Assembly (NCBI RefSeq): GCF_000381925.1
Contig: NZ_KB907307.1
Coordinates: forward strand, 620,001-684,000
Direction of reading: 5' to 3'
Source: Nocardia sp. BMG111209
Lineage (GTDB): Bacteria; Actinomycetota; Actinomycetes; Mycobacteriales; Mycobacteriaceae
Length of the DNA stretch: 64,000 bases
How positions within the stretch are numbered: position 1 is the first letter of the stretch; the number at the start of each line of letters is the position of its first letter. This document shows, piece after piece, positions 1 through 64,000 of this stretch. Made by a program: the position numbers and the translations under genes. The notes under the pieces were generated by a model. That model saw only the letters and a list, made by a program, of their open reading frames with translations, did no database searches and had not been told where the DNA came from.

Positions 1-27
1 AGAATTCACGGATAAGTGGTGTCAGAA

Positions 28-183
28 TTCGTACTTACGGCCAGCCCGGTCGACCGCGCCAAGACCGGCTCCAAACACCACATACTGACCTGCGCCAACG
101 GGTTCCCTCTCGTCGTGGCCCTGTCCGCGGCCAACGTCAACGACCACTTGAACCGTCACGGGTTGGGGGCCGCTTCTTCCTAG
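28..183 (+). pseudogene. IS5-family transposase fragment
   Basis: An open frame ending in TAG at 181-183 contains the stretch KTGSKHHILTCANGFPLVV followed by ALSAANVND. This resembles the DDE-domain segment of IS5-family transposases, where KTGSKHHILtDANG-PL is typical. Both ends of the gene are missing: the match stops after NDH and is followed directly by the next IS3-type element. It is a remnant, not a functional gene. Confidence 0.6.
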
Positions 184-201
184 TGGAAGATGGTTCCCAT
201 C

Positions 202-528
202 ATGTCGAAGCGATACCCGCCCGAGGTTCGTGAGAAGGCCGTGCGCCTGGCTCTCGAGCGTCTCGATGAGTACGGATCCCCGTACGCCGCCGCGCAAGCG
301 ATCGCGCCGCTGGTCGATGTGCATTACGAAACGCTGCGGATCTGGCTCAAGAAAGCCCTCGCCGACGGTGCCCGGCCGGGCAAGCAGACGAGTCCGGGAC
401 TGTCGCCGGCCGAGCGTGACGAGTTGCAGAAACTGCGGAAAGAAAACCGGGATCTGAAGCAGGCCAACGAGATTCTCAAGCTGGCGTCGGCTTTCTTCGC
501 GCGGGAACTCGACCCGCGACACCGGTGA
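202..528 (+). CDS. IS3-family transposase OrfA (element 1)
   Basis: A protein of 108 residues with an N-terminal helix-turn-helix of the IS3 OrfA type (RYPPEVREKAVRLALE, then YETLRIWLKKA). It ends in a leucine-rich coiled-coil (ELQKLRKENRDLKQANEILK), as expected for the subunit that binds the terminal repeats. I chose the ATG at 202 because the GGAAG at 184-188 is better placed for it than for the in-frame ATG at 190. The gene overlaps OrfB by 4 bp (GTGA). OrfA looks intact, but its partner is broken, so the element should be inactive by itself. Confidence 0.85.
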   Translation: MSKRYPPEVREKAVRLALERLDEYGSPYAAAQAIAPLVDVHYETLRIWLKKALADGARPGKQTSPGLSPAERDELQKLRKENRDLKQANEILKLASAFFARELDPRHR

Positions 529-1143
529 TCGTCGGATTCATCGACGAATACCGCCAGGTCTACGGTGTCGAGTCGATCTGCCGCGCCTTGTCCGCGCACG
601 GCGTGCAGATCGCGCCACGGACCTACCGCAAAGCCCGCCACCGGCCACCGTCGGCGCGTGATATCGCAGATGCGTACGTGGAGAACACGTTACGCGATCT
701 CGAGGGCACACCGGAACAGATGTACGGGCGCCGCAAGATGACCCGTACCTTCGCCGCCAGGGCCATGACGTGGCGTTCTGCACCGTCGACCGGATCATGC
801 GCGACATCGGGCTCAACGGTGTCGTGCGAGGCCGCAGGCACCGCACGACCATCCCGGCCCGAGACGGCGTCCGCGCCGGCGACAAGCTCAACCGCGACTT
901 CACCACCGATGCCCCGGACCGGGTCTGGGTGGCGGACTTCACCTACGTCTCGACGTGGACCGGGTGGGCCTATGTGGCGTTCGTGTTCGACGCCTACTCT
1001 CGCGCGATCGTCGGCTGGACCGCCGCAGCCACGAAGACCACCGCGTTGGTGTCCAAGGCGCTCAACATGGCCGTGTGGCGCCGCGGCCACTACGGGCATC
1101 CCGTTGAGCCCGGCCTGATCCATCACAGCGATGCGGGCAGTCA

Positions 1144-2595
1144 GGGCGGATTCAACTGGTCGACGCAACACTTTGCTGTTGCAGTGATTGTAGGTGATGC
1201 GCCATCGCTTCGGCCGGAGTGCGCCATCCGAGCACTTTCCGTGGGCGCGTGTTGAGTGTGTGAGCGACCGCATCGAGATCCCTTGCGGTCCAACGTGATA
1301 GATCAGTGCCCTTCGGGAAATATTGCCGTAGAAGGCCGTTGGTGTTCTCGTTCGTTCCGCGTTGCCAGGGGCTGTGGGGGTCGGCGAAGAAGACCGGGAT
1401 GCCAGTCTTCGATGTCAGTGCCGCGTGTGCGGACAGTTCTTTCCCTCGATCCCAGGTCAGGGACTTCAGCATCGGGGCGGGAACCTTCTTCAACGCCGCA
1501 GCCAGTGCCTTGTTCATCGACAGTGCTCCGTAGCCGCTGAGAGCCGGGCCGTTCTTGACCGGCGCCGTCTCCCTCCATCCGTGTTCGCGTGGCAGGTGGA
1601 CCAGGACGGTGAATCGGGTGGTCCGGTCGACCAGGGTGCCGATCGCGGAGCGGTCGGTGCCGATGATGAGGTCGCCTTCCCAATGCCCCACGGTCGCACG
1701 GTCCTCGGCCTCGGCGGGCCGCTCGCTGATCAGCACGTCCGCGGTGATGTGCGCCCAGGCCACCCGCTTGGATCGGGCTCGTGGCATGCGCAGCGACCTG
1801 CCGGTGCGCAGGTTCAGGATCAGTTCACGATCCAGCGCACCACGCCCGTGGATATACAGCGCCTGATAGATCGCTTCGTGGCTGATCCGCATCGACGCGT
1901 CGCCGGGAAAATCGATCTTCAGTCGCCGGGAGATCTGCTCAGGACTCCACGCCTGCACCCATTCCCGGTCCGAGCGGTGGGGCTTGTTGCGGCCGGTCCA
2001 CGCTCCGGTCCGCGGGCCGGCCACGATCCTGCCCTTCGAGTCGGCGATCCGACCGGCGAGCCGCTGCTGGACATAGTCCCGAAGCTGTTGATTCTCAGAC
2101 AGTTTCGCTACCTTCGGACGCCGGGCGAACAGCTCCGCCTTCCACTGGGCAACCGAGGCGCGGTAGTCGAGCGTGCCGCCGCGGGTGGCGGCGTTGCGCC
2201 GTAGTTCCCGGGAGATGGTGGACGGGCTACGGCCCAGCACCTGCGCGATCTGCCGAACACCCTTGCCCTGCACCCGCAGCAACGCGATCTCCTCACGCTC
2301 GGCGAACGACAGATAGCGGCCACCCGGCGGGCTCCACGAATACGGCGACATCCCGCCAGCATCACGGAACCATCGAGTGCCCTTGACAGGCGATACCCCC
2401 ACTGCGACAGCCGCTTCCGTCGGCAGCAGCCCCTCGGCGATCTCGTCCCAGAAACGGCGCTCCACTATCCGCTGGTGGCCAGGATGTCCCGGTGACCGCA
2501 TCGGCGCACGACCGGTCACCTCTCGCATCCAATCCGATGGCCTTCCCATACACCCTCCGTGACCTCGGGTGTTGCGACCACCGGTTGAACCTGAG
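1144..2595 (-). mobile_element. IS30-family insertion sequence nested in IS3 element 1
   Basis: The ends are imperfect inverted repeats. GGATTCAACTGGTCGACGCA is read at the left end, and the right end read in reverse starts AGGTTCAACCGGTGGTCGCA. Removing 1144-2595 plus one copy of a CA dinucleotide (1142-1143 and 2596-2597) restores the OrfB reading frame exactly, so CA is the likely 2-bp target duplication. Short duplications of 2-3 bp are normal for this family. The exact outer bases are uncertain by a few positions. Confidence 0.75.
1152..2549 (-). CDS. IS30-family transposase
   Basis: A 465-residue transposase. An N-terminal helix-turn-helix contains GRYLSFAEREEIALLR and VLGRSPSTISRELRRN, the IS30 signature. 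The C-terminal DDE domain shows the first Asp in GHWEGDLIIG, the second in LTWDRGKEL and the Glu in RGTNENTNGLLRQYFPKG. The stop codon lies inside the left inverted repeat. The ATG at 2549 (MGRPSDWMREV) is chosen; a longer frame exists upstream but would run out of the element into the interrupted OrfB. No damage is visible, so the enzyme is probably active. Confidence 0.9.
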   Translation of the reverse strand: MGRPSDWMREVTGRAPMRSPGHPGHQRIVERRFWDEIAEGLLPTEAAVAVGVSPVKGTRWFRDAGGMSPYSWSPPGGRYLSFAEREEIALLRVQGKGVRQIAQVLGRSPSTISRELRRNAATRGGTLDYRASVAQWKAELFARRPKVAKLSENQQLRDYVQQRLAGRIADSKGRIVAGPRTGAWTGRNKPHRSDREWVQAWSPEQISRRLKIDFPGDASMRISHEAIYQALYIHGRGALDRELILNLRTGRSLRMPRARSKRVAWAHITADVLISERPAEAEDRATVGHWEGDLIIGTDRSAIGTLVDRTTRFTVLVHLPREHGWRETAPVKNGPALSGYGALSMNKALAAALKKVPAPMLKSLTWDRGKELSAHAALTSKTGIPVFFADPHSPWQRGTNENTNGLLRQYFPKGTDLSRWTARDLDAVAHTLNTRPRKVLGWRTPAEAMAHHLQSLQQQSVASTS

Positions 2596-2939
2596 CAATA
2601 TGTGTCCGTGAGCTTCACTGAATCGCTTGCCCTGCAGGGACTCTCGGCATCCATAGGGTCGGTTGGGGACGCCTACGACAATGCCCTGGCCGAATCCATC
2701 ATCGGCCTGTTCAAAACCGAAGTGGTCAACCGGCACGGCCCCTTCAAAACCCTCGCCGAGGTCGAATTCGCGCTCATGGAATGGGCCGACTGGTACAACA
2801 ACGCCCGCCTGCACTCCAGACTGGACTACCTCACCCCCACCGAATACGAGACCGCCTACTACGCTCAACAACCACCACGCCGACCGGCGCTGGTCTGACA
2901 CCGAAGCCGGCCCCTTACCCGTGACGGTTCAACGACAAG

Positions 2940-3198
2940 ATGTCGGTGGCGGTTGCTAGCGTCACTGCTGTGATCAGGCGGTACTACCCGCAAGCGTGCA
3001 ATCAGCTCGAATCGGCGCGAGCGTGGGACTCCGAGATGACTGGACTGTGGAAGTCGGTCATCGATGGACAGTTTCTCGACCACGAGATTTTGATCGAGAC
3101 GGACGGTACGGGGCGAATCGTCTTGTACGCAGACTGGCCCGTTGACGGCCGGAAGAAACTCACTGCGTTGTTCCGGCGGTGTGTCGACATGCTTTGGG
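2940..3198 (+). pseudogene. Hypothetical gene truncated at its 3' end by IS3 copy A
   Basis: An ATG at 2940 opens a frame that reads MSVAVASVTAVIRRYYPQA through GRIVLYADWPVDGRKKLTAL to DMLWV, where the IS3 copy A begins at 3199. The remaining codons before the next stop are insertion-sequence DNA. About 86 native residues remain, with no family I recognise. The downstream half is not found on the other side of the IS: the right flank encodes an unrelated nuclease-like frame. This suggests a deletion next to the insertion. Confidence 0.45.
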
Positions 3199-3258
3199 TG
3201 GACCGTTCCCGGTTTGGTGGACACGAGGGTCGAAGCTGCCCGGTAGGACGGGAGTTCG

Positions 3259-3558
3259 GTGTTGGGATCGACGCGGCGTAGGTTTACTGATGAGTACAGG
3301 GCTCAGGCGGTAGGATTCGTCCGGGATGAAGGTCGGCCGGTGGCTGAGGTGGCGCGGAATATCGGTGTCCACGAGATGACGTTGAGGAATTGGTTGAAGA
3401 AGGCGAAGGAATCCGGTGGCGGTGATTCCGCTGATCGGGATTTGACCGACTCGGAGCGGGCCGAGTTGGAGCGTTTGCGTGCGGAGAACGCGGAGCTGAA
3501 GATGCAGGTCGCGTTCGCAAAAAAAGTTGCGACCTGGTTCGCGAAAGACCAGCGGTAA
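3259..3558 (+). CDS. IS3-family transposase OrfA (copy A)
   Basis: A 99-residue helix-turn-helix protein (FTDEYRAQAVGFVRDEG, then NIGVHEMTLRNWLKKAKE) ending in a leucine-zipper-like coil (ELERLRAENAELKMQVAFAKK). The GTG at 3259 is the likely start. Near the 3' end, codons for FAKKVA contain seven A followed by G, a classic -1 slippery run. The OrfB frame is exactly -1 relative to OrfA and is open from there onward, so a fused OrfAB transposase is expected through programmed frameshifting. Confidence 0.9.
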   Translation: MLGSTRRRFTDEYRAQAVGFVRDEGRPVAEVARNIGVHEMTLRNWLKKAKESGGGDSADRDLTDSERAELERLRAENAELKMQVAFAKKVATWFAKDQR

Positions 3559-3611
3559 AGTTCGCTGCGATCGCGGGCTGGGTCGAGTCCGGGGATTTCG
3601 GTGTCGAATTC

Positions 3612-4442
3612 ATGTGCCGGGAACTGGGTGTTTCCCGGTCGGGGTATTACGCGTGGCGTGGCCGGGCCGTGTCCGGCCGGGACCGGGAGGATGTCACGCT
3701 GACCGGGCTGATCGCGGCGATGTTCGAGAAGCTGCGCGGTAATCCGGGTGTGCGCCGGATCCATGCCGGCCTGGCGGTGGCGGGGTGGCGGGTGTCACGT
3801 AAGCGGGTGTGGCGGTTGATGCGGGCCGCGGGCCTGCAAGGACGACATCCGAAGTCGTTCCGGCGGACCACGATTGCGGGTACGCGACCGGTCGGCGCGC
3901 CGGATCTGATCGGCCGGGACTTCGCTACCGGGGGCGGTGCGGGCCGGCGCTGGTGTGGCGACATCACGTATGTGAAGACCTGGTCCGGGTGGGCGTACAT
4001 GGCCACGGTGATCGATGTACACGACCGGTCGGTGATCGGGTGGGCCGTGGCGGATCATATGCGTACAAGCCTGGTTTTGGAGGCCCTGGATATGGCGCTC
4101 GGGCGTCGCCGGCCGGAGCCGGGTATCATTTTTCACAGCGACCGGGGAGCGCAATATACCTCACGAGAGTTCGACCGGTATTGCCGCCGGAACGGTATCC
4201 GCCGTTCCCTCGGTCGGACTGGATCTTGTTTCGATAATGCCGTATCGGAATCACTGTTCGCGACCTACAAGAAAGAGCTGATCCATACCCGTCCGTGGCC
4301 GACGGTCGAGGTTCTCCGGAAGGCGACGTTCGGCTGGATCGAGAACTACTACAACGTTCAGCGCAGGCATTCAGCTCTCAACTATTTGACACCAATGGAA
4401 TATGCGTTAGGATTCAGGGAAATCAGTCAGATCGCGGCTTGA
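3612..4442 (+). CDS. IS3-family transposase OrfB (copy A)
   Basis: The catalytic half of the transposase (276 residues from the internal ATG). It starts with the conserved MCRELGVSRSGYYAW segment and carries the integrase core: Asp in WCGDITYVKTWSGWAYM, Asp in IIFHSDRGAQYTSREF and Glu in DNAVSESLFATYKKELI. It ends with the usual NYLTPMEYALGF. The frame is open upstream of the ATG back to the A7G slippery run near 3519, as expected if the functional product is the OrfAB fusion. No mutations relative to copy B are evident in the protein. Confidence 0.92.
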   Translation: MCRELGVSRSGYYAWRGRAVSGRDREDVTLTGLIAAMFEKLRGNPGVRRIHAGLAVAGWRVSRKRVWRLMRAAGLQGRHPKSFRRTTIAGTRPVGAPDLIGRDFATGGGAGRRWCGDITYVKTWSGWAYMATVIDVHDRSVIGWAVADHMRTSLVLEALDMALGRRRPEPGIIFHSDRGAQYTSREFDRYCRRNGIRRSLGRTGSCFDNAVSESLFATYKKELIHTRPWPTVEVLRKATFGWIENYYNVQRRHSALNYLTPMEYALGFREISQIAA

Positions 4443-4472
4443 TCCGGTGTCCATTCAACTGGGAACACTCCA

Positions 4473-5312
4473 GATCAGCTCGAATTTATCGAAGTTCGAC
4501 GAACTACTCCGCAGACTCGACGTCGATTAGAAGATGCTTTGGCACAAGTTCGACGGTACGGCGAGATATATGCAGAACATAATCTCGGAGCGGAGCCGAG
4601 GCTCTCCCTATTCTTTCCTGGTCCGATATCGCCGGAAAGGATAGAGGATATTCGAGCGCATGACGTTCGTATACTGGATATGGACTGGCTGCGCTCACAT
4701 AATCGGTATGCACACTGGAGCGAATCGGCCGCAGGGATACCGAATCGATCCGACAGATCGGCCGCGCTATCGAATTCTCTCCTGCCACCCGGCGGTGAGT
4801 TTATGGACAGACTACGCGAGACTCCGCCCGGTAGAGGAGCGTGGCAAAGGTATCAAAGGCTCTGTGTCAGCATCTTCGACTATCTGTTCTCGCCGCCACT
4901 TAATCCAGGAATCTACGAGCTCAGCAATTACACCAAGGTAAACAGAAGAGATATTATAATGCCCAACTATTCCACAGGGGGCTTCTGGCGATACATGCGA
5001 GAAAAATACCATGCGGACCATGTGGTAATAGATGCAAAAAATTACACTGACGAGATCACGAAGGATCCTGTCTTGCAGATGGCAAATTACTTGACCGAAC
5101 AGGGGCCTGGACTTTTTGGAATCATCGCCACTCGAGCCGGAAGAAATGAAGCATCAACTCACATCTTGCGGGAGCAATGGATGATGCATAGGAAACTCAT
5201 AATAACGTTAACTGATGGCGACCTCATGCAAATGATCGAAACCAAGGAAGGCGGTGAAGCCCCCGAGAGCTTGGTGCAGCAGAAGATCGAAGATTTCAGG
5301 CTGAGCATATGA
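4473..5312 (+). pseudogene. PD-(D/E)XK nuclease-like gene, 5' end removed by IS3 copy A
   Basis: The frame is open right from the IS border (DQLEFIEVRR...) to the stop at 5312, leaving about 279 residues. The first usable internal start is a TTG at 4539, so this is more likely a C-terminal fragment than a complete gene. Its end contains NRRDIIMPNYSTGG and HVVIDAKNYTDEITKDPVLQ, where the D...D-x-K pattern resembles a restriction-endonuclease-fold active site. Codon use is less GC-biased than in neighbouring genes, which suggests separate acquisition. I do not recognise the exact family. Confidence 0.5.
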
Positions 5313-5377
5313 CGACGGGCACATCGGCCATGCGAGCGAATTGATATTCCAATGGCACCCGGAAAAAGCATGTTGCC

Positions 5378-6824
5378 TCAAGTCGCGGGCATCTGCCCGT
5401 CGTCCAGTTCGGCGAGCTGTTTGCGTAGGTTGCTGGCGGTTGCTTCGGCATCTTTGAGCTTCTTCTTCAATGATGCGCGCGAGGGCGTTGTGGCCTTGGG
5501 CTTCTTGAGGGGTGTGCTCGGCACCAGCCAGCCGTTCGGCTCGCACGACACGACCCGGTGGGCATATCGGCACGTGCCGCAGCGCCGTTCAGGGGCGGGT
5601 TCCGGTAGGCCGGCGGCCACCATCCTCCGCACGTGTTCATAAATTACCCGAAGGCTTTCCGTGGATGCCTCGGCAACGAGTTGATCGAAATCCGGTAATC
5701 GCGATTGCCGTTCTTCATCAGTGAGTGTGATGACCGGTCCGTCGCTGGGACGCCAATCGACATCTTCCACCGGGACCTCGGTATGATGTCCACATTCAAG
5801 GGTCGCGCTCCATAATGCAATTGTTCGGGGTTCAGGGTGACGCGTTTTGGCCCAGAAGTCCGGCTCGCCAGACAGGTAGTGGGGTGGCTCTACGGCGTCA
5901 GCGGGGCGGTCCACGGTCCGGGATTCGCCCCATTCGATAGTCTCACGATAACTATCGGTCGTGCCTTTATGTACGTGTTCGATTTCGCCGAGTTGAAGGT
6001 CGCCATCGGTCAAGATGCTGCTCGGCCATACCACCTCCAGCGGCGAGTGCATGTCGCCATGAAGCAGTAACTCCTTGACACAACCGCAGTCCAGGCGGAC
6101 ACGCCATCGAACAAGGTCTTCCGCCTTGGACATCCTCAGCTCCCAGATCTCCACAAGATCGGCCGGAACGCGATCCCGCTGCTGTTGCCGATTGGCGTTG
6201 AATTCCTTCACCGCCTTCGTTCCCAGTTTCGGCACGCCGGGAATCTTTGGTCCAGTCGCACACCCATGCTGAAGCCGGCCCAACGTGTCGGCTCGAGAGA
6301 ACACCCCTCTGGGTACGGCAGGTCGGGCAGGCGTGAACCTTTTCCTTCCATTCCCTATCCCGGTACCAACGCGGGCGGACCGAATGGCCACAGATCAGGG
6401 CGATCTCCCATTCGTCATATTGTCGCGATTGCTCTGGTTGCGCATTTCCCCACAGGGAGCGGGTCATAGCGGTATGCCACTCTTGGCTCCACGGCGGTGG
6501 TGGACAGCACCACGAGCAGTGGGAGACATTCGACCTTTCAATGCTCCATGATGCTTCGCCGCATTGACCGTGCCGCTCGCGGAACGCTGCCCGCCGCTCC
6601 TCATCGGTAGCAGCCAGTTCGTCCCCGTTGCCGAGGAGGGGCTGACCGCAACCTCGGCATGGCACGCCCGCTTCGAATTCGGATCGTGAGAGCCGTGTTC
6701 CTGCCTTCTCCCAAAGGCGATCCCGGGCAGCGCGACGTGCGGCACGACGTTCGGCGTTTTCTGCCTCTGCGCGGAGCTTGGCCTGAGCGCGCCGCTGCCG
6801 TTGTTCTTCGGTGAGTTTGGCCAC
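5378..6824 (-). pseudogene. Cys-rich zinc-ribbon-like hypothetical protein with a frameshift
   Basis: Two overlapping frames make one protein. The first starts at the ATG at 6824 (MAKLTEEQRQRRAQAKLR), carries a basic coiled N-terminus and paired Cys motifs (CRGCG, CSWCC, CPTC) and runs to SAWVCDWTK. The second continues with IPGVPKLGTKAVKEFNANR, further Cys motifs (CGC, CRYAH) and a C-terminal Lys-rich coil. The join is at a short A-run near 6244-6248; removing one A restores a single product of about 480 residues. Either a sequencing error, a recent mutation or frameshifting is possible. The function is unknown; a nucleic-acid-binding role is only a guess from the Cys pairs. Confidence 0.55.
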
Positions 6825-7114
6825 GCGGCTTATGTCCCTTCGGTTTACGACAAACCGCAGGAATCCGGCGCTTCACCCGGCGAGCACCCTGAATGCTACG
6901 CCGAAGATTTGCCTGCCGGACAGGAACGCCGAGACACACCATGGGCGCATTCGGGCAATTTGAGCCGTTACTGCCCGATTTCAAGTATCGGGAATATGTT
7001 TGTCGTACGAGTAACAATGAGTAACGCCTCAGCCCGGTCGCGAAGAGCGGAGGGCTCCGATGTCGGCCGCTGATGTAGTGATGCGGGGCGTTTCGCTCAT
7101 ATTTATTTTATCTA

Positions 7115-7297
7115 TTTTTTCCCTTCCGGCACGTGATTTTAGGTCGGGAATCCGCAGGTTCGTCAACCCCGGGACCGGGAAATTTCCGTCCCCTTCGGGC
7201 GGGCTCGCTGGCGCTCGTCCGGAATTTTTCCGGTCCCGGGGTTGCGTCCCTCGCGGATCTCCCGTCCTGAAATCTCTTTCGCCGGAAGGGCAAAAAG
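7115..7297. repeat. Very long imperfect inverted repeat upstream of the 7341 gene
   Basis: Two arms of about 75-80 nt face each other. The outer stem pairs CCCTTCCGGC (7121-7130) with GCCGGAAGGG (7281-7290), extended by a T-run opposite an A-run. The core stem pairs 7165-7178 with 7230-7243 without mismatch (AACCCCGGGACCGG), extended by an AT-rich step (GAAATTTCCG opposite CGGAATTTTT). It fills most of the 516-bp gap 6825-7340, which otherwise has no gene I can support. It could be a regulatory RNA, an attenuator or a DNA cruciform. A similar AT-flanked motif recurs near 11890, 12201, 14106 and 50744. Confidence 0.75.
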
Positions 7298-7340
7298 AAC
7301 GGGCGGTAGGAGCCCGCAGGCGACGGGAAGGCGTACAGCG

Positions 7341-7583
7341 ATGAGCGGCGTGGCGGATGTGTTGACGCGTAGTGAATACAACAGGAAAAAGAAGTTCCGG
7401 CAGGCCGGTACGGCAGCGGAGTTGAACCCGGAGACGGTGGACCGGTTCAAACTGTCGTATCCGGATTGGAAGGGTAAGCACTGGCATGTCAGTCCGGGCC
7501 GGTTCGGGTTGTATATGGGGCCGGTGAACCTTACCCGCGACCCCCAGCCCGGCGACACCGACAGCACGGGTGGGGTGGCGTGA
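7341..7583 (+). CDS. Small hypothetical protein
   Basis: An 80-residue protein (MSGVADVLTRSEYNRKKKF...). It has a basic N-terminal half and an aromatic segment (YPDWKGKHWHVSPGRFGLYM). No membrane segment or known motif is visible. The ATG at 7341 is preceded by GGGAAGG at a workable distance. It overlaps the next gene by 1-4 bp (GTGATG), so the two are probably translationally coupled. It is the first gene after the long hairpin at 7115-7297. Confidence 0.6.
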   Translation: MSGVADVLTRSEYNRKKKFRQAGTAAELNPETVDRFKLSYPDWKGKHWHVSPGRFGLYMGPVNLTRDPQPGDTDSTGGVA

Positions 7584-8032
7584 TGCGTGATCAGGTGATC
7601 CCGGATTTGTTCCCGGACGATCGGATTCGGCCGTACGACCGGATCACCGGGGACGACGCAGTGTATTTCAGTGTCGGGGAGATCGCCCGCCGGTTCGGTA
7701 TCGGGTTACCGGTGTTCATCACCGAGCAAGCCTGGCACGCGGCGATTTCCTGGGAACAACCCGCATTCGCCGACGGGGTGCATGCCGGTCATGTCCCGCT
7801 GGTACTCGAATTACGGATCGAAGCGACGATAGCGTTACTGGACGCGGTATTGGAAGCCGCTCACGAACGGGCACTGACCGGTTACCCGCCGAGTGTTATC
7901 CGGTTCGGTTTCCACACCGATCCCAGCCCCGACGAGAACACCGAATCGTGCCGGTTGGGTGTCTACCTCACCCGAGACTCGGACGATATGCCAACTCTGG
8001 TCATCGACACCGATGCCGAAACCGGCGAGTAA
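7580..8032 (+). CDS. Hypothetical protein
   Basis: A 150-residue acidic protein starting at GTG 7580 or ATG 7583 (MRDQVIPDLFPDDRIRPYDR). No recognisable domain. The middle segment (LVLELRIEATIALLDAVLEAAHERA) is predicted helical, and the C-terminus contains CRLGVYLTRDSDDMPTLVIDTDAE. It lies between a small overlapping gene and the ParB-domain gene in the same direction, so it probably belongs to the same plasmid-type backbone operon. Confidence 0.6.
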   Translation: MMRDQVIPDLFPDDRIRPYDRITGDDAVYFSVGEIARRFGIGLPVFITEQAWHAAISWEQPAFADGVHAGHVPLVLELRIEATIALLDAVLEAAHERALTGYPPSVIRFGFHTDPSPDENTESCRLGVYLTRDSDDMPTLVIDTDAETGE

Positions 8033-8112
8033 GTACCGGATATCAATCCCGGCAAGCAACGGTAGAACCGCCCGTGCAGGACACCTGTATTTTCTGAAAG
8101 GACCATCCGATC

Positions 8113-10050
8113 ATGACCAATGACATTGATCCGGCCGACCGCCAGACCCCCGCCCGTGCTGTCGAGGACACGGGCATTCCAGGCGACGAAACGATGGAGG
8201 CGGTATCCGAGTCCGGTACCGAGATCGCCGTTGTCGACGCCGGGCCGCTGGTTGGCGCTGGTGTCGTCTACGACGCGGAGATCGTGGACGACCACCCCGG
8301 AGCCCGTTCGTGGGAGGTGCCGGTGGATCTGCTGGATTTCGAGGTTCCCGCCGACGAATCCCGTTACGACCTGGGCAACGATCCGGAGTTCGTGGAGTCT
8401 GTGCGTGCGTGGGGTGTGCTGGAGCCGGTCACGGTGTACCCGGTTGCGGGGGGCCGGTATCGGGTGGCGCGGGGCCGTCGCCGTGTGCTGGCCGCGCGGT
8501 TGACCGGGCGTACGGTGCCGATCGCGATCCGTGACGCCACCGCGCCGGGTGAGGCGGAGGCGATGATCGCCACGATCGCGGCCGAGATGCACACCAACGA
8601 CCGGCGCACCGATTACACACATCGGGAGCGGGCGAACCGGTGGGCGCAGATGTCGTTGTACGGGGCCAGTATCGCCCGGATCGCCCGCGACACCGCCACA
8701 GGAAAAGACGAAGTGAAAGCCGCTCTGACGGCCGTCGACTCCCGTACCGCGATGGGCGCAGTGGATTCCGGGCAACTGTCGTTCGAGCAGGCAGCGGTGA
8801 TCGCCGAGTACGAGCAGGCAGGCGATATCGACGCGGTGCAACGGTTGCTGTCGGTGCCCGCCGGGGAGTTCGCCGGTGCGGCCCGCCGCATCGCCGCCGA
8901 CCGCGCACAGATCACCGAGCAGTTCACGCAGTCGCTGGTGTTCGCCGAACGCGGGCATCCGTTCATGGTCCGTGAGCCCGGTGCCGCCTATACCGAGTTG
9001 CTCGAGGACGACTATTACGAACCGGGCCACTTGCGCACCGCCGACGGCGACGAGGTCACCAGAGATGTGATCGACACACATCCGGCGTTGTGGGTGGTCC
9101 TGGTGGAGTTACGCCCGGAATCAGTAGCGCTCGACAAGGAGACTGGCGAAGAGGTCGATTTCGACGTGATCGACTGGAATACCCGCTACTACCCGTCGCG
9201 CACCCCGGCCGAGGGAAAACGGCACCTCGACACAGTGACCCTGTCGGACGGGTGGGAACCGGAGTTCTGGTTACCGGCCGAACATCTGGACGCGTCCGGT
9301 CTGGTGGTCCGCGAAGACGAGGACTACGACACCCCCGTTCCCGGCATCGTGGACGACCAGCACCCAGCCACCGGCGAGGACGACGACAGCGACGGCCCGC
9401 AGGTCAGCGACGCCGACCGCGAAGCCGCCGCCGAAGCGGCCCGGGAAGCGGCACGGGTGGCAGCGGAGGCCGCCCGGCAGGCCGAGGAAGCCCAGCGCGA
9501 GGCCGAGCGCCGTAAGCGGGCGATGGTGATTGCGTTGAACCGGGAAGGGGAGGCCGCCAAGGCCGGGCGGTGCGAGTTCGTCGCGCAACTGGTGGCGCGC
9601 AAGACGTTACCGGCCGGGGCCGCTGCGTTCATCGCCGAAACCTTGTTGTATGAACCGGAATTGGTGAACCGGCATCTGTCGCAGTCGACCGGGCTGGAGT
9701 TGCTCGGGCTCGCCGATCGGGAGAAGGCGTTGAAGCACACCGCCGACGCGTCCGGCAATCGCAGCATGGTCGTGGTGTATGGGCTGGTGTTGGGGGCGCA
9801 CGAGGCCCGCATGGCCAAGGACCATTGGCGCGCGGACACCACCAACAGTTGGTGGGGCGACGGTCCCGGGTACCGCCGGTATCTGCGCCATCTGGCCGAG
9901 CAAGGCCACACCCTGGAGCTGGTGGAACAGGTCACCGCCGGACATTGCGAGCTGGCCGACATCGACATCGATGCGTTGATCGAGGACCAGAAAGCCCGCC
10001 GCACCCAGGCCCAGGCCGACGCTGGAGAACAGAAAGCCATCGCCGCCTGA
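8113..10050 (+). CDS. ParB/Srx-domain protein of the conjugative backbone
   Basis: A 645-residue protein preceded by an AAAGGA ribosome site. Residues about 70-160 form a ParB-type N-terminal domain (VPVDLLDFEVPADESRYDLG, GGRYRVARGRRRVLAARL, then MHTNDRRTDYTHRERANRW). This is followed by a helix-turn-helix-like stretch (GASIARIARDTATGKDEVKAAL). The centre is acidic, then comes an Ala/Glu/Arg-rich coiled coil (EAAREAARVAAEAARQAEEA) and a helical C-terminus. It is much longer than classical ParB (about 300 residues), and no ParA ATPase gene lies beside it. It may therefore serve plasmid gene control or DNA handling rather than canonical partition. Confidence 0.75.
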   Translation: MTNDIDPADRQTPARAVEDTGIPGDETMEAVSESGTEIAVVDAGPLVGAGVVYDAEIVDDHPGARSWEVPVDLLDFEVPADESRYDLGNDPEFVESVRAWGVLEPVTVYPVAGGRYRVARGRRRVLAARLTGRTVPIAIRDATAPGEAEAMIATIAAEMHTNDRRTDYTHRERANRWAQMSLYGASIARIARDTATGKDEVKAALTAVDSRTAMGAVDSGQLSFEQAAVIAEYEQAGDIDAVQRLLSVPAGEFAGAARRIAADRAQITEQFTQSLVFAERGHPFMVREPGAAYTELLEDDYYEPGHLRTADGDEVTRDVIDTHPALWVVLVELRPESVALDKETGEEVDFDVIDWNTRYYPSRTPAEGKRHLDTVTLSDGWEPEFWLPAEHLDASGLVVREDEDYDTPVPGIVDDQHPATGEDDDSDGPQVSDADREAAAEAAREAARVAAEAARQAEEAQREAERRKRAMVIALNREGEAAKAGRCEFVAQLVARKTLPAGAAAFIAETLLYEPELVNRHLSQSTGLELLGLADREKALKHTADASGNRSMVVVYGLVLGAHEARMAKDHWRADTTNSWWGDGPGYRRYLRHLAEQGHTLELVEQVTAGHCELADIDIDALIEDQKARRTQAQADAGEQKAIAA

Positions 10051-10064
10051 GGGCACGTCTCCCG

Positions 10065-10099
10065 CCGGTCCGCCCCGCAAGGGGTCCAGGGCGGACCGG
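10065..10099 (+). terminator. Hairpin terminator after the ParB-domain gene
   Basis: A perfect 11-bp stem (CCGGTCCGCCC / GGGCGGACCGG) with a 13-nt loop begins 15 nt after the stop codon. There is no T-run, as is common for actinobacterial terminators. Confidence 0.7.
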
Positions 10100-10178
10100 C
10101 CCGCCTGACGGTATACCCGCGTGCCTTGCAGGCATGCGCTGGATCAGTGAAAAGTATTGCACGAGAGGACTGTTAATC

Positions 10179-11297
10179 ATGTCGCAGGAAACCAGCGAGT
10201 GGCTCAACACGCAGACGTTGATCGGGATGACCGACCAGCGTGGCACCGCCTGGCACTACCGCGCCGAAGACCAGGGCAGCGAACCGAACCACTACCCCGG
10301 GTATGTGCCCGCCGCCGATGTGCGCCGCCGGTTGTTCGGCTGGCGTGCCGAAGCGGTCGCCCCGCACTATCCGGTGCCGTTCGACGCGGTCCCCGAAACC
10401 CCGGCCGATCCCGAACAGCCCGGCTATCGGCTGGTGCAGGTGCCGGGGTCACCGTTTCCGATGATGGCCGACTTGACCCGGAAAATCGTGTACCGCTGCG
10501 ACACCGGCCGCCCTTTGGGCGTGTTCTCCAGCAAATACCCGGTCATGCAATACACGGACATGTTGCTGGACGGACTCGCCGCCTTGATCACCCCGGACGG
10601 ACTCGCCGTGTCGGATGATTCGCTGGGTATCGGATCGGCCGGTCTGCTCAAAGGCGGGGCAACGGCATGGGTACAGATCGAACGCCCCGACACCGTGAAA
10701 ACCCGAGAGGGCGTGGACTTCCGGTCCTCCATCCTGGCATCCGCATCCATGGACGGATCGTTGCCGTTGACCTACAGCGCCGTGAATCAGGTTGTCGTGT
10801 GCGACAACACGCACGCATGGGCCTTGCGGGAAGCCGAACGATCCGGCCGCATGTGGAAGCTACGCCGCCGGAGTGTGTTGTCGCAGTTACAGTTACGTGA
10901 CGCCCGCGAAGCGCTGGACATGATCGTGGAGGCCGAACAGTCGTTCGCTGCCGACATCGCGAAACTCTGCGATCTGACCGTGTCACGGCCCCAGTTCGGG
11001 CGGTTGCTCGACGATTTCGCGCCGCTACCCGACGCCGACAGCGGTAAAGCCGCCCGCACCCGCGCGCAGGCGAAGCGGGATCAGATCGAGCTGTTGTGGA
11101 CTTCCGATGAGCGCGTGACACCGTGGGCAGGAACGGGTTTCGGGTGGTTGCAGGCAGTGAACACGTGGCAGCACCATGTCCGGCCGGTGCGCGGTGACCG
11201 GGGCGGACGCAACACCGCGTACGCGATCACCGGCAAACGCGCCGACGCCGACGCACTCACCCTCGAGCGCATGTTCGCCGTCCTCACCCCCGCCTGA
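10179..11297 (+). CDS. DUF932-like phage/plasmid protein
   Basis: A 372-residue protein. The organisation resembles the DUF932 / TIGR03299 group found on phages and plasmids: an N-terminal activating segment (TLIGMTDQRGTAWHYRAED), the motif YPVMQYTDMLLDGL, a central strand region (LTYSAVNQVVVCDNTHAWAL) and a helical C-terminus with KRDQIELLWTSDERVTPWAGT and a conserved VNTWQHH. The molecular function of the family is not established. The ATG at 10179 follows a GAGAGGA site. It sits in the same direction as the ParB-domain gene but beyond a terminator hairpin. Confidence 0.65.
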   Translation: MSQETSEWLNTQTLIGMTDQRGTAWHYRAEDQGSEPNHYPGYVPAADVRRRLFGWRAEAVAPHYPVPFDAVPETPADPEQPGYRLVQVPGSPFPMMADLTRKIVYRCDTGRPLGVFSSKYPVMQYTDMLLDGLAALITPDGLAVSDDSLGIGSAGLLKGGATAWVQIERPDTVKTREGVDFRSSILASASMDGSLPLTYSAVNQVVVCDNTHAWALREAERSGRMWKLRRRSVLSQLQLRDAREALDMIVEAEQSFAADIAKLCDLTVSRPQFGRLLDDFAPLPDADSGKAARTRAQAKRDQIELLWTSDERVTPWAGTGFGWLQAVNTWQHHVRPVRGDRGGRNTAYAITGKRADADALTLERMFAVLTPA

Positions 11298-11315
11298 GGA
11301 AAGCACCGGCACGAC

Positions 11316-11783
11316 ATGAGTATCACGGTCCCCGACGTGGCGAAACGATGGAAGAACGCCCTCCGGAAGCAATGGCCACAGATCCGATGGTCGGTCCGCA
11401 CCGCGCCGCGCGGATACTTCGAGGTGGTCACCCGATGGCACGACGGCCCCACCCGCGCTATGGTCACCGAGCTCGGGCAACAGTGGGCCGAATCCAACCC
11501 CGACGCCGCCGGGCCATGGATGCACCCCGCCGCACTACGGCGCGACTACAGCCCGGCCGGATACACCACCGTCATCGACGCGATCATTCGCGACATCCCG
11601 GACATGCCGATTCCCCGGACCCCTGATGGTGGTCTGGACATCCGCGCGGCCCGCGCGGTCACCAGGGCCGGGCCGGTGCGCGTCGCCGGACGCTGGTATG
11701 GCCGCGACCACGTCTACGACCTGGTGGCGATCGTCGAACTGGTTGCCGCACACCACGACTACACCACAATGTCAGAGCTGTAG
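11316..11783 (+). CDS. Hypothetical protein resembling large-polyvalent-protein-associated domains
   Basis: A 155-residue protein starting MSITVPDVAKRWKNALRKQW, followed by WSVRTAPRGYFEVVTRWHDG and a C-terminal half with AGRWYGRDHVYDLVAIVELV. The pattern resembles the small LPD-type domains of mobile elements (for example LPD29), but I cannot assign it firmly. It starts 18 bp after the DUF932-like gene and is probably co-transcribed with it. A strong terminator pair follows. Confidence 0.55.
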   Translation: MSITVPDVAKRWKNALRKQWPQIRWSVRTAPRGYFEVVTRWHDGPTRAMVTELGQQWAESNPDAAGPWMHPAALRRDYSPAGYTTVIDAIIRDIPDMPIPRTPDGGLDIRAARAVTRAGPVRVAGRWYGRDHVYDLVAIVELVAAHHDYTTMSEL

Positions 11784-11798
11784 TCCCGGTCAGCGTGC

Positions 11799-11864
11799 CG
11801 CACCCCCCACCGGGTGCGGCGTGTGTGGCCGGCGACCGATTACATCCGGTCGCCGGCCACACAC
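11799..11864 (+). terminator. Tandem hairpin terminator
   Basis: First a short stem (CCGCACCC / GGGTGCGG), then a perfect 18-bp stem (11821-11838 with 11847-11864, loop of 8 nt). Both follow the stop codon at 11783 directly. This is a strong intrinsic terminator candidate. Confidence 0.75.
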
Positions 11865-12455
11865 GGTGGTTCCACGCCCGGAGCGGGCGGGGAATTTTGG
11901 TCCGGCTAGACCGGGCCGAAATTGTCTGCGGCGGCTCGGCAGCCGCCGCCGGACACCACCGCGATCGCGGCGTCGAGCCGCTGGCCGTGGAGGATCCGCA
12001 CCAGGACGACGGCGGCGGTCACGGTGCACAAGTTCGCTGATCGCTCACGCTGCCTGTGGCGGGCCTTGCTCGGCCCGCGCGGATCGGATCGCGCCCTGTG
12101 GGCGGATGCTGTTCTTGCGGAGAGTTTTCCCCTTCTGGCTTTCGATTTTGGCCGCAGTCGCCTGCGTGCAACCCCGGGCGCTGCGCGGCCCTGCGGGCTT
12201 GCGGGAACTGTCCGCCGAGCCGCTCCCGGTGGTCGCTGCGGAAACTTCCCGCAACGGCGGGGTATGCGCTCCAGCGCCTTTGTGCGGCCGATTCATCTTC
12301 TCGCCAGCAGGGGAAAACAAATGGCGGGCACAGACCGTCACCCCGGCAATCCGGCCCTTCGCATCCCGAGGCAAAGGGGCGGGTGCAGCAGGCACATATG
12401 ACGGTCAGCGCCGGGGACACACGATGCCCGGTGCTTCGGTAAGGACAAGACCACC
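11865..12455 (+). other. Structured non-coding region with two hairpin elements
   Basis: No gene is supported in these 590 bp. It holds a 13-bp stem at 11893-11923 (AATTTTGGTCCGG opposite CCGGGCCGAAATT, two G-U pairs). It also holds a long imperfect hairpin at 12124-12318 whose outer arms are GTTTTCCCCTTCTGGC and GCCAGCAGGGGAAAAC. The inner arms of the long hairpin are GCGGGAACTGTCCGC and GCGGAAACTTCCCGC. The design resembles the element at 7115-7297. It lies just upstream of the gene at 12456 and may control it. Confidence 0.6.
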
Positions 12456-13025
12456 ATGCCCTCACAATCCCCGATCACCACCGGAGAAATCTTGCACCCG
12501 GTCGTGAATTTGATGTGGCGTATCGATTATCGCGACGGTTCGCACCACACCGTGCCCGCCGCCACCGCCACGGAGGCTCTTGCAGTCTCGGCTGACGAGT
12601 TCCCTGATGCGTTCATCGACGCGGTACAGGTGATGACGGTGAGCGCGGCGTTGTTCGCCGCTTACGGCGACCGGTGGGCGGACACGCTCGCTGCGGTGGC
12701 GGAACTGTGGTCTCCGGAGACCGGCCGGTGGAGCGATCACGAACGGCTCACCTTGCGGTTCGCTACCGCTGTCGACGAGCAGGGCCGCATCGATGCCGAA
12801 GGGCTCGCGAACTTCCGTGTCCTGCGTCACCGCTGGCATGGTGCCGATTCGGTTCGTTTCAGCGGTGGGCAGGTCACGTTGCGTACCGCCGGTCCCGCTC
12901 CGGCCGATCTCGTGGACACCCTCGAGTACATCCTCGACATGGATTCGGTCCTGGATCAGCAGATGTACGCCGCCGTGCGCCTCGAGTACGGAATCACCGC
13001 CGACGCAGCTGGACCGGGGGCATGA
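12456..13025 (+). CDS. Hypothetical protein
   Basis: A 189-residue acidic protein (MPSQSPITTGEILHPVVNLMW). The first part contains MWRIDYRDGSHHTVPAATATEA, which looks like a small beta-rich ligand or scaffold domain. The second half contains WSDHERLTLRFATAVDEQGR and ends in a helical segment (LVDTLEYILDMDSVLDQQMYAAV). No membrane segment or catalytic motif is evident. It is preceded by a hairpin-rich leader and an AGGACAAGA ribosome site. Function unknown. Confidence 0.6.
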   Translation: MPSQSPITTGEILHPVVNLMWRIDYRDGSHHTVPAATATEALAVSADEFPDAFIDAVQVMTVSAALFAAYGDRWADTLAAVAELWSPETGRWSDHERLTLRFATAVDEQGRIDAEGLANFRVLRHRWHGADSVRFSGGQVTLRTAGPAPADLVDTLEYILDMDSVLDQQMYAAVRLEYGITADAAGPGA

Positions 13026-13190
13026 CGGGCCACGGCGCGACCGTCCGATCGTCTGATCGCTCATCGATGGTGCTCGTGACTGCCCTCACCACCGCTGAAC
13101 ACCACTCACGACAACTATTTCCGTGCACCGCTGGGCCGGTGCCCTGGGCCGGTGCGTGCGCGTCCGGCCATGCAGTGAAAGGCAGTACAC

Positions 13191-13412
13191 ATGGGTAAAG
13201 GCTCGACCAAGGGACAGGTCAAACATTTCACCACCATGCCTGACGGCACTATCGGATGTTTCTCGCTGGGCTGCGGGAAGAAAGCCACGATGTGGGTCGA
13301 CATGGAGCGGTACGGCATCCGCCGCTGGTTGTCCACCGCGTGCTGCGACGACTGCGGCGAGCGCAACGCCATAGACCCGCACCACACGATGCGGACACGC
13401 CGGATCACGTAA
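13191..13412 (+). CDS. Small Cys-rich protein
   Basis: A 73-residue basic protein with a likely metal-binding Cys set: GCFSLGCGKK and CCDDCGER. The spacing suggests one zinc site. The ATG at 13191 follows GAAAGG. The gene is isolated: about 165 bp of non-coding DNA lies before it, and a dense series of hairpins follows. It could be a small nucleic-acid-binding regulator of the element, but this is a guess. Confidence 0.55.
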   Translation: MGKGSTKGQVKHFTTMPDGTIGCFSLGCGKKATMWVDMERYGIRRWLSTACCDDCGERNAIDPHHTMRTRRIT

Positions 13413-13420
13413 CAGTGGAT

Positions 13421-13562
13421 CGATGTCCGGCCGGGGCCGCGCGGCCCCGGCCGGACATCGCTGCGCGCGGCCGGGGCCGCGCGGGTACGGCAGACCGACA
13501 TGCGTCGGTCTGCCGTCCGATAGAGCGCGGTGCTCCGGCGATCGAGCCGCCGGAGCACCGCG
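13421..13562 (+). terminator. Three consecutive perfect hairpins
   Basis: Hairpin 1 is a 40-bp perfect palindrome without loop (13421-13460, GC-rich). Hairpin 2 has a 13-bp stem with a 4-nt loop (13487-13516, ACGGCAGACCGAC). Hairpin 3 has a 14-bp stem (13526-13539 with 13549-13562, CGCGGTGCTCCGGC). They begin 9 bp after the small Cys-rich gene. A terminator role is likely for the first; the repetition is unusual. Confidence 0.7.
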
Positions 13563-14263
13563 TGGACGTGCGGTTCGCCGGTGATCCCGCCGGCCCTTCG
13601 CGGACGGGACCAGGCGATGTCGACCCGGTGCCGGAGCCTGGTCGCCCGCCGACTTCTGGTTCGCGGTTCCCGCCGGGCGCGCGGGGGCGATACCGCGCAG
13701 AGCAACTTTCTCGGCGTGCGGCGTGCTTTCCGCCCGATCCCCGTTTCCGATTCCGGTGGCACTGACCGGAAGCGCTCCCGCTCGATCGGTGACCGGTTCG
13801 GTAGCGCTGACGCGCTGCTGGCTGTCGTGCACCGGTGCCGTGTCACCTCGTGCACCGCTGCTGGGTGTGCGCGATTGCCCGGCATGGCTACGGGTGCTGT
13901 GGAGCGTGCGTTGCCCGCGCAGTGCGTGTCCGGTTGCCCGTGGGACCTCGTGCTGTGTCTGGGGGTTCGTTCAATGGCTCGAGTTGCTTTCCCGATTGCC
14001 GGGTATCAGGTGTCCGGTCCGGTTGCCGTCCTTGTCTGGCAGATCTCGCGACTTTAGTGCGGGCGTCGGCGCAGCAAAACGAGGCTCGCGTTGCTCGGCC
14101 GCGCCGGGCGGGAAACTTCTGTCCCCGGACGCGGTCCGGCCGCTCGCGCACTCGCTGACACAACTTTCCCGCCCGCCGCGGCGGACCTCGTGTGGCAGCT
14201 TCTCCGTCCCGCACTGCGCACGAGACAAGCCAGACAGCACATCAACCGAAAGGACACATTCCA
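13563..14263 (+). other. Structured non-coding region upstream of the SSB-like gene
   Basis: About 700 bp with no gene I can support. The right part holds a long imperfect hairpin. GGGCGGGAAACTT (14106-14118) pairs with AACTTTCCCGCCC (14162-14174) with one mismatch, and outer arms extend back to about 14058 and forward to about 14215. The hairpin ends some 50 bp before the start at 14264. It may be a 5' regulatory element of the SSB-like gene. Confidence 0.55.
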
Positions 14264-14647
14264 ATGACCATCGTGAAGGGCAACATCGCCAAGATCTCCG
14301 ACCCGTTCACCTACGACGCCACCGCCACCACACCGGAAACCACCGCGGTCTACGTGACGATCATCGACAACCATCAGCGCCGCACCGATGACGGCAGCTA
14401 CACCGACACCGGCTCCAGCACCTACGAACTCCGGTTCTCCGGCGGCCTGGCCATGCGAGTGCTCCAGAGCTTCCACACCGGCGACCCGGTCCTGGCCGAG
14501 GTCCGCAACCTGCGCGCCGGCGTCTTCTCCACCCGCAAAGGGGAGACGGTAGCCAGCATCCGTGCCACCGGCGTCGACATCGGACTGAGCCCCCGCTACC
14601 GCGCCTTCGCCGACATGCACACCACTCCCACCACGAAAGCCGCCTGA
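14264..14647 (+). CDS. Single-stranded-DNA-binding-like OB-fold protein
   Basis: A 127-residue protein. The strand pattern MTIVKGNIAKISDPFTYDAT, AVYVTIIDNHQRR, STYELRFSGGLAMRVLQSFHTGDPVLAEVRNLRAG resembles an SSB-type OB fold (W/F-x-(V/I)-x2-(F/W)-A...L-x-GD-x-(V/L)...). It has only a short acidic-poor tail and lacks the usual C-terminal acidic tip. It would coat single-stranded DNA during conjugation or replication. The assignment rests on pattern, not on a diagnostic motif. The ATG at 14264 follows a GAAAGGA site. Confidence 0.5.
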   Translation: MTIVKGNIAKISDPFTYDATATTPETTAVYVTIIDNHQRRTDDGSYTDTGSSTYELRFSGGLAMRVLQSFHTGDPVLAEVRNLRAGVFSTRKGETVASIRATGVDIGLSPRYRAFADMHTTPTTKAA

Positions 14648-14653
14648 CCGGTA

Positions 14654-14756
14654 CGGGGTGTGGATTGCCGGGCGTGCCGGTACCGACTCGCTGCCACCGA
14701 ACCCGTAGTTCGGTGGCTACGCGACCCACCGACACGCCCCAGGAATCCACACCCCG
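14654..14756. repeat. Large inverted repeat with an internal perfect hairpin
   Basis: The outer arms CGGGGTGTGGATT (14654-14666) and AATCCACACCCCG (14744-14756) are perfectly complementary, with further partial pairing inward. An inner 10-bp stem, GCCACCGAAC / GTTCGGTGGC (14693-14702 with 14708-14717), sits at the centre. It lies between the SSB-like and NYN genes and may be a terminator, a cruciform or an origin-type structure. Confidence 0.7.
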
Positions 14757-14804
14757 GGCACGCACCGAGGCACGCCGGATCGTCAATCCGGCGCGGCAGG
14801 TCCG

Positions 14805-15755
14805 GTGGCCGATATTTTTCCGGGAATGAACATCCGGACCTTCCTCGATGCCGGTGTTGCCCGGCAGAACGGACGTCACCGCATCCGACTGTTCAGCCGG
14901 TCCGCAACCCGGCCGGCTGCCCCGGCGCCCACGATCTGCGCCGGCGCGGGACACGACCCCGACGCCAGTGGCGCGGTCGCGGTGTTCATCGACGCGGAAA
15001 ACGTGGCGGCGGCCAGGATCGGCGCGGTACTCGAGTCGGTTCGGCAGCTGGGGCCGGTGCAGATCGTGCGCGCCTACGGTGATTGGTCCACCCCTCACCA
15101 GGGCTGGCGGCATGCGATGCAGGCGCACGGGATCTTCGGCCGCCACGTCCCGGCCATGGTCCGCGGGAAGAACGCCGCCGATCACGCGATCGTCGCCGAG
15201 GCGATCGAGTTCCGACACACCACCGGGATCCGGACGATGGTCATCGTGTCCAGCGATTCCGACTTCACCCACCTGGCGTTCCATCTGCGCGAGACCGGAT
15301 GCAGCGTGCACGGCTACGGAGACCGGAAAGTGGTACCCGCCTTTGCTGCCGCCTGCACCAGGTTCGTCTACCTCGACACCCTCAACGCCGCCCGATCGGT
15401 GACTCCGGCGCCGACAAAACAGGCCGCCGCCGTCCGGAAACCGGTACCGGTACCTGTGCCGAAGGCGGGAACCGCGACTGCGAAGGCGCACGCCGGCATG
15501 TCCGCAGCGGTGGTATCGGAAGTTTTGGCGGTGGTGGGCGCGGTGGCCGACAGCGGCGGGCTGTCCCAGCTGCCGAAGGTGACCAAACGAATGCACGACA
15601 CGCGTCTCACCGAGAAACTGCCGACGGAGACAGCCCGCAAACACCCCGGCAAATACCTCAAGAACTGTGGCCTGTTCGACGTCGTCGAGCATCACGCAAC
15701 CAGCGGCAACTCCACCACCACCTGCCTGCGGATCAAACCGCAGTACACCCGGTAG
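14805..15755 (+). CDS. NYN-domain putative RNase with a LOTUS/OST-HTH domain
   Basis: A 316-residue protein. Residues about 55-190 form a NYN (PIN-like) nuclease domain with the acidic set in VAVFIDAENVAAARI, GKNAADHAIVAEAIEF and MVIVSSDSDFTHLAFHLRE. A Pro/Lys-rich linker leads to a C-terminal OST-HTH/LOTUS-like domain (LSQLPKVTKRMHDTRLTEKL ... KHPGKYLKNCGLFDVV). The LabA/DUF88-OST-HTH layout is known in bacteria, and such proteins are predicted RNA-binding nucleases. The frame opens with a GTG at 14805; the ATG at 14826 is an alternative. On a conjugative element it may act in RNA control or in defence. Confidence 0.75.
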   Translation: MADIFPGMNIRTFLDAGVARQNGRHRIRLFSRSATRPAAPAPTICAGAGHDPDASGAVAVFIDAENVAAARIGAVLESVRQLGPVQIVRAYGDWSTPHQGWRHAMQAHGIFGRHVPAMVRGKNAADHAIVAEAIEFRHTTGIRTMVIVSSDSDFTHLAFHLRETGCSVHGYGDRKVVPAFAAACTRFVYLDTLNAARSVTPAPTKQAAAVRKPVPVPVPKAGTATAKAHAGMSAAVVSEVLAVVGAVADSGGLSQLPKVTKRMHDTRLTEKLPTETARKHPGKYLKNCGLFDVVEHHATSGNSTTTCLRIKPQYTR

Positions 15756-15775
15756 GTGAACGCCGACACCGCGAT

Positions 15776-16177
15776 TCAGGCGTCCGGCGCGACACCGCGG
15801 TCAGACACCGCCGAGGCGACCGGTGCTGCAGCGGCACGCGCCGCCGTGCCGGTCGCTCGCCGCCGGCCCCGGCGGGGCGTGTCTGCCGTCCGCTTACCGG
15901 TGCGGGGTTTGCGGGCCGGGGCGGGTGTGATGAGCTCGGCGATGTCGCGATACCCGGCAGCATCGAGCGCGCGCTCGGCGAACCCGGCCTTCAACGCCGC
16001 GGTGCGGGCGGCACGGACCGCGGCGACGTTCGCCGTATCACGGGCAGCGAACTCATCACGGTCTCGGCGCAGAGCCGCGTACGCTTCGCCGAGAGTCTTC
16101 ACCGCGGCCAGTTTCGCATCCGCTTCGGCGCGCACCAGATCTTCCAGCTGCGCATGTGCCGGCGTCGGTGTGGTCAC
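15776..16177 (-). CDS. Hypothetical Ala/Arg-rich helical protein
   Basis: A 133-residue protein from GTG 16177, which has a GGAG site just upstream; an upstream ATG at 16222 is a longer alternative. It is almost wholly helical (AQLEDLVRAEADAKLAAVKT, RDEFAARDTANVAAVRAART) with a basic, low-complexity C-terminus (RKPRTGKRTADTPRRGRRRA). This looks like a coiled-coil DNA- or RNA-associated protein. It is convergent with the NYN gene and ends 20 bp from it. No family recognised. Confidence 0.5.
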   Translation of the reverse strand: MTTPTPAHAQLEDLVRAEADAKLAAVKTLGEAYAALRRDRDEFAARDTANVAAVRAARTAALKAGFAERALDAAGYRDIAELITPAPARKPRTGKRTADTPRRGRRRATGTAARAAAAPVASAVSDRGVAPDA

Positions 16178-16395
16178 GTCTCCATGTATAGACCGCACAG
16201 TCTCCCGGCGGGGGGAAGGCAACCGAACTGCGTCATTCGCCCGTCGTTTTCGGGCCGGGCGGTGGACCCGGAGTCGTCGACTGCTCCCGGTGAATCGGAT
16301 ACGCGTCCCTGACGCGGAACAGCTGCGCTCTGCGCGGGTGATTTTGTTCGCGGACAGCCACCTGTCACACGCTCGAGGTCCCTACAATCACAGCG

Positions 16396-16598
16396 GTGAC
16401 CGGACACAACGACAACCCGAAATTCGGTGGCGGACCGGGCAGCTACAACGCCGACGAGGTGGACGCGTACCTCGACCTCGTCGAGCAGGAACTCTCGGGC
16501 CTGATCGACGAAAAGACGACCTGCGGACCGCCCTCGGCAAGCGTGACATCGTCATCGCCCAGCTGCGCGAACGACTCGGCGACAACGACTCCGAGTAA
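16396..16598 (+). pseudogene. Small DivIVA-like coiled-coil gene with a frameshift
   Basis: The first frame reads GSYNADEVDAYLDLVEQELS and LIDEK, resembling the DivIVA-domain motif that ends in vD.yLd.V. The continuation DDLRTALGKRDIVIAQLRER to the stop at 16598 is in the -1 frame. The switch lies at GAAAAG near 16513. A -1 shift there, or one extra A, gives a continuous product of about 67 residues. It may be a mutation, a sequencing error or a programmed shift. Confidence 0.45.
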
Positions 16599-16619
16599 CC
16601 CTCACCACGCCAGCTGAGC

Positions 16620-17139
16620 TGACTCGCACAGTGACGAGATATCGGGTTGCCAGCGCGAGCGTCTGACTGTTCCATTCACTTACGACGGTCGAATCTTCGG
16701 TGCCACTTTTTCTCTGGGATTCACTTCGTATTCAGCGGGCCGCGACATCAGGCACAAACTGTACAATTAGTGTGCTGAGCCTTACCTGAATAGGTGATGT
16801 TTCGCGGAGCAAGCTGGACGGTTGGATATCCAACCGATTGTGGGTTCGCTCACACTCTCGCTCGGCGATCCAAAACTGATTTCAGTTTTCCTTGTCGCGC
16901 TGTACTGGGCATTCAACGGCCAACTGCGATGCGCCTGCACGGGAGGGCTCAAATATTGTTGCACAATATCGGAACCCGGACTTGCCGTGCGCGGATGCGA
17001 TCCGTACTTTTGCCGGAACCGGCCCAGCGCATTGGTTGGTAAAGTTCTTCTCGGAACGTATCGAATCGCTTGGCTTCGCTGAACGCCTCCGTGCATGTAA
17101 CCGGCACTCACCAATAACTAATTCACATGGGAGTTCGCG
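16620..17139. other. Candidate oriT / mobilisation control region
   Basis: About 520 bp without a convincing gene, clearly more AT-rich than the surroundings and directly upstream of the MobC-like and relaxase genes, the usual place for an origin of transfer. It contains a perfect 16-bp palindrome, GGTTGGATATCCAACC, at 16820-16835, which could be an operator or a relaxosome site. No nick consensus could be recognised. Confidence 0.4.
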
Positions 17140-17589
17140 ATGACCGACGACCGGCACGATGACGTGCCCGTGATTTGGTTTCCGGTGGCATCTCGTACAC
17201 GCGCGCAGCGGCGTCGGCGGCAAGCCAATATCCTCGGAGGCCGGGCGAAGGCCCACTGTGTGAAGGTCACCCCGGAACAGGAACTGGAACTCGTCGCGCG
17301 TGCGGAGCGGGCGAAGCTGTCGGTGTCGCGGCTGATGGTGGAGGCCGCGTTGTCCAGCGCCGGGCGCGGTGTCGGCGCGCACCGCGATATCGCGGACCGC
17401 CTGATCGGCATCGAGCGGCTGATCGCCAACATCGCGAACAACATCAACCAGATCGCCACGGTCGCCAACTCCACTGGCGTTGTCGACGACGTCCGGCTGA
17501 CGGCGAACATAGCGCTACTGCGTAACCGACTCGGGGCCGTACTCGACGGTTTTGATGCCGGCCACGACGGAGCGGGGACCGCAGCGTGA
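17140..17589 (+). CDS. MobC-like relaxosome accessory protein
   Basis: A 149-residue protein with a basic N-terminus (RTRAQRRRRQANILGGRAKA). The MobC-type core comprises VKVTPEQELELVARAERAKLSVSRLMVEAA, then a conserved helix, LIGIERLIANIANNINQIA. MobC proteins bind near oriT and help the relaxase open the strands. The stop codon overlaps the relaxase start (TGATG), so the two are coupled. The gene is intact although its partner is not. Confidence 0.8.
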   Translation: MTDDRHDDVPVIWFPVASRTRAQRRRRQANILGGRAKAHCVKVTPEQELELVARAERAKLSVSRLMVEAALSSAGRGVGAHRDIADRLIGIERLIANIANNINQIATVANSTGVVDDVRLTANIALLRNRLGAVLDGFDAGHDGAGTAA

Positions 17590-17744
17590 TGCCGAACGTG
17601 ACTCGCGGCGCCAACCTGCCCGGTCTGCTCGCCTACGTGATCGGTCCCGGCCGATCCGACGAGCACGCGTTTCCACATCTGGTTGCCGGGGACGAAACGA
17701 TCACCGTGGACCACTGGAGTGTTCCCGGTTGAATGGACACCGGA

Positions 17745-18575
17745 TCAAGCCGCGATCTGACTGATTTCCCTGAATCCTAACGCATATTCCATTGGTGTCA
17801 AATAGTTGAGAGCTGAATGCCTGCGCTGAACGTTGTAGTAGTTCTCGATCCAGCCGAACGTCGCCTTCCGGAGAACCTCGACCGTCGGCCACGGACGGGT
17901 ATGGATCAGCTCTTTCTTGTAGGTCGCGAACAGTGATTCCGATACGGCATTATCGAAACAAGATCCAGTCCGACCGAGGGAACGGCGGATACCGTTCCGG
18001 CGGCAATACCGGTCGAACTCTCGTGAGGTATATTGCGCTCCCCGGTCGCTGTGAAAAATGATACCCGGCTCCGGCCGGCGACGCCCGAGCGCCATATCCA
18101 GGGCCTCCAAAACCAGGCTTGTACGCATATGATCCGCCACGGCCCACCCGATCACCGACCGGTCGTGTACATCGATCACCGTGGCCATGTACGCCCACCC
18201 GGACCAGGTCTTCACATACGTGATGTCGCCACACCAGCGCCGGCCCGCACCGCCCCCGGTAGCGAAGTCCCGGCCGATCAGATCCGGCGCGCCGACCGGT
18301 CGCGTACCCGCAATCGTGGTCCGCCGGAACGACTTCGGATGTCGTCCTTGCAGGCCCGCGGCCCGCATCAACCGCCACACCCGCTTACGTGACACCCGCC
18401 ACCCCGCCACCGCCAGGCCGGCATGGATCCGGCGCACACCCGGATTACCGCGCAGCTTCTCGAACATCGCCGCGATCAGCCCGGTCAGCGTGACATCCTC
18501 CCGGTCCCGGCCGGACACGGCCCGGCCACGCCACGCGTAATACCCCGACCGGGAAACACCCAGTTCCCGGCACAT
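17745..18575 (-). CDS. IS3-family transposase OrfB (copy B)
   Basis: A 276-residue catalytic subunit that looks identical in protein sequence to the copy A OrfB. It has the same DDE residues (GDITYVKTWSG, HSDRGAQYTS, NAVSESLFATYK) and is open in the -1 frame back to the A7G run of OrfA. It is probably active, so both copies could move or recombine. Confidence 0.92.
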   Translation of the reverse strand: MCRELGVSRSGYYAWRGRAVSGRDREDVTLTGLIAAMFEKLRGNPGVRRIHAGLAVAGWRVSRKRVWRLMRAAGLQGRHPKSFRRTTIAGTRPVGAPDLIGRDFATGGGAGRRWCGDITYVKTWSGWAYMATVIDVHDRSVIGWAVADHMRTSLVLEALDMALGRRRPEPGIIFHSDRGAQYTSREFDRYCRRNGIRRSLGRTGSCFDNAVSESLFATYKKELIHTRPWPTVEVLRKATFGWIENYYNVQRRHSALNYLTPMEYALGFREISQIAA

Positions 18576-18628
18576 GAATTCGACACCGAAATCCCCGGAC
18601 TCGACCCAGCCCGCGATCGCAGCGAACT

Positions 18629-18928
18629 TTACCGCTGGTCTTTCGCGAACCAGGTCGCAACTTTTTTTGCGAACGCGACCTGCATCTTCAGCTCCGCGTT
18701 CTCCGCACGCAAACGCTCCAACTCGGCCCGCTCCGAGTCGGTCAAATCCCGATCAGCGGAATCACCGCCACCGGATTCCTTCGCCTTCTTCAACCAATTC
18801 CTCAACGTCATCTCGTGGACACCGATATTCCGCGCCACCTCAGCCACCGGCCGACCTTCATCCCGGACGAATCCTACCGCCTGAGCCCTGTACTCATCAG
18901 TAAACCTACGCCGCGTCGATCCCAACAC
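18629..18928 (-). CDS. IS3-family transposase OrfA (copy B)
   Basis: A 99-residue helix-turn-helix subunit identical in sequence to the copy A OrfA, with the same A7G slippery run near its 3' end for -1 frameshifting into OrfB. Confidence 0.9.
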   Translation of the reverse strand: MLGSTRRRFTDEYRAQAVGFVRDEGRPVAEVARNIGVHEMTLRNWLKKAKESGGGDSADRDLTDSERAELERLRAENAELKMQVAFAKKVATWFAKDQR

Positions 18929-20620
18929 CGAACTCCCGTCCTACCGGGCAGCTTCGACCCTCGTGTCCACCAAACCGGGAACGGTCCACACCCGATCGGC
19001 GCCGAACTCTCACACGCCGACACTGTCACGATCGCCCGCCACATGGACCGGCCCCGGCGGCTGTTCGGTGTCGAGGTGAACGTCCCGAACTACCTGCGCG
19101 ACGCCGACGGGCGGCCTCACCTCGACGCCCGTGGCCGCAAGGTCAAAGACCCTGCGCGGCCGTTCACTGCCGGGCACGTGTGGCACTGCTCGCTGTCGCT
19201 GCGCGCGTCCGAGGGCGAACTGTCCGATGAGAAATGGGGCCGTATCGCGACGGCGTACATGGTGAGGATGGGTTTCACCGCCGAGGATTCCGGTCGGTCT
19301 CCCGCGCGATGGATCGCGGTCCGGCACGGGGTATCCAAGGGCGGCAACGATCACATCCACCTCATCGCCTCGACGGTGCGCGACGACGGCACGAAAGTCG
19401 ACCTGTGGCGCGAACAGAAACGCGCCCAACGCGCGGCCGGGGAACTCGAACACGAATACAGTCTGCAAGTGCTCGAATCCCGCCACACCGGCATCGGCAC
19501 GCGCGGCCTGACCCGCGCCGAACTGCCTGCGCCTACCGCAACCGATCACGCGACCGAACCGGTGCGGTGGCGACTCGAGCGGATCGTCCGTGCGTGCGCG
19601 GTCGCCTCCCGCGAGGAGGGCGAATTCGTGCGCCGGCTCCGCAACGAGAACCTGATCGTCCTGCCCCGCTACGCGACCGGTGACATCGATCGGATCGTGG
19701 GTTACGCGGTCGCGGAGCCGACCCACGAGAACTGTCGGCCGGTGTACTACGCAGGCGGCAAACTCGCCTCTGACCTCACACTCCCGGCACTGCGCCACGA
19801 ATGGGACCACGATCCGAGCTCCGTTGTCGAGGCTACGGGGGAATGGCGTGCCGCGCAGAACAAGCACGCCACGATCAACGCGCAGGGAGTCGAGACCGTA
19901 CCCGTCGACGCTGTCGAGATTCACCGCGCCGCGTCGGACCTGAAATGGTGGAACCGCTACCTCACGCAGATACCGCTCGACGACCGCGACCAATGGGCAC
20001 GCGTAGCCGCCCGCACCGCTGGAGTCATGGCCGCCTGGTCGGTACGGACCGAAGCCAGCCCCGGCCCGTTGGCCGCGACCGCACGGTCGCTGGCCAAATC
20101 CGCGCAACGGCCTGCCTACACCCGCTGGCACAAACCAGCCCGGACGCTCACCGCAGGCGGTGCCGCACTGATCATGTTCCAGACTCGGCACCAACCCGCG
20201 GCGGACTCCTATCGCCTCGTACTCGCCCAGCTGACCCACACCGCCGAAGCAATCCGCGACGCGCACGCCGCGATGGGTGATCTGCACCGCGCCGCCGAAC
20301 TCGACCACGCCATCCGCACCGAACTCGCCGCCGTCCACGCCCGCTACGCCCCGACGATCACCGACTCCGGCCGGCAGCGTTCCCCACAGATGCAACGCGT
20401 ACTCGATGGCGCGCTCGACTTCACCAGCGGCACCTCCACCGATTACGGACGCAGCCAACCGGCGCTGGTCGAAACGAACCAGATGCAGCCCGATCTCGAA
20501 CATGAAATTCACCGGTCCGAAGACCAAAGATACGAACGCTGACCAACACAGGGCGGCGTGATAGGCGTCCGCCAATGTTCGCGGTTCGATCTCTCGGGGC
20601 AGTGGCCGGATGTTCGGCAG

Positions 20621-21511
20621 TCAATCCGCGGCCGGCCGCCGTGCGTCTGCTTGACGGTACCGGCGTGCGGCGCGCTTCAGCAGATCTCGCGTTTTGCGCT
20701 CATCCAGGCATGCGCGACGAATGCCGGTGACGAGGTCCCGGTAACGACGCACGTCACGAGGGTCATCGAGGTAGCGGCCGTCCGCGACACTGTCGGCGAC
20801 ATAGACTCCGGGCGGTTCGTCGGTATCGAGGCGACCGGAGGAGGGCCCGGCGTCGAAGTCGAGGATCACGAACCGCCCGGTCGAGATGTTCCCGCCTGCG
20901 GTGAACGGACGGATCCGGACGGTGACACCGGGTTGTGTACTGACCTCGACGAGCCGGTCCAACTGGATGGCCATGAGCTCGGGGGCGATGATCTCGCGGT
21001 GCAGGGCAGCCTGATCTATCAGCACCTCGAGCGTGACCGGGTTCAGCACACGGGTGAGAATGTCCTGCCGCGTCATCCATCGGTCGAGGACCTCGTCCCC
21101 AGGAGCGTCGATCGGGCCGGTCAGGTGGGCGCGCGCATAGTCGACGGTGTGCAGTAGCTCGGGGACCATGTGTTCCCAGCAGGTCACCTGCTGTGCGGTC
21201 GCTTCGAGTGCACGATAGATGTCCACCATGACCTCCGTACCGACAGCTGGTGCGGCCAGGCGGATCGCACGCTTCGTGTCGGCAGTATCGACGCCGTACA
21301 GTTCGCACAGCGCGCGTATGTCCTGGCGACGTAGCGTTCTCGGTGACCTGCCCGCCTCGGCGCGCTGCAGCCAGGCAGTCGACAGCTGTACCGCCGCTGC
21401 CGCGTCTTTGATCGATTTTCCGGTCTTGGTCCGGCGTGCCTTCAGAAAGCGACCCAGCTGGCGGCGCGCCAGGATCATCGCCGGTCCCGGTGAGCTGTTC
21501 ATGTCGTTCAT
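20621..21511 (-). CDS. XRE-family regulator with DUF5753
   Basis: A 296-residue protein. The N-terminal helix-turn-helix spans residues about 15-70 (LGRFLKARRTKTGKSIKDAA, STAWLQRAEAGR). The C-terminal DUF5753 domain contains ATAQQVTCWEHMVPELLHTV, YARAHLTGP, RQDILTR and VTVRIRPFTAGGNIS. Such regulators are abundant in actinobacteria, and the C-terminal domain is thought to sense a ligand. The ATG at 21511 is preceded by GAGGAAA; an upstream GTG at 21523 is less well placed. It is convergent with the relaxase. It may control transfer or the adjacent cargo. Confidence 0.85.
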   Translation of the reverse strand: MNDMNSSPGPAMILARRQLGRFLKARRTKTGKSIKDAAAAVQLSTAWLQRAEAGRSPRTLRRQDIRALCELYGVDTADTKRAIRLAAPAVGTEVMVDIYRALEATAQQVTCWEHMVPELLHTVDYARAHLTGPIDAPGDEVLDRWMTRQDILTRVLNPVTLEVLIDQAALHREIIAPELMAIQLDRLVEVSTQPGVTVRIRPFTAGGNISTGRFVILDFDAGPSSGRLDTDEPPGVYVADSVADGRYLDDPRDVRRYRDLVTGIRRACLDERKTRDLLKRAARRYRQADARRPAAD

Positions 21512-21812
21512 AGGTTTCCTCACGGTGGGTTGGGATCAGGGGGAATGCAGGTGTCGCTGGCTTCTGCCAGTCACGCATCATCGCCGCTGTGCTTCTGTCG
21601 ATCGGCTGCCGAATTGTGTCCACGGATCTATCAAGCGGAGCCCGCGGCGGCCACGTCACCAACACCGCGTGACGGCGGCATGGCGTCGTCGGTGGTGAAC
21701 GATTTGCAGATAATCCAGCCGGCGATTCAGAACCCCGTACCGGCGGCAACCCGAGCGGACGAGTAGCCCCGGGGGTGTCGATGATCGGCGACCCCTTTTT
21801 TTGAATTGGAGT
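21512..21812. other. Intergenic region, no gene seen
   Basis: About 300 bp between the XRE/DUF5753 start and the 3' end of the next minus-strand gene. It contains an uninterrupted T8 run near 21794-21801. No convincing ORF, repeat or RNA is visible; the promoter of the XRE gene must lie here. Confidence 0.4.
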
Positions 21813-22352
21813 TCACGACGTCGACCTTCTCGGCACAGTCGTGGGATTGTGCCGTAGCGCCATATGGGTCCACTCGCTCGGCGGTCTGCACGCGTCGATC
21901 GCGGCCAGCGCGACCGATCCGGAGGGGCGGTACCTGTCGGTGGGGGGCTGTGTCCAGCAACGGAATTGCTGATGCCGGCGGATCGGGGACGGTAATGCAA
22001 TCTCCGTGCCAGGCCGCGCTACCGTCACTTGGATCCGGAACATGCCGGCGTAGGTCTGCACATCGATGTCCATATCGGGCCGGACCAGGAACGTCCAGCG
22101 GCTCGACCGGGGATGGGAGATGATCGGGCCCGAACGGATGCCTTGCTTCTGCATGTGCAGCCGGACGCGCGCCGCGAGCTCTGCGGGCATCATGATCGCA
22201 CCGAGGGTGCTGCTGGCAGGCACGATGATCGCCTGGAGCTCGGGCCGGATATGGGCGTCGAGTCCACCGACGCTTCGGTAGAACTCGGTCCGGGTGGTGA
22301 GCGTGTCGACCGGCAGCGTCGGCACGATCGTGGTGACCTCGGCCGCGGTCAT
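21813..22352 (-). CDS. Hypothetical protein (last gene of a four-gene minus-strand operon)
   Basis: A 179-residue protein starting MTAAEVTTIVPTLPVDTLTT. The central part (LQAIIVPASSTLGAIMMPAE, RVRLHMQKQGIRSGPIISHP, RWTFLVRPDMDIDV) alternates strands and helices, and the C-terminus is rich in Pro, Arg and Thr. No family is assigned. The start overlaps the stop of the upstream gene (ATGA). Confidence 0.6.
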   Translation of the reverse strand: MTAAEVTTIVPTLPVDTLTTRTEFYRSVGGLDAHIRPELQAIIVPASSTLGAIMMPAELAARVRLHMQKQGIRSGPIISHPRSSRWTFLVRPDMDIDVQTYAGMFRIQVTVARPGTEIALPSPIRRHQQFRCWTQPPTDRYRPSGSVALAAIDACRPPSEWTHMALRHNPTTVPRRSTS

Positions 22353-22873
22353 GATCTGACCTCGCAGGAATCAGACAGTGGGCGGGCGTCCGGTGGCGCG
22401 GAATCGGAATGCATCAGGGTCTCGAGGATCGGAAAAGCGGCTCGCTGGTCGACATTGACAGTCGAGACTCCCAACTCGAGCAGGAATTTGTTGGCTTCGT
22501 CCAGCGTCATCGGCCCGAACGTAGGGCCCGGTTTCCACACCGGCTGCCGACTGCCGCGCGGCCGGGTCACGGTCACGATGTTCCAGGCGTCGGTGTAGGG
22601 CTTGCCGGGGTCGGCTGGCATCAGGATCCGTCCGACTTCCTCGTCGGGGGTCATGCGGCCTGGCTGCGTATACACAGGCTGTTCCTCTTTCAATAAGCTT
22701 CCGGGGCAATGTTTTCCAGCGTCCGGCTGATCGGCCACCAATGCTGAGAGGCTGGTACGCACTCGGTCGATGAGTTCGCGGTCGCTGGATCGCGGGACCG
22801 GCCGGAACGGCGGTGGAATCGGGATGGTCCCAAGGATGTGCTGCGGTAGCGGTGGTCTGTTGACGGTGGTCAT
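22349..22873 (-). CDS. Hypothetical protein
   Basis: A 174-residue protein. The N-terminus is Pro-rich (RPPLPQHILGTIPIPPPFRP). A later segment, WNIVTVTRPRGSRQPVWKPG followed by MTLDEANKFLLELGVSTV, looks like a small folded domain. Starts and stops overlap both neighbours by 4 bp, so it is translationally coupled within the operon. Function unknown. Confidence 0.6.
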   Translation of the reverse strand: MTTVNRPPLPQHILGTIPIPPPFRPVPRSSDRELIDRVRTSLSALVADQPDAGKHCPGSLLKEEQPVYTQPGRMTPDEEVGRILMPADPGKPYTDAWNIVTVTRPRGSRQPVWKPGPTFGPMTLDEANKFLLELGVSTVNVDQRAAFPILETLMHSDSAPPDARPLSDSCEVRS

Positions 22874-23088
22874 CTGTCCTCGAAGAGTCGGTGGCACGGA
22901 AGCAGTTGCATCCCGGCCGAGACCGCGCGGTCCAACCGGACCACAGCCCGGCTGTGCCAACGGGCCATATCGACCAAAAAGGCGCGAGCGGCGGATTCTT
23001 CCGCGCGGAAGTGCAGCGGCAGGGCAAAGCCGGGAAATTCGACGATCACGTGTATCTGGCTGTCCGCGTTGCGCATTCCGCCTGCCAC
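22870..23088 (-). CDS. Small hypothetical protein
   Basis: A 72-residue protein (MAGGMRNADSQIHVIVEFPG). It has a beta-rich start and a helical middle (AARAFLVDMARWHSRAVVRL). The stop overlaps the start of the next gene (ATGA). An internal ATG (MRNADS) is an alternative start. No known motif. Confidence 0.55.
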   Translation of the reverse strand: MAGGMRNADSQIHVIVEFPGFALPLHFRAEESAARAFLVDMARWHSRAVVRLDRAVSAGMQLLPCHRLFEDR

Positions 23089-23094
23089 CCGCGC

Positions 23095-23256
23095 TCACTC
23101 GTCGGTTCCGGCCGAGATGTAGGCGTGAGCGGCCAGGTAACGACGGCACTCGACTCCGTGTTCGTCGTGCAGTATCAGATCCGCGTATGCCTCGTGCGCG
23201 CTGGCGAATCCGGTCGGCTCCACCGCGCATTCCTCACTCAACGACATATCGAACAT
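23095..23256 (-). CDS. Small hypothetical protein (first gene of the operon)
   Basis: A 53-residue acidic protein from the ATG at 23256 (MFDMSLSEECAVEPTGFASA). A GAGGAGGT ribosome site lies just upstream; a longer frame from 23379 is possible but lacks such a site. It begins the minus-strand operon 23256-21813, divergent from the XRE/TPR regulator at 23488. Function unknown. Confidence 0.5.
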   Translation of the reverse strand: MFDMSLSEECAVEPTGFASAHEAYADLILHDEHGVECRRYLAAHAYISAGTDE

Positions 23257-23487
23257 CAGCAATGCCACCTCCTCGACCGCGGCCCACCCGCCAGGCCCCC
23301 CTGGTCGGTATGAGGCACGCAGCCGAGAAACCAACGAGGGGTTACTGATTCGCGACTCAGCAACGTGCCTGATTGGCATCGTCTCCCTGGTCGACCCGGA
23401 CCTGGGGGTGCACAGTGCACCCCTTTCCAAGAAATTTCGCGGGTACCCTCCGGAATAGGATCAACCCATCCGACGGCGGGAACTCTC

Positions 23488-24702
23488 ATGGATGACAACG
23501 ACCCCCAGCCCGGCGAGCGCATCGGCGACAACATCCGCCGGCTGCGCGGGAGGGCTCTCACTCGTCAAGAGCTGGCCGACAAATCTGGCGTGAGCATCGA
23601 GCTGCTCAAACAGCTGGAGCAGTTCAAACGCAACTCGGCTTCGCTGGGGACGCTCCGCAAGCTGGCGGCTGCGTTGGACTGCGACGTCAGCGACGTCGTG
23701 GGCAAGCGCAGCGGTCTGCCGAACGCCACCGGTGACAGCGCCGGTGTGATCGCGATTCGCCGGGCTCTCAGCTCGGTGGACGAACTCACCGGCACCGCTG
23801 AGGAACACGCGCCGATCGAGCTGGGCGATGCGCGACGGGCCGTCACGTATGCGTGGGGCTCCTACTGGGCGGGCCGCTACGAGAAACTGGCAGTGATCCT
23901 GCCCGCCGGCATCGCGGATCTCCGGGCCACCCAGCGTGCGGCGCAGACCGCGGATATTCCCGTGGCGTCTGAGCTGTACGCCCGAATCCTGTGGGCCACC
24001 GCCTGCACCCTCGTGCATCTGGGCCACATCGACACGGCATGGACCGCGATCAAGGATGCGCACGCAGCGGCACGGCTGGGCAACGATCCGCTGCTGGAAG
24101 CGACATTGCGCGGGTCGATCGGCTGGCAACTGCTCGTGCAGGGCCGTCATGACGAATCCCGCGCTGTGGTCCTCAACGCCGCCAAGGACGTTGCCCCGGT
24201 CGGCGACGTTCCCACCGCGCACCTCGCGGTGTACGGGTCACTGTTGCTACAGGCCGCTACCGCTTCCGGGCGCGAGCAGAAGGTCTCTCTCGCAGTGGAT
24301 CTCGCCGACGAAGCGCGATCGATCGCGGGGCGCCTGCCCGGCGACACCAAGGACTACGAGGTGAATTTCGGGCCAAGCCAGGTCGCGATGCAGTTGACCG
24401 ATATCCACGTCTCCTCCGAGATGTATCCCGAGGCGCTGACCGCAGCGAAACAGATGCCTCTCGGCGGTACCGGTCTCACACAGGTGTCCCAGGCCAGACA
24501 CCTGCTCGACCGGGCCGCCGCCCTCACCCGTCTGGGCCGCTACGACGACGCCTACAAGCTGGTCGACACCGCCGAGAAAGTAGGTGGTGAGCAGTGGGCG
24601 CGGCACCAGTCGTTGTTTCGGTCTGTGGTTGCCGAGCTACTCGACAACGACCGGACGACCGGGCTCCGCGAGCTTGCGAGTCGCATCGGCGTCCGTGGCT
24701 AG
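23488..24702 (+). CDS. XRE-family regulator with a TPR-like helical domain
   Basis: A 404-residue protein. Residues about 10-70 form a helix-turn-helix (IGDNIRRLRGRALTRQELAD, VSIELLKQLEQFKRN, LRKLAAALDCDVSDVV). The rest is a helical-repeat domain with TPR-like units (YARILWATACTLVHLGHIDTAW, GSIGWQLLVQGRHDESRAVV, LTRLGRYDDAYKLVDTAEKV). This layout is common in actinobacterial regulators that respond to peptides or small molecules. The ATG at 23488 is used; the frame extends upstream without a good ribosome site. Confidence 0.85.
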   Translation: MDDNDPQPGERIGDNIRRLRGRALTRQELADKSGVSIELLKQLEQFKRNSASLGTLRKLAAALDCDVSDVVGKRSGLPNATGDSAGVIAIRRALSSVDELTGTAEEHAPIELGDARRAVTYAWGSYWAGRYEKLAVILPAGIADLRATQRAAQTADIPVASELYARILWATACTLVHLGHIDTAWTAIKDAHAAARLGNDPLLEATLRGSIGWQLLVQGRHDESRAVVLNAAKDVAPVGDVPTAHLAVYGSLLLQAATASGREQKVSLAVDLADEARSIAGRLPGDTKDYEVNFGPSQVAMQLTDIHVSSEMYPEALTAAKQMPLGGTGLTQVSQARHLLDRAAALTRLGRYDDAYKLVDTAEKVGGEQWARHQSLFRSVVAELLDNDRTTGLRELASRIGVRG

Positions 24703-24711
24703 GGGCGTGAA

Positions 24712-25290
24712 ATGCGTAGTGTCGCAGTCGGACAGCTCTACGATCCTCAGCGGCGGTACTGGGCACCGGTGCCGATAGTGCGGATCACGCACGCAGGAAT
24801 CCACCTCGCTCTCATGATCGGAAGTCCGACCGAGACCGAGGTGGATGCCGTACGATCCGGCAGTCCGCGATTCGCCTGGATCGACGCTTCGAATGTCGCG
24901 CTGCTCGCCTGGGCGTTCGATCCCGGTATCCCGTGGAGCGATGCCCCGTACAGCCCTCACCTGGAGCAGATTGGCGACGTGCCGGGCATCGGGTCCGGAG
25001 CGGAGCGCAATGCGGTGGTGACCGTTGTCCTGGTAGACACGGACACTGGATTGGTGCGCGCCGTGCGCGCCACTACCTGGCCGCGCGATTTCGTCGCGGT
25101 CGTCGCCGACTCCGGTGCTCGTATGGCCGCCGCGCCTCCGGACATGAATGCCATGGACGCGGCGATGGCCGAGCTGTACATCGCCTATCCGGACACCGCC
25201 GAACTGGTCGCGATGAAAGCCACCGCGACTTGCGCTGACGGGCAATCAGTTACCGATTCCCTGGGCAGATCATCGGGTGAATTCATCTGA
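24712..25290 (+). CDS. Hypothetical protein downstream of the XRE/TPR regulator
   Basis: A 192-residue protein. It begins MRSVAVGQLYDPQRRYWAPV and VRITHAGIHLALMIGSPTET, then WIDASNVALLAWAFDPGIPW. The later part has a strand-rich block (NAVVTVVLVDTDTGLVRAVR) and a helix (MNAMDAAMAELYIAYPDTAE). No domain recognised. It lies 9 bp after the regulator with an AGGGG site, so it is probably co-transcribed with it, and it ends 21 bp before the deiminase-superfamily gene. Confidence 0.6.
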   Translation: MRSVAVGQLYDPQRRYWAPVPIVRITHAGIHLALMIGSPTETEVDAVRSGSPRFAWIDASNVALLAWAFDPGIPWSDAPYSPHLEQIGDVPGIGSGAERNAVVTVVLVDTDTGLVRAVRATTWPRDFVAVVADSGARMAAAPPDMNAMDAAMAELYIAYPDTAELVAMKATATCADGQSVTDSLGRSSGEFI

Positions 25291-25311
25291 GGCAGAATCA
25301 GATTCGGGGGT

Positions 25312-26322
25312 ATGCGAATGACCGGCGCTCGGTCGAGACAGTTGCATGTCGGGGTGGGCAGCGAGTTCGGTGAGCTTCGGTCGGTGGTGATGCGTTACGC
25401 GGGGCCGGTCACCCTGGATCTGTCCGGGTCGATCGATCCGGTGCTGGCGCGCCAGCACGAGACCAGCCGATGGAGACCGTATCTGCCTGACCGCGTGCGG
25501 GCGCAGCAGCACCGCTTCATCGAGCTGCTGCGCTGCCGCGGTGTGGAGGTCATACTCGCCGATCAGGCGCCGGCCTCCTATTGCCAGCACTACACCCGCG
25601 ACATCGGGTTCGTCGTCGACGATGTGTTCGTGGTGTCCCGGCTGCATTCGCGGCGCCGGCAACGGGAATTCGCTGGAATTCGGAACCTGGTGGAACGCAT
25701 CGAGCGTGCGGCCTACCTCGACGCGGGCACCATCGAGGGTGGGGACGTGATGCTGCATGACGGGCTGGTGCTGGTCGGACTCAGCGAAGAGAGCTCGCCG
25801 GCCGGGGTCGATGCGTTGCGTTACCAGCTCGACCGGCTCGGTAGCAGCCGCACCGTCCGGCCGATCCAGTTCGACTGCAGCGGCATCGTGCATCTGGACG
25901 ACCACTTCAACATCGTCGCTCCCGAAGTGGCGCTGGTGAATCCACGGGTGTTCGACGATGCTCAGATGCGGTGGTTCGCCGCGCAGTTCGACTTGATCCC
26001 GGTGACCGCCGCCGAGACGGTGGCCGTCGAAGTGAACGTCTTGGCGCTCGCCCCGGGGGTGGTGGTTGTCGCCGAGCGCAGTGAGCGCATCGCCGCGGAA
26101 CTCGACGCTCGCGGCATCGAGGTAATCCCGGTGGACTACTCCGAGGTGACCCGGATTCCCGGCGCGTTTCGCTGCTCGACGTTGCCGTTGGCACGCGCGA
26201 CCATCACCACCCCATCCTCACCGACTGGGCAGCAGCTCGAAGGCGGCCTCGGCGATTCGCCGACCGTTGACCTGGATCTGCAACCGGCCGGCGCCGGGGG
26301 AAAGTCTCCGGCTCGACGTTGA
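25312..26322 (+). CDS. Arginine deiminase / amidinohydrolase superfamily enzyme
   Basis: A 336-residue protein of the guanidine-modifying superfamily that includes arginine deiminase and dimethylarginine dimethylaminohydrolase. Visible active-site motifs are CQHYTRDIGFVVDD, GTIEGGDVMLHDG (acidic guanidine ligand), CSGIVHLDDHFNIV (catalytic His) and IPGAFRCSTLPLAR with the nucleophilic Cys288. The substrate cannot be read from sequence; free or peptide-bound arginine or a methylated guanidine are options. The last 35 codons overlap the end of the convergent AlkC gene and are probably not part of the fold. It points toward the TauD gene and is likely part of the biosynthetic locus. Confidence 0.8.
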   Translation: MRMTGARSRQLHVGVGSEFGELRSVVMRYAGPVTLDLSGSIDPVLARQHETSRWRPYLPDRVRAQQHRFIELLRCRGVEVILADQAPASYCQHYTRDIGFVVDDVFVVSRLHSRRRQREFAGIRNLVERIERAAYLDAGTIEGGDVMLHDGLVLVGLSEESSPAGVDALRYQLDRLGSSRTVRPIQFDCSGIVHLDDHFNIVAPEVALVNPRVFDDAQMRWFAAQFDLIPVTAAETVAVEVNVLALAPGVVVVAERSERIAAELDARGIEVIPVDYSEVTRIPGAFRCSTLPLARATITTPSSPTGQQLEGGLGDSPTVDLDLQPAGAGGKSPARR

Positions 26323-27354
26323 TCTCACCGGCTGGATCCTCGACACTGTGCGCGATTCGCCAGGAGCGAGCTCCACGGTGGTCCCTTTGAACACCACTTC
26401 TCCCTGCCCCGACCCGGGTCGCGGGTAGGTCAGGACATAGTCGATGAGGACCCGCTCCGTGGTGGTGCTGGTCGCGCGCAAGGTGCAGTCGACGCCCAGG
26501 CCGCCGCCGATGGCTACGGCCGCGGGGTCCAGACGCAGTTCGATCACCTCGATCGCAGGAGCGATCGAGAGCCCCAAGAATGCGAATGCACCCGGATACC
26601 CCCTTTTGACGAGTGTGCGCAACGCTTGCTTGACTATGAATTCCATTTCTTTGCGGCCCTGATTTCTCGAATCACGCCATCGCCCCAGCGTAGCCAGTAC
26701 CAGCTCGGGATCGGTAGCGGATATATCGTTCAGATGATTGGCGACAGACTGCGTCACGAATCGAGAATTGTCGGAGAATAGTTCGTCCAATATCGGTATT
26801 GCGGCATCTGCGGGCAGGGTGATGCGGGGTGACCATGGAAGTTTTGGGCGTGTCCCCTCACTTGCCAGTCGACGCACATGATAGTCGGGATCGTGACTCC
26901 ATTCCGCAACTGCCTTCATTGTCTCGGAGGGGAATGCGTTGAGAAAGTACCGAAGTGCATCTTCGGCGGTGAAGTGTTTGGTCATTTGCTTCAGCGCTGC
27001 GAGTGATGAATCAAGATTTTCACCGTTGCAGCCGTAGCGGGCGATGAAATCGGAGTACGGCGCGTAGGTGTAGAGACCGAAGTCGCTGCCGGTGAAGGTG
27101 GCATCGTCGTGCGGGGGCAGAGCGGCAACCAGGATTGATGTGGTGGCGCCGACATCATCAGGCAGGTATGCGGCTAAAGCATCTGCGACACAGGAGATTC
27201 GAGCTTTGAGCTCCAGCTGAGGGAGCTGCGCCACGACGGCCGTGACGAACCCCGCGGCATCGAAGCCGGGCTCAACGCGCGAGAGATCTTCGGCCAACGA
27301 CTCGACCCGTGTGGGGTTCATGGCAGATTGTTTCAGTGGAGTCGATTGGGTCAT
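26218..27354 (-). CDS. alkC: AlkC-type 3-methyladenine DNA glycosylase with a C-terminal Ig-like domain
   Basis: A 378-residue HEAT-like-repeat protein. The AlkC signature is clear: YFLNAFPSETMKAVAEWSHD, DYHVRRLASEGTRPKLPWSP, DNSRFVTQSVANHLNDIS and RDSRNQGRKEMEFIVKQALR. After about residue 270 a beta-rich domain follows (ATSTTTERVLIDYVLTYPRP ... TVELAPGESRTVSRI), matching the Ig-like tail known in some AlkC proteins. The enzyme removes N3-methylated bases from DNA. It is embedded between the deiminase-like and TauD-like genes, which fits a self-resistance role if the product of the locus alkylates DNA (inference). Confidence 0.85.
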   Translation of the reverse strand: MTQSTPLKQSAMNPTRVESLAEDLSRVEPGFDAAGFVTAVVAQLPQLELKARISCVADALAAYLPDDVGATTSILVAALPPHDDATFTGSDFGLYTYAPYSDFIARYGCNGENLDSSLAALKQMTKHFTAEDALRYFLNAFPSETMKAVAEWSHDPDYHVRRLASEGTRPKLPWSPRITLPADAAIPILDELFSDNSRFVTQSVANHLNDISATDPELVLATLGRWRDSRNQGRKEMEFIVKQALRTLVKRGYPGAFAFLGLSIAPAIEVIELRLDPAAVAIGGGLGVDCTLRATSTTTERVLIDYVLTYPRPGSGQGEVVFKGTTVELAPGESRTVSRIQPVRSTSSRRLSPGAGRLQIQVNGRRIAEAAFELLPSR

Positions 27355-27452
27355 ATCGAAATGATATCCTGCTCGCCCGTCGAATGTCGGAGGAACCCGC
27401 CACAAGACCAGGGGGAAGGAGGCGATCCAAGCGATCGATATTTCGCCCGATC

Positions 27453-27474
27453 GAACCCTGAATGCCCAGGGTTC
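27453..27474 (+). promoter_or_regulatory. Inverted repeat just upstream of the TauD-like gene
   Basis: GAACCCTG and CAGGGTTC form a perfect 8-bp inverted repeat with a 6-bp spacer, ending 16 bp before the GTG start at 27491. It could be an operator or a short 5' hairpin that affects initiation. Confidence 0.5.
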
Positions 27475-27490
27475 TTGCTAGAATTTTTCG

Positions 27491-28339
27491 GTGAGTCGCT
27501 ATCGCATCGACCGGTTGGCATCCACATTCGGCGCCCGGATTTCCGGAATCGATCTATCCCGCCCGCTGGAGAATTCGCTCTCCGCTGCCATTGTGAACGA
27601 TCTACTGGAACACAGGGTTCTGGTGATTCGGGATCAAACCTTGTCGCACGAGGATCACATCCGGGTCAGCAGGTTGTTCGGCGAACCGGAAGTGCATATC
27701 CAGGATCAATACACGGTGCCGGGCTTCCCTCAGATCGTGACGATCAGCAACATCCATCGCAATGGCGCGCCGATCGGGCTCTACGACGGTGACAACGAAC
27801 AGGAGTGGCACACCGACCTGTCGTTCCGGCCGGCGATGAGTGCGGTGTCGCTGCTGTACTCGGTGATCGCGCCGGAAGAGGGCGGCGAAACCCGGTTCGC
27901 CGATACGACCGCCGCGTACGATGACCTATCCGCCGAGCTGAGGGCCCGTGTCGACGGATGTGAGGCGGTGCACTCGATGGTGCATCTGTTCGAGCGCCAA
28001 GCGGCGGACAATCCCGCGAAAGTGCCGCTCACCGAGGTTCAACGGGCGCAGGTGCCCGACGTGGTGCATCCGCTGGTCCGTGAGCACCCGCAGACCGGCC
28101 GGCAGTCGTTGCTGTTGGGAGACATGATCATTCGTGGCATCGTCGGCCTCGATCAGGCCGAATCGGCAGGACTACTCGATCAGCTGCACGAACATGTCAC
28201 CAGCGAGGAGTACGTGTACTCGCACCGATGGGCAGCGGGTGATCTGGTGATCTGGGACAACCGGGCCACGATGCACACCGCATCCCCCTGTGATCACACC
28301 CGCCACCAGCGACTTCTCTATCGCACAACGGTCATGTGA
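27491..28339 (+). CDS. TauD/TfdA-type Fe(II)/2-oxoglutarate dioxygenase
   Basis: A 282-residue enzyme of the TauD family (FGARISGIDLSRPLE at the N-terminus). The iron-binding facial triad is His107-x-Asp109 in QEWHTDLSF and His262 in RATMHTASP. Arg278 in LLYRTTVM is placed to bind 2-oxoglutarate. Family members hydroxylate, desaturate or demethylate small molecules or carrier-bound amino acids. The start is GTG 27491. It is divergent from alkC and convergent with the GFA gene, so it has its own promoter. Its substrate is unknown; a role in tailoring the peptide or an amino-acid building block is inferred from position. Confidence 0.85.
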   Translation: MSRYRIDRLASTFGARISGIDLSRPLENSLSAAIVNDLLEHRVLVIRDQTLSHEDHIRVSRLFGEPEVHIQDQYTVPGFPQIVTISNIHRNGAPIGLYDGDNEQEWHTDLSFRPAMSAVSLLYSVIAPEEGGETRFADTTAAYDDLSAELRARVDGCEAVHSMVHLFERQAADNPAKVPLTEVQRAQVPDVVHPLVREHPQTGRQSLLLGDMIIRGIVGLDQAESAGLLDQLHEHVTSEEYVYSHRWAAGDLVIWDNRATMHTASPCDHTRHQRLLYRTTVM

Positions 28340-28393
28340 ACCCGGCGGCCGCGCCGAACACTGCTGCTCGGCGTGGCCGCCGTTCGGGCACGG

Positions 28394-28777
28394 TCAGGCG
28401 CCGGCGTCGACGGTTTCGATGACCGGCAGCCACTTCACGGCGTTGTCCTTGCAGGACTGGTGTACCGGGGTCAGGCCGGTGTGGTCGTCGAGGGCCATCA
28501 TCGTGATGCCCATGGCGTCGCCGTCCTCGTCGAGTGCGGCGACGAACGACCCGCAGTCGGGGCAGAACCCGCGCTTGGTCGTGGGCCAGGTGTGGAACCA
28601 GGTCGGCTCGCCACCGTCGCCGGTCCAGGCGAACGTGGCGAGCGGGAAATCGACCCAGGCCGCGACCGGACCACCGGCCAGCTTCTGGCAGTGCGGACAT
28701 GAGCACAGATGTGGCCAGTTCGCGTCGCCCTCGGCGCGGAACCGGATCCGCCCGCACAGACAGCCGCCTTCATACAT
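28394..28777 (-). CDS. GFA / CENP-V domain protein
   Basis: A 127-residue zinc protein of the GFA family. The Cys ligands are seen in GGCLCGRIRF, CSCPHCQKLAGGP and GFCPDCGSFVAA. Members are related to S-(hydroxymethyl)glutathione synthase, but most have no proven activity. It lies 144 bp downstream of the synthetase-like gene in the same direction. The intergenic sequence is also found, decayed, at 43708-43955. A link to formaldehyde from oxidative demethylation by neighbouring oxygenases is possible but speculative. Confidence 0.8.
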   Translation of the reverse strand: MYEGGCLCGRIRFRAEGDANWPHLCSCPHCQKLAGGPVAAWVDFPLATFAWTGDGGEPTWFHTWPTTKRGFCPDCGSFVAALDEDGDAMGITMMALDDHTGLTPVHQSCKDNAVKWLPVIETVDAGA

Positions 28778-28921
28778 CGACGTTCACCTTTCTCTATTCG
28801 AAACTCGTTGTCGACAAGTCGTTTTGGTGCACGCAGCGGTGACTGCTCGCCACCGCCCGGCCAGCCTAGAGCAGGGCGCCCGGTCGATCGCGGACGTGAC
28901 AGGTGTGCCGGTGCCGTGGTT

Positions 28922-29836
28922 TCAGAACATCGCGGACTGGCGGAACCGGCGGATGTCGGTGACCCCGGTGGCCGCCATGCAGAGCCGTTCGATCCCGATG
29001 CCGAGGCCGACACTGTGCACGGGTACGGCACCAGCGAGGATGGCTTTCTGCACCAGCGACTGCTCCAGATTGTAGAGGCCGATCGCGTTGGCGCGGTGGA
29101 TGAATGCTTCGGCGTCGGTCTCGTCTTCGTAGCCGTGGACGACCTCGATGCCGTCGATGAACACCTCGAACCGGTTGAGCACTGCCGCGGTGCCTTCGCG
29201 TAGTTTCGCGCACGGCTCGTTGCCGCCGAGGGGCATGTCGACCAGGAACAGCACGGTCCCGACGCTGTGTGGCTCCAGCTCGGCCGCTGTGTAAGCGTCG
29301 AGCAGGTCGTGAAGCGGCATATCGGCCGGCTTGTCGAGGTGGTGTGCGAGGGTGCCGGTGTGCGGGTCCAGGGTCTCGCGGGTGAGGTCGACCCCAAGGG
29401 TTGCGTCGAGGTGGTCGGCGACCGAGATCCGCCTCGGCTCGCCGGGATGTGCAAGGCGGACAAGACTTTCGGCGAGCTCGATGAGGTAGTCATAGCTCGA
29501 CTCGGCGGCGTACAGGTCGAGCATCTGGAATTCGGACAAGTGGGTGGCGTCGGCCGGATCATTGCGGAAGCAGGTGCCGATCTCGAAGACCCTAGGTCTG
29601 TACCCGAGCTGGTAGCGCAACGCAGGGCCGATCATGCTACGCAGCCAGCCGTCGCGGCCGCCCACGACGGCGCGGGCGCGTTTGCCGGTCATGTCGTCGG
29701 CCTGCCGGAATGTCGGCGTGCTGACCTCGGCGAAACCCTGCCCCCGCAGGAAAACCCGAATCTTGTGCAGCAGATCGGATTTGACGTCGATGGCTTCGGG
29801 TGCGGACAGCGTCACCGTGGTTGTAACGCGGCTCAT
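28922..29836 (-). CDS. Stand-alone class II aminoacyl-tRNA-synthetase-like enzyme (LysRS/EpmA type)
   Basis: A 304-residue catalytic core of a class II synthetase. Motif 1 lies near VSTPTFR. Motif 2 is RPRVFEIGTCFRNDPADATH followed by LSEFQMLDLYAA, and motif 3 is VHSVGLGIGIERLCM. The N-terminal OB-fold anticodon domain of LysRS is absent, as in EpmA/PoxA, which attaches beta-lysine to a protein. It overlaps the amidinotransferase gene by 4 bp (ATGA), so it is coupled to the operon. It could activate an amino acid as an adenylate and ligate it to the precursor peptide or a small acceptor (inference). A decayed copy of its 3' end lies at about 43850-43955. Confidence 0.8.
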   Translation of the reverse strand: MSRVTTTVTLSAPEAIDVKSDLLHKIRVFLRGQGFAEVSTPTFRQADDMTGKRARAVVGGRDGWLRSMIGPALRYQLGYRPRVFEIGTCFRNDPADATHLSEFQMLDLYAAESSYDYLIELAESLVRLAHPGEPRRISVADHLDATLGVDLTRETLDPHTGTLAHHLDKPADMPLHDLLDAYTAAELEPHSVGTVLFLVDMPLGGNEPCAKLREGTAAVLNRFEVFIDGIEVVHGYEDETDAEAFIHRANAIGLYNLEQSLVQKAILAGAVPVHSVGLGIGIERLCMAATGVTDIRRFRQSAMF

Positions 29837-30936
29837 CCGAGGTAGTCCTCGGGCCCGCCGGCACGCACCGTGTCGAGGGTGAAGCAGTGGAAGCCGCCGC
29901 CGAACAGGCGGCGGTGACGATGCTGCACCGGAATGACCGTGAGGCCCTTCTTCTCCAGGGTGCGCATCAGGTCCGGGCACAAACTGTTGACGATGACGGT
30001 GTCTTCGTCGACGGACAGGACGTTGATGTCGATGTGGCGGCTGGTCAGGTTGAACCCGAACTCGCTGTAGTCGGGGAAGGCGTCCTCGCCCTGCTCCGGC
30101 GGCACGACGATGTCCCAGCTGTGCAGCGGTTCGGGCAGCGCCTCGAGGTATTCGGCGGAGCGCAGCATCAGCAGGCCGGGCCGCAGGGGCACCACGATGG
30201 AATCGATGTGGCTGTCGGCGATGGCGTCGAGCCGGTGGAAGCGCAGTGCGGGGAAGGCTCGGCGCAGCCAGGTGTAGCCGAGTTCGTGATTGGTGTTGGC
30301 GACGTTGACCAGGACATCGCGGCCCAGACGGATGCACTGGGCGCCGTCGAAGATCAGTTCGTGCCCGAGTCCGGGCAGGACGCGGGTGTCGGTGTCATCG
30401 AGGATCGGCGCCAGGTCGATGTCCTGACCGTCGAAATAGCTGGGGTCCAGCGACCTGCGCGCCAACGCCGGCCGCGGCATCGACATCCACCCCGAGCCCG
30501 CGTTCAGATATCGGTAGAAGTGCGGTTTGAGGTAGTCGTTCTCGAACAACCTGCCGCGAATGTGCGGGGCCGTCTCCACAATGGAGTCACCGAGGATGAT
30601 CGTCTGGTCACGAACGTTCAGCGGCGGCGTTTCACGTGCCGACCACCACGGCGAGCAGATCAGAGTGCGTTCGATGATCGGCTCGGGGCGCAGAACCTGC
30701 ACTCCGGCCTCGGCGAGAGTGATGCAGAAGCCTTCGACGTCCTCTTCGAGCTCATTGACCAGGCGTGCCGGGATCGCCAGCTCCCGGCCTCCGGTAACGG
30801 CGGTGGGAGTGACGTTGTCGAGGTAGAACAGGCGGAAGCTCGAATCCGCATCGTGGGAGGTGTAGCTGTGGGGATCGCCGACGATCACCTGACGCAGCGC
30901 GGTGAACTCGTCATAGCTGTTGACTGGCAAAGACAT
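29833..30936 (-). CDS. Arginine:glycine amidinotransferase homologue
   Basis: A 367-residue protein of the AGAT family. It starts with MSLPVNSYDEFTALRQVIVGDPH. It has the conserved blocks PRPALARRSLDP, GHELIFDGAQCIRLG, ADSHIDSIVVPLRPG (catalytic His) and LFGGGFHCFTLDTVR with the nucleophile Cys351. Family enzymes move the amidino group of arginine to an amine (glycine, lysine, scyllo-inosamine and others), releasing ornithine. The acceptor here is unknown; Lys residues of the precursor peptide or an Arg-to-Orn conversion are possible. It follows the desaturase by 44 bp with an AGGA site and overlaps the synthetase-like gene. Confidence 0.88.
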   Translation of the reverse strand: MSLPVNSYDEFTALRQVIVGDPHSYTSHDADSSFRLFYLDNVTPTAVTGGRELAIPARLVNELEEDVEGFCITLAEAGVQVLRPEPIIERTLICSPWWSARETPPLNVRDQTIILGDSIVETAPHIRGRLFENDYLKPHFYRYLNAGSGWMSMPRPALARRSLDPSYFDGQDIDLAPILDDTDTRVLPGLGHELIFDGAQCIRLGRDVLVNVANTNHELGYTWLRRAFPALRFHRLDAIADSHIDSIVVPLRPGLLMLRSAEYLEALPEPLHSWDIVVPPEQGEDAFPDYSEFGFNLTSRHIDINVLSVDEDTVIVNSLCPDLMRTLEKKGLTVIPVQHRHRRLFGGGFHCFTLDTVRAGGPEDYLG

Positions 30937-30980
30937 TCGGATCCTGTTCGTGTCGTCGCCGCGGCTGCACGCGCGGGAAG

Positions 30981-32012
30981 TCAGGTGTTGGGCCGGCGTT
31001 CGGCGAGTTGGAGATGCAGCGCGCCCACGATGTCGTCGAGCACGCACGGAATATCCGGGGTCGCGCGGCGGCGGAAGAAGTACCCCGAGCACCAGGGCAC
31101 CTCGTCCCAGCGGGGGTAGTTCTCGCGCAGGACGGCGGCGGCATCTGGCAGCCGGCGCCAGCCGATGTTGGGAAACCAGTGGTGGATCGGGTGGTACATG
31201 TCGTCGTTGTGGCCGCCGAGCAGGTGCCGGGTCAGCACATGCGAGGTCCAGCCGCGGGTCTGGCTGATGACGTCGCTGTTGTGGATCAGGCCGGCATGGT
31301 TGCCCAGGTCGGTCAACCAGGTCACGATGGGGCGCACCACGATCAGCGGCAGCGCCCAGTACAACGCGAAGTCGCCGCCGTGTCCGAGCGCGGTAGCGGA
31401 TGCCATGGCCGCGGCCCAGACCGCCCACCGGGCACCACCTGCTTTCCAGCTCTCGTCGCCCGATTTGCCCACCAGGGTCACGAGACCGGATTTGGGCAGC
31501 TGCCACAGCGCGTTGCCGATGATGACGTGGAAGACGAACGCCTTCTTGTCCGGCCACGCGGAGTGGGCGCGGCGGGAGATATAGGAGCGCAGCATCGGAT
31601 CGTCGGGGCTGCCGAGCTTGGCGTGGTGGATCCGGTGCGACCGCCGATAAGGGGTGAACGGCTCACCCAGTGCGACGCAATTCAGATGCCCGATGATCGT
31701 GTTTGCGCGGCGGGAGCGAGTGAGCTTGGTGTGGATCGCCTCGTGGGTCAGGTTCGACAGCTGCCGTTGCCGGATCCCGATGTAGATCACGCACGCCACG
31801 GTCATGATCGGGTGGCCGACGATGATGCCGACGGCGGCGGCGAAGGTGGCCGCGAGGTAATCCCGGGCCAGATCGAGAGGGCCTTCTGCGCAGCCGCGGA
31901 CGCACAGGGCGTCCATGCGCGTGATCAGCTCGGGGCCGAAGGCGCGGCGAACCGGACCGGATGCACCCGCTGACGGACGTCGCTGGCTGGACTCGCGCAC
32001 CGTGATGGTCAT
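30981..32012 (-). CDS. Membrane fatty-acid-desaturase-type di-iron enzyme
   Basis: A 343-residue integral membrane protein with the three histidine boxes of the family: HEAIH, HRIHH and HPIHH, plus extra His in LTDLGNHAGLIHNSD and RHLLGGHNDD. Hydrophobic segments lie near LAATFAAAVGIIVGHPIMTV and FALYWALPLIVVRPIVTWL. Such enzymes desaturate or hydroxylate lipids; a few act on other substrates. It is the gene right after the precursor peptide. The ATG at 32012 has GGAG 9 nt upstream. Possible roles are making a modified acyl chain or acting on a membrane-bound peptide. Confidence 0.85.
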   Translation of the reverse strand: MTITVRESSQRRPSAGASGPVRRAFGPELITRMDALCVRGCAEGPLDLARDYLAATFAAAVGIIVGHPIMTVACVIYIGIRQRQLSNLTHEAIHTKLTRSRRANTIIGHLNCVALGEPFTPYRRSHRIHHAKLGSPDDPMLRSYISRRAHSAWPDKKAFVFHVIIGNALWQLPKSGLVTLVGKSGDESWKAGGARWAVWAAAMASATALGHGGDFALYWALPLIVVRPIVTWLTDLGNHAGLIHNSDVISQTRGWTSHVLTRHLLGGHNDDMYHPIHHWFPNIGWRRLPDAAAVLRENYPRWDEVPWCSGYFFRRRATPDIPCVLDDIVGALHLQLAERRPNT

Positions 32013-32162
32013 TGCTGTTCTCCACGCTGAGGTCGGGACGAGACCTGGCAGCCGTTGTCGGGTGGCTCGAGCGCGAACTGGCGGCCTCGATCGGAGTCGG
32101 AATGCATGCGGGTGCGAGGCCACGAAGCGGCAGGGGTGCGCGCCGTTGCGCGGCCCCGCACG

Positions 32163-32175
32163 GGGACTATGTCCC
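32163..32175 (-). terminator. Small hairpin directly after the precursor gene
   Basis: GGGAC-TAT-GTCCC lies 5 bp past the precursor stop codon. It could be an attenuator that leaves the precursor mRNA more abundant than that of the downstream enzymes. The stem is only 5 bp, so this is tentative. Confidence 0.35.
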
Positions 32176-32180
32176 GGACA

Positions 32181-32333
32181 TCAGGCGGCCGGGCGCACCC
32201 CTGCCTCGAGGGCGTCCGGCCGGACACCGGCCTTCAGACCGGCGTCGGGGCGCACCCCGAACTCGAGAGCGTCGGGGCGGACACCGGCCTTGAGGTCGGC
32301 GTCGGGACGGACACCGCTCTTGAGCATCGACAT
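32181..32333 (-). CDS. Putative RiPP precursor made of five GVRPDA-type repeats
   Basis: A 50-residue peptide with ATG at 32333 and TGA at 32181. AGAAGGAG lies 8 nt upstream of the ATG, one of the clearest ribosome sites in the window. After MSM, the whole chain is five units of the form L(K/E)xGVRPDA(x), starting with residues LKSGVRPDAD, LKAGVRPDA, LEFGVRPDAG, LKAGVRPDA and LEAGVRPAA. The invariant core is Gly-Val-Arg-Pro, spaced 10, 9, 10 and 9 residues; the last unit lacks Asp. There is no Cys or aromatic residue except one Phe, and no separate leader. It lies 36 bp after the di-iron oxidase gene and upstream of the desaturase on the same strand. Function as a modified peptide precursor is inferred. 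Confidence 0.75.
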   Translation of the reverse strand: MSMLKSGVRPDADLKAGVRPDALEFGVRPDAGLKAGVRPDALEAGVRPAA

Positions 32334-32369
32334 GGTGATTTCTCCTTCTTTGATGGGTTACTGCGGGAA

Positions 32370-33194
32370 TCAGGAGAGGGCGGTGGAGCGGACGGCCAGC
32401 TGCGACCACCACACCGTCATGCCCTCGAGGATCTGGAGCCAGCCGTCGACGATCTGCGGAAGGTCCAGGCCGAACAACTGGTATTCGCGGATGAACCTGG
32501 CGATGCCTTCGAGGTGGGCCCCTTCGACGCTGAGGCCGGCCACGGCCGCGGCTTCGTGGCCTTCATCCAGGTGCAGCGAGTAGTAGTAGTCCAGGTTCGG
32601 CAGCTTCGCGCCGGCGCCGACGGTGAGTTCGGCGTAGCGGTCGGTGATGGCGCGCAGCAGCACGGTTTCGTCGATCGCGACGCCTTCGGTGGCGTAGTAG
32701 CCACCGCATATCCGGCTCTGCGACGAGCCGATGACCAGCCAATCGTGCAACGACACCAGGGTCAGCGTCTCCGGTGCAGGCACATGTCCGACGACCAGCA
32801 GCCCCAGATCGGCCAACAGCGCGCCGGAATAGAGGGTGTAGTGCGCGGGCACCTTGCCGCGCTCGCCGCCCTCTTCGAGGTGGTTGCGGCGGAACTCGTG
32901 CGCCAGCTCCATACACGCGTCTTGGACCGTGTCAGCGGCCCGGCGCAGGAAATCGCTGTTGTAGCGCGCGAAAACCGACAGCTCGCGGATGTAGAGGGCG
33001 GCTTGCTCTGCGGTCAGTGTCGCCGGGGACACCTCGACGGTGATCTGCTCGAACAGTGCGGCCACCATCGGCGCCATGTGCTTGTCGACCAGGTCGTTGC
33101 CGCTGCCCTCGAATTTGTTGAGCAGGACATTGGTAATGACGGTGTTGGTCTCGGGATGCTCGACGAGATAGTGGGCGACTTTCGAGCCGGTCAT
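32370..33194 (-). CDS. Haem-oxygenase-like di-iron oxidase (HDO superfamily)
   Basis: A 274-residue helical protein of the TenA / iron-containing redox enzyme type. Candidate iron ligands are the Glu and His residues in ELAHEFRRNHLEEGGERG and VPAHYTLY, and His208-x-Asp210-x2-His213 in YSLHLDEGHEAAAV. Characterised relatives (UndA, BesC, the SznF central domain) use di-iron and oxygen for N-hydroxylation, C-C cleavage or desaturation. The start overlaps the JmjC stop by 4 bp (ATGA), so the two oxygenases are made together, and the precursor gene follows directly. N- or C-oxidation of the repeated Arg residues is a plausible but unproven role. Confidence 0.75.
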   Translation of the reverse strand: MTGSKVAHYLVEHPETNTVITNVLLNKFEGSGNDLVDKHMAPMVAALFEQITVEVSPATLTAEQAALYIRELSVFARYNSDFLRRAADTVQDACMELAHEFRRNHLEEGGERGKVPAHYTLYSGALLADLGLLVVGHVPAPETLTLVSLHDWLVIGSSQSRICGGYYATEGVAIDETVLLRAITDRYAELTVGAGAKLPNLDYYYSLHLDEGHEAAAVAGLSVEGAHLEGIARFIREYQLFGLDLPQIVDGWLQILEGMTVWWSQLAVRSTALS

Positions 33195-34501
33195 CGGGAC
33201 TCCCCGAATTCGGGTTCGGTGAGGACCTGGATGCCGCCGGTTTCGAGCAGCAGCGCCAGCGCGTCCCCTCCGAGCTCGTCGGTGATGCGCACGCTGTGAC
33301 CGGCCGCCAGCGACGCCATCGCGGCGCCCCAGGCCGGGGAGTTTGGCACGCGCAGCACCAGACCTCGCACCGCTACACCGATGTGCAAGTGCTCATCGAC
33401 ATGCGGGTCGGTGTACAGCGTGTATGGCGGTATGACGCGCAGGTGCGTGCCGCCAGCGGCGAGCGTGGTCACGGCGTCGCGCGCCGCGTCCGCTCGGACG
33501 AGGTCGTGCTCGGTGGCCTCCCAACCGCCGTTGCTGTGCAGGGTGCGCCACCTGGCCTCGATCAGCTCGGCAATCCTGGGCCCCAATTGATCGGAAACGG
33601 TAATGAGCATGTCGGTGGCCGCCGAAACGAGGGCGGCAGCGACCGGCCCCGGGCCCGCGACCAGAGGATGCATCGGTGAGGGTGTCTCGTCAGCGACGTC
33701 GATAACGGCTGCGGCCCTCAGCGATTCGGGCAGCAGCGACAGGGCCAGCATGCGCGTGTCGGAAAAGGTGTAGAGCGGAACCGCCACCGAGATCGAGAAA
33801 TCGTCTTGGACGCCGACGTGAAACACCCGCCGCGGCAGGAACAGCACATCGCCGGCCTGGAGGTCATGGCGTTCGCCGTGCTCGAGCAGTGCGGTGTAGT
33901 CGCCGAAGGTCGGCGCCCGGCCACCGGTCAGTTCCCGGTACAGGTCACCGGACCAGGTGTAGAACCGCTTGGTGCCGGGGCCGAGGTGGACCAGGAAGGC
34001 GTCTTCGTACCCCTCGTGCACTCCGAACGCCGTACCGGCATAGTTGCCGACGAAGGCGACCTGTTCGCTGCCACCGATCGGCACGCCCCATCCGGCGTGC
34101 GCGGATCCGATGAGCTCACCGAGCACAGCAGCCAATGCGGGGGAAGTGGTCTCGAGGTTGTTGATCACCAGCGAGAACCGCTGGGCGCCAATCAGTTTCC
34201 GCATCCAGGAGACGAAGTCGTCCTCGGCCCATGGAGCGGTCAGCATGGTGTCGATCACCTCGTCGCGGCGATCCTCGCCCACGTAGACGCGGGCGCGTGC
34301 GCTGGTGGGCTCACCTTCGGTGGCGGCCCGGCGCAGCCTGCGCAAACCGTCGAACACGTCGTCGGGGCCCAGGAGATCGGTCGGCACGAGACCCTTGAAC
34401 AGATAGGGCGCGACGGCGCCATCGGTCCTGGACGGGAACTGGGTCGACCAGAACTCCGGGGACGGCGGCCAGGTGACAGTGGAGTCGGTGGCTGTGGTCA
34501 T
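33191..34501 (-). CDS. JmjC/cupin-type peptidyl oxygenase, first gene of the peptide operon
   Basis: A 436-residue protein with a JmjC (cupin_4) domain at residues about 110-240. The segment FGVHEGYEDAFLVHLG holds His162 and an acidic residue, and LQAGDVLFLPRRVFHVGVQ holds His228, consistent with an Fe(II)/2-oxoglutarate site. A helical dimerisation part and a C-terminal winged-helix-like part (LVLRVPNSPAWGAAMASLAA, TDELGGDALALLLETGG) follow, as in bacterial ribosomal oxygenases. YcfD/RoxA of this family hydroxylates an arginine in L16, which makes arginine in the GVRPDA repeats a natural candidate substrate. The ATG at 34501 has a GGAAGGG site. Confidence 0.8.
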   Translation of the reverse strand: MTTATDSTVTWPPSPEFWSTQFPSRTDGAVAPYLFKGLVPTDLLGPDDVFDGLRRLRRAATEGEPTSARARVYVGEDRRDEVIDTMLTAPWAEDDFVSWMRKLIGAQRFSLVINNLETTSPALAAVLGELIGSAHAGWGVPIGGSEQVAFVGNYAGTAFGVHEGYEDAFLVHLGPGTKRFYTWSGDLYRELTGGRAPTFGDYTALLEHGERHDLQAGDVLFLPRRVFHVGVQDDFSISVAVPLYTFSDTRMLALSLLPESLRAAAVIDVADETPSPMHPLVAGPGPVAAALVSAATDMLITVSDQLGPRIAELIEARWRTLHSNGGWEATEHDLVRADAARDAVTTLAAGGTHLRVIPPYTLYTDPHVDEHLHIGVAVRGLVLRVPNSPAWGAAMASLAAGHSVRITDELGGDALALLLETGGIQVLTEPEFGESR

Positions 34502-34809
34502 GACGCCGGCCCTTCCGCGGGTGAGGACATGCAGGTGGTGGTCAAGGTCTCTCCTCTCCTGCCGTGCAGCCCGCCGGATCGGCGGCCGGAGGCGCCGGCG
34601 CTGGCTGCGACAGACGAATGTCTCGATGCCCCGCCGCCGGGACCGCCCCGTTGCGGCGTATGAGAAGTGTTGGCGCTCAAGGGGTCCAGTCGCATCGCAG
34701 AAGAGGTCCGATCCAGTCCGTTTCTGTCCTATCTCGTACGCTGGACTACCGGTGTCGATAGGATCGATCGCTAGTTCGACAGCTCGACACTTGAAAAAGG
34801 GGGACGTGA
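34502..34809. promoter_or_regulatory. Divergent promoter region between the peptide operon and the regulator
   Basis: About 300 bp hold the promoters of the minus-strand JmjC operon and the plus-strand regulator. GTGTCGA (34752-34758) and TCGACAC (34784-34790) form a perfect 7-bp inverted repeat with a 25-bp spacer. TCGACACTTG (34784-34793) resembles the pair of TCGACACCTG boxes at 37425 and 37446. These are operator candidates for the adjacent regulator. Confidence 0.45.
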
Positions 34810-35799
34810 TTGGGGACCGTGCTCAAGATGCTGCTCGACGAACGGCATCTGGCAAGCCACAAGGACTTCTGCGCCGAATACCGCAGGCACGCAGCCCAAC
34901 TCGACAGCGCCGCGACACGGGCTGATGCACCCTCACGAGCCCAGTTCTACAACTGGATGTCGGGGGACATGAAGGGCGTGCCGCAGAATCATCACCGCAG
35001 AGTCCTGGCGCGAATGTTCCCCGGATGGTCGATCCATGCCCTTTTTTCGATGGCCAATGCGGCGGCCGTCAGCCCGCACCTGGCACATGACGATCTTGTC
35101 GATGAGCGGTTGAGAACGTTCTTGGGAGCGGAGATGGCCGATCGTGGTGTCACGCTGGTCGTTCCCAGTTTCGAGCTGGCCACGAGCTCGGTCGACGCGC
35201 TGGAGGCCGCAGGCATCCCGCGTCAGCACATTTTCAGCAAGCGGGCGAGCGTATTCAACGCCGCCCACCGAATCGACGTGCCGGTCGCCCTGGCCGAAAA
35301 CGATGTCCGCGGAATGCTGTATGTAATGGCGATGGTCCAGCACCACGCCGGCATGGATGTCGAGATCCAGAGTGATCGAGATGTCGTGGCGGCGTGCGAC
35401 CGGCCCTATATTTCCTTCGGACTCAGCTCCAACGACTGCACCCACATGTACCTCGAAACCACCCGAGATCCGCTGTTCACCATCAAGGACAACCCACCTG
35501 CGGCCGGTGGATATCTCGAACACCTGGAACTGGCCGACGGAAACTCCTACAGCTCTGATGACAGCCGCAACATCGGCATCATCGCCCGCGTGCGCCCCGC
35601 ACCGCAGCCGCACCCGGACAGATACTGGTTCTTCTGCGCCGGACTCGGGCCGCACGGCACGACCGGTGCCAGTTGGTATCTGGCCAAGCACTGGGCTGCG
35701 CTCCAGGACCAGGCGGTGGACCAGGAGTTCGCGGCCGTCGTCAGCGTGCGCACCTACAGCGATCAGACCGCCACACTCGAGCACCTGCTAACCCGCTGA
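34810..35799 (+). CDS. Probable DNA-binding regulator with a ligand-sensing domain
   Basis: A 329-residue protein. The N-terminus looks like a helix-turn-helix region (KDFCAEYRRHAAQLD, SRAQFYNWMSGDMKGVPQNH). The rest contains GVTLVVPSFELATSSVDALE, SFGLSSNDCTHMYLETTRDP and RYWFFCAGLGPHGTTGASWY, which suggests an alpha/beta nucleotide- or sugar-sensing domain seen in actinobacterial regulators next to small kinases. A TTG at 34810 has AAGGGGGAC upstream; a GTG at 34819 or an ATG at 34828 are alternatives. It is divergent from the peptide operon and 16 bp upstream of the PfkB gene. It may regulate either. Confidence 0.6.
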   Translation: MGTVLKMLLDERHLASHKDFCAEYRRHAAQLDSAATRADAPSRAQFYNWMSGDMKGVPQNHHRRVLARMFPGWSIHALFSMANAAAVSPHLAHDDLVDERLRTFLGAEMADRGVTLVVPSFELATSSVDALEAAGIPRQHIFSKRASVFNAAHRIDVPVALAENDVRGMLYVMAMVQHHAGMDVEIQSDRDVVAACDRPYISFGLSSNDCTHMYLETTRDPLFTIKDNPPAAGGYLEHLELADGNSYSSDDSRNIGIIARVRPAPQPHPDRYWFFCAGLGPHGTTGASWYLAKHWAALQDQAVDQEFAAVVSVRTYSDQTATLEHLLTR

Positions 35800-35815
35800 C
35801 CGGAAAGGAATCCCA

Positions 35816-36688
35816 GTGCCCGAAGCGCTGTTCGTGGGTCTGTCCACCCTCGATATCGCCTACGCCGTCGACCGATACCCCGGCGAGGACACGAAAACCC
35901 AAGCGAGGGATCAGTTTCTCGGCGCCGGCGGACCAGCCGCCAACGCCGCGGTGGCCTGCGCGATCGTGTCCGGCCGGCCCGCGACCCTGATCACCGCGCT
36001 CGGCCGCCACCCGCTCACCGCGCTCGTGCGCCACGATCTGGCCGACCACCACGTCGACGTGATCGACGCGACTCCCGAGAGCACCGGCAAGCCGCCGGTA
36101 TCGTCGATCGTGGTCGCACTCGAAGCGGGCTCACGCACGATCGTCGGCCTCGACGCGGCACGGATCCAGGCGCCCTACACCGCCGACCTCTCCGAATACG
36201 TCGAGAACGTCTCGATCATCCTGATCGACGGTCACCATCCCGAGCTGGCGCTGGGCATCGCGCGCAAGGCGAACGCCCTGGGGGTGCCGGTCGTCCTGGA
36301 CGCCGGTCGCTGGAAGCCGATCCACGATCAGCTGCTCCCGTTGACCGATATCGCGATTTGCTCCAGTGCGTTCTCGCCGCCGGACTTCCACGGCGACGGC
36401 GCGGCGCTGATCGACTACCTGCGTTCGGCGGGGCCGAAACACGCTGCAGTGACGCAAGGCCCGGACCCGATCCTGTTCGCGTCGGACGGCCGCCAAGGCA
36501 CAATCGAGATCGCCCCCGTCACCGAGGCCGCCGACACACTCGGCGCCGGCGACATCCTGCACGGCGCCTTCTGCGCCTACTACAGCCAGAGCCAGGACTT
36601 CGTCGATGCGCTGACTCGCGCATCCGTGGTGTCGACACTGTCCTGCCGGAGCTTCGGGACACGGAATTGGGCTAACGACCTGCCCTGA
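35816..36688 (+). CDS. PfkB-family carbohydrate/nucleoside kinase
   Basis: A 290-residue ribokinase-like enzyme. The N-terminal substrate motif is FLGAGGPAANAAVACAI. The C-terminal ATP/anion-hole motif is EAADTLGAGDILHGAFCAYY, with the catalytic Asp in GAGD. Substrates of the family are sugars, nucleosides or vitamins; the sequence does not say which. The start is GTG 35816 with AAAGGAA. It ends overlapping by 17 bp with the convergent P-loop kinase. The regulator-PfkB-kinase set may be a separate salvage unit rather than part of the peptide pathway. Confidence 0.85.
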   Translation: MPEALFVGLSTLDIAYAVDRYPGEDTKTQARDQFLGAGGPAANAAVACAIVSGRPATLITALGRHPLTALVRHDLADHHVDVIDATPESTGKPPVSSIVVALEAGSRTIVGLDAARIQAPYTADLSEYVENVSIILIDGHHPELALGIARKANALGVPVVLDAGRWKPIHDQLLPLTDIAICSSAFSPPDFHGDGAALIDYLRSAGPKHAAVTQGPDPILFASDGRQGTIEIAPVTEAADTLGAGDILHGAFCAYYSQSQDFVDALTRASVVSTLSCRSFGTRNWANDLP

Positions 36689-37349
36689 TGACGATGTAGC
36701 GTCCGCCGTTCTCGCGCAACACGGAACTCGCGTGGTCGCGTGTGCCCGCGATCAGGCGGGCGTTCGGCATGTCGCTGTCGGCGATCTTGACCTTCGCCTG
36801 CTCGATCGTCTTCCCGCCGAGCAGGTGCCGATCGGTCAACCTCCGCTCGATGACGTCGTCCTTGGCGTCGAGGTACCAGACTTCGTCGAGGTGGGCGCGG
36901 ACCTCGGACCAGCCGGGCTGATCGAGCAACAGGTAGTTGCCTTCCACGACCGCCAACCGCTGCGCGGCGAAGGTGATGGCGTCGGGCACCGGATCGTGCA
37001 GGCCACGATCGTAGATCGGCCACATGACGCGCTGGCCCAGCGGTGCTTCACGCAGCAGTTTCAGGCGCTCGACGAATCCGGCGACATCGAAAGTGTCGGG
37101 CTCGCCCTTACGGTGTCGGGCACCGACCGCCTCTAGCTCGGCGGAAGTCTTGTGGAATCCGTCCATCGGGGCAATCTCGGCAGGCACAGCGTGCTCGGAC
37201 CACACTGCTGCAGCGAGGTTCTGCGCCAGCGTCGACTTGCCAGCCGCAGGAGGCCCTGCGATCCCGAGGACGTAGCGCCGACCGTCTGGAATGCGGGCGA
37301 CCACCTCGGCCGCGAGCTCGATCACGGAGATTTCGAAGCCGGAACTCAT
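36672..37349 (-). CDS. P-loop nucleoside/sugar kinase (uridine/pantothenate kinase superfamily)
   Basis: A 225-residue kinase. Walker A is VLGIAGPPAAGKSTLAQNLA (residues about 25-45). The substrate region is IAPMDGFHKTSAELEAVGAR, then PDTFDVAGFVERLKLL and PIYDRGLHDPVPDAITF. AVVEGNYLLLDQPGW and the lid DRHLLGGKTIEQAK complete the family pattern of the actinobacterial nucleoside/nucleotide kinase or fructose-kinase type. The phosphate acceptor is not determined. The ATG at 37349 is used. It is convergent with PfkB. Confidence 0.85.
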   Translation of the reverse strand: MSSGFEISVIELAAEVVARIPDGRRYVLGIAGPPAAGKSTLAQNLAAAVWSEHAVPAEIAPMDGFHKTSAELEAVGARHRKGEPDTFDVAGFVERLKLLREAPLGQRVMWPIYDRGLHDPVPDAITFAAQRLAVVEGNYLLLDQPGWSEVRAHLDEVWYLDAKDDVIERRLTDRHLLGGKTIEQAKVKIADSDMPNARLIAGTRDHASSVLRENGGRYIVIRAGR

Positions 37350-37424
37350 CCTGGATTCCTTTGCACGAGAGCCACATCGCGGTGCGACCACCGTATCAAC
37401 CAGCAGCGTGCTCGGGCGCCCGGC

Positions 37425-37455
37425 TCGACACCTGCGGCAGCTACTTCGACACCTG
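37425..37455. promoter_or_regulatory. Direct repeat TCGACACCTG, two copies 21 bp apart
   Basis: Copies lie at 37425-37434 and 37446-37455, two helical turns apart, upstream of the P-loop kinase start. A related box, TCGACACTTG, lies at 34784 before the regulator gene. This pattern suggests a shared operator. The rest of the gap 37350-37734 shows no supported gene. Confidence 0.45.
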
Positions 37456-37734
37456 CTCGAGGGCATCACCCACCGCCACTGGCGCCAACCGCTCAGTTAC
37501 TGGTGTGCCGAACTCACCGCCGCCGGATTCGCCTTCGACAACGCTCCACGAGCATCAACTGCCCGCCGCCATGGCACGATGACACCCTGACGAATACGTA
37601 ACCTGCGGTCAGCTGTCGGTCGGGGCGAGAAGACTGTCGCTATGCCGATTGTGTCGCATTGTGCCGATCCAACCGGCGAGGAGAGCCAACCTCGAACAAC
37701 GGGGTGTTCGCGCGCGACCTGGATGAGGATGTTG

Positions 37735-39129
37735 ATGGATCTGAGCGCATTGCGGGCGGCGTTGGAGATGCCGGTCATGGCTTTGGGTGACACGCACAAG
37801 ACGATGACGCAGGAGTACCAGAGGCTGGGGTTGATTGAGCCGCCGCTTCAGCCTATGGAGGAAGGGCGTTCTAAAGCGCAGCGAGCCGAAGCGGTGTGGA
37901 AGTCTCTAGGCGATGACGAACTTGAGCATCTCGCTGCGCAGCTGTTGGCTGACGGAACATTAACCGCTGCGCAACGGAACGAGATCGAAGACATCCTGTG
38001 GATTGATGTCCCGACGGTCGGCATTCCAAAACGGGTGCGACGTGAGATCGCTGCGGACCTCGTCTTCGAGGATCTGACAGCGGTCGCGCGAGATCGGTTC
38101 GACGCGATGCTGGAACGGTTGTGGGACCTTGGCCCGGCCGAATTGTTCGGGGGGATCTTCGGCGATAGCCCTCGCTTCGGGGCGCCGACGTTGCGCCAGC
38201 AGATTCTACAGCACGTTCACCGCAATCCAGGTGACTGGACCGGCGAGGAGTTCTTCGACAAGCTCGGAGCGATCGACGCTCCGGACCGCAGATTCAACCT
38301 CTTCCTCGAAGCATTGGTGTCCCACCATGTGGTTCCCAAAGAGCCATTGCAAAGGGCCACGGTCGAGGTTATCAACCGACATCTGCGTGGAGAACGACTC
38401 ATGTTGCGAGAAATCGGCTCCGAGGATGGATATCCGGTCTTCGAGGTCGTGGCGATGGCCGATCGCCCGCTGTCGAAGCCGAAGAACATCATCTTTGCCT
38501 CAAGGGCGAAGCCAGATCTCCGGCTGGTGAACGCACTGGACAACCATCTCGAACTCATGAATGAGGACGAGGTCTTGGTCTACGATGAGCCGATCCCGCG
38601 GCATGGGCTGCGCTGGAGCGATCTTCAATCCTGGTGGCAACGCAACCATCCCGGCCAGGATAATGATCAAGCGAAGCGGCAGCTTTACAATAGGTTGTTG
38701 CGATGCCTGCCTGAAAACTCGCCACCGCAGGAGAACCTGTTCAAGCTATACTACGAGATCCACCGCGAATCCGCATACAACCTACCCGCTCTGCTGCCTG
38801 AGATCTGGCTGTATTGGGATCCGAAGACAGCGAAACAACGCGGCTCTGATGCGCTTCTCAAATTTCGAATGGACTTCCTACTCTTGCTGCCCGACCACCG
38901 CATCGTCCTTGAGGTCGATGGCGCGAACCATTACGCGGACTCCGCGGGCAAACCCGACCCTCAAGAATACGCGAAGAACGCGAAAGCGGACAGGATTATG
39001 AAATTAAGCAGCTACGACGTGTTCCGGTTCGGAGGCGCTGAGCTGTGCGAATTCGACCGAGCTAAAATTGAACTCACGACGTTCTTTCGGGAACTCTTCG
39101 CGAAGTACGAGATTTCGCCGGAATCGTGA
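37735..39129 (+). CDS. Large protein with a C-terminal PD-(D/E)XK nuclease-like domain
   Basis: A 464-residue protein from the ATG at 37735, which has GAGGAT just upstream; earlier in-frame ATGs at 37642 and 37723 are possible. The N-terminal two thirds are helical with no family I recognise. Near the C-terminus, KFRMDFLLLLPDHRIVLEVD followed by GANHYADSAG gives Asp380...Glu393-x-Asp395, the pattern of Vsr/DUF559-type endonuclease folds. The following EYAKNAKADRIMKLSSYDVF RFGG completes it. Its place beside a Hachiman-like system suggests phage defence, but this is positional inference. Confidence 0.6.
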   Translation: MDLSALRAALEMPVMALGDTHKTMTQEYQRLGLIEPPLQPMEEGRSKAQRAEAVWKSLGDDELEHLAAQLLADGTLTAAQRNEIEDILWIDVPTVGIPKRVRREIAADLVFEDLTAVARDRFDAMLERLWDLGPAELFGGIFGDSPRFGAPTLRQQILQHVHRNPGDWTGEEFFDKLGAIDAPDRRFNLFLEALVSHHVVPKEPLQRATVEVINRHLRGERLMLREIGSEDGYPVFEVVAMADRPLSKPKNIIFASRAKPDLRLVNALDNHLELMNEDEVLVYDEPIPRHGLRWSDLQSWWQRNHPGQDNDQAKRQLYNRLLRCLPENSPPQENLFKLYYEIHRESAYNLPALLPEIWLYWDPKTAKQRGSDALLKFRMDFLLLLPDHRIVLEVDGANHYADSAGKPDPQEYAKNAKADRIMKLSSYDVFRFGGAELCEFDRAKIELTTFFRELFAKYEISPES

Positions 39130-39478
39130 GGGACTCCGCGGTTCGGTCCACCCAGGACCAAAATGCTGAGTTCAGGTCGAACGGGGACCATCGAGGGCGT
39201 TCTTGTGCTGGGCTGGTCTCGCCCGTTGCCGGCGAGACGGCAGCGGCGAACACTGTACTCGGCAATGCGGTTCGGCCGGACGACCCAGGTTCGGACCAGA
39301 AGATGACATCGTCCGGGGCCATTTGCCGACTTGTTAGAGACCCGCTGGACCGTTTCTGGGTCTCGAACAGGGATTCGGCGTAGGCTTCCGAAACGATCGT
39401 GGTGTCCGTATTAGAGCAGGGGGAATTTGTGTCCGCAGCGTTGGCCGTCCATCTCGTGGTGGTTGAGAGGGGGTTGCG

Positions 39479-40354
39479 GTGACAACGGCAACGCCCCCTC
39501 TGAAGCTGATTGAGGATTCAATATCTGATATTTCCAGGCATGTGGCGATCCGGGAGGTTGCTGGTGCATCTACTCATACAGCGATAGTTGCGGAGGGGCT
39601 CGAATCCCCCACGGTCACGTTGGCCTTAGGGCGATACCTTGTGGCCGCACTGGCCGGAGCGGTTGACCTGGACGCGAGCTTGTCGACTGCACTGTTGGGA
39701 CAAGGGATAGATGCACAGATGGAGTTGGCGGCTACCGTATCTAGGTTGGTTGGTGACAACAATGTATTTTTGAACGCGGCTGCGGAGAAATTTCGAGATA
39801 CACAGCGTAACGCATGGATAGCCGAGGGGGTTGCTCATGCTCTGCTGGTGGTCCGGGCGCAATATGATTCCGCACTTCTGGTTGGTCCGGTGCATGCGCT
39901 TAAGGCACAGCATAGTCGGCCTAGTCAGCAGGGCTTGGATCTAGTTGCCATCTATAGTGAAAATTCAGAACTGATGGTCGCGATCGGTGAAAGTAAAGCC
40001 TCTCGCTCAGGCGGTAGTGCCCAGTTGACCGAAGCGGCAAGTATGTTCCGGCAAATTGACAACGATGAGTACGGGCCCGAGTTGCGGTCAGAACTATTAG
40101 CTCTCCGCAAATTCTTGAGCGGCGATCTTGTGAGTCAGGTGACATCGGCGCTCTGGCTGGAAAAGAAGTGCTACGTGCCGGTGATTGTTCATGAAAGAGA
40201 ATTCGACGTTATTGCAGATCGGCGGACGCTCGGCACTTTGAAACCGTCCGTGGCGCGACGGCGTCTGGTGGCGCTGCGGCTCGTCGATTTCCACGCGTTC
40301 TTCGACTCAATCGCTGACGCCATGCGCGCGGGAATATCTGAGGTGGTCCTGTAG
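39479..40354 (+). CDS. hamA: HamA-like (DUF1837) effector of a Hachiman-type defence system
   Basis: A 291-residue protein. The central part has a nuclease-like site: GLDLVAIYSENSELMVAIGE followed by SK, giving Asp154...Glu171-x-Lys173 of the PD-(D/E)XK type, as reported for HamA. The flanking helices (STALLGQGIDAQMELAATVS, QLTEAASMFRQIDNDEYGPE) are typical of DUF1837-like proteins. The GTG at 39479 has GAGGGGG upstream. The stop overlaps the helicase start (TAGTG), so the two are strictly coupled. An AbpAB-like pair is the main alternative. Confidence 0.6.
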   Translation: MTTATPPLKLIEDSISDISRHVAIREVAGASTHTAIVAEGLESPTVTLALGRYLVAALAGAVDLDASLSTALLGQGIDAQMELAATVSRLVGDNNVFLNAAAEKFRDTQRNAWIAEGVAHALLVVRAQYDSALLVGPVHALKAQHSRPSQQGLDLVAIYSENSELMVAIGESKASRSGGSAQLTEAASMFRQIDNDEYGPELRSELLALRKFLSGDLVSQVTSALWLEKKCYVPVIVHEREFDVIADRRTLGTLKPSVARRRLVALRLVDFHAFFDSIADAMRAGISEVVL

Positions 40355-43300
40355 TGTTTAACCGCGGAGTAGACGAGCTGCTTCAAGCTCTGCCTCGATT
40401 GGGCAACCTCGATGCCGAGCATATACGTCGGATACTGACTCGTGCATGGCTTGAAGCTGTAGATCGTCGTGATCTAGGAGGTGGCGGCGTCGGGGGTGCA
40501 CAACTTCTCGGCGACCTTCGCCGGTTAGCGACTGCACTGGAAGTCCACGCTATCCTTTCGGGGGATACCGACACAGAGGCCCAGAAAGCGTGTGCTTTCG
40601 TGGCAGCGGAGGCCCTTGAAGTGGCCGGGGAAGTTGCGACGCTGGCTCCTGAACCATCCCGGCCGTGGCTGTTCGGCACCAATCTGCGGTTCGAACGAGT
40701 CGAAGCGGGGCTGCTCTATCTGATCGCAGGGTTCGATGCAAACGCAGCGCTGATAGGTAGGGAAATCGACCTTCAGTCGGGCGAGAACGAGCCCACGGCC
40801 GAGAGCGCGGTATCTTCGTGGACTCTTGCCAGCATCCGGGGATTGCTCTTGCTTGAGCTGCCTTCTGGCGATGCTCAACCGCCTCTTCCAGCCCCTGACT
40901 CGACACTGCATGCTCGGCTTCGGCATGCAATCCTAGTGCGCCTGGGAGAAGCGATCAGGTCACATCTGCACTGGTTGATGTTCATTAGTGATGATGCGAC
41001 TGGTGGAATCCGCAGCATTCGGAGACTCATCGAGGAGATGGAGCGCCGCGACGTCGGGATCGATGCGGGTGCACCATATTCGGATCTGCACCATCTCGCA
41101 TTGTTGTTGGCGGCCGGGCTAGAAGGCACCGCAGACCGGGCATTGCGAACCGTCTCACCACCGCCTGATGATGATGGTCGATTCGTGCAATTTCAGCGTC
41201 AGCGGTCATGGGGCCGGCCACTCCTTTGGCCTGCCGCAGCAGAGTACGCGAAGGCCGCGATGCCAGGACCCCACGCGCACGCCGTCGTGTCGGTACCGAC
41301 GGGTGCCGGCAAGTCCGCCGTCGCCGAACTTGCGATCGCACAGGCGATTCGCGACGGCTGGGTCCTCTACCTGTCGCCGACGAACGCTCTCGCAGGGCAG
41401 ATCCGACGACAACTCAACGAGGTCGTCGGCGCGCTTCCAGGCGTGACAGTGCGCGAATTTGTCGGGGGAATAGAGTACACAGACCTTGAAGGCGAAGCTC
41501 TCGGAGTGGTGAGCGAGAGCCAGATTCTGGTCATGACCCCTGAGAAGTGCTCCCTCGCGCTTCGTCAGGACCCTAGCGTCTTCGAACGGATGACACTGTG
41601 TGTGGTCGACGAGGCCCATTCACTTGGCGAATCGGGCCAGCGGGCAGTCATCGCAGAATTGGTGGTGTCAGAAGTCCTCTTTCGAGCCAAAAAAGCACGA
41701 GTTCTGATGCTGTCGGCATTGTTAGCGAACCCAGCCGATATCGCCGACTGGCTTCGGGATACAACCGGCATTGACGCCTGTGTCGTGGACACACCATGGC
41801 GGCCGACGCGAACCTTGCGGGCAATTGTCGGATTCGATCAGAACCGATATCGAGCGGTTAAGCAAGAAGCCGTACTGGCGGCACAGGACTTGCCTAAGCA
41901 TCTGAAGAACGTAACCTTCGATGCGCCGTTGGCATTGTTTGCAGGATTGCAGGGAGCCTGGCGGACTTCGGAATCGATCGACTTTGCTTTCGCGCCAACC
42001 TCCGTGCGAGTTCCGTTGAAATACCATAGCAACAAAGGCGTTGACCTGTCTGGATACCTCAATCCGACCGTGCAAGCATTGGTGCAGAGTCTTGGCCAAA
42101 AAGATCATCGAGTCCTCGCATTCCTACCATCGAACAAACACTATTGTTTCCTCGCCGCCCGAAAGATGCCCGGATTCGCGGGAGACGCACCTGTCGAACT
42201 GACAGATGACATCAACGCACTGTTGGTGCTCGCCGAAGCGGAACTCGGCGGACCGAGCGCCCTGCGACAGGCACTGATCAAACGCCTCGCCGTCCACACA
42301 AGCGCGATGTTGGCAGAAGAGCGCCGAGCAAGTGAACTCGCTTTTGAGCAAGGAGCTGCGCGCGCAATGTTCGCCACAGGGACCATGGCTCAAGGACTCA
42401 ACCTCCCCGCGACAGCGGTCGTCATAGGAGGCACGAAGATCGGATGGGACCAGACAGTGAACAGCCAGGAGGAGAAGCAGCGAGCGCGGGCACAGCTATT
42501 GAACGCGATAGGTCGCGCAGGGCGAGCGAACGTCGCACCACGCTCGATGGCTATCGTAGTGCCAGACAAAGCAATCGCACTCGATATTGGGACCCAGGCT
42601 GCCAGCACGGTCAATAAGGCGGATTTTCTTCGAGAGGAGGACGCCTCCACGGAGATTTCGAGCCAACTCCGGGGACTAATCGAGCATGCGATGAACCAGA
42701 CCCTGGACGTCGACAGTATGACCAGGACTGAACAGACCGCATTCGCGTTCTTGTCCTACGCTGCCGAAGGAAATACTGCCGAGGGAGTGCTTCGCCATAG
42801 CTGGGCCGTTCACAGCGCAGGTGCTACGGCGGTAGCGGCGCAGCTCAGCCGAACGCTCAACCACGTTGGACGAGTGTTTCTCCACAAAAGATCAGCGCCC
42901 GCATGGGTAGCCCTTGCCGCACACCGCTCCGGAATTGCCCTGCCGGACGCGGCAAGTCTGCACCGACTGCTCAGTCAGTACCTGATCGAAAATCCGCCCC
43001 CGCGTACCATCCGCGAGTGGGTGAGAACATTGCTGGTTGTGCTGTACAAGCTAGACATTGACGAGTTGAAACGAATATTTCTGCCTCGGCCTTTCGAGTC
43101 AACAAACATTGCACCTATCTGGTCGGACCAGGCCGCCGACCGAGGGCCAGGCTGGGTAGCATTGAAATCTACTTTGGAGGCATGGTTAGAGGGAAAACCG
43201 TTGATCGACATCGCCAAATATATCGAGCGGAAAGATCCTCAAGGAAAGTTCGAACGCGGGCTTCAGGACCCGCTGCCACGAACGCTGCGCGTCGTCACAG

Positions 43301-43680
43301 AAGGGTTCGGATTTGGTTTAGTCATCGTGGCCGGTGCCCTCGGCGCGATAGTGGCTGCTGGCCGTGAGAGCGAACCCGACGGTATCTGGGATCTTCCCGA
43401 GGACAGTGCACGAGTTCTCGCACTGCTACCGCTTGCGATCCGATATGGCGCCGGTACTCCCAGTGCGATCGCCTGGATGCGCGCAGGTGCAAGACCCCGT
43501 GTTGTTGCCCACCTCTTGGATCGCCTGATCATTGCGCCAATCGGCCTGGATGACAAGGCACTCCACACCTGGGCTCGCGCGCAGCTCAGAAACATCGCTA
43601 CTCGACAAATCGAGCCAGCCATCACCGACGAGGAGCGCACGTTAGTCGATGCGATGGTCGTCAGCGGCGAAGCCATCTGA
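40354..43680 (+). CDS. hamB: HamB-like SF2 (Ski2-like) helicase
   Basis: An 1108-residue helicase. Walker A is VSVPTGAGKSAVAELAIAQA (Lys near residue 321), followed by LYLSPTNALAGQIRRQL. Walker B is CVVDEAHSLGESGQRAV (Asp419, DEAH). Motif III-like is MLSALLANPADIADWL, and motifs V-VI are FATGTMAQGLNLPATAVVIG and LLNAIGRAGRANV. The N-terminal 280 residues and C-terminal 400 residues have no familiar domain. In Hachiman the helicase surveys DNA and releases the HamA nuclease upon infection. A one-base overlap couples it to hamA. Confidence 0.7.
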   Translation: MFNRGVDELLQALPRLGNLDAEHIRRILTRAWLEAVDRRDLGGGGVGGAQLLGDLRRLATALEVHAILSGDTDTEAQKACAFVAAEALEVAGEVATLAPEPSRPWLFGTNLRFERVEAGLLYLIAGFDANAALIGREIDLQSGENEPTAESAVSSWTLASIRGLLLLELPSGDAQPPLPAPDSTLHARLRHAILVRLGEAIRSHLHWLMFISDDATGGIRSIRRLIEEMERRDVGIDAGAPYSDLHHLALLLAAGLEGTADRALRTVSPPPDDDGRFVQFQRQRSWGRPLLWPAAAEYAKAAMPGPHAHAVVSVPTGAGKSAVAELAIAQAIRDGWVLYLSPTNALAGQIRRQLNEVVGALPGVTVREFVGGIEYTDLEGEALGVVSESQILVMTPEKCSLALRQDPSVFERMTLCVVDEAHSLGESGQRAVIAELVVSEVLFRAKKARVLMLSALLANPADIADWLRDTTGIDACVVDTPWRPTRTLRAIVGFDQNRYRAVKQEAVLAAQDLPKHLKNVTFDAPLALFAGLQGAWRTSESIDFAFAPTSVRVPLKYHSNKGVDLSGYLNPTVQALVQSLGQKDHRVLAFLPSNKHYCFLAARKMPGFAGDAPVELTDDINALLVLAEAELGGPSALRQALIKRLAVHTSAMLAEERRASELAFEQGAARAMFATGTMAQGLNLPATAVVIGGTKIGWDQTVNSQEEKQRARAQLLNAIGRAGRANVAPRSMAIVVPDKAIALDIGTQAASTVNKADFLREEDASTEISSQLRGLIEHAMNQTLDVDSMTRTEQTAFAFLSYAAEGNTAEGVLRHSWAVHSAGATAVAAQLSRTLNHVGRVFLHKRSAPAWVALAAHRSGIALPDAASLHRLLSQYLIENPPPRTIREWVRTLLVVLYKLDIDELKRIFLPRPFESTNIAPIWSDQAADRGPGWVALKSTLEAWLEGKPLIDIAKYIERKDPQGKFERGLQDPLPRTLRVVTEGFGFGLVIVAGALGAIVAAGRESEPDGIWDLPEDSARVLALLPLAIRYGAGTPSAIAWMRAGARPRVVAHLLDRLIIAPIGLDDKALHTWARAQLRNIATRQIEPAITDEERTLVDAMVVSGEAI

Positions 43681-43707
43681 CCAGGCCAGGCCAGCTTTTG
43701 CGCGACG

Positions 43708-43955
43708 CATCTACGTTTACCTTTCCGCTCGAAAATCGCTGTTGACAAGTCGTTTTGGTGCGCGGCGGATGATGCCACCGCGACTGGCTTGGTCAGGCTA
43801 GAGAGCAGTACGCCGGGTTGACCGAGAACCTACTGGTGCGCCGTGTGGTCCTGGCTCAGAAAGCAGCGGACTGGTGGAACCGGTGGATATCGGCGGCGCT
43901 GGCGCCCTGCACAGCCGTTCGGTGTCGAGGCCACACTACGGACGGTGACACGACC
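43708..43955 (-). pseudogene. Relic of the synthetase 3' end plus GFA leader
   Basis: Base by base this matches 28775-29030: the GFA start region (CATCTACGTTTACCTTTC versus CATCGACGTTCACCTTTC), the exact stretch GACAAGTCGTTTTGGTGC in both, and the synthetase end (GCGGACTGGTGGAACCGGTG versus GCGGACTGGCGGAACCGGCG). Several indels destroy the frame. It is in the same orientation as the original, so it forms a degenerate direct repeat about 14.9 kb away. No gene is expressed from it. Confidence 0.75.
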
Positions 43956-43974
43956 GACGAGATTTGCTGAGGCT

Positions 43975-45486
43975 TCACCTTGGGCGTGGCAGCAGGACCG
44001 ACCAATCGTCCCACAGCTTCGCGGAGATCTGGTTGCGCGCGCGGGGCAGGCCGTCGACCGCGCGGGCGAACACCGGCGACACTGGAGGTCTGGCGGTGAG
44101 GGCTTCGAGTATCCGAGAAGCCGCGTCCGGCAGAGGTATAAGAGTGGCCAGGATCTGCTCGAAGTCATGGGCGCTGGTCGTTGCGGTGTCGACCGTGGTT
44201 GGTTGAAGCAAATCGGCGAAGAAGAGCGTGTCCACGAGATGGATCGGTTCCAGGGTCACGACGAGCCCTCGTATGGGTCGGTCATCGGGGATGTGTGCGA
44301 CCTCGCTGATTCGGTCACGGATCAAGGTCGCGGTGGTCGCTATCTGGTTCCGTGCCTTCTGGATTCGGTCGGCCAGCACTTGCAGCCCGGCTTCGTGGCC
44401 CAGACGGGCGGATTCGACCGACCGCATGGCCTTGGTCTCGACCAGAAGGACGAATTCGGACATAACCACGATATAGTCGCAGGTCAGCTCGCCTCCTCGT
44501 CGGCCGTACCGAATCTCGGGGTACACCTGTGCGCCAATTGGTTCCAGCAACTGCAAGTGTCGGCCGACGAGCTTTTCGAAGGAGGCGCCGACCAGATTCG
44601 GGAAGCCGTCGCCGAAGTGCTCGATACCGGTGAAGTACATTCCCCTCGGAGTGACCTTGTCGAGCACATATGGATCAATCGGTGCCAGATAGCCAACCGG
44701 CCGGCGGATCAGTGGGCGAGCTACCAGCGGGTTCGAAAGCCACAGCTGGTGCCCCGCGGCATCGTCGGCCTGCTCGGCGTCCGCCGCCCTCTTCGTCATC
44801 ATTGCCGTGTCGGAGCTGAGGTGGGTGTCGATGACAGTGCGGGCGGTCTCAGCGTCGGCGCCACCGAGCGCTCCGAGGTCGGCGTGCTCTGCAAGGTCGG
44901 CGTCGGTAAAGTGCCCGCGTTGCATACCGGTTCGCACGAATATTGCCCACACCAGCGCAAGATAGCCAGGCAGCGGCATTTTCAGTGCTTGCTCCCATGC
45001 GGCCGGGGTCGGCATGTCGGATATCGATGGGTCGTGGTCGACGAACAGCGCCAAGGTGCGTGTGATGTCCTCCAGTTCGGATTGCCCGAAAAGGAACTGC
45101 TGGTAGCTCATTCGCGCCATCAACCTGCGCATTACCGCGTCGTTCATGATCTCGTGGTCGGGGATATCGGGCTGATCGACCTCGATCGCCATCCCGCACA
45201 GTCGCTTCAGTTGGTTGTCGCTGACCGGCTGATCGGTACGGTATGTCATGGACTCGGCCAGGGCGGTGCGTGCGATTGCTGCGAGAGTGAACTGACGGAT
45301 CGGTGAACGCTCGGGTAGTCGGCGGCCCGTCACCGGGGCGGCCTCGATCGCCGCGCTGGCCTCGGCGACCTTGTCCAGCAGCTGGTCCCGATGGAAACGG
45401 CGGACCACATGTGAGAACTCTCGGTAGGGCACACGACGGGCAATATTCACCGCACCATCATCTGCCCTGACAGGGGCGGTCGCCAT
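43975..45486 (-). CDS. Orphan PD-(D/E)XK nuclease-domain protein
   Basis: A 503-residue protein. The N-terminal 280 residues are helical and unassigned (MATAPVRADDGAVNIARRVP...). A nuclease-like core follows around GGELTCDYIVVMSEFVLLVE and TKAMR, giving Asp337...Glu350-x-Lys352, the PD-(D/E)XK pattern. Preceding Phe/Glu residues in NLVGASFEKLVGRHLQLLE match the first helix of that fold (NERD/Mrr-like). It is convergent with the Hachiman-like operon, separated from it by the synthetase relic. A defence or self-nonself role is likely but not shown. Confidence 0.6.
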   Translation of the reverse strand: MATAPVRADDGAVNIARRVPYREFSHVVRRFHRDQLLDKVAEASAAIEAAPVTGRRLPERSPIRQFTLAAIARTALAESMTYRTDQPVSDNQLKRLCGMAIEVDQPDIPDHEIMNDAVMRRLMARMSYQQFLFGQSELEDITRTLALFVDHDPSISDMPTPAAWEQALKMPLPGYLALVWAIFVRTGMQRGHFTDADLAEHADLGALGGADAETARTVIDTHLSSDTAMMTKRAADAEQADDAAGHQLWLSNPLVARPLIRRPVGYLAPIDPYVLDKVTPRGMYFTGIEHFGDGFPNLVGASFEKLVGRHLQLLEPIGAQVYPEIRYGRRGGELTCDYIVVMSEFVLLVETKAMRSVESARLGHEAGLQVLADRIQKARNQIATTATLIRDRISEVAHIPDDRPIRGLVVTLEPIHLVDTLFFADLLQPTTVDTATTSAHDFEQILATLIPLPDAASRILEALTARPPVSPVFARAVDGLPRARNQISAKLWDDWSVLLPRPR

Positions 45487-45671
45487 CGGTATTCGAAGTC
45501 AGCCAACCGAGGTCGTGACAATCGCCAGTTGAAGCGCCGCAAGGTTGGGGACCGACCGTATCGGACTTCGATCCGGGATGATGCCGCTGTCGTGACTACC
45601 CGATTCTGATCGCGATAACGGGACAACCGACTTCACGTGATCGTTCCCGTTCGGTCATGCGGTGAGCGTGG

Positions 45672-47921
45672 TCAGCGCTCATGGTCGAGGTCCTGGTCCA
45701 GGGGCAATGCGAGATCCGGCGCTGTCGTGCCTTGATTCGATTCGGCGCGCGATGCTTTCGCGACCACGGCATTGAGGGGTACGGCGTTGTCTTGTTCAAG
45801 ATTCATTCGGACGCGTTGCATTGCAGGGGAAACGCCGCGGTCGTCGAGTTGGGTGCGGATGGCTGTGTGACGGTCGGGATCGTTGTGATCGGTGATCGCG
45901 TTGATGCGGACGGTCTCGCGGACGGCGGGGTCTGGGTGGGTTGCGCGGCGGTGGCGGTCCACGATGGATTCGTGGACGCTGTGCCGTCCGTATGCGGTGC
46001 CGGGCATGTTCCGCAATTTCCAGGCGCGCACGGACAGCCATTCGGGATCGTGTTTCCCGAGCCAGGCCCGTGCCTCCTCGAGGTCGGCCGCGGTCCACGT
46101 CGCCGTCCGGATACGCGGTGCGTGTTCACGCCGGCCTTGCCCGCGGCCACCACGCGGGCCACGATCGATCTTGCCGATGGCGGGTGCGACCGGTGTCTGT
46201 GTGATTTCCGTTGTGGTGTAGGGGTCTTCGAGAATTCGCGCGATGGCTACCTCAGGCTGGGCGTGCCACGTGCTCAGCCAGCGCTGGCCGGTTTCCCCGG
46301 CGGCTTCGACGGCTGCTACGGCCTGCTCGTGTGTGAGGCGGGGCGTGCGGGTGGGCCCGATGAGGTCGCTGTTGCGGAGTTGCTGCACGGCGGCGTGCAG
46401 GTGGCGGCGGGCCACGGTGTTGGGGCCGACGAGGACGCGGGCGTAGGCGCGGTGCGGGTCGGTGTCGAAGTCGCGAAGCCATCGCTCGCCGGCCGGGCCG
46501 AGGTCCCGCAGCCTGGTTTCCGCCGCAGCGATGGTCGCGGCCGGCTGGGTGTGGCCGGCGTCGCTGGGCTTGTCGAGCTGGTTGTCGCCGTGTGTCCGGT
46601 ATCGGTCGGTCGCCTCGGCGTGTTTGTTGACCAGCTCGTACAGCTGGTCGCGTTCGCTGCGCTGCTGGGCTTCGGCTTCGGCGTGAGCGGCGGCGATTGC
46701 TGCGGTGTCCATTTTGGCGGCCGCTACCCGCCAGGCCGCGTGGTCGATCATCGTGGCGACCTGGTCCAGGTCGGCGTCGGTACTGGTCAGGTCGACGCCG
46801 AAGCGTTCGAGTATTCGGCTGTTGATCCGGTCGAAGGCGCCCGCTGCGACCGTGGACTGTTCCCGCCAGGTCCGTGCGGTGTCCCAGGCGTCCAGGATTT
46901 CCGTGCGTCCGGCGGTGGCGAACCATTTTTCTCCGGTGCGGCCCCGCAGAGCCGCCTCGGCGGCTCGTTGCTGGGCGGAGTATTGCTTCTCGGTGCGGGC
47001 GGCCAGATCGTGGTGGATGTGCTGGTTGTTCAGCACGCGGTCGTAGGCGGGTTCGGGATCGTTCCGCCATGCGTCGAGCCAGCGGCGGCCGGGCTCGCCG
47101 AGCTCTTCGATCGCAGCGAGTTCTTCGGTGATCCGGGCGGCACGTTCGTCGGTGCTCAGTGCGGGGGTGTTGTCGATCTGCTGGAGTCGGTGCGCGGTGT
47201 CGTACAGCGCCAGCCGGGTCGCGGTGTCGGGAGCGACCAGGACGCGCGCGTAGGCCAGATGCGGGGAGCAATCGAATTCCCGCAGCCATGCCGCGCCCGG
47301 CTCGCCCAGCGCGCGCAGACCCGCTTCGGCGACACGCGTCCGATGGTAGAGGGCCGGGTTATCACTGCCGGCGTGAGTCCCGCTGGCGTGTTCGGCGACC
47401 AGAGCGTGCAGCGCCTCGTCGATAACCTTCTGTGCTGCAATGATTTGCGTGTCACTACCGGCTTCAAGGTCGTCGTCATGGGCGGCGGCGCGCCGCCATG
47501 CGGCCCGCTCGAGCAGACGGCTGATCACGGCCGGGTCCGCAGGTCCACCCGGGGTGACGCTGCCGGCGAGGTCGACACCGTAGCGATCCAGGATGTGCCC
47601 GGTGAGCCGTTTCTCGGCGTTGGCGGCCGGCACCGAGTGAGGTGCCCATTGCCGGGCTGTGCACCAGGCTTCGGTGAGGTCACTCCGGTTTGCGTTCTGC
47701 CACCACCCGGCATTGCCGGTGGTGCGCAGATACGTTTCTGCGGTTCGGCGTTCGGCGTGCCAGCGAGCTGTGGCTTCGCGCGCGGCGGTCTCGTGGCGTG
47801 CAATGGCTTCGCGGGCGCGGGCTTCGGTGCGCCGGTTCCAATGCTCGGCCAGCAGCCCGGCGACCTGCAAGGTGGTGCGTAATGCGGCGGCGGTTTCCCG
47901 GCCGATTTCTTCCTCCGCCAT
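45672..47921 (-). CDS. Large helical repeat protein of the conjugative element
   Basis: A 749-residue protein from the ATG at 47921 (MAEEEIGRETAAALRTTLQV, AGGGAG upstream). It is built from internal repeats. The motif G-x-x-G-x-x-WL-x-x-(F/W)-x-x-x-P occurs four times (GEPGAAWLREFDCSPHLAYA, GEPGRRWLDAWRNDPEPAYD, GPAGERWLRDFDTDPHRAYA, GETGQRWLSTWHAQPEVAIA). A longer block with RYGVDL / RFGVDL and RAAWRRAAA / HAAWRVAAA is duplicated. No catalytic motif is visible. It is the last gene of the minus-strand conjugation operon and could be a DNA-handling or structural protein; function unknown. Confidence 0.65.
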   Translation of the reverse strand: MAEEEIGRETAAALRTTLQVAGLLAEHWNRRTEARAREAIARHETAAREATARWHAERRTAETYLRTTGNAGWWQNANRSDLTEAWCTARQWAPHSVPAANAEKRLTGHILDRYGVDLAGSVTPGGPADPAVISRLLERAAWRRAAAHDDDLEAGSDTQIIAAQKVIDEALHALVAEHASGTHAGSDNPALYHRTRVAEAGLRALGEPGAAWLREFDCSPHLAYARVLVAPDTATRLALYDTAHRLQQIDNTPALSTDERAARITEELAAIEELGEPGRRWLDAWRNDPEPAYDRVLNNQHIHHDLAARTEKQYSAQQRAAEAALRGRTGEKWFATAGRTEILDAWDTARTWREQSTVAAGAFDRINSRILERFGVDLTSTDADLDQVATMIDHAAWRVAAAKMDTAAIAAAHAEAEAQQRSERDQLYELVNKHAEATDRYRTHGDNQLDKPSDAGHTQPAATIAAAETRLRDLGPAGERWLRDFDTDPHRAYARVLVGPNTVARRHLHAAVQQLRNSDLIGPTRTPRLTHEQAVAAVEAAGETGQRWLSTWHAQPEVAIARILEDPYTTTEITQTPVAPAIGKIDRGPRGGRGQGRREHAPRIRTATWTAADLEEARAWLGKHDPEWLSVRAWKLRNMPGTAYGRHSVHESIVDRHRRATHPDPAVRETVRINAITDHNDPDRHTAIRTQLDDRGVSPAMQRVRMNLEQDNAVPLNAVVAKASRAESNQGTTAPDLALPLDQDLDHER

Positions 47922-47985
47922 GCGCGGTTGTCTCCCTGTGTCGGTTCGTGTTCTGTCTGTCGGCAACAACTTCCGAATGTCGGAA

Positions 47986-48483
47986 TCACGCAGCTCGGGG
48001 CACACTGTCGGTGGGCCAGGCTTCGAGCGCGGCGAACGCGTCGCGGTCGGCCGGGTCGTGCGGTAGCGCAGGTATCCCGTAGTCGGGGTTGCCGTCGGTG
48101 TCGCCGTCGCGGTGATGTTTCTTGCACAGCTCGAACGGCCCGTCGACTGCCAACAGGATCCGCATGTGGGGGTCGGCGTGTTGCAGCCACCACTGCGACA
48201 GACCGAGGCCGGTGTCGTCGCGGCGTAGGGCTTCGTAGGCGCGCCACAGCGCGAACAGCCGCAGGACGGCTTCGTCGTGGCGCCACCATTGCGGACACCA
48301 TCGGCGGGCGGCGCTGTCGGTCACCCGCCGGTAGATCACCACCAGCCGCTGTTCCACGAAGTCGACCAGGTTCGTGTATGCCGGTTCGGCCGGAGCCGGC
48401 GTATCTACCGTGCTCGCCGGACCGTCGCTGTTCCGGCGCGGCCGGAACTCGACGTCGTCGTAGATCGGGTCGTCGTCGATCAT
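47986..48483 (-). CDS. DUF4913-type protein
   Basis: A 165-residue acidic protein with a Trp-rich core: FVEQRLVVIYRRVTDSAARR, WCPQWWRHDEAVLRLFALWR and LSQWWLQHADPHMRILLAVD. This is the DUF4913 pattern seen on actinobacterial conjugative elements beside coupling-protein genes. The biochemical role is unknown. The start overlaps the stop of the coupling-protein gene by 4 bp, so it is translated from the same message. Confidence 0.75.
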   Translation of the reverse strand: MIDDDPIYDDVEFRPRRNSDGPASTVDTPAPAEPAYTNLVDFVEQRLVVIYRRVTDSAARRWCPQWWRHDEAVLRLFALWRAYEALRRDDTGLGLSQWWLQHADPHMRILLAVDGPFELCKKHHRDGDTDGNPDYGIPALPHDPADRDAFAALEAWPTDSVPRAA

Positions 48484-50261
48484 CGCGGTACCAGGTCTTG
48501 TGCAGTGCCGGCCTGGCCGGAATCCGGTGACGGAGTGGTTGTGCCGGTGGGCCCGTATCGTTCGCGCGACGCCGCGACTGCGGTGGCGTAGGGGCGGCGC
48601 ATCCAGGGCACGGTTTCGATGAGTACAGGTCGCATGCCGGCCGCCCAGATCAGTGCCCGGCCGCGGGGTATCGCGGTGAGGTCGGCGAGGGTGAGGGTGC
48701 GTTTGTCGGTCAGCTGGTACGAGCGGCTGACCGAACCGTGGTGTCGGGTCAGGGTGCCGCGCAACTGTTCTCGGTCACCGATGCTGTCCGAGCGCCGTCG
48801 CAGAAATTCGTTGTCGTCGACACCGGATCCGACGATCCGCACCCCGGCCGCGGACCACAGCGCATTCATCCCTTCGGTGCCCCAGCACCGCACTCCCTGA
48901 GACCAGGATTGCAGGATCGTCAGCACGAGTATGCCGCGAGAACCGAAGTGCGAGTAGCGCTTCGGGAGATCACGCCACCGCACCACGTTGGCGGCCTCGT
49001 CCAGCACGCACACCAGCGGTGTCGCCAGTCGTCCCATCGGCTGCTGCGATCCGATCCCGGTGGCGGCTTCGAGAACCGAGGCGGTCAAGGCGTTCACCAG
49101 CGGCCCGCAGCTACCCGCACCCTCGAGGGACAGCATGTAGAGGGTGTCTCGGCTGGTCGCCAGCGCGGCGGGGTCCAGTTGCGGGCGCTCGTCGCCGGGA
49201 CCGTCGCTGGTGACCCAGCGGCGGATCGACGCCAGGCGCAGGCTCGCCGCCATTTTCCGGCCGGTCGCGAAGACGCCGGAGCGGGTGCGCCGGTCCAGCT
49301 CGTACTGGGCGCGCAAACCGGTCGCGATCAGCGGCCACCGTGTCTCCAGTACTCGCACCGGTTGCAGGTCGTCGGGGTCGGAGATCCATTCGTACACCCG
49401 CGTGATCGGCTCGACTGCAACGGCGGCGGCTAGAAACAGTGCGGCGAGCAAGGATTCGCCTTCCGGGTCGAAGAAGGCGTCCTTGCGCACGGCTTGACCG
49501 TCGTCGCCGTCGGCGAAATGGGACGCCAGCTGCGCGGCGTCGACTTCGGTGCGGACAGCTGCCAGCGGGTTCCACCACCAGGTTGGTTCGGCGTCGGCGG
49601 TGACGGCTTGGGGGTCGAAAATCCAACAGCGGCCATGTTTTTCGCGGATGCCGCGGGTGTCGTCGACCAGATCGCGTTTGTTGGAGGTGACGATGACCGG
49701 GCCGGGGGCTTCGCAGATCGCGGGTACCGCCCGCGAGGTGCTCTTGCCCTGGCGTGGCCCCCAGATGTCGATGTGCAGCATCTCGTAGTCCGCCCACAAT
49801 GCGATCCGATCGGCTACCGCGATGCCCAGCGACAAGCCCGGGACGGTGGCCTCGGGCATCACGACCCCGAGCATCGCCGCTTTGTCGCGCACCGCCGACT
49901 CGGTCAGCGGCGCCAGCTCCGTACCGTGCGCCAGCAGTGCGGCTGTGGCGTCGATCCAGGGCCGCGCGGGATGCCTGATCTTCCACCATCGCCACATCGC
50001 GACGGTGATCACCGTCAGCGTGACGACTTCGACGGCGAGGACGACCGTGGCCGTGATCGGCCACATGACTCGTCCGTCTGCCGTCGCCACCAGCAATGCG
50101 AAGGGGTTGATCGGTAATCCGTGGGTGGGGCGGCCGGTGGCGAGGTAGCCCAGGTGGGCGGCCGAAGTGATCAGGCCCCCTCCGCCTATTGCGGCGCCCC
50201 CCGCGATCAGCAGTGCCAGGGATTCCCGGTTGCTGAGCGCGGGGTCTTTGTCGCCGGTCAT
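48480..50261 (-). CDS. TraG/VirD4-type coupling protein
   Basis: A 593-residue ATPase. Two N-terminal membrane segments (LLIAGGAAIGGGGLITSA and VVLAVEVVTLTVITVAMW) precede the Walker A-like motif WGPRQGKSTSRAVPAI. Walker B lies in PLVCVLDEAANVVRWRDLP, and a TraG/TraD C-terminal motif in GILVLTILQSWSQGVRCWG. Coupling proteins bring the relaxase-DNA complex to the secretion channel at the inner membrane. The ATG at 50261 follows GGGAGAA. 4-bp overlaps on both sides show a tight operon. Confidence 0.85.
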   Translation of the reverse strand: MTGDKDPALSNRESLALLIAGGAAIGGGGLITSAAHLGYLATGRPTHGLPINPFALLVATADGRVMWPITATVVLAVEVVTLTVITVAMWRWWKIRHPARPWIDATAALLAHGTELAPLTESAVRDKAAMLGVVMPEATVPGLSLGIAVADRIALWADYEMLHIDIWGPRQGKSTSRAVPAICEAPGPVIVTSNKRDLVDDTRGIREKHGRCWIFDPQAVTADAEPTWWWNPLAAVRTEVDAAQLASHFADGDDGQAVRKDAFFDPEGESLLAALFLAAAVAVEPITRVYEWISDPDDLQPVRVLETRWPLIATGLRAQYELDRRTRSGVFATGRKMAASLRLASIRRWVTSDGPGDERPQLDPAALATSRDTLYMLSLEGAGSCGPLVNALTASVLEAATGIGSQQPMGRLATPLVCVLDEAANVVRWRDLPKRYSHFGSRGILVLTILQSWSQGVRCWGTEGMNALWSAAGVRIVGSGVDDNEFLRRRSDSIGDREQLRGTLTRHHGSVSRSYQLTDKRTLTLADLTAIPRGRALIWAAGMRPVLIETVPWMRRPYATAVAASRERYGPTGTTTPSPDSGQAGTAQDLVPR

Positions 50262-50632
50262 GATGTTCTCCCGGGGGTTCGTTCGGTGTGCCGGCGGGCC
50301 AGGGATTCGGCGGTCATCGCCAGTTCGGCTACGACGGCCAGGGCGATGCTCGCCTGCCACGGCATCGCGCCGTGCGAGGTCTCGAGCGCCAGGATCAGCG
50401 GAAGCGGGACGTGTCCGCCGAACCAGCGAGTCAGCTGCCACAGCAGTTCCACCCGCTCGGCGCCCGCCCCACAGTCGGCATCGGTGTCGCCGGAGCCGGT
50501 TGCGGCCAGCACTTCGGCGACGGCCGCGTGATCGGCCGCGAGTGCGGCGGCCAGGTCTGCTTGACGCAGCTGGGCGATGTAATCGCTGCTGGTGGTGAGG
50601 GTTTCGTTCTTGTCGGTGGGGGTGTGGTTCAT
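50258..50632 (-). CDS. Small helical accessory protein of the transfer operon
   Basis: A 124-residue protein from the ATG at 50632, which has AGGAG upstream; a longer frame to 50863 would cover a structured leader and is less likely. It has helical segments YIAQLRQADLAAALAADHAA and a mildly hydrophobic stretch, PLPLILALETSHGAMPW followed by QASIALAVVAELAMT. It overlaps the coupling-protein gene by 4 bp. No family recognised. Confidence 0.5.
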   Translation of the reverse strand: MNHTPTDKNETLTTSSDYIAQLRQADLAAALAADHAAVAEVLAATGSGDTDADCGAGAERVELLWQLTRWFGGHVPLPLILALETSHGAMPWQASIALAVVAELAMTAESLARRHTERTPGRTS

Positions 50633-51022
50633 GGTGGTGGTCTCCTCGCCTGGGGCGGTGGTCCGCCCGGTGGTGGTGCCGTGTGTGGCGGGGACCGGCG
50701 GGGCCGCGGGCCGGGTTGGTGGCCAATCCGGTTGCGGTATCGGCGGAAAAGTTCTCGGCGAACGAAGAGAGCGCTCTTCGGGAAGTTTTCCGGCGGTGAC
50801 GCCGAACTGGGTGAGTCCGGATTTGCCGCCGGCCCGGCGCGTGGCCATGCTGTTCTCGTTCACTCATGTCCCCATCACCGCAGACCACCCGCTCCCTGCG
50901 ACGCGGCCACCCGCCCGTGGCCCACAGCCACCGACCAGAACGAAACTTCACCGGCCGTCGGTTCTCCTGCTCGGCGGCGATGCCTGTGGCTGTCCGGGAC
51001 GGAATTCGTTGTGCGGCAAGAG
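50633..51022 (-). other. Non-coding leader with a long hairpin
   Basis: In this 390-bp gap, CGGAAAAGTTC (50744-50754) pairs with GAAGTTTTCCG (50782-50792), with an inner stem CGAAGAG / CTCTTCG (50763-50780) and weaker outer pairing (AATCCGG near 50725 with CCGGATT near 50817). The composition resembles the hairpin elements near 7165, 12201 and 14106. It probably forms the 5' leader of the gene starting at 50632. Confidence 0.55.
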
Positions 51023-51568
51023 TTATCTGGGCGCGATGAGGCTGACCCGCCATCCGTCCGGGGTGTCTTCGGCGGTGACGTACACGGTGAGGGTCCGGTC
51101 CGGTTCGGAACTGCTCGAGCTGGCGACGTGCTGGGTGATCGCAGCGACACGGTGCCGGGCGGCGAGGGTGTCGGCGGGATGATCGTCCGACGTGATGACC
51201 GCGGTCGCGGTGATCGTGGCGTGTTCGACCGTCCACCGCGCCCACGTGGTGGTGGTGACCGACGCCAGCCCGGATCCGGTGACCCCGACTTCCCGGGCGT
51301 AGGCCGGCTCCAGGAATGCTGCCGCGCGGATGAATCCCGCGCTCGTGTCGGGATCTGTGCCGGGATTCCAGCTGTAGACCGTCGCCAGGGCGGCGGTGAT
51401 CAGCGGGTCCGCTGCGCGGGGATCGACCCTGCTGATCACCTCGCCGCCACCGACCGGCGACGGGGCGCGCACGGCGGGGTGCGCGCATCCGCTCACCGCC
51501 GCGCCGGCCCCGGCGGCCAGAACGGCGGCGAGGCCGATACGAATGATCGTCCGGTGATGGTGTGTCAT
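51023..51568 (-). CDS. Lipoprotein of the conjugation module
   Basis: A 181-residue protein from the ATG at 51568 (an ATG at 51583 is possible). The N-terminus IIRIGLAAVLAAGAGAAVSG followed by Cys is a lipoprotein signal with lipobox VSGC. The mature part resembles the VirB8/TcpC-like or NTF2-like small domains of conjugation proteins (ADPLITAALATVYSWNPGTD, then TVEHATITATAVITSD and DRTLTVYVTAEDTPDGWRVS). It would be anchored on the outer face of the membrane. The start overlaps the upstream gene by 4 bp. Confidence 0.65.
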   Translation of the reverse strand: MTHHHRTIIRIGLAAVLAAGAGAAVSGCAHPAVRAPSPVGGGEVISRVDPRAADPLITAALATVYSWNPGTDPDTSAGFIRAAAFLEPAYAREVGVTGSGLASVTTTTWARWTVEHATITATAVITSDDHPADTLAARHRVAAITQHVASSSSSEPDRTLTVYVTAEDTPDGWRVSLIAPR

Positions 51569-52011
51569 CGCAGCGGCCACCAACTGCCTGCGAACGGTTC
51601 ACCGAACATGGCCGTCATTTCGGCCTCGGCCGCAGGCGACAGCCCGCCTGCTGGTTCGTCGATGGCTTCGATGGACACACCCGCGCGACCGCGTGCTACG
51701 GACGCGTCGGCAGGTGCGAGGACCGCGTACGACACCACCTCGGCCGCATGGTCGCGCAGGATCGCCCATGCCCGCGCCAGGTCCGCGCGTGCCGGCTCCA
51801 GCAGCACGGTCGTGCCGGTGGAGTCCAGGAACTTCGGCCAGTTCAGGCTCGATCGCACCGTGAGCACGAATCCGTCGTACGAATGGGTCCGCGGAATGAA
51901 CGCGTCGGTGGCCAGTGCGGTACCCAAGGCGAGAGTCAGATCGGTCGGCAGGGATCGGCGCGCCCGTCGCGCGAGATCATACTGCGGTGTCGGGCACACG
52001 GATTCGAGCAT
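51565..52011 (-). CDS. Hypothetical protein
   Basis: A 148-residue protein (MLESVCPTPQYDLARRARRS). It has mixed helices and strands (DLTLALGTALATDAFIPRTH, DGFVLTVRSSLNWPKFLDST) and no signal peptide or known motif. A GAAAGGA ribosome site precedes the ATG. It is translationally coupled to the lipoprotein gene that follows and is likely a transfer accessory. Confidence 0.55.
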   Translation of the reverse strand: MLESVCPTPQYDLARRARRSLPTDLTLALGTALATDAFIPRTHSYDGFVLTVRSSLNWPKFLDSTGTTVLLEPARADLARAWAILRDHAAEVVSYAVLAPADASVARGRAGVSIEAIDEPAGGLSPAAEAEMTAMFGEPFAGSWWPLR

Positions 52012-52083
52012 GGAGAGGTCCTTTCAATACTGTTGTTAGAGCGGTCGCGCATGCCGGTCGAAAACGTTTTCCGGCAGCCATAT

Positions 52084-53202
52084 TTACGTGTTGTCGTCCG
52101 AATTCAATTGCTGGACACCAAATCTCCGGATGATCATGCTGTCGGAGGCGAAATCCGACAGTGGCTGCACGCGTACCGGGATTCCGGTGTCGGGGGCGTT
52201 CAGCAGCAGCGCGTGCCCGGTGTCATCGGTGCCCGCGTACAGCCCGACGTGGTGCGAGTCGGTTTCTCCCGGCGCAATGAAGTACACCGCGTCGCCGGGT
52301 TGCATCCGATCCGGTGGCACGGGTGTGCCTTGTGGGTCGCGTTGCTGGCTTCCGGTGTAGTGCGCCAACATGATTCGCCCCTGGGAGGCTTGCGCTACCG
52401 CGTACAGGACGAGGCCGGAGCAGTCGAACCCGCCGTTGGTGGGTCCGTTCGCGTCGCCGCCGCCCCACACGTACGGCAGCCCCAGCTCCTGCATCCCCGC
52501 TGCGAGTACACGCGCGCCGAAATCCGATCCGTTCCCGCCGACGATCGGCGGCCGACTCGGGCACGAGGAGCTGCCGGCCACGGCCGAAGGCGATCCGGCA
52601 CCATGGAACGCTTGGTAGAGCGCGCCGGCCGCGGCCTGTTTGGTGGCGTAGGCATCCGGGTACGCCGACTGTTCGACCGCTTGTGCCAGCTCGCCCGGGT
52701 CGCGGGTCTGCCAGCCGGGCACCGTTTCCGCTTGGTCATAGAACCAGCCGATCTGCCGGTGCGGGTCCATCACACTCGAGATGCCGCCGAGCCGGTCGGC
52801 CCAGACCGACGTTCGCAGCTGGAACGGGCCGACCGAGTCATGGTCACTGCCGATCGCATCGTGCGGATACGACAGTGATTCGGGCACATCGGAATTGGCG
52901 TAGTTCCGCAGTCCCGATTCGGTCGCCGCGGCCATCAACGCTGCGGTGATCACGGTTTCGGGCAGTCCGCGCTGTTCACCGATCGCGACGATGTCGCGCG
53001 CCAAATCCAGTTGACCGGTGCTGTATCCCGCCAACGTCACCGGGTTCGGGGAGCCCGCCCCCTGGGGCAGGCCCTGCCCCAGGGGAACCGATTCCGCGCA
53101 ACCAGCGATGTCGTCGCCGGAGATCATGGTCACAATCACCAGCACCACCGTCAACAACAGCCCGCCACCTGCGGCGACTACTTTCACGATCCCTGCGGTC
53201 AT
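52084..53202 (-). CDS. NlpC/P60 peptidoglycan hydrolase of the transfer apparatus
   Basis: A 372-residue protein with one N-terminal membrane segment (VVAAGGGLLLTVVLVIVTMI). Residues about 55-190 look like a transglycosylase-like or scaffold domain (VITAALMAAATESGLRNYAN, SVGPFQLRTSVWAD). The C-terminal NlpC/P60 domain has the catalytic Cys in NGGFDCSGLVLYAVAQA and His in DSHHVGLYAG. It cuts peptide bonds in peptidoglycan and would open the wall for the conjugation channel. Overlapping start and stop place it in the same operon. Confidence 0.85.
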   Translation of the reverse strand: MTAGIVKVVAAGGGLLLTVVLVIVTMISGDDIAGCAESVPLGQGLPQGAGSPNPVTLAGYSTGQLDLARDIVAIGEQRGLPETVITAALMAAATESGLRNYANSDVPESLSYPHDAIGSDHDSVGPFQLRTSVWADRLGGISSVMDPHRQIGWFYDQAETVPGWQTRDPGELAQAVEQSAYPDAYATKQAAAGALYQAFHGAGSPSAVAGSSSCPSRPPIVGGNGSDFGARVLAAGMQELGLPYVWGGGDANGPTNGGFDCSGLVLYAVAQASQGRIMLAHYTGSQQRDPQGTPVPPDRMQPGDAVYFIAPGETDSHHVGLYAGTDDTGHALLLNAPDTGIPVRVQPLSDFASDSMIIRRFGVQQLNSDDNT

Positions 53203-53513
53203 GGTTGCGCCTGTGGGGCGCGACCGTGATCGTGCACCAGCGCCATCAGTTCCCGGTTCAGTCCGAGCGCGGCGTGCAGTTGTGCGCGGGCTTCGGCCAG
53301 CTCGGCGGCCAGCCGTGGCCCCGCCGCCGCGTGGGCGTCCGGGTCGGTGTTGTCGCGTACCCAGTTGCCGACGGTGTTGTAGTGCACTCCCAGGTTCGCC
53401 GCGACGACCCGACAGGCCGCTGTCTGCGTGAAGCCCACCGCCATCAGTTCCCGGCAGCGCGCCACCGACGTGGCCCGCACCTCGTCGGGGACGAGCCGGT
53501 ATCGGCGGCTCAT
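53199..53513 (-). CDS. Small helix-turn-helix protein
   Basis: A 104-residue protein. A transposase-like helix-turn-helix covers residues about 8-50 (VRATSVARCRELMAVGFTQT, RVVAANLGVHYNTVGNWVRD), followed by a coiled helix (LAAELAEARAQLHAALGLNR). It may regulate transfer genes or bind oriT DNA. Both ends overlap neighbours by 4 bp. Confidence 0.65.
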   Translation of the reverse strand: MSRRYRLVPDEVRATSVARCRELMAVGFTQTAACRVVAANLGVHYNTVGNWVRDNTDPDAHAAAGPRLAAELAEARAQLHAALGLNRELMALVHDHGRAPQAQP

Positions 53514-55234
53514 GCGGCCAGTCCCCCGGTTGTGCCTTGATCGAACCGACGGAATCGCTGGCTGGTCGCGTGGATCCCGAAGGACTGCTCGACGTCGGTC
53601 AGTTGGAGCTGGAATGCGATACCTGGTGAACGATCCTCGGAGACTTTCAACAAGAATTTGCCGACGCCGGCTGCTATCGGGCGGGGTCGCCCGGCCCGCA
53701 ACGGTTCTCCGGTCAGCGCTTGCGGGGCCGACCAGGACGTCACCATGTCGGCTTCGGCGTCGGTGAGTTTCACAATGCCGTCCAGCAGTTCGATTTCCTC
53801 GGCGGGCAGGGCGCCCAGGATTTTCGCGCGGGAGCGTTCGAGCAAGCCGATCGCGCGCGCTCCTGCCGTGCCCGACAGGTTGTGCAGGTCGCGGATGGAG
53901 TGGCTGATCATGATCAGCGCCACTCCGAGGGAGCGTTGTAGCCGGGTCAGCTCGTCGACGCGGGCGATCATGAACTCGCCCAGGACCAGGACCTGCCACA
54001 GCTCGTCCATCACGACCTGGAACACCCGCTGTTGTTCGAGGCCGGCCTCGGCCAGGAGGTTCAACGCCTCGATCGACCCGAAGCCGATCGCCCAGCAGGT
54101 CAGCATCACCGCGGCTTTGAGTTTGGTATCGCCGCTGGGGATGTGGGAGACATCCACGCATACCGCCGGGGAATCCAGATCCAGTGCGACGGTGGTGGAT
54201 CCGTTGAACACCTGCCCGAACGGTCCCTGTGTCAGCGCGCGCAGCGAACGCCGCAGCGGCACAACCGCTTCGGCATACTTTTCCGGGGTGGCCGCGGCAG
54301 CGTCGAGCATCAGCTCGTCGCCGCCGCCGGCGATCACCTCTAGGAGGTCGCCCAGGATCGGCGGGCGCTCGGCGGTGAAACCGCGCCCGCCGTGGGCGAC
54401 CGGTCTGTACAGCAGCCGCAGCGCCGTGGACAGAAGCGTGTCCTCGAAATCGGCGATCCGCTGCCCGCGAACCAGTTCCACCAGCCCAGCGAGCAGATTC
54501 GTTTGTCGTGCACGCAGTTCCGCGTTCACACTCTCGGCGGTCTCGTGCAGCCCGGCGGCCTGCAACCTGCGTAGGGCGTGCCCGAGCAGCGCCGGGTCCA
54601 GCGGGTTGATCTGACCGTACCCGTATCCGACGTCGACCACCTGGCCGCCGCAGGCCGCGACCGTGGCTCGGTAGTCGGGTTTCACATCGGCCAGAATCAG
54701 CGGTGTCACGCCTTGGGCGATCCCGCCCAGCACGATCCGCCGAACCAGCGAGGACTTGCCGAATCCGTTGAGCCCCAGCACGAACAAGCTCGGCGCGGTC
54801 AGATAGTTGCCCCGCGAGAACCAGTTCAGCGGATCGAAACACACCGGTGCACCGGTCGACAGATGCGAGCCCAGCGGCGTGCCCAGCAACGGTGCCCCGG
54901 CCCCGACACACCAGGGCCACAGACCGGCGACCTGAGCGGTGGTGCCGCGCCATTCCGCCGGGCAGGCGATGCTGCGCCACCGGCCACCCCCGGGCCTCGT
55001 AACTCCGGAGCCGGTCACCTGCGCACCGTCGGCATCCGCGCGCGGCCGATCTGCCGGGTTGGCGCGGCGATTGTCGTCGGCGCGCAACCGCACCCGCGCC
55101 CACGATGCCCCGACAACATGGCCGGTGGCCGCACGCTGTTCCAGCCGCTTCCGCGCCGCGTCATCGAGAAGGCGGGGTTCCCGGCCTGCCGGTTTGATCC
55201 GAGATATGTTGCTGTGTAATCGTTTACGAGTCAT
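53510..55234 (-). CDS. VirB4/TraE-type conjugation ATPase
   Basis: A 574-residue ATPase. Walker A is LFVLGLNGFGKSSLVRRIVL (residues about 150-170), followed by ILADVKPDYRATVAACGGQV. Walker B is FQVVMDELWQVLVLGEFMIA, with the VirB4-type continuation RLQRSLGVALIMISHSIRDL. The enzyme powers assembly and substrate transfer of the type IV channel. It is adjacent to the SCO6880-like gene with a 4-bp overlap, the usual pairing in actinobacteria. Confidence 0.85.
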   Translation of the reverse strand: MTRKRLHSNISRIKPAGREPRLLDDAARKRLEQRAATGHVVGASWARVRLRADDNRRANPADRPRADADGAQVTGSGVTRPGGGRWRSIACPAEWRGTTAQVAGLWPWCVGAGAPLLGTPLGSHLSTGAPVCFDPLNWFSRGNYLTAPSLFVLGLNGFGKSSLVRRIVLGGIAQGVTPLILADVKPDYRATVAACGGQVVDVGYGYGQINPLDPALLGHALRRLQAAGLHETAESVNAELRARQTNLLAGLVELVRGQRIADFEDTLLSTALRLLYRPVAHGGRGFTAERPPILGDLLEVIAGGGDELMLDAAAATPEKYAEAVVPLRRSLRALTQGPFGQVFNGSTTVALDLDSPAVCVDVSHIPSGDTKLKAAVMLTCWAIGFGSIEALNLLAEAGLEQQRVFQVVMDELWQVLVLGEFMIARVDELTRLQRSLGVALIMISHSIRDLHNLSGTAGARAIGLLERSRAKILGALPAEEIELLDGIVKLTDAEADMVTSWSAPQALTGEPLRAGRPRPIAAGVGKFLLKVSEDRSPGIAFQLQLTDVEQSFGIHATSQRFRRFDQGTTGGLAA

Positions 55235-56712
55235 GCGGCCATCACCCGCGGGAGCGTGGCCATCTCAGGCAGGAGTACGCCCACGCCGAGCGAGCCGGCG
55301 AAGGCGGCGGCCTGGTAGTAGTGCGCCCGCCGCACACGCAACCGGGCCTGCACCGACAAGTCCTGGGTAAGGGCGTCGATGCGCGGCAGATCGGCGCCGA
55401 CCGGACTGGTGACGGTGATCAGCACTCCGAACCGGGTCACGCCGTGCCCGCGGGCTTGTTCTTCGCGCGCCTGTTCGGTGGCGCCGACACGCAGGGTGGC
55501 ATGCGCGGAGACCACACCTTTCCCGGACTGAGTGGCGACCAGCGCGTTCTTGTAGTCGTCGTCGACGATGCCCGCGGCATCGGCGGCCGCGTGCGGACGC
55601 AATACCAGCGCGACCCGCTTGCGTGACAACTCCGGTGTCGGTGCCAGCAGCCACTGCAGCACTCGTTCGTCGACGGTCCCCGACGGCGCGGCATCCATCT
55701 CCCACGTGGTGGAGACCGCGCCGTCATGCTCGAGACGGCCGGTGCGCTCCAGATACGAGATCGGCCCGGCCTCGTCCCACCCGATGCCGTGCCCGTCGGT
55801 GGTCGCGACAGCCGTTTCGAGATCGGCTTCGGCGGCGGGATCGAAGGCCCGGCGCACGGTCGCGGTGACTTCGTCGGCGGTCATCGGCCGGGTCCGGACC
55901 CCGGCCTGACCCAGTGCGACGGTGATCCCCGGCAACCGCCGCCCGATCTCCACCGCCTGCTCCGCGGGCTGGCGCCGCCGTTCCGGTGTCGTGGCACGGA
56001 AAGTGATTGCGCACCACGCATCTAGCCGCACTGTATGAGACGGCAACGTCTGCGCGAGTTCGGTCATCATCGCCGCTGCCAGTTCCGGGGCATCCGGGCG
56101 GGTCAGCTCATCGACTTCGTGAGCGAGGCGATGGCCGGTCTCGGGAATCGTGGATATCACCGGTGTGATCGCGACGATGTCGTTCGCGCCGCCGACCGAG
56201 GCGACGAACTGGCCCCACGCGGCCACCCACTGATCCACCACCGGCTGGTCCACGTTCTCGGCTCCGGCCGGCCACACCCGCAACATCACCGTGTACAGCG
56301 CCTGTTTGGGCATGTGGACGATCCCGAACCGGTAGCCGTTGGCGTCGATCCCTTCATACAGTTGTGAGATCGCCAGCAGACCAGGCAATTTCGCCGAACC
56401 GTGGCGAGAGAAAATCCCGGAGCGATACAGGTTTTCCTTGCGGCTCCAGGTGCGCAGCCATTGCGCCATCACGACAGCCCTTTCATATCCGGTGCGGCCG
56501 TTGGCACGGAAAGCCAACGGAGCCCACACGAGTGCCTCGGAACCCGCCACCACGAGCGCGGCGGTGAAGCTGATCAACACCGCGGTGACCATCGCGGCCA
56601 CCACGAACACGAACCCGAGAACGGTTGCCTCCCAGGCCAGCCCGAACATGCCCTCCGACCGGGGGCGCGACCATCCGCCGTAGGTGCGCCGCTGCGGCGC
56701 CGGCGCGGTCAC
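55231..56712 (-). CDS. SCO6880-type membrane protein
   Basis: A 493-residue protein with an N-terminal PrgI-like membrane region (LAWEATVLGFVFVVAAMVTA, VLISFTAALVVAGSEALVW). A long soluble part includes the blocks GFRIVHMP-like (YRFGIVHMPKQALYTVMLRV), RLDAWCAITFRATTPERR and RVLQWLLAPTPELSRKRVAL. It matches the SCO6880 family found next to VirB4-like ATPases in actinobacterial transfer systems, where it appears to act as the N-terminal partner of VirB4. 4-bp overlaps link it to both neighbours. Confidence 0.85.
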   Translation of the reverse strand: MTAPAPQRRTYGGWSRPRSEGMFGLAWEATVLGFVFVVAAMVTAVLISFTAALVVAGSEALVWAPLAFRANGRTGYERAVVMAQWLRTWSRKENLYRSGIFSRHGSAKLPGLLAISQLYEGIDANGYRFGIVHMPKQALYTVMLRVWPAGAENVDQPVVDQWVAAWGQFVASVGGANDIVAITPVISTIPETGHRLAHEVDELTRPDAPELAAAMMTELAQTLPSHTVRLDAWCAITFRATTPERRRQPAEQAVEIGRRLPGITVALGQAGVRTRPMTADEVTATVRRAFDPAAEADLETAVATTDGHGIGWDEAGPISYLERTGRLEHDGAVSTTWEMDAAPSGTVDERVLQWLLAPTPELSRKRVALVLRPHAAADAAGIVDDDYKNALVATQSGKGVVSAHATLRVGATEQAREEQARGHGVTRFGVLITVTSPVGADLPRIDALTQDLSVQARLRVRRAHYYQAAAFAGSLGVGVLLPEMATLPRVMAA

Positions 56713-58220
56713 CGCGGCACCTCCGTACCCGACGGCCCGCTGTACGGGCGGGCCGGTGGCGGGCCACCTGTCGTAGTGGATTGCTCGACGGTGGTCTGCA
56801 CCGTCTGTATTCCCTTGGCCGCGACACCGATTCCCGCCGCGGCGGCAGCGCCCACCGGCCCGGCGGCCTTCGCGGCGGTCGCTATGCCGCCGCCGGACAT
56901 CCCGCTCGCTGTGCTCGCTGCCCGGACCGCTCCGGTCGCGGCCGAACCACCGGCTGCGCTCCCGGCGGTGGCTTGCCCGCCGCTAGCGCCGCCTTTGCCC
57001 GATACCGCTCCGGTCGCGCGGGAACTCAGCATGGTGAATCCCGCGGCCCCTGCGGTCGCGGCCCCGGCGGCTGCTGCAGCCCCGGACCCGCCGGCCATAC
57101 CGGCAACCGGCGACACCAGGCGCATGATCGCCGGCAGCGTGAGCCCGGCCGAGCACAGCAATACCAACCCGACCAGCGCCCGCTGCGCGGACTCCGCATC
57201 CACGCTGCCGGTACCGGCGATGGCGGTGTGCCCGACGGTAGTGAACGCGATCAGATACACCAACGCCGCGAGCGGCTTGTACAGCAGGAACGCGACCGAC
57301 CAGCCGACCAGCTTTTCGAACAGGCCACGCCCGGACGCGGTACCCGAACCGGCCGCCGCCAGCGGCAGCACCCCCGCGACCACGACCAGCAGTCCCTGCC
57401 GGACCACCGCCAATACCACCTGGGCCAAAGCGCCGAGGATTCCGACGCAGGCCAGGATCAGGACCAGACCTGGGGAAAACACCGACAGCCCTTCGGTCTC
57501 GGTCAATGCTTTCGCCGCGGTTTTCGGGTCACCACCGGTGGCGTCGTCGAGGATCCAGTTCGCCAGCGCGTCCGAGGCGTGCGTGCCGGCGACAAGGACC
57601 GCCGTCCACATGGTCGACGCGAAAACGGTGCGCGCCAGAACCTTGAAGGTGTCGTGGGCGGCGTCGAGCATCGCGTGCCGGCGAGCCTGGGCCAGCCGGA
57701 CCCCGCACACGATCACCGAGATCGCGAGCAGGTACCACTGCAACTGATAGGTGTAGTCGCTGATCTTCGTGAACAGATCCGGGCTGTCGGTGATCGCTGT
57801 CGGCAGCTTCGCCCAGAACGACAACGACAGCACGATCGCCTGGCTCAGCCCGGAGATCAACGACTGCACGACCTTGCCGAACGCGGTGTTCCACGCCGCG
57901 TCCGCGACCGCACCGGCCGCCTTGTCCGGATGGGTGGCGACATTGCCAGCTTTGCACGCCCCGGACACCAGATTCCCCAGATTCAACGGGGTGTCGGGAA
58001 TCCCGATCCCGGATACCGCGTCGTGCAGATCGTTGCAGGTCCGATCGAACCCGTACGAACTGCCCGGTGACCCGCCCGCGGGCACCGGGTCCGCGGCTGC
58101 GGCACCGAAAGTGACCATCGCCGCGATCACGGTGGTCACGGCCACGGTCAGCAACCGGAACATATTTCTGTGCAGGGGTTTTCGCGCCGAGCGCAAGTTC
58201 GTGCCGGTGGTGGTCACCAT
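56709..58220 (-). CDS. VirB6/TrbL-like polytopic membrane protein
   Basis: A 503-residue protein. From the ATG at 58220 (MVTTTGTNLRSARKPLHRNM), a signal-type helix, LLTVAVTTVIAAMVTFGAAA, is followed by several membrane segments (LYHLQ-type WYLLAISVIVCGVRL, VFSPGLVLILACVGILGAL, QGLLVVVAGVLPLAAAG, LVGLVLLCSAGLTLPAIM). The end is an Ala/Gly/Ser low-complexity tail (about 120 residues). It probably forms part of the inner-membrane channel. It overlaps the next transfer gene by 4 bp. Confidence 0.75.
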   Translation of the reverse strand: MVTTTGTNLRSARKPLHRNMFRLLTVAVTTVIAAMVTFGAAAADPVPAGGSPGSSYGFDRTCNDLHDAVSGIGIPDTPLNLGNLVSGACKAGNVATHPDKAAGAVADAAWNTAFGKVVQSLISGLSQAIVLSLSFWAKLPTAITDSPDLFTKISDYTYQLQWYLLAISVIVCGVRLAQARRHAMLDAAHDTFKVLARTVFASTMWTAVLVAGTHASDALANWILDDATGGDPKTAAKALTETEGLSVFSPGLVLILACVGILGALAQVVLAVVRQGLLVVVAGVLPLAAAGSGTASGRGLFEKLVGWSVAFLLYKPLAALVYLIAFTTVGHTAIAGTGSVDAESAQRALVGLVLLCSAGLTLPAIMRLVSPVAGMAGGSGAAAAAGAATAGAAGFTMLSSRATGAVSGKGGASGGQATAGSAAGGSAATGAVRAASTASGMSGGGIATAAKAAGPVGAAAAAGIGVAAKGIQTVQTTVEQSTTTGGPPPARPYSGPSGTEVPR

Positions 58221-59077
58221 GTAGTCCACCCCGACAAGGAGCTGGTGGTGTGTTGTGGTGGGCTGCCGCCGGGAGGTGGTTGCAGCCGCCAATCGCCGCG
58301 GTCCCAGACGGTGACCAGTTGTGTGGCCAGCCATACCGGTGTGCCGGTGGAATCGGTGGTGCGGGTGGCGATCTCCACGACGGCCATGTCGTCGGTGCAA
58401 CTGTCGATTCGATACGCGTCCGGAGCCACGAGATACCGGGAAACATTCTCCGGCAACCGATTCGGGATCTTTCCCGCCGCGGAACTGGCCTCGAAGGCGG
58501 CCAGCGCGCCGGGCGGGTTCTCTATCAGGTGCTCGCGAACCCGCCGGTCGCCGGGGCGCGCGGTCACCTGATAAGCGGCGTAGACGGCGGCCAGTGCCGC
58601 GCCCTGCGGGGTGTGCGCCCATCCGGCGGCCACGGTGTCCACCACTTCCGTGGGGCCGTCGGAGCTGGAGAACGGCACCGATGCGCCCGCGACCTGCTGC
58701 CATCCACCCTGTACCGGTAGCGCCGGTGCGACCGTCGGACGGGCCTTGTCCGCCGATTCACGTGGCGGAATGGTCTGCGGCAGTGGCTGTCCGAACGGGT
58801 TGCGTGGGACATCGACCCGCCGGCCGAACACGTCGATCCGAGGAACTCCAAAACCTGTTGCAGTGGAATCTTTCTCGTCGCCCGCAGTCGCCGGGGACGC
58901 GACGGTCGCGGTGGCCGGATGCCTGGTTCCGGTGTGCTCGATACCGAGGGTGGCGGTCCCGACGACCCCGATGAGCACCACGATCGTGAGCGCGGCGATC
59001 AGCCCGGACCGACCGCGTGTCCGCCCGCTGGGCTTTCCGGCCCGGCTGTCCGCAGGCGCTCGACGGGTAGCGGTCAT
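58214..59077 (-). CDS. Membrane-anchored transfer protein (VirB8/TcpC-like candidate)
   Basis: A 287-residue protein with one membrane helix, GLIAALTIVVLIGVVGTATL, near residue 30, then a Pro/Thr-rich linker. The soluble domain contains VVDTVAAGWAHTPQGAALAA followed by VYAAYQVT. The PQGAALAA motif also occurs in the neighbouring lipoprotein (59074-59703), which shows that both carry the same domain. TcpC/VirB8-like NTF2 folds are candidates. It ends overlapping the start of the VirB6-like gene. Confidence 0.65.
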   Translation of the reverse strand: MTATRRAPADSRAGKPSGRTRGRSGLIAALTIVVLIGVVGTATLGIEHTGTRHPATATVASPATAGDEKDSTATGFGVPRIDVFGRRVDVPRNPFGQPLPQTIPPRESADKARPTVAPALPVQGGWQQVAGASVPFSSSDGPTEVVDTVAAGWAHTPQGAALAAVYAAYQVTARPGDRRVREHLIENPPGALAAFEASSAAGKIPNRLPENVSRYLVAPDAYRIDSCTDDMAVVEIATRTTDSTGTPVWLATQLVTVWDRGDWRLQPPPGGSPPQHTTSSLSGWTTW

Positions 59078-59703
59078 CGCGGCGCCGCCAGTGCGACGAT
59101 GCCGGCAGGGATGTCGCTGAGTGCGGCCACGGTTCCGGTGGCGGCGGACGGGTCGGGTAGTTCCAGCCGCCAGTCCCCGCCGTTCCACACCACGCGGGTG
59201 TCGGTGGAAGCGCAGCTGCGATCCGGGTATTCGCTGTACACGGTCACCGCGGCCCGATCCGGTCGATATTCGGTGATCCGATAGCCCACGATCCGCGGGG
59301 CGAGGGCCGCACTGGCGGGTGCGGTGATCGAGATCCGCGCCCGCGCAAGTGTCCACGCGTCTTTCCTGGGACCGGCCGCGACTTCGGCCGCGGTGACACC
59401 CGCCCACTGGCCGTCGTCGGCAACCGACAGCCGTACGGTGTGGTTGATGGCCGCCAGTGCCGCGCCCTGCGGGGTGCGGGTATAACCGGTCGCGGTATCA
59501 ACGGCGGCCGGGCCGTCGTCGCCGGCCGGGATCGTGATCCCCTGGAACGATTCCCAGTGCAACCCCGCCGGGGCACCGGTCAGATCCGGTGATGCCGGTG
59601 CGGGGGTCGAGGGGGTGTGGCCGCCGCACGCGGTCAACATCATCGCCACTGCGGCGGTGACCGCCAGTGCTGCTGCCCGTTTCCGGGCATGCGAAAGAGA
59701 CAT
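59074..59703 (-). CDS. Lipoprotein sharing a domain with the upstream membrane protein
   Basis: A 209-residue protein. The signal is AALAVTAAVAMMLTACGG (lipobox LTAC). The mature part contains AVDTATGYTRTPQGAALAAI, matching the membrane protein at 58214-59077, and a C-terminal part, DTRVVWNGGDWRLELPDPSA, that parallels TVWDRGDWRLQPPP there. Both thus likely arose by duplication. It is expected at the outer face of the membrane as part of the channel. Confidence 0.7.
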   Translation of the reverse strand: MSLSHARKRAAALAVTAAVAMMLTACGGHTPSTPAPASPDLTGAPAGLHWESFQGITIPAGDDGPAAVDTATGYTRTPQGAALAAINHTVRLSVADDGQWAGVTAAEVAAGPRKDAWTLARARISITAPASAALAPRIVGYRITEYRPDRAAVTVYSEYPDRSCASTDTRVVWNGGDWRLELPDPSAATGTVAALSDIPAGIVALAAPR

Positions 59704-59772
59704 CGGAATACCTTTGAAAGAGACTGTGGCGCAGTCATGTTCACGCGCCGATTGACAACGACCCCGCGGAGG

Positions 59773-60033
59773 TCAGACCGGTGTGAGAACCGCAGTTGCG
59801 ATGGCGGTGGCCGCAGAGCAGACGATCGCCCCGACCAGGCTCATGACCAGGGAATGAGTGGCGTCGGACCATAGCGGCTCGCCGTGACGGTGGGCCAGCC
59901 ACAGCCGACCGGCCGCGGCGATCAACCATCCCAAGCACACTGTCAGTGCGAACCACAACGCCCATCCGGCCAGCTGGTCCAGCGGCCCGGTCACCGACGC
60001 GGGCAACGGCTTCGCGGCAATAGCGGTGGTCAT
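59773..60033 (-). CDS. Small membrane protein
   Basis: An 86-residue protein with two hydrophobic helices (LAGWALWFALTVCLGWLIAA and LVMSLVGAIVCSAATAIATA) separated by a basic loop (RLWLAHRHGEPLW). Its size and topology fit the small pilin- or VirB2/VirB3-like proteins of transfer operons. The ATG at 60033 overlaps the preceding gene by 4 bp. Confidence 0.65.
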   Translation of the reverse strand: MTTAIAAKPLPASVTGPLDQLAGWALWFALTVCLGWLIAAAGRLWLAHRHGEPLWSDATHSLVMSLVGAIVCSAATAIATAVLTPV

Positions 60034-60314
60034 GAATGGAGGACGACGGCGTTCATGATGCTGGAGGCGCTGGTGGCGATCACGCCGCCGACCGCAGCGG
60101 CCGCGACCATTTTCGGTGATTCCAGGGCGGCGCCGTTCCATTTCTCCCAGCCGAACTTGCCACCGGCGTAGATCATGGCCGACACACCGCACAACATCAC
60201 GAACCACATCAACCACCGGATCAACTTCAGGAACTGTCCCGACCCCGGCGGCGCCTCCGGCTGAATCGAATCGACGGCCAAAACACCTGCGTGGTAGAGG
60301 GTTTCGAGGATCAT
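60030..60314 (-). CDS. Small pilin-like membrane protein
   Basis: A 94-residue protein with two membrane segments (FLKLIRWLMWFVMLCGVSAM and MVAAAAVGGVIATSASSIMN), joined by YAGGKFGWEKWNG. Such an arrangement resembles VirB2/TrbC pilins or the small channel proteins of actinobacterial systems. It is coupled to the neighbours by 4-bp overlaps. Confidence 0.65.
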   Translation of the reverse strand: MILETLYHAGVLAVDSIQPEAPPGSGQFLKLIRWLMWFVMLCGVSAMIYAGGKFGWEKWNGAALESPKMVAAAAVGGVIATSASSIMNAVVLHS

Positions 60315-60910
60315 GCTGTCTTTCCTGACGAGAGAAGGTGATCGGTGGTCGCGGTCACGGCGGTGACCGCGCCCAGCAACTGGTGTCCGAGGGGCCGGAC
60401 GGCGGCGAGCGGATCGCGGCCGCGCGCCGGGTAGCAACTCGCCGGTTCCCAGACGGGCAGCTCTGCGCGGCGGGTCACCGGCCATGCCGGCTGCCACCCG
60501 ATCCGCCACCGCCCTCCGGCGGGTACGAGTTCGTCGATAATTCGTCGGTATCGGCGGATTTCCAGCGCTGCCCGTCCGGGGCGGTCCGCGCAGGTGATCA
60601 GCCCGAGCAGGGTGCTCGGTCCGGCGTGCCCGCCGTGATGCTGACGTAGCAACTCGTGAGCCCCCGCCAGACCTTCGAGGGTTTCGCGGGCCACGACCAC
60701 CACAAATGGTGACTCGCCCTCGTGCACGCCGGGCCAGCAACCATTCGCGTCGGCAGCCGGCGCGAGCATCTGCTCGAGGGTGCTCACCCCGGCACCGCCG
60801 TGCGCACCGAGCAACCACACCAGCGGCGCCCGATCCCCGGCATGAGGCGCGGGCCGGTCCCGCACCGGCGCCCACCGGTCCTCCGCCGGGATTGCCATCG
60901 CCGCGGTCAT
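60311..60910 (-). CDS. P-loop-like accessory protein (DUF6668-type candidate)
   Basis: A 199-residue protein. VWLLGAHGGAGVSTLEQML looks like a ParA/septum-site-type P-loop (GAHGGAGVST). Later parts include FVVVVARETLEGLAGAHELL and LLGLITCADRPGRAALEIRR, as in ATP-binding MinD-like folds without an obvious Walker B. Small proteins of this type sit in actinobacterial transfer operons. 4-bp overlaps on both sides. Confidence 0.6.
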   Translation of the reverse strand: MTAAMAIPAEDRWAPVRDRPAPHAGDRAPLVWLLGAHGGAGVSTLEQMLAPAADANGCWPGVHEGESPFVVVVARETLEGLAGAHELLRQHHGGHAGPSTLLGLITCADRPGRAALEIRRYRRIIDELVPAGGRWRIGWQPAWPVTRRAELPVWEPASCYPARGRDPLAAVRPLGHQLLGAVTAVTATTDHLLSSGKTA

Positions 60911-61098
60911 GCCGCAGCTCGCCGTGATACGAACGACGGCCGAGCACAGCGCCGGCGAAGCTCGCGCACCACGGAAACCCAGGCACCGGCTTGCCGTGCA
61001 CCGGACATGAATTCCTCGATCTCCCAGGCGGGTAGACGGTGGATGGATTCCGCACCATCGGGATATCGGACGTACACGGTCAGGTATTCGATCGACAT
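60907..61098 (-). CDS. Small hypothetical protein
   Basis: A 63-residue protein (MSIEYLTVYVRYPDGAESIH). It has a short beta hairpin followed by a helix (AWEIEEFMSGARQAGAWVSV) and a basic tail. The ATG at 61098 has a GAAA-type weak ribosome site, but the 4-bp overlap with the next gene supports it. Function unknown. Confidence 0.5.
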   Translation of the reverse strand: MSIEYLTVYVRYPDGAESIHRLPAWEIEEFMSGARQAGAWVSVVRELRRRCARPSFVSRRAAA

Positions 61099-61166
61099 TT
61101 CGGGCAACCCTGTCTGTGAAAACGGTATAGTTGTGCCGAGGTGTTCTGCTTGTGTGGCAAGGGATT

Positions 61167-61880
61167 TCAGGAATCTGCGGGCCGAATGCCGGTGATCCGG
61201 ACCGTCGCGGCACCACCGCCGGCGGTGGTGGTGATCAGTTGCGTGAAGCTGCGCATCGCACCGCTCAGCGCAGTCTCGGTGACTGCGACCAGGTATCGGT
61301 CCGCGGTCAGCGGACTGATCGCGACACATGCAGTCGTCCCGGCCGATACGGTCGCGATCCCGGCATCGATGACATCGGTGGTAGGCACGGTCGCGTCGGC
61401 GGTGACCGCCATCCGCGCTGCCGTTCCGGACCGCAAGGAGTAGTAGCCGTGCTCGAAGGCCAGAATTGCGTCCGGGCCGCTCGCCAGCGACCCGGTCCCG
61501 TTGCCGCGCACCAGGTTCGGAGTGCGCACCGGATCGCAGCCCGGCCCGCCCCCTAACGACGGGTCCGGTCGCGCCGGCGCCGTTGGTGAAGCGGGAACCG
61601 AGCGCACGGACGCGTGCCGCAGGCCGGGCAACACGACCACGAGTCCGACCGCTATCGCTGTGGCGATAGCGCCGACCGCCAGCACACCGTGGCGGCGTAC
61701 CGCTTTCGGCAATGCCGTGGACGCCTGCACCAGGCGAGAATTCTCGGCGATCGACGAGTTCACAGTGTCGGCTACAGCTTGTCCGTCTTCGGTAATCACG
61801 GCATCGTGCGTGACGTTCAGAGGTGCCATCGGCAGCCAGTCACTCCAATGGCCGGGTCCGGACCCATTGCGTGTGGGCAA
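61167..61880 (-). CDS. Single-pass membrane protein of the transfer operon
   Basis: A 237-residue protein from the ATG at 61880; an internal ATG at 61829 (MAPLNVTHDAV) is an equal alternative. One membrane helix, HGVLAVGAIATAIAVGLVVVL, separates a small cytoplasmic part from an extracellular, Ser/Thr/Ala-rich domain with a Cys pair (GPGCDPVRTPN and TTACVAISPLTADRYL). No family recognised. The strand-rich outer domain suggests an envelope component of the conjugation apparatus. Confidence 0.6.
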   Translation of the reverse strand: MPTRNGSGPGHWSDWLPMAPLNVTHDAVITEDGQAVADTVNSSIAENSRLVQASTALPKAVRRHGVLAVGAIATAIAVGLVVVLPGLRHASVRSVPASPTAPARPDPSLGGGPGCDPVRTPNLVRGNGTGSLASGPDAILAFEHGYYSLRSGTAARMAVTADATVPTTDVIDAGIATVSAGTTACVAISPLTADRYLVAVTETALSGAMRSFTQLITTTAGGGAATVRITGIRPADS

Positions 61881-61967
61881 TATTCCTCACCTCCTCAAAG
61901 GCATGTTGTGTCTGGCCCCCGGCGGCCTGAACCATTAGCCGGATTCAGGCCGCCCGGGAAGCAACCG

Positions 61968-62879
61968 TCAGGAGCCGACGCCGACGATGCTGCCGATCGC
62001 GCCCCCGAGGAGACCGCCGACCACGGCGCCGCCCAGTGCGGCCGCAGCGCCGGCGCCGACTGCGCCGAGACCGGCCCCGGCGACACCGCCGATGATTGCC
62101 CCCGCACCGATGGCGGTGCCGATGGTTCCCCCGGCAAGGATCGGGATTGCCGCGATTTCCGGGATCGCCGCCACCCCGCCGGTCGCCAACGCCGCACCGA
62201 CCGCACCGGCGGCACCGGCGATCATTGCGCCGCCGACACCGACCACGCCGCCGACGACCGCGCCGACCCCGGTACCGATTCCGGCGCCTGCGACACCACC
62301 GACGACAGCGGCGGGGATCGCCGCAGTTACCGCGCCGATACCCGCTCCCAGTGCGGCACCGGCGATCGTTGCGGCCGCGACCCGATCCGAGCGGTCCGGC
62401 GACACGCCCACCGAATTCCAGGCTTCCGTGATTCTCGCTTCCGCCAGTGCTGCATCGGAATTGATCCGATCGGTCAACTCGATGGGCAGCCATTCCGGCC
62501 GCGGCGCCTCGAATTCACCGACCCGGACCGTGTCCGGGTCAGGCCGGATCGGCAATACCGGCTCCACTGCTTCCGGCGGGTGCAATTGCGCAGGATCGAT
62601 CGCGGGTACCGGTGCCGTCGTGTCCGGTATGGAACGGGTCGCATACGGCTGCGCCGAGCTCGGCCCTTCCACACCCCGGTCCGGCAACATCGGAGCCGGC
62701 GGAGTGCCGGTCACCCCGGCCTGCCCGCCGCCGGTCTGGCTGGTGCCGATCCCCGGCTGCACCACGGTCTCCGCTGTCGCTGGAACCGCTGTACCGCAAA
62801 GGATCACGGCCGCAATCGGTGCTGCCGATGCGGCCAACATCGACGCTCGCCGCGTCCGAGTAACCAATCCACCGCTCAT
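61968..62879 (-). CDS. Secreted Gly/Ala-rich hydrophobic protein
   Basis: A 303-residue protein from the ATG at 62879, preceded by GAGGAAA. A signal peptide (ASMLAASAAPIAAVILCGTAVPATA) ends near residue 37. The middle is Pro-rich, and the last 140 residues are nearly all Gly, Ala, Val and Ile (for example GVVGVGGAMIAGAAGAVGAA). That pattern resembles glycine-zipper segments that insert into or oligomerise at membranes. It may form an outer (mycolic) membrane pore for transfer; this is an inference from composition. Confidence 0.6.
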   Translation of the reverse strand: MSGGLVTRTRRASMLAASAAPIAAVILCGTAVPATAETVVQPGIGTSQTGGGQAGVTGTPPAPMLPDRGVEGPSSAQPYATRSIPDTTAPVPAIDPAQLHPPEAVEPVLPIRPDPDTVRVGEFEAPRPEWLPIELTDRINSDAALAEARITEAWNSVGVSPDRSDRVAAATIAGAALGAGIGAVTAAIPAAVVGGVAGAGIGTGVGAVVGGVVGVGGAMIAGAAGAVGAALATGGVAAIPEIAAIPILAGGTIGTAIGAGAIIGGVAGAGLGAVGAGAAAALGGAVVGGLLGGAIGSIVGVGS

Positions 62880-62958
62880 GGTCGTTTCTTTCCTCATCCT
62901 TCTGGGTTGGTCCGGCCCGAGATCCGAGCGCGGACCGAGGGAACGCTTCGTCGGCTGT

Positions 62959-64000
62959 TCAGTGCGCGTCAGCGTGCGGCGGTGCGACCGAAGAGGCCGA
63001 CGGTGCCGGCACCGAGACGGTTGGTCCAGGTATCGACACGTCCTCCAGACCGCTGGAGCCCGAATCCCACGGGTATCGCGGAGATCCCGGTGAACTGGCC
63101 CCGGTCGGGGTCGTGGCGGTCGCGCTGCCGCGGAAGTTGCTGCCCATAGTCGGTTGTGGCTGAATCGACTTGTCGTCGGCCGGATTCGATGCGGAGAGGT
63201 CGCGGGCGACGGCAGTGAACCAGTCCGCGGTGAACTGTGTGGCCGAACGCCCGCCGGAGGTGATCGGGTCCACGCCGTAGGAGTCGTGGCGGGTAATCGC
63301 GTCGGAGTACTTCGCCCACACCGCCGTATCCACCAGATCCCGATTGTCGGTGATATTGCTGGTCACCACCTGGAACGCCGACTGCACCAGCCCGATCGCG
63401 GTCTGCGGCGGCATCAACTGCGGCAACGCACCCAACAGCTTTATTCCGAACGTCGCCAGACCGGCGATCGGATCCGTCAGCCCCGCGGTCGCCACCGCCG
63501 TGATCGTGTCCGGACTCAACACTGTCCGTGCCACCGCGACAACAGAATTGAATCCGATCGTCGCGATCTTCATCGCAGCCTGCACCACATCACCGGGATC
63601 CAACGGAGTACGCGGATCAGAGGCATCCGCGATCCGCTGCGACAGGCTGACTTTCGGAGCAATCGACAAGTCCTGCAACGAATTACCCTGCACGTCTTCA
63701 TTGATCGCCGACGACACCGTCTTGATCGACGTGAAGGCCAGCGCCTGAGTCACACTCCACAATGCCCGCAGCGGATCACCGCCGAACTCGGCCTGCCCCG
63801 CGATGTTCGCTACCGCCTTCAAAATCGGTGCGTGGTCCGGGGCATCGCACGCCAGATCACCAGATGCGCACACACTCAGCACCCGCCCCGCGAATACACC
63901 GAAGTCGCCGGTCTGGTCCCGGTCCGGGCCGATACCACCCCCGGACGTCGGAGCCGGTGGCACCTGGTCCAGGTCCCGCACTGCCACACCGTCTGTACCC
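62959..64000 (-). CDS. Cutinase-like envelope protein, 5' end beyond the window
   Basis: The frame is open to the window edge, so the start is not seen. The segment AGRVLSVCASGDLACDAPDH matches the C-terminal Cys pair and catalytic-loop region of the cutinase family (C-x-x-GD-x-xC), followed by DHAPILKAVANIAGQ. The last 270 residues are an extra domain with helices (FGIKLLGALPQLMPPQTAIG, ATQFTADWFTAVARDLS) and a Ser/Pro-rich tail. Cutinase-like proteins of Mycobacteriales cut lipid esters. Here it lies at the upstream end of the transfer operon and may act on the recipient or donor envelope. Confidence 0.65.
   Translation of the reverse strand, partial: GTDGVAVRDLDQVPPAPTSGGGIGPDRDQTGDFGVFAGRVLSVCASGDLACDAPDHAPILKAVANIAGQAEFGGDPLRALWSVTQALAFTSIKTVSSAINEDVQGNSLQDLSIAPKVSLSQRIADASDPRTPLDPGDVVQAAMKIATIGFNSVVAVARTVLSPDTITAVATAGLTDPIAGLATFGIKLLGALPQLMPPQTAIGLVQSAFQVVTSNITDNRDLVDTAVWAKYSDAITRHDSYGVDPITSGGRSATQFTADWFTAVARDLSASNPADDKSIQPQPTMGSNFRGSATATTPTGASSPGSPRYPWDSGSSGLEDVSIPGPTVSVPAPSASSVAPPHADAH

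What the first reader, a model, noticed from the sequence alone, without database searches (positions are those of the whole stretch)
28394..34501. Putative new RiPP system with a leaderless five-repeat GVRPDA precursor
A 50-residue gene (32181-32333) with a very good ribosome site codes for almost nothing but five units L(K/E)xGVRPDA. It lies inside a tight minus-strand operon with a JmjC oxygenase, a di-iron HDO enzyme, a membrane desaturase, an amidinotransferase and a LysRS/EpmA-like synthetase. I know of no described RiPP class with this enzyme set or with such a precursor. The repeats, their register and the ribosome site are seen directly; that the peptide is the enzymes' substrate is inferred from gene order.
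Basis: partly seen in the sequence, partly recalled or inferred. Interest (0 to 1): 0.95.

Follow-up and report, generated by a model that had tools for sequence, protein, structure and literature searches.

The report
Repeat-peptide factory for reactive arginine toxin
A tiny bacterial gene encodes a peptide made of five near-identical arginine-containing blocks, the same block recurs with the same oxidative enzymes in distantly related bacteria, and these enzymes likely turn each block into a DNA-damaging natural product of a kind we found no report of.

Summary
The window (a Nocardia-type genome) encodes a 50-residue peptide of five L-[K/E]-x-G-V-R-P-[D/A]-A units behind an AAGGAG site. In 26 of 26 related clusters read (Nocardia, Streptomyces, Kitasatospora, Peterkaempfera, Amycolatopsis, Xenorhabdus, Parvularcula, Nostoc) a same-strand repeat gene of 4-10 units K-x-G-[V/M/I]-R-P-[D/G]-A sits in the JmjC/HDO gene group, although its slot changes; in 18 of 18 JmjC relatives outside such groups none was found. 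The JmjC enzyme resembles YcfD, the ribosomal-protein arginyl hydroxylase, but its iron-ligand Asp/Glu is Gly (HxG, the halogenase mark) in 120 of 120 listed proteins, whereas the 18 outside relatives read HxE/HxD. A linked AlkC DNA glycosylase (18 of 21 actinobacterial clusters; Tag in one Nostoc cluster) points to a DNA-alkylating product. The EpmA-like ligase has lost its lysine-type pocket (16 of 16 aligned). Best reading: a leaderless multi-core RiPP pathway whose JmjC and HDO enzymes likely oxidise or halogenate the unit arginine, giving an electrophile against which AlkC/Tag protects. Substrate role, chemistry and product are untested.

The parts
32181..32333 (-). Leaderless multi-core precursor gene, 50 aa, five L[K/E]xGVRP(D/A)A units
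   Evidence: same unit in 26 of 26 related clusters
32342..32347 (-). Ribosome binding site AAGGAG of the precursor gene
32298..32324 (-). Unit 1 LKSGVRPDA
32268..32294 (-). Unit 2 LKAGVRPDA
32241..32267 (-). Unit 3 LEFGVRPDA (K replaced by E)
32211..32237 (-). Unit 4 LKAGVRPDA
32184..32210 (-). Unit 5 LEAGVRPAA (K replaced by E, D replaced by A)
33191..34501 (-). JmjC_2 enzyme, YcfD-like fold, iron ligand Asp/Glu replaced by Gly164 (HxG)
32370..33194 (-). DUF3865 haem-oxygenase-like dimetal oxidase (HDO)
30981..32012 (-). Membrane desaturase/hydroxylase, distant relative of GntB arginine hydroxylase
   Evidence: PF00487 8.1e-30; NF041365 122 bits, below cut-off 380
29833..30936 (-). Amidinotransferase (StrB1/AGAT family), Asp/His/Cys motifs kept
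   Evidence: 1bwd E 6.8e-42 with alignment
28922..29836 (-). EpmA/LysRS-like ligase with altered amino-acid pocket
   Evidence: TIGR00462 96 bits, below cut-off 286.9; pocket residues changed in 16/16 aligned
28394..28777 (-). GFA-family protein (formaldehyde/zinc type)
   Evidence: PF04828 1.3e-16; a match in 26/26 clusters, only a short piece in L004, L007 and L014
27491..28339 (+). TauD-type Fe/2OG oxygenase
   Evidence: PF02668 3.4e-64; 19/21 actinobacterial clusters
26218..27354 (-). AlkC alkylpurine DNA glycosylase, probable self-protection
   Evidence: 5vi0 E 6.7e-57; 18/21 actinobacterial clusters; Nocardia association
25312..26322 (+). Arginine-deiminase/DDAH-like enzyme
   Evidence: PF02274 1.7e-23; 17/21 actinobacterial clusters
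34810..35799 (+). Divergent gene conserved beside three other Nocardia clusters, function unknown
   Evidence: no Pfam hit; L004, L005, L006

Best explanation
The gene encodes a repeat peptide whose K-x-G-[V/M/I]-R-P-[D/G]-A unit is kept in the same gene group as a JmjC/HDO enzyme pair in 26 of 26 related clusters, and it is likely a leaderless multi-core RiPP precursor whose unit arginines would be halogenated or hydroxylated by the JmjC enzyme, oxidised further by the HDO enzyme and released as an electrophilic, DNA-alkylating product. Shown by sequence or model: the repeats, their conservation and changing place in the operon, the YcfD-like fold of the JmjC model, the loss of its Asp/Glu ligand (HxG), the HDO fold with invariant E/H residues, the AlkC link, the changed pocket of the EpmA-like ligase. 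Inferred: (1) the short unit is itself the recognition element, as no leader exists; (2) the JmjC enzyme acts on the unit Arg, because its closest structural relatives hydroxylate an Arg preceded by Val in uL16 and the unit reads G-V/M-R-P; (3) HxG makes room for a halide, so halogenation is the more likely first step; (4) the HDO performs a second oxidation (C-C cleavage, desaturation or N-oxidation), the GFA protein perhaps handling formaldehyde or zinc; (5) in actinobacteria the GntB-like, amidinotransferase, deiminase-like and TauD enzymes tailor the guanidine part; (6) the EpmA-like ligase (not matched in one Nostoc cluster, which has an A-T-reductase protein) activates the carboxylate of an arginine-like residue with a masked or absent alpha-amine; (7) AlkC or Tag removes alkylated purines from the producer's DNA.
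Against: No modified peptide or product is known. No protease or exporter common to all clusters was recognised. K is as constant as R (144 of 146 units), so lysine could be the target; G, R and P are fixed by the search pattern, and pieces without R exist (GMTPD at the start of several Streptomyces precursors, LGTTVVT in L011). BipG hydroxylates Orn but showed no activity on Arg. No AlkC or Tag match was found in L004, L007, L012 or in the Xenorhabdus, Parvularcula and N. commune stretches. The metal site was judged from alignment only; model coordinates could not be inspected, and E166 or H172 (both invariant) might bind metal. GntB, AGAT and deiminase homologues mostly act on free amino acids (recalled).
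Confidence: 0.55

Rival explanations
1. Scaffold model: the repeat lysines are acceptors. The EpmA-like enzyme, by analogy with EF-P modification, loads an amino acid onto each unit Lys; JmjC and HDO then modify the appended residue, which is finally cut off, so that the peptide is a carrier rather than the product.
For: K two residues before the unit Gly in 144 of 146 units of the 26 clusters; EpmA-like gene in 25 of 26 clusters; LysE-type translocator domain downstream in both Xenorhabdus clusters.
Against: Window units 3 and 5 have E and two L011 units have Q in place of K; the lysine-type pocket of EpmA is changed in 16/16; the N. carneum cluster keeps the repeats without an EpmA match in the stretch read.
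Confidence: 0.2
2. The enzymes make a small molecule from free arginine/lysine and the repeat peptide is an accessory (binding decoy, immunity or carrier peptide) that is never modified.
For: GntB, AGAT and deiminase families usually act on free amino acids (recalled; family hits); no leader or common protease recognised.
Against: Peptide conserved with its enzymes across distant bacteria; JmjC model closest to protein arginyl hydroxylases; a multi-copy Arg unit fits a substrate.
Confidence: 0.15
3. Hydroxylation, not halogenation: the JmjC enzyme uses E166, H172 or water in place of the missing carboxylate and acts as an ordinary peptide hydroxylase, or it is a non-catalytic peptide-binding subunit for the HDO.
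For: E166 and H172 invariant in 40/40; the characterised RiPP JmjC enzyme BipG is a hydroxylase.
Against: E and H at the corresponding offsets also occur in the 18 outside relatives that keep HxE/HxD, so they do not look like specific replacements; the presumed 2OG-binding Lys178 is kept in 39/40 (R in one).
Confidence: 0.3
4. Regulatory leader peptide (arginine attenuator) for the downstream operon.
For: Small ORF among biosynthesis genes with an Arg in each unit.
Against: Position in the operon varies and up to 10 units occur; protein-level conservation with free synonymous change; the simple scan shows no terminator-like site between peptide and desaturase.
Confidence: 0.02

Closest known systems
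YcfD/RoxA ribosomal oxygenase (uL16 Arg81 3-hydroxylase)
   Same: Best structural match over 338-362 residues; both His ligands and the 2OG-binding basic residue align (roles recalled); substrate Arg preceded by Val as in GVRP.
   Different: 19% identity; HxD is HxG; encoded with a repeat peptide and an HDO; substrate here untested.
BipG, JmjC gamma-ornithine hydroxylase of the biphenomycin RiPP pathway
   Same: JmjC enzyme encoded with a ribosomal precursor and acting on a basic side chain inside it (PMC12707348 section 9 read; related BpmG and PbsQ, passages of PMC12257519).
   Different: Precursor core is F-R-F; partners named in the passages are MNIO, B12-rSAM, HExxH and other enzymes, no HDO or EpmA-like gene among them; hydroxylates Orn, not Arg; its sequence was not compared here.
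BesD/BesC (HxG Fe/2OG lysine halogenase plus HDO C-C lyase)
   Same: HxG Fe/2OG enzyme paired with an HDO (BesD recalled); [quoted passage not shown]
   Different: Bes enzymes act on free lysine (recalled); our JmjC has a protein-hydroxylase fold and a repeat peptide partner.
Mangotoxin mbo cluster (MboA HDO, MboE AGAT-like deiminase)
   Same: HDO oxidises Arg inside a peptide; an enzyme annotated as amidinotransferase deiminates that Arg (PMC13185094 parts 1-2 of 6).
   Different: Tripeptide made by ATP-grasp ligases, not ribosomal; no JmjC or repeat gene in the parts read.
SznF (streptozotocin)
   Different: Fused domains, free N-methylarginine substrate (recalled); our JmjC matches YcfD best.
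EpmA (EF-P lysyltransferase)
   Same: LysRS-type class II homology, two aligned arginines kept in 17/17.
   Different: Lysine-pocket residues changed in 16/16; below the TIGR00462 cut-off.
DNA-glycosylase self-resistance (YtkR2/AlkD, AlkZ)
   Same: DNA glycosylase gene inside a biosynthetic cluster (starts of abstracts).
   Different: Those abstracts name AlkD- and AlkZ-type enzymes; in the passages of PMC9040887 shown AlkC is a comparison enzyme, not a cluster gene.
Multi-core RiPPs and pheganomycin-type peptide ligation (recalled)
   Same: Repeated cores in one precursor; amidinotransferase next to a ribosomal peptide (recalled).
   Different: Not compared by any search.

Membership tests
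RiPP (any class) | Genetically encoded precursor conserved with modifying-type enzymes | tested here: met
   26/26 clusters
RiPP (any class) | Post-translational modification of the peptide | not testable with these tools
   needs mass spectrometry
RiPP (any class) | N-terminal leader distinct from core (usual, not universal; recalled) | tested here: not met
   first unit starts at residue 4-5 in the Nocardia precursors listed
RiPP (any class) | RRE-type peptide-binding domain | tested here: inconclusive
   C-terminal strands 362-368, 373-378, 381-386 then helices 389-399, 413-420 of the JmjC model recall the RRE order; RRE-like domains fused to PF08007 are reported (passage of PMC12710340); domain not searched alone
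RiPP (any class) | Maturation protease or exporter in the cluster | tested here: inconclusive
   LysE-type fusion in Xenorhabdus, MATE-like ORF by eye in Parvularcula; none common to all recognised
YcfD-type JmjC arginyl hydroxylase | Fold | tested here: met
YcfD-type JmjC arginyl hydroxylase | HxD/E...H iron triad | tested here: not met
   HxG in 120/120 listed
Fe/2OG halogenase | HxG/A in place of HxD/E | tested here: met
   motif meaning from passages of PMC12871659
Fe/2OG halogenase | Halogen transfer | not testable with these tools
   needs assay with chloride/bromide
HDO superfamily | Haem-oxygenase-like fold | tested here: met
HDO superfamily | 3-His/3-carboxylate-type ligand set | tested here: inconclusive
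   candidate E/H residues invariant 19/19; geometry not inspected
EpmA (EF-P lysine aminoacylase) | NCBIfam TIGR00462 cut-off and lysine-type pocket | tested here: not met
   96 of 286.9 bits; pocket changed 16/16
GntB arginine gamma-hydroxylase | NCBIfam NF041365 cut-off | tested here: not met
   122 of 380 bits
Amidinotransferase (StrB1/AGAT) | Catalytic Asp/His/Cys motifs | tested here: met
   FDGA, SHIDS, GGFHC align with 1bwd; roles recalled
AlkC glycosylase | Full-length homology to solved AlkC | tested here: met
   5vi0 E 6.7e-57, residues 5-376 of 380; activity untested

The most novel reading that the evidence does not exclude
A new RiPP class: a leaderless peptide of 4-10 tandem K-x-G-V/M-R-P units is halogenated on every arginine by a JmjC-fold, YcfD-derived HxG halogenase, converted by a partner dimetal HDO into a DNA-alkylating arginine warhead, and released and capped by a LysRS paralogue retuned from lysine to an arginine-like acid, with AlkC or Tag glycosylase as self-resistance. 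It would be the first ribosomally encoded DNA alkylator and the first peptide-arginine halogenase in the literature we could search.
Probability: 0.3. Interest if true: 0.95.

Novelty: new variant of a known kind. Interest (0 to 1): 0.87.

Why it matters
It would add a RiPP class whose precursor is little more than short repeats, found in Actinomycetota, Proteobacteria and Cyanobacteriota and on plasmids of Streptomyces and Nostoc, with an enzyme set not found together in the papers searched. It offers a JmjC-fold enzyme with a halogenase-type iron site that probably acts on a peptide side chain, an EpmA/LysRS paralogue with a rebuilt pocket, and a DNA-repair marker (AlkC/Tag) that predicts a genotoxic product. 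The small Nostoc and Parvularcula core (peptide, JmjC, HDO, GFA) makes it directly testable in laboratory E. coli.

Tried and rejected
Precursor homologues by protein search: 29 candidates, none at E<=1. Clazamycin as product: recalled as an Arg-derived chlorinated guanidine, but passages of PMC7871033 and PMC10706944 describe an iminopyrrolizinone; dropped. Anti-phage defence: no PADLOC hit for 7 proteins. Attenuator: no terminator-like site between peptide and desaturase in the simple scan. Outside JmjC genes: neighbours of 5 of 18 loci read, no repeat peptide or shared partner seen. Profile search of JmjC against PDB by sequence gave 5 weak, partial hits, one of them R. marinus YcfD at E 0.036, so the YcfD relation rests on the predicted structure and a 19%-identity alignment. 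Genome G858: desaturase without a repeat upstream, but the contig ends there; undecided. Fisher tests for AlkC in Nocardia (any AlkC p=5e-7; close AlkC p=5e-10) treat genomes as independent, use 148 genomes for AlkC against 150 for the cluster, and count G1201 as cluster-positive without AlkC although it may be one of the two not drawn; support, not proof. Of 12 plasmid records with an HDO match 4 were opened (H1, H3, H11, H12).

Recalled, from no call: residue numbers and roles in LysRS, EpmA, YcfD, StrB1 and SznF; the D235 rule for NRPS A domains (in the N. carneum A-T-R protein the stretch aligned to the FDGS of LgrA is a gap); the Bes, Szn and pheganomycin pathways beyond quoted passages; phylum names for Xenorhabdus and Parvularcula; that the window's genus is Nocardia is inferred from the named closest proteins.


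Full report
Observation. The minus-strand ORF 32181-32333 encodes 50 residues with five L-[K/E]-x-G-V-R-P-[D/A]-A units, preceded by AAGGAG. On the same strand lie JmjC (33191-34501), HDO (32370-33194), a membrane desaturase (ATG at 32012), an amidinotransferase (29833-30936), an EpmA/LysRS-like ligase (ATG at 29836, overlapping the previous stop) and a GFA protein (28394-28777). The amidinotransferase has no Pfam hit but matches StrB1 structure 1bwd at 6.8e-42 with the Asp/His/Cys motifs aligned.

Conservation. A scan of GTDB genomes with the JmjC alignment gave 40 loci. In 22 of them (L004-L025) HDO, GFA and EpmA-like matches lie near JmjC (the GFA match is a short piece in L004, L007 and L014), and all 22 carry a small repeat ORF. 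The other 18 (L026-L043, Bacteroidota by most record titles, JmjC 25-33% identical, stretches of 3.7-21 kb) show neither the partner genes nor the repeats. Four plasmid records opened out of 12 with an HDO match, two Streptomyces and two Nostoc, also carry the repeats. So 26 of 26 clusters have it, with 4-10 units each and 146 in all. Among 150 Nocardia genomes 7 have the desaturase and all 7 the peptide; among 392 genomes of the genus of G595 (whose best match is identical to the S. violens query) 5 have the desaturase and 4 the peptide, the fifth being cut by the contig end. Several of these are the same strains as.

Unit. Of the 146 units 144 have K two residues before the Gly and 2 (L011) have Q; this window has E in 2 of its 5 units. 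In an earlier count of 133 pattern-found units of 23 distinct peptides the residue after Gly is M 85, V 41, I 4, other 3, and the one after Pro is D 112, G 15, other 6; 4 of the 133 (S in place of K) lie upstream of the likely start codon. G, R and P are fixed by the search pattern, so their constancy is not evidence by itself, and pieces without R exist (GMTPD at the start of several Streptomyces precursors, LGTTVVT in L011). Fixed residues use different synonymous codons. The gene keeps the strand of JmjC but changes place: after HDO in Nocardia, before the desaturase in Streptomyces and kin, before JmjC in Xenorhabdus, Parvularcula and Nostoc, 62-182 bases from the nearest of these genes. 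This argues for a function with these enzymes, not for a leader of one downstream gene.

Ligase. In 16/16 EpmA-like proteins aligned with E. coli EpmA (16 of the 25 available) the residues at E78, E116, N247, F249 and E251 are G/A, D, H, Y and D, while R100 and R303 remain. The presumed alpha-amine contact (E78, role recalled) is lost and both side-chain acids are one carbon shorter, which fits a bulkier basic group such as guanidine and a masked alpha-amine; this is inference. In the N. carneum stretch no EpmA match was found and an A-T-reductase protein is present, whose A domain shows a gap where LgrA has the FDGS stretch with the alpha-amine-binding Asp (role recalled).

Self-protection. 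The protein at 26218-27354 is an AlkC glycosylase (5vi0, E 6.7e-57, residues 5-376), matched in 18 of 21 actinobacterial clusters; not in L004 (GFA piece only, then no further cluster gene matched), L007 (contig end) or L012 (flank present, so probably a real absence). It is the only match in this genome. Of 148 Nocardia genomes 12 have an AlkC match; the 6 close ones (58-100% identity; 5 on the same contig within 4 kb of the desaturase, one on another contig) are in cluster genomes, the 6 distant ones (35-41%) are not; the seventh cluster genome, G1201, shows none or was not drawn. A Tag 3-methyladenine glycosylase follows the A-T-reductase gene in N. carneum. No AlkC or Tag was matched in the Xenorhabdus, Parvularcula and N. 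commune stretches. Many Streptomyces clusters add a Na+/H+-exchanger-type protein and a nitroreductase.

Mechanism and certainty. I commit to a leaderless multi-core pathway: repeat peptide, JmjC halogenation or hydroxylation of the unit Arg, HDO oxidation, tailoring of the guanidine in actinobacteria, carboxylate activation by the ligase, release as a reactive product, AlkC/Tag protection. My odds: peptide and enzymes work together 0.85; Arg as target 0.6; halogenation 0.45; DNA-alkylating product 0.55. The Lys-scaffold model is the best rival for the peptide's role.

Literature. Searches for the motif letters, for EpmA/JmjC/RiPP, for HDO/halogenase/amidinotransferase/precursor peptide, for DUF3865, for JmjC halogenases and for DNA-alkylating RiPPs listed no paper on this system in the open-licence library; most listed papers were seen as listings only, those cited with a call as passages or sections. 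Subscription papers are not covered.

Noticed in passing
L007:5733-8013 (Nocardia vaccinii): Long array of short direct repeats whose frames read SSPRARGA / DHPRVRGEH / IIPACAGST, looking like a CRISPR array about 2 kb upstream of the cluster.
   Followed up: no
L045:8444-8617 (Nostoc carneum plasmid): Four intact GLKTGVRPD units followed by a fifth that departs from the motif (GLKNWCSPRRVKI), as if the array is decaying.
   Followed up: no
L013, L014, L015, L020, in frame upstream of the likely precursor start: A degenerate extra piece (STG[V/M]RPRHG / RPHHG) lies upstream of the likely start codon; several Streptomyces precursors also begin with a half-unit GMTPDTGLK.
   Followed up: no
L024:4175-6461 and L046:13871-16152: A PLP ornithine/arginine-decarboxylase-like gene and an IPNS-like 2OG oxygenase are shared by the Parvularcula and Nostoc commune clusters (43% and 42% identical) and were not matched in the actinobacterial ones.
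   Followed up: partly
L023:5007-6608 and L025:5567-7177: In both Xenorhabdus clusters the ligase is followed by a LysE-type translocator fused to a solute-binding domain.
   Followed up: partly
G026:C7:48858-49998: The AlkC gene of this cluster genome appears in two overlapping open pieces, possibly a broken or mis-assembled copy.
   Followed up: no
L012:5903-6767: The EpmA-like match is in two adjoining pieces, possibly a frame change in this assembly; AlkC is also missing from this cluster.
   Followed up: no
window:34810-35799: Divergently transcribed 329-aa protein without Pfam match, conserved beside three other Nocardia clusters; possible regulator.
   Followed up: no
L026-L043: Stand-alone JmjC relatives, mostly from Bacteroidota, with HxE/HxD sites: an uncharacterised family that is probably the nearest non-cluster kin.
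   Followed up: partly
L027:5424-5934 (Tenacibaculum): Two tandem small ORFs with near-identical N-termini ending in KKEQK-INGG, like double-glycine leader peptides, about 4 kb from the stand-alone JmjC gene.
   Followed up: no
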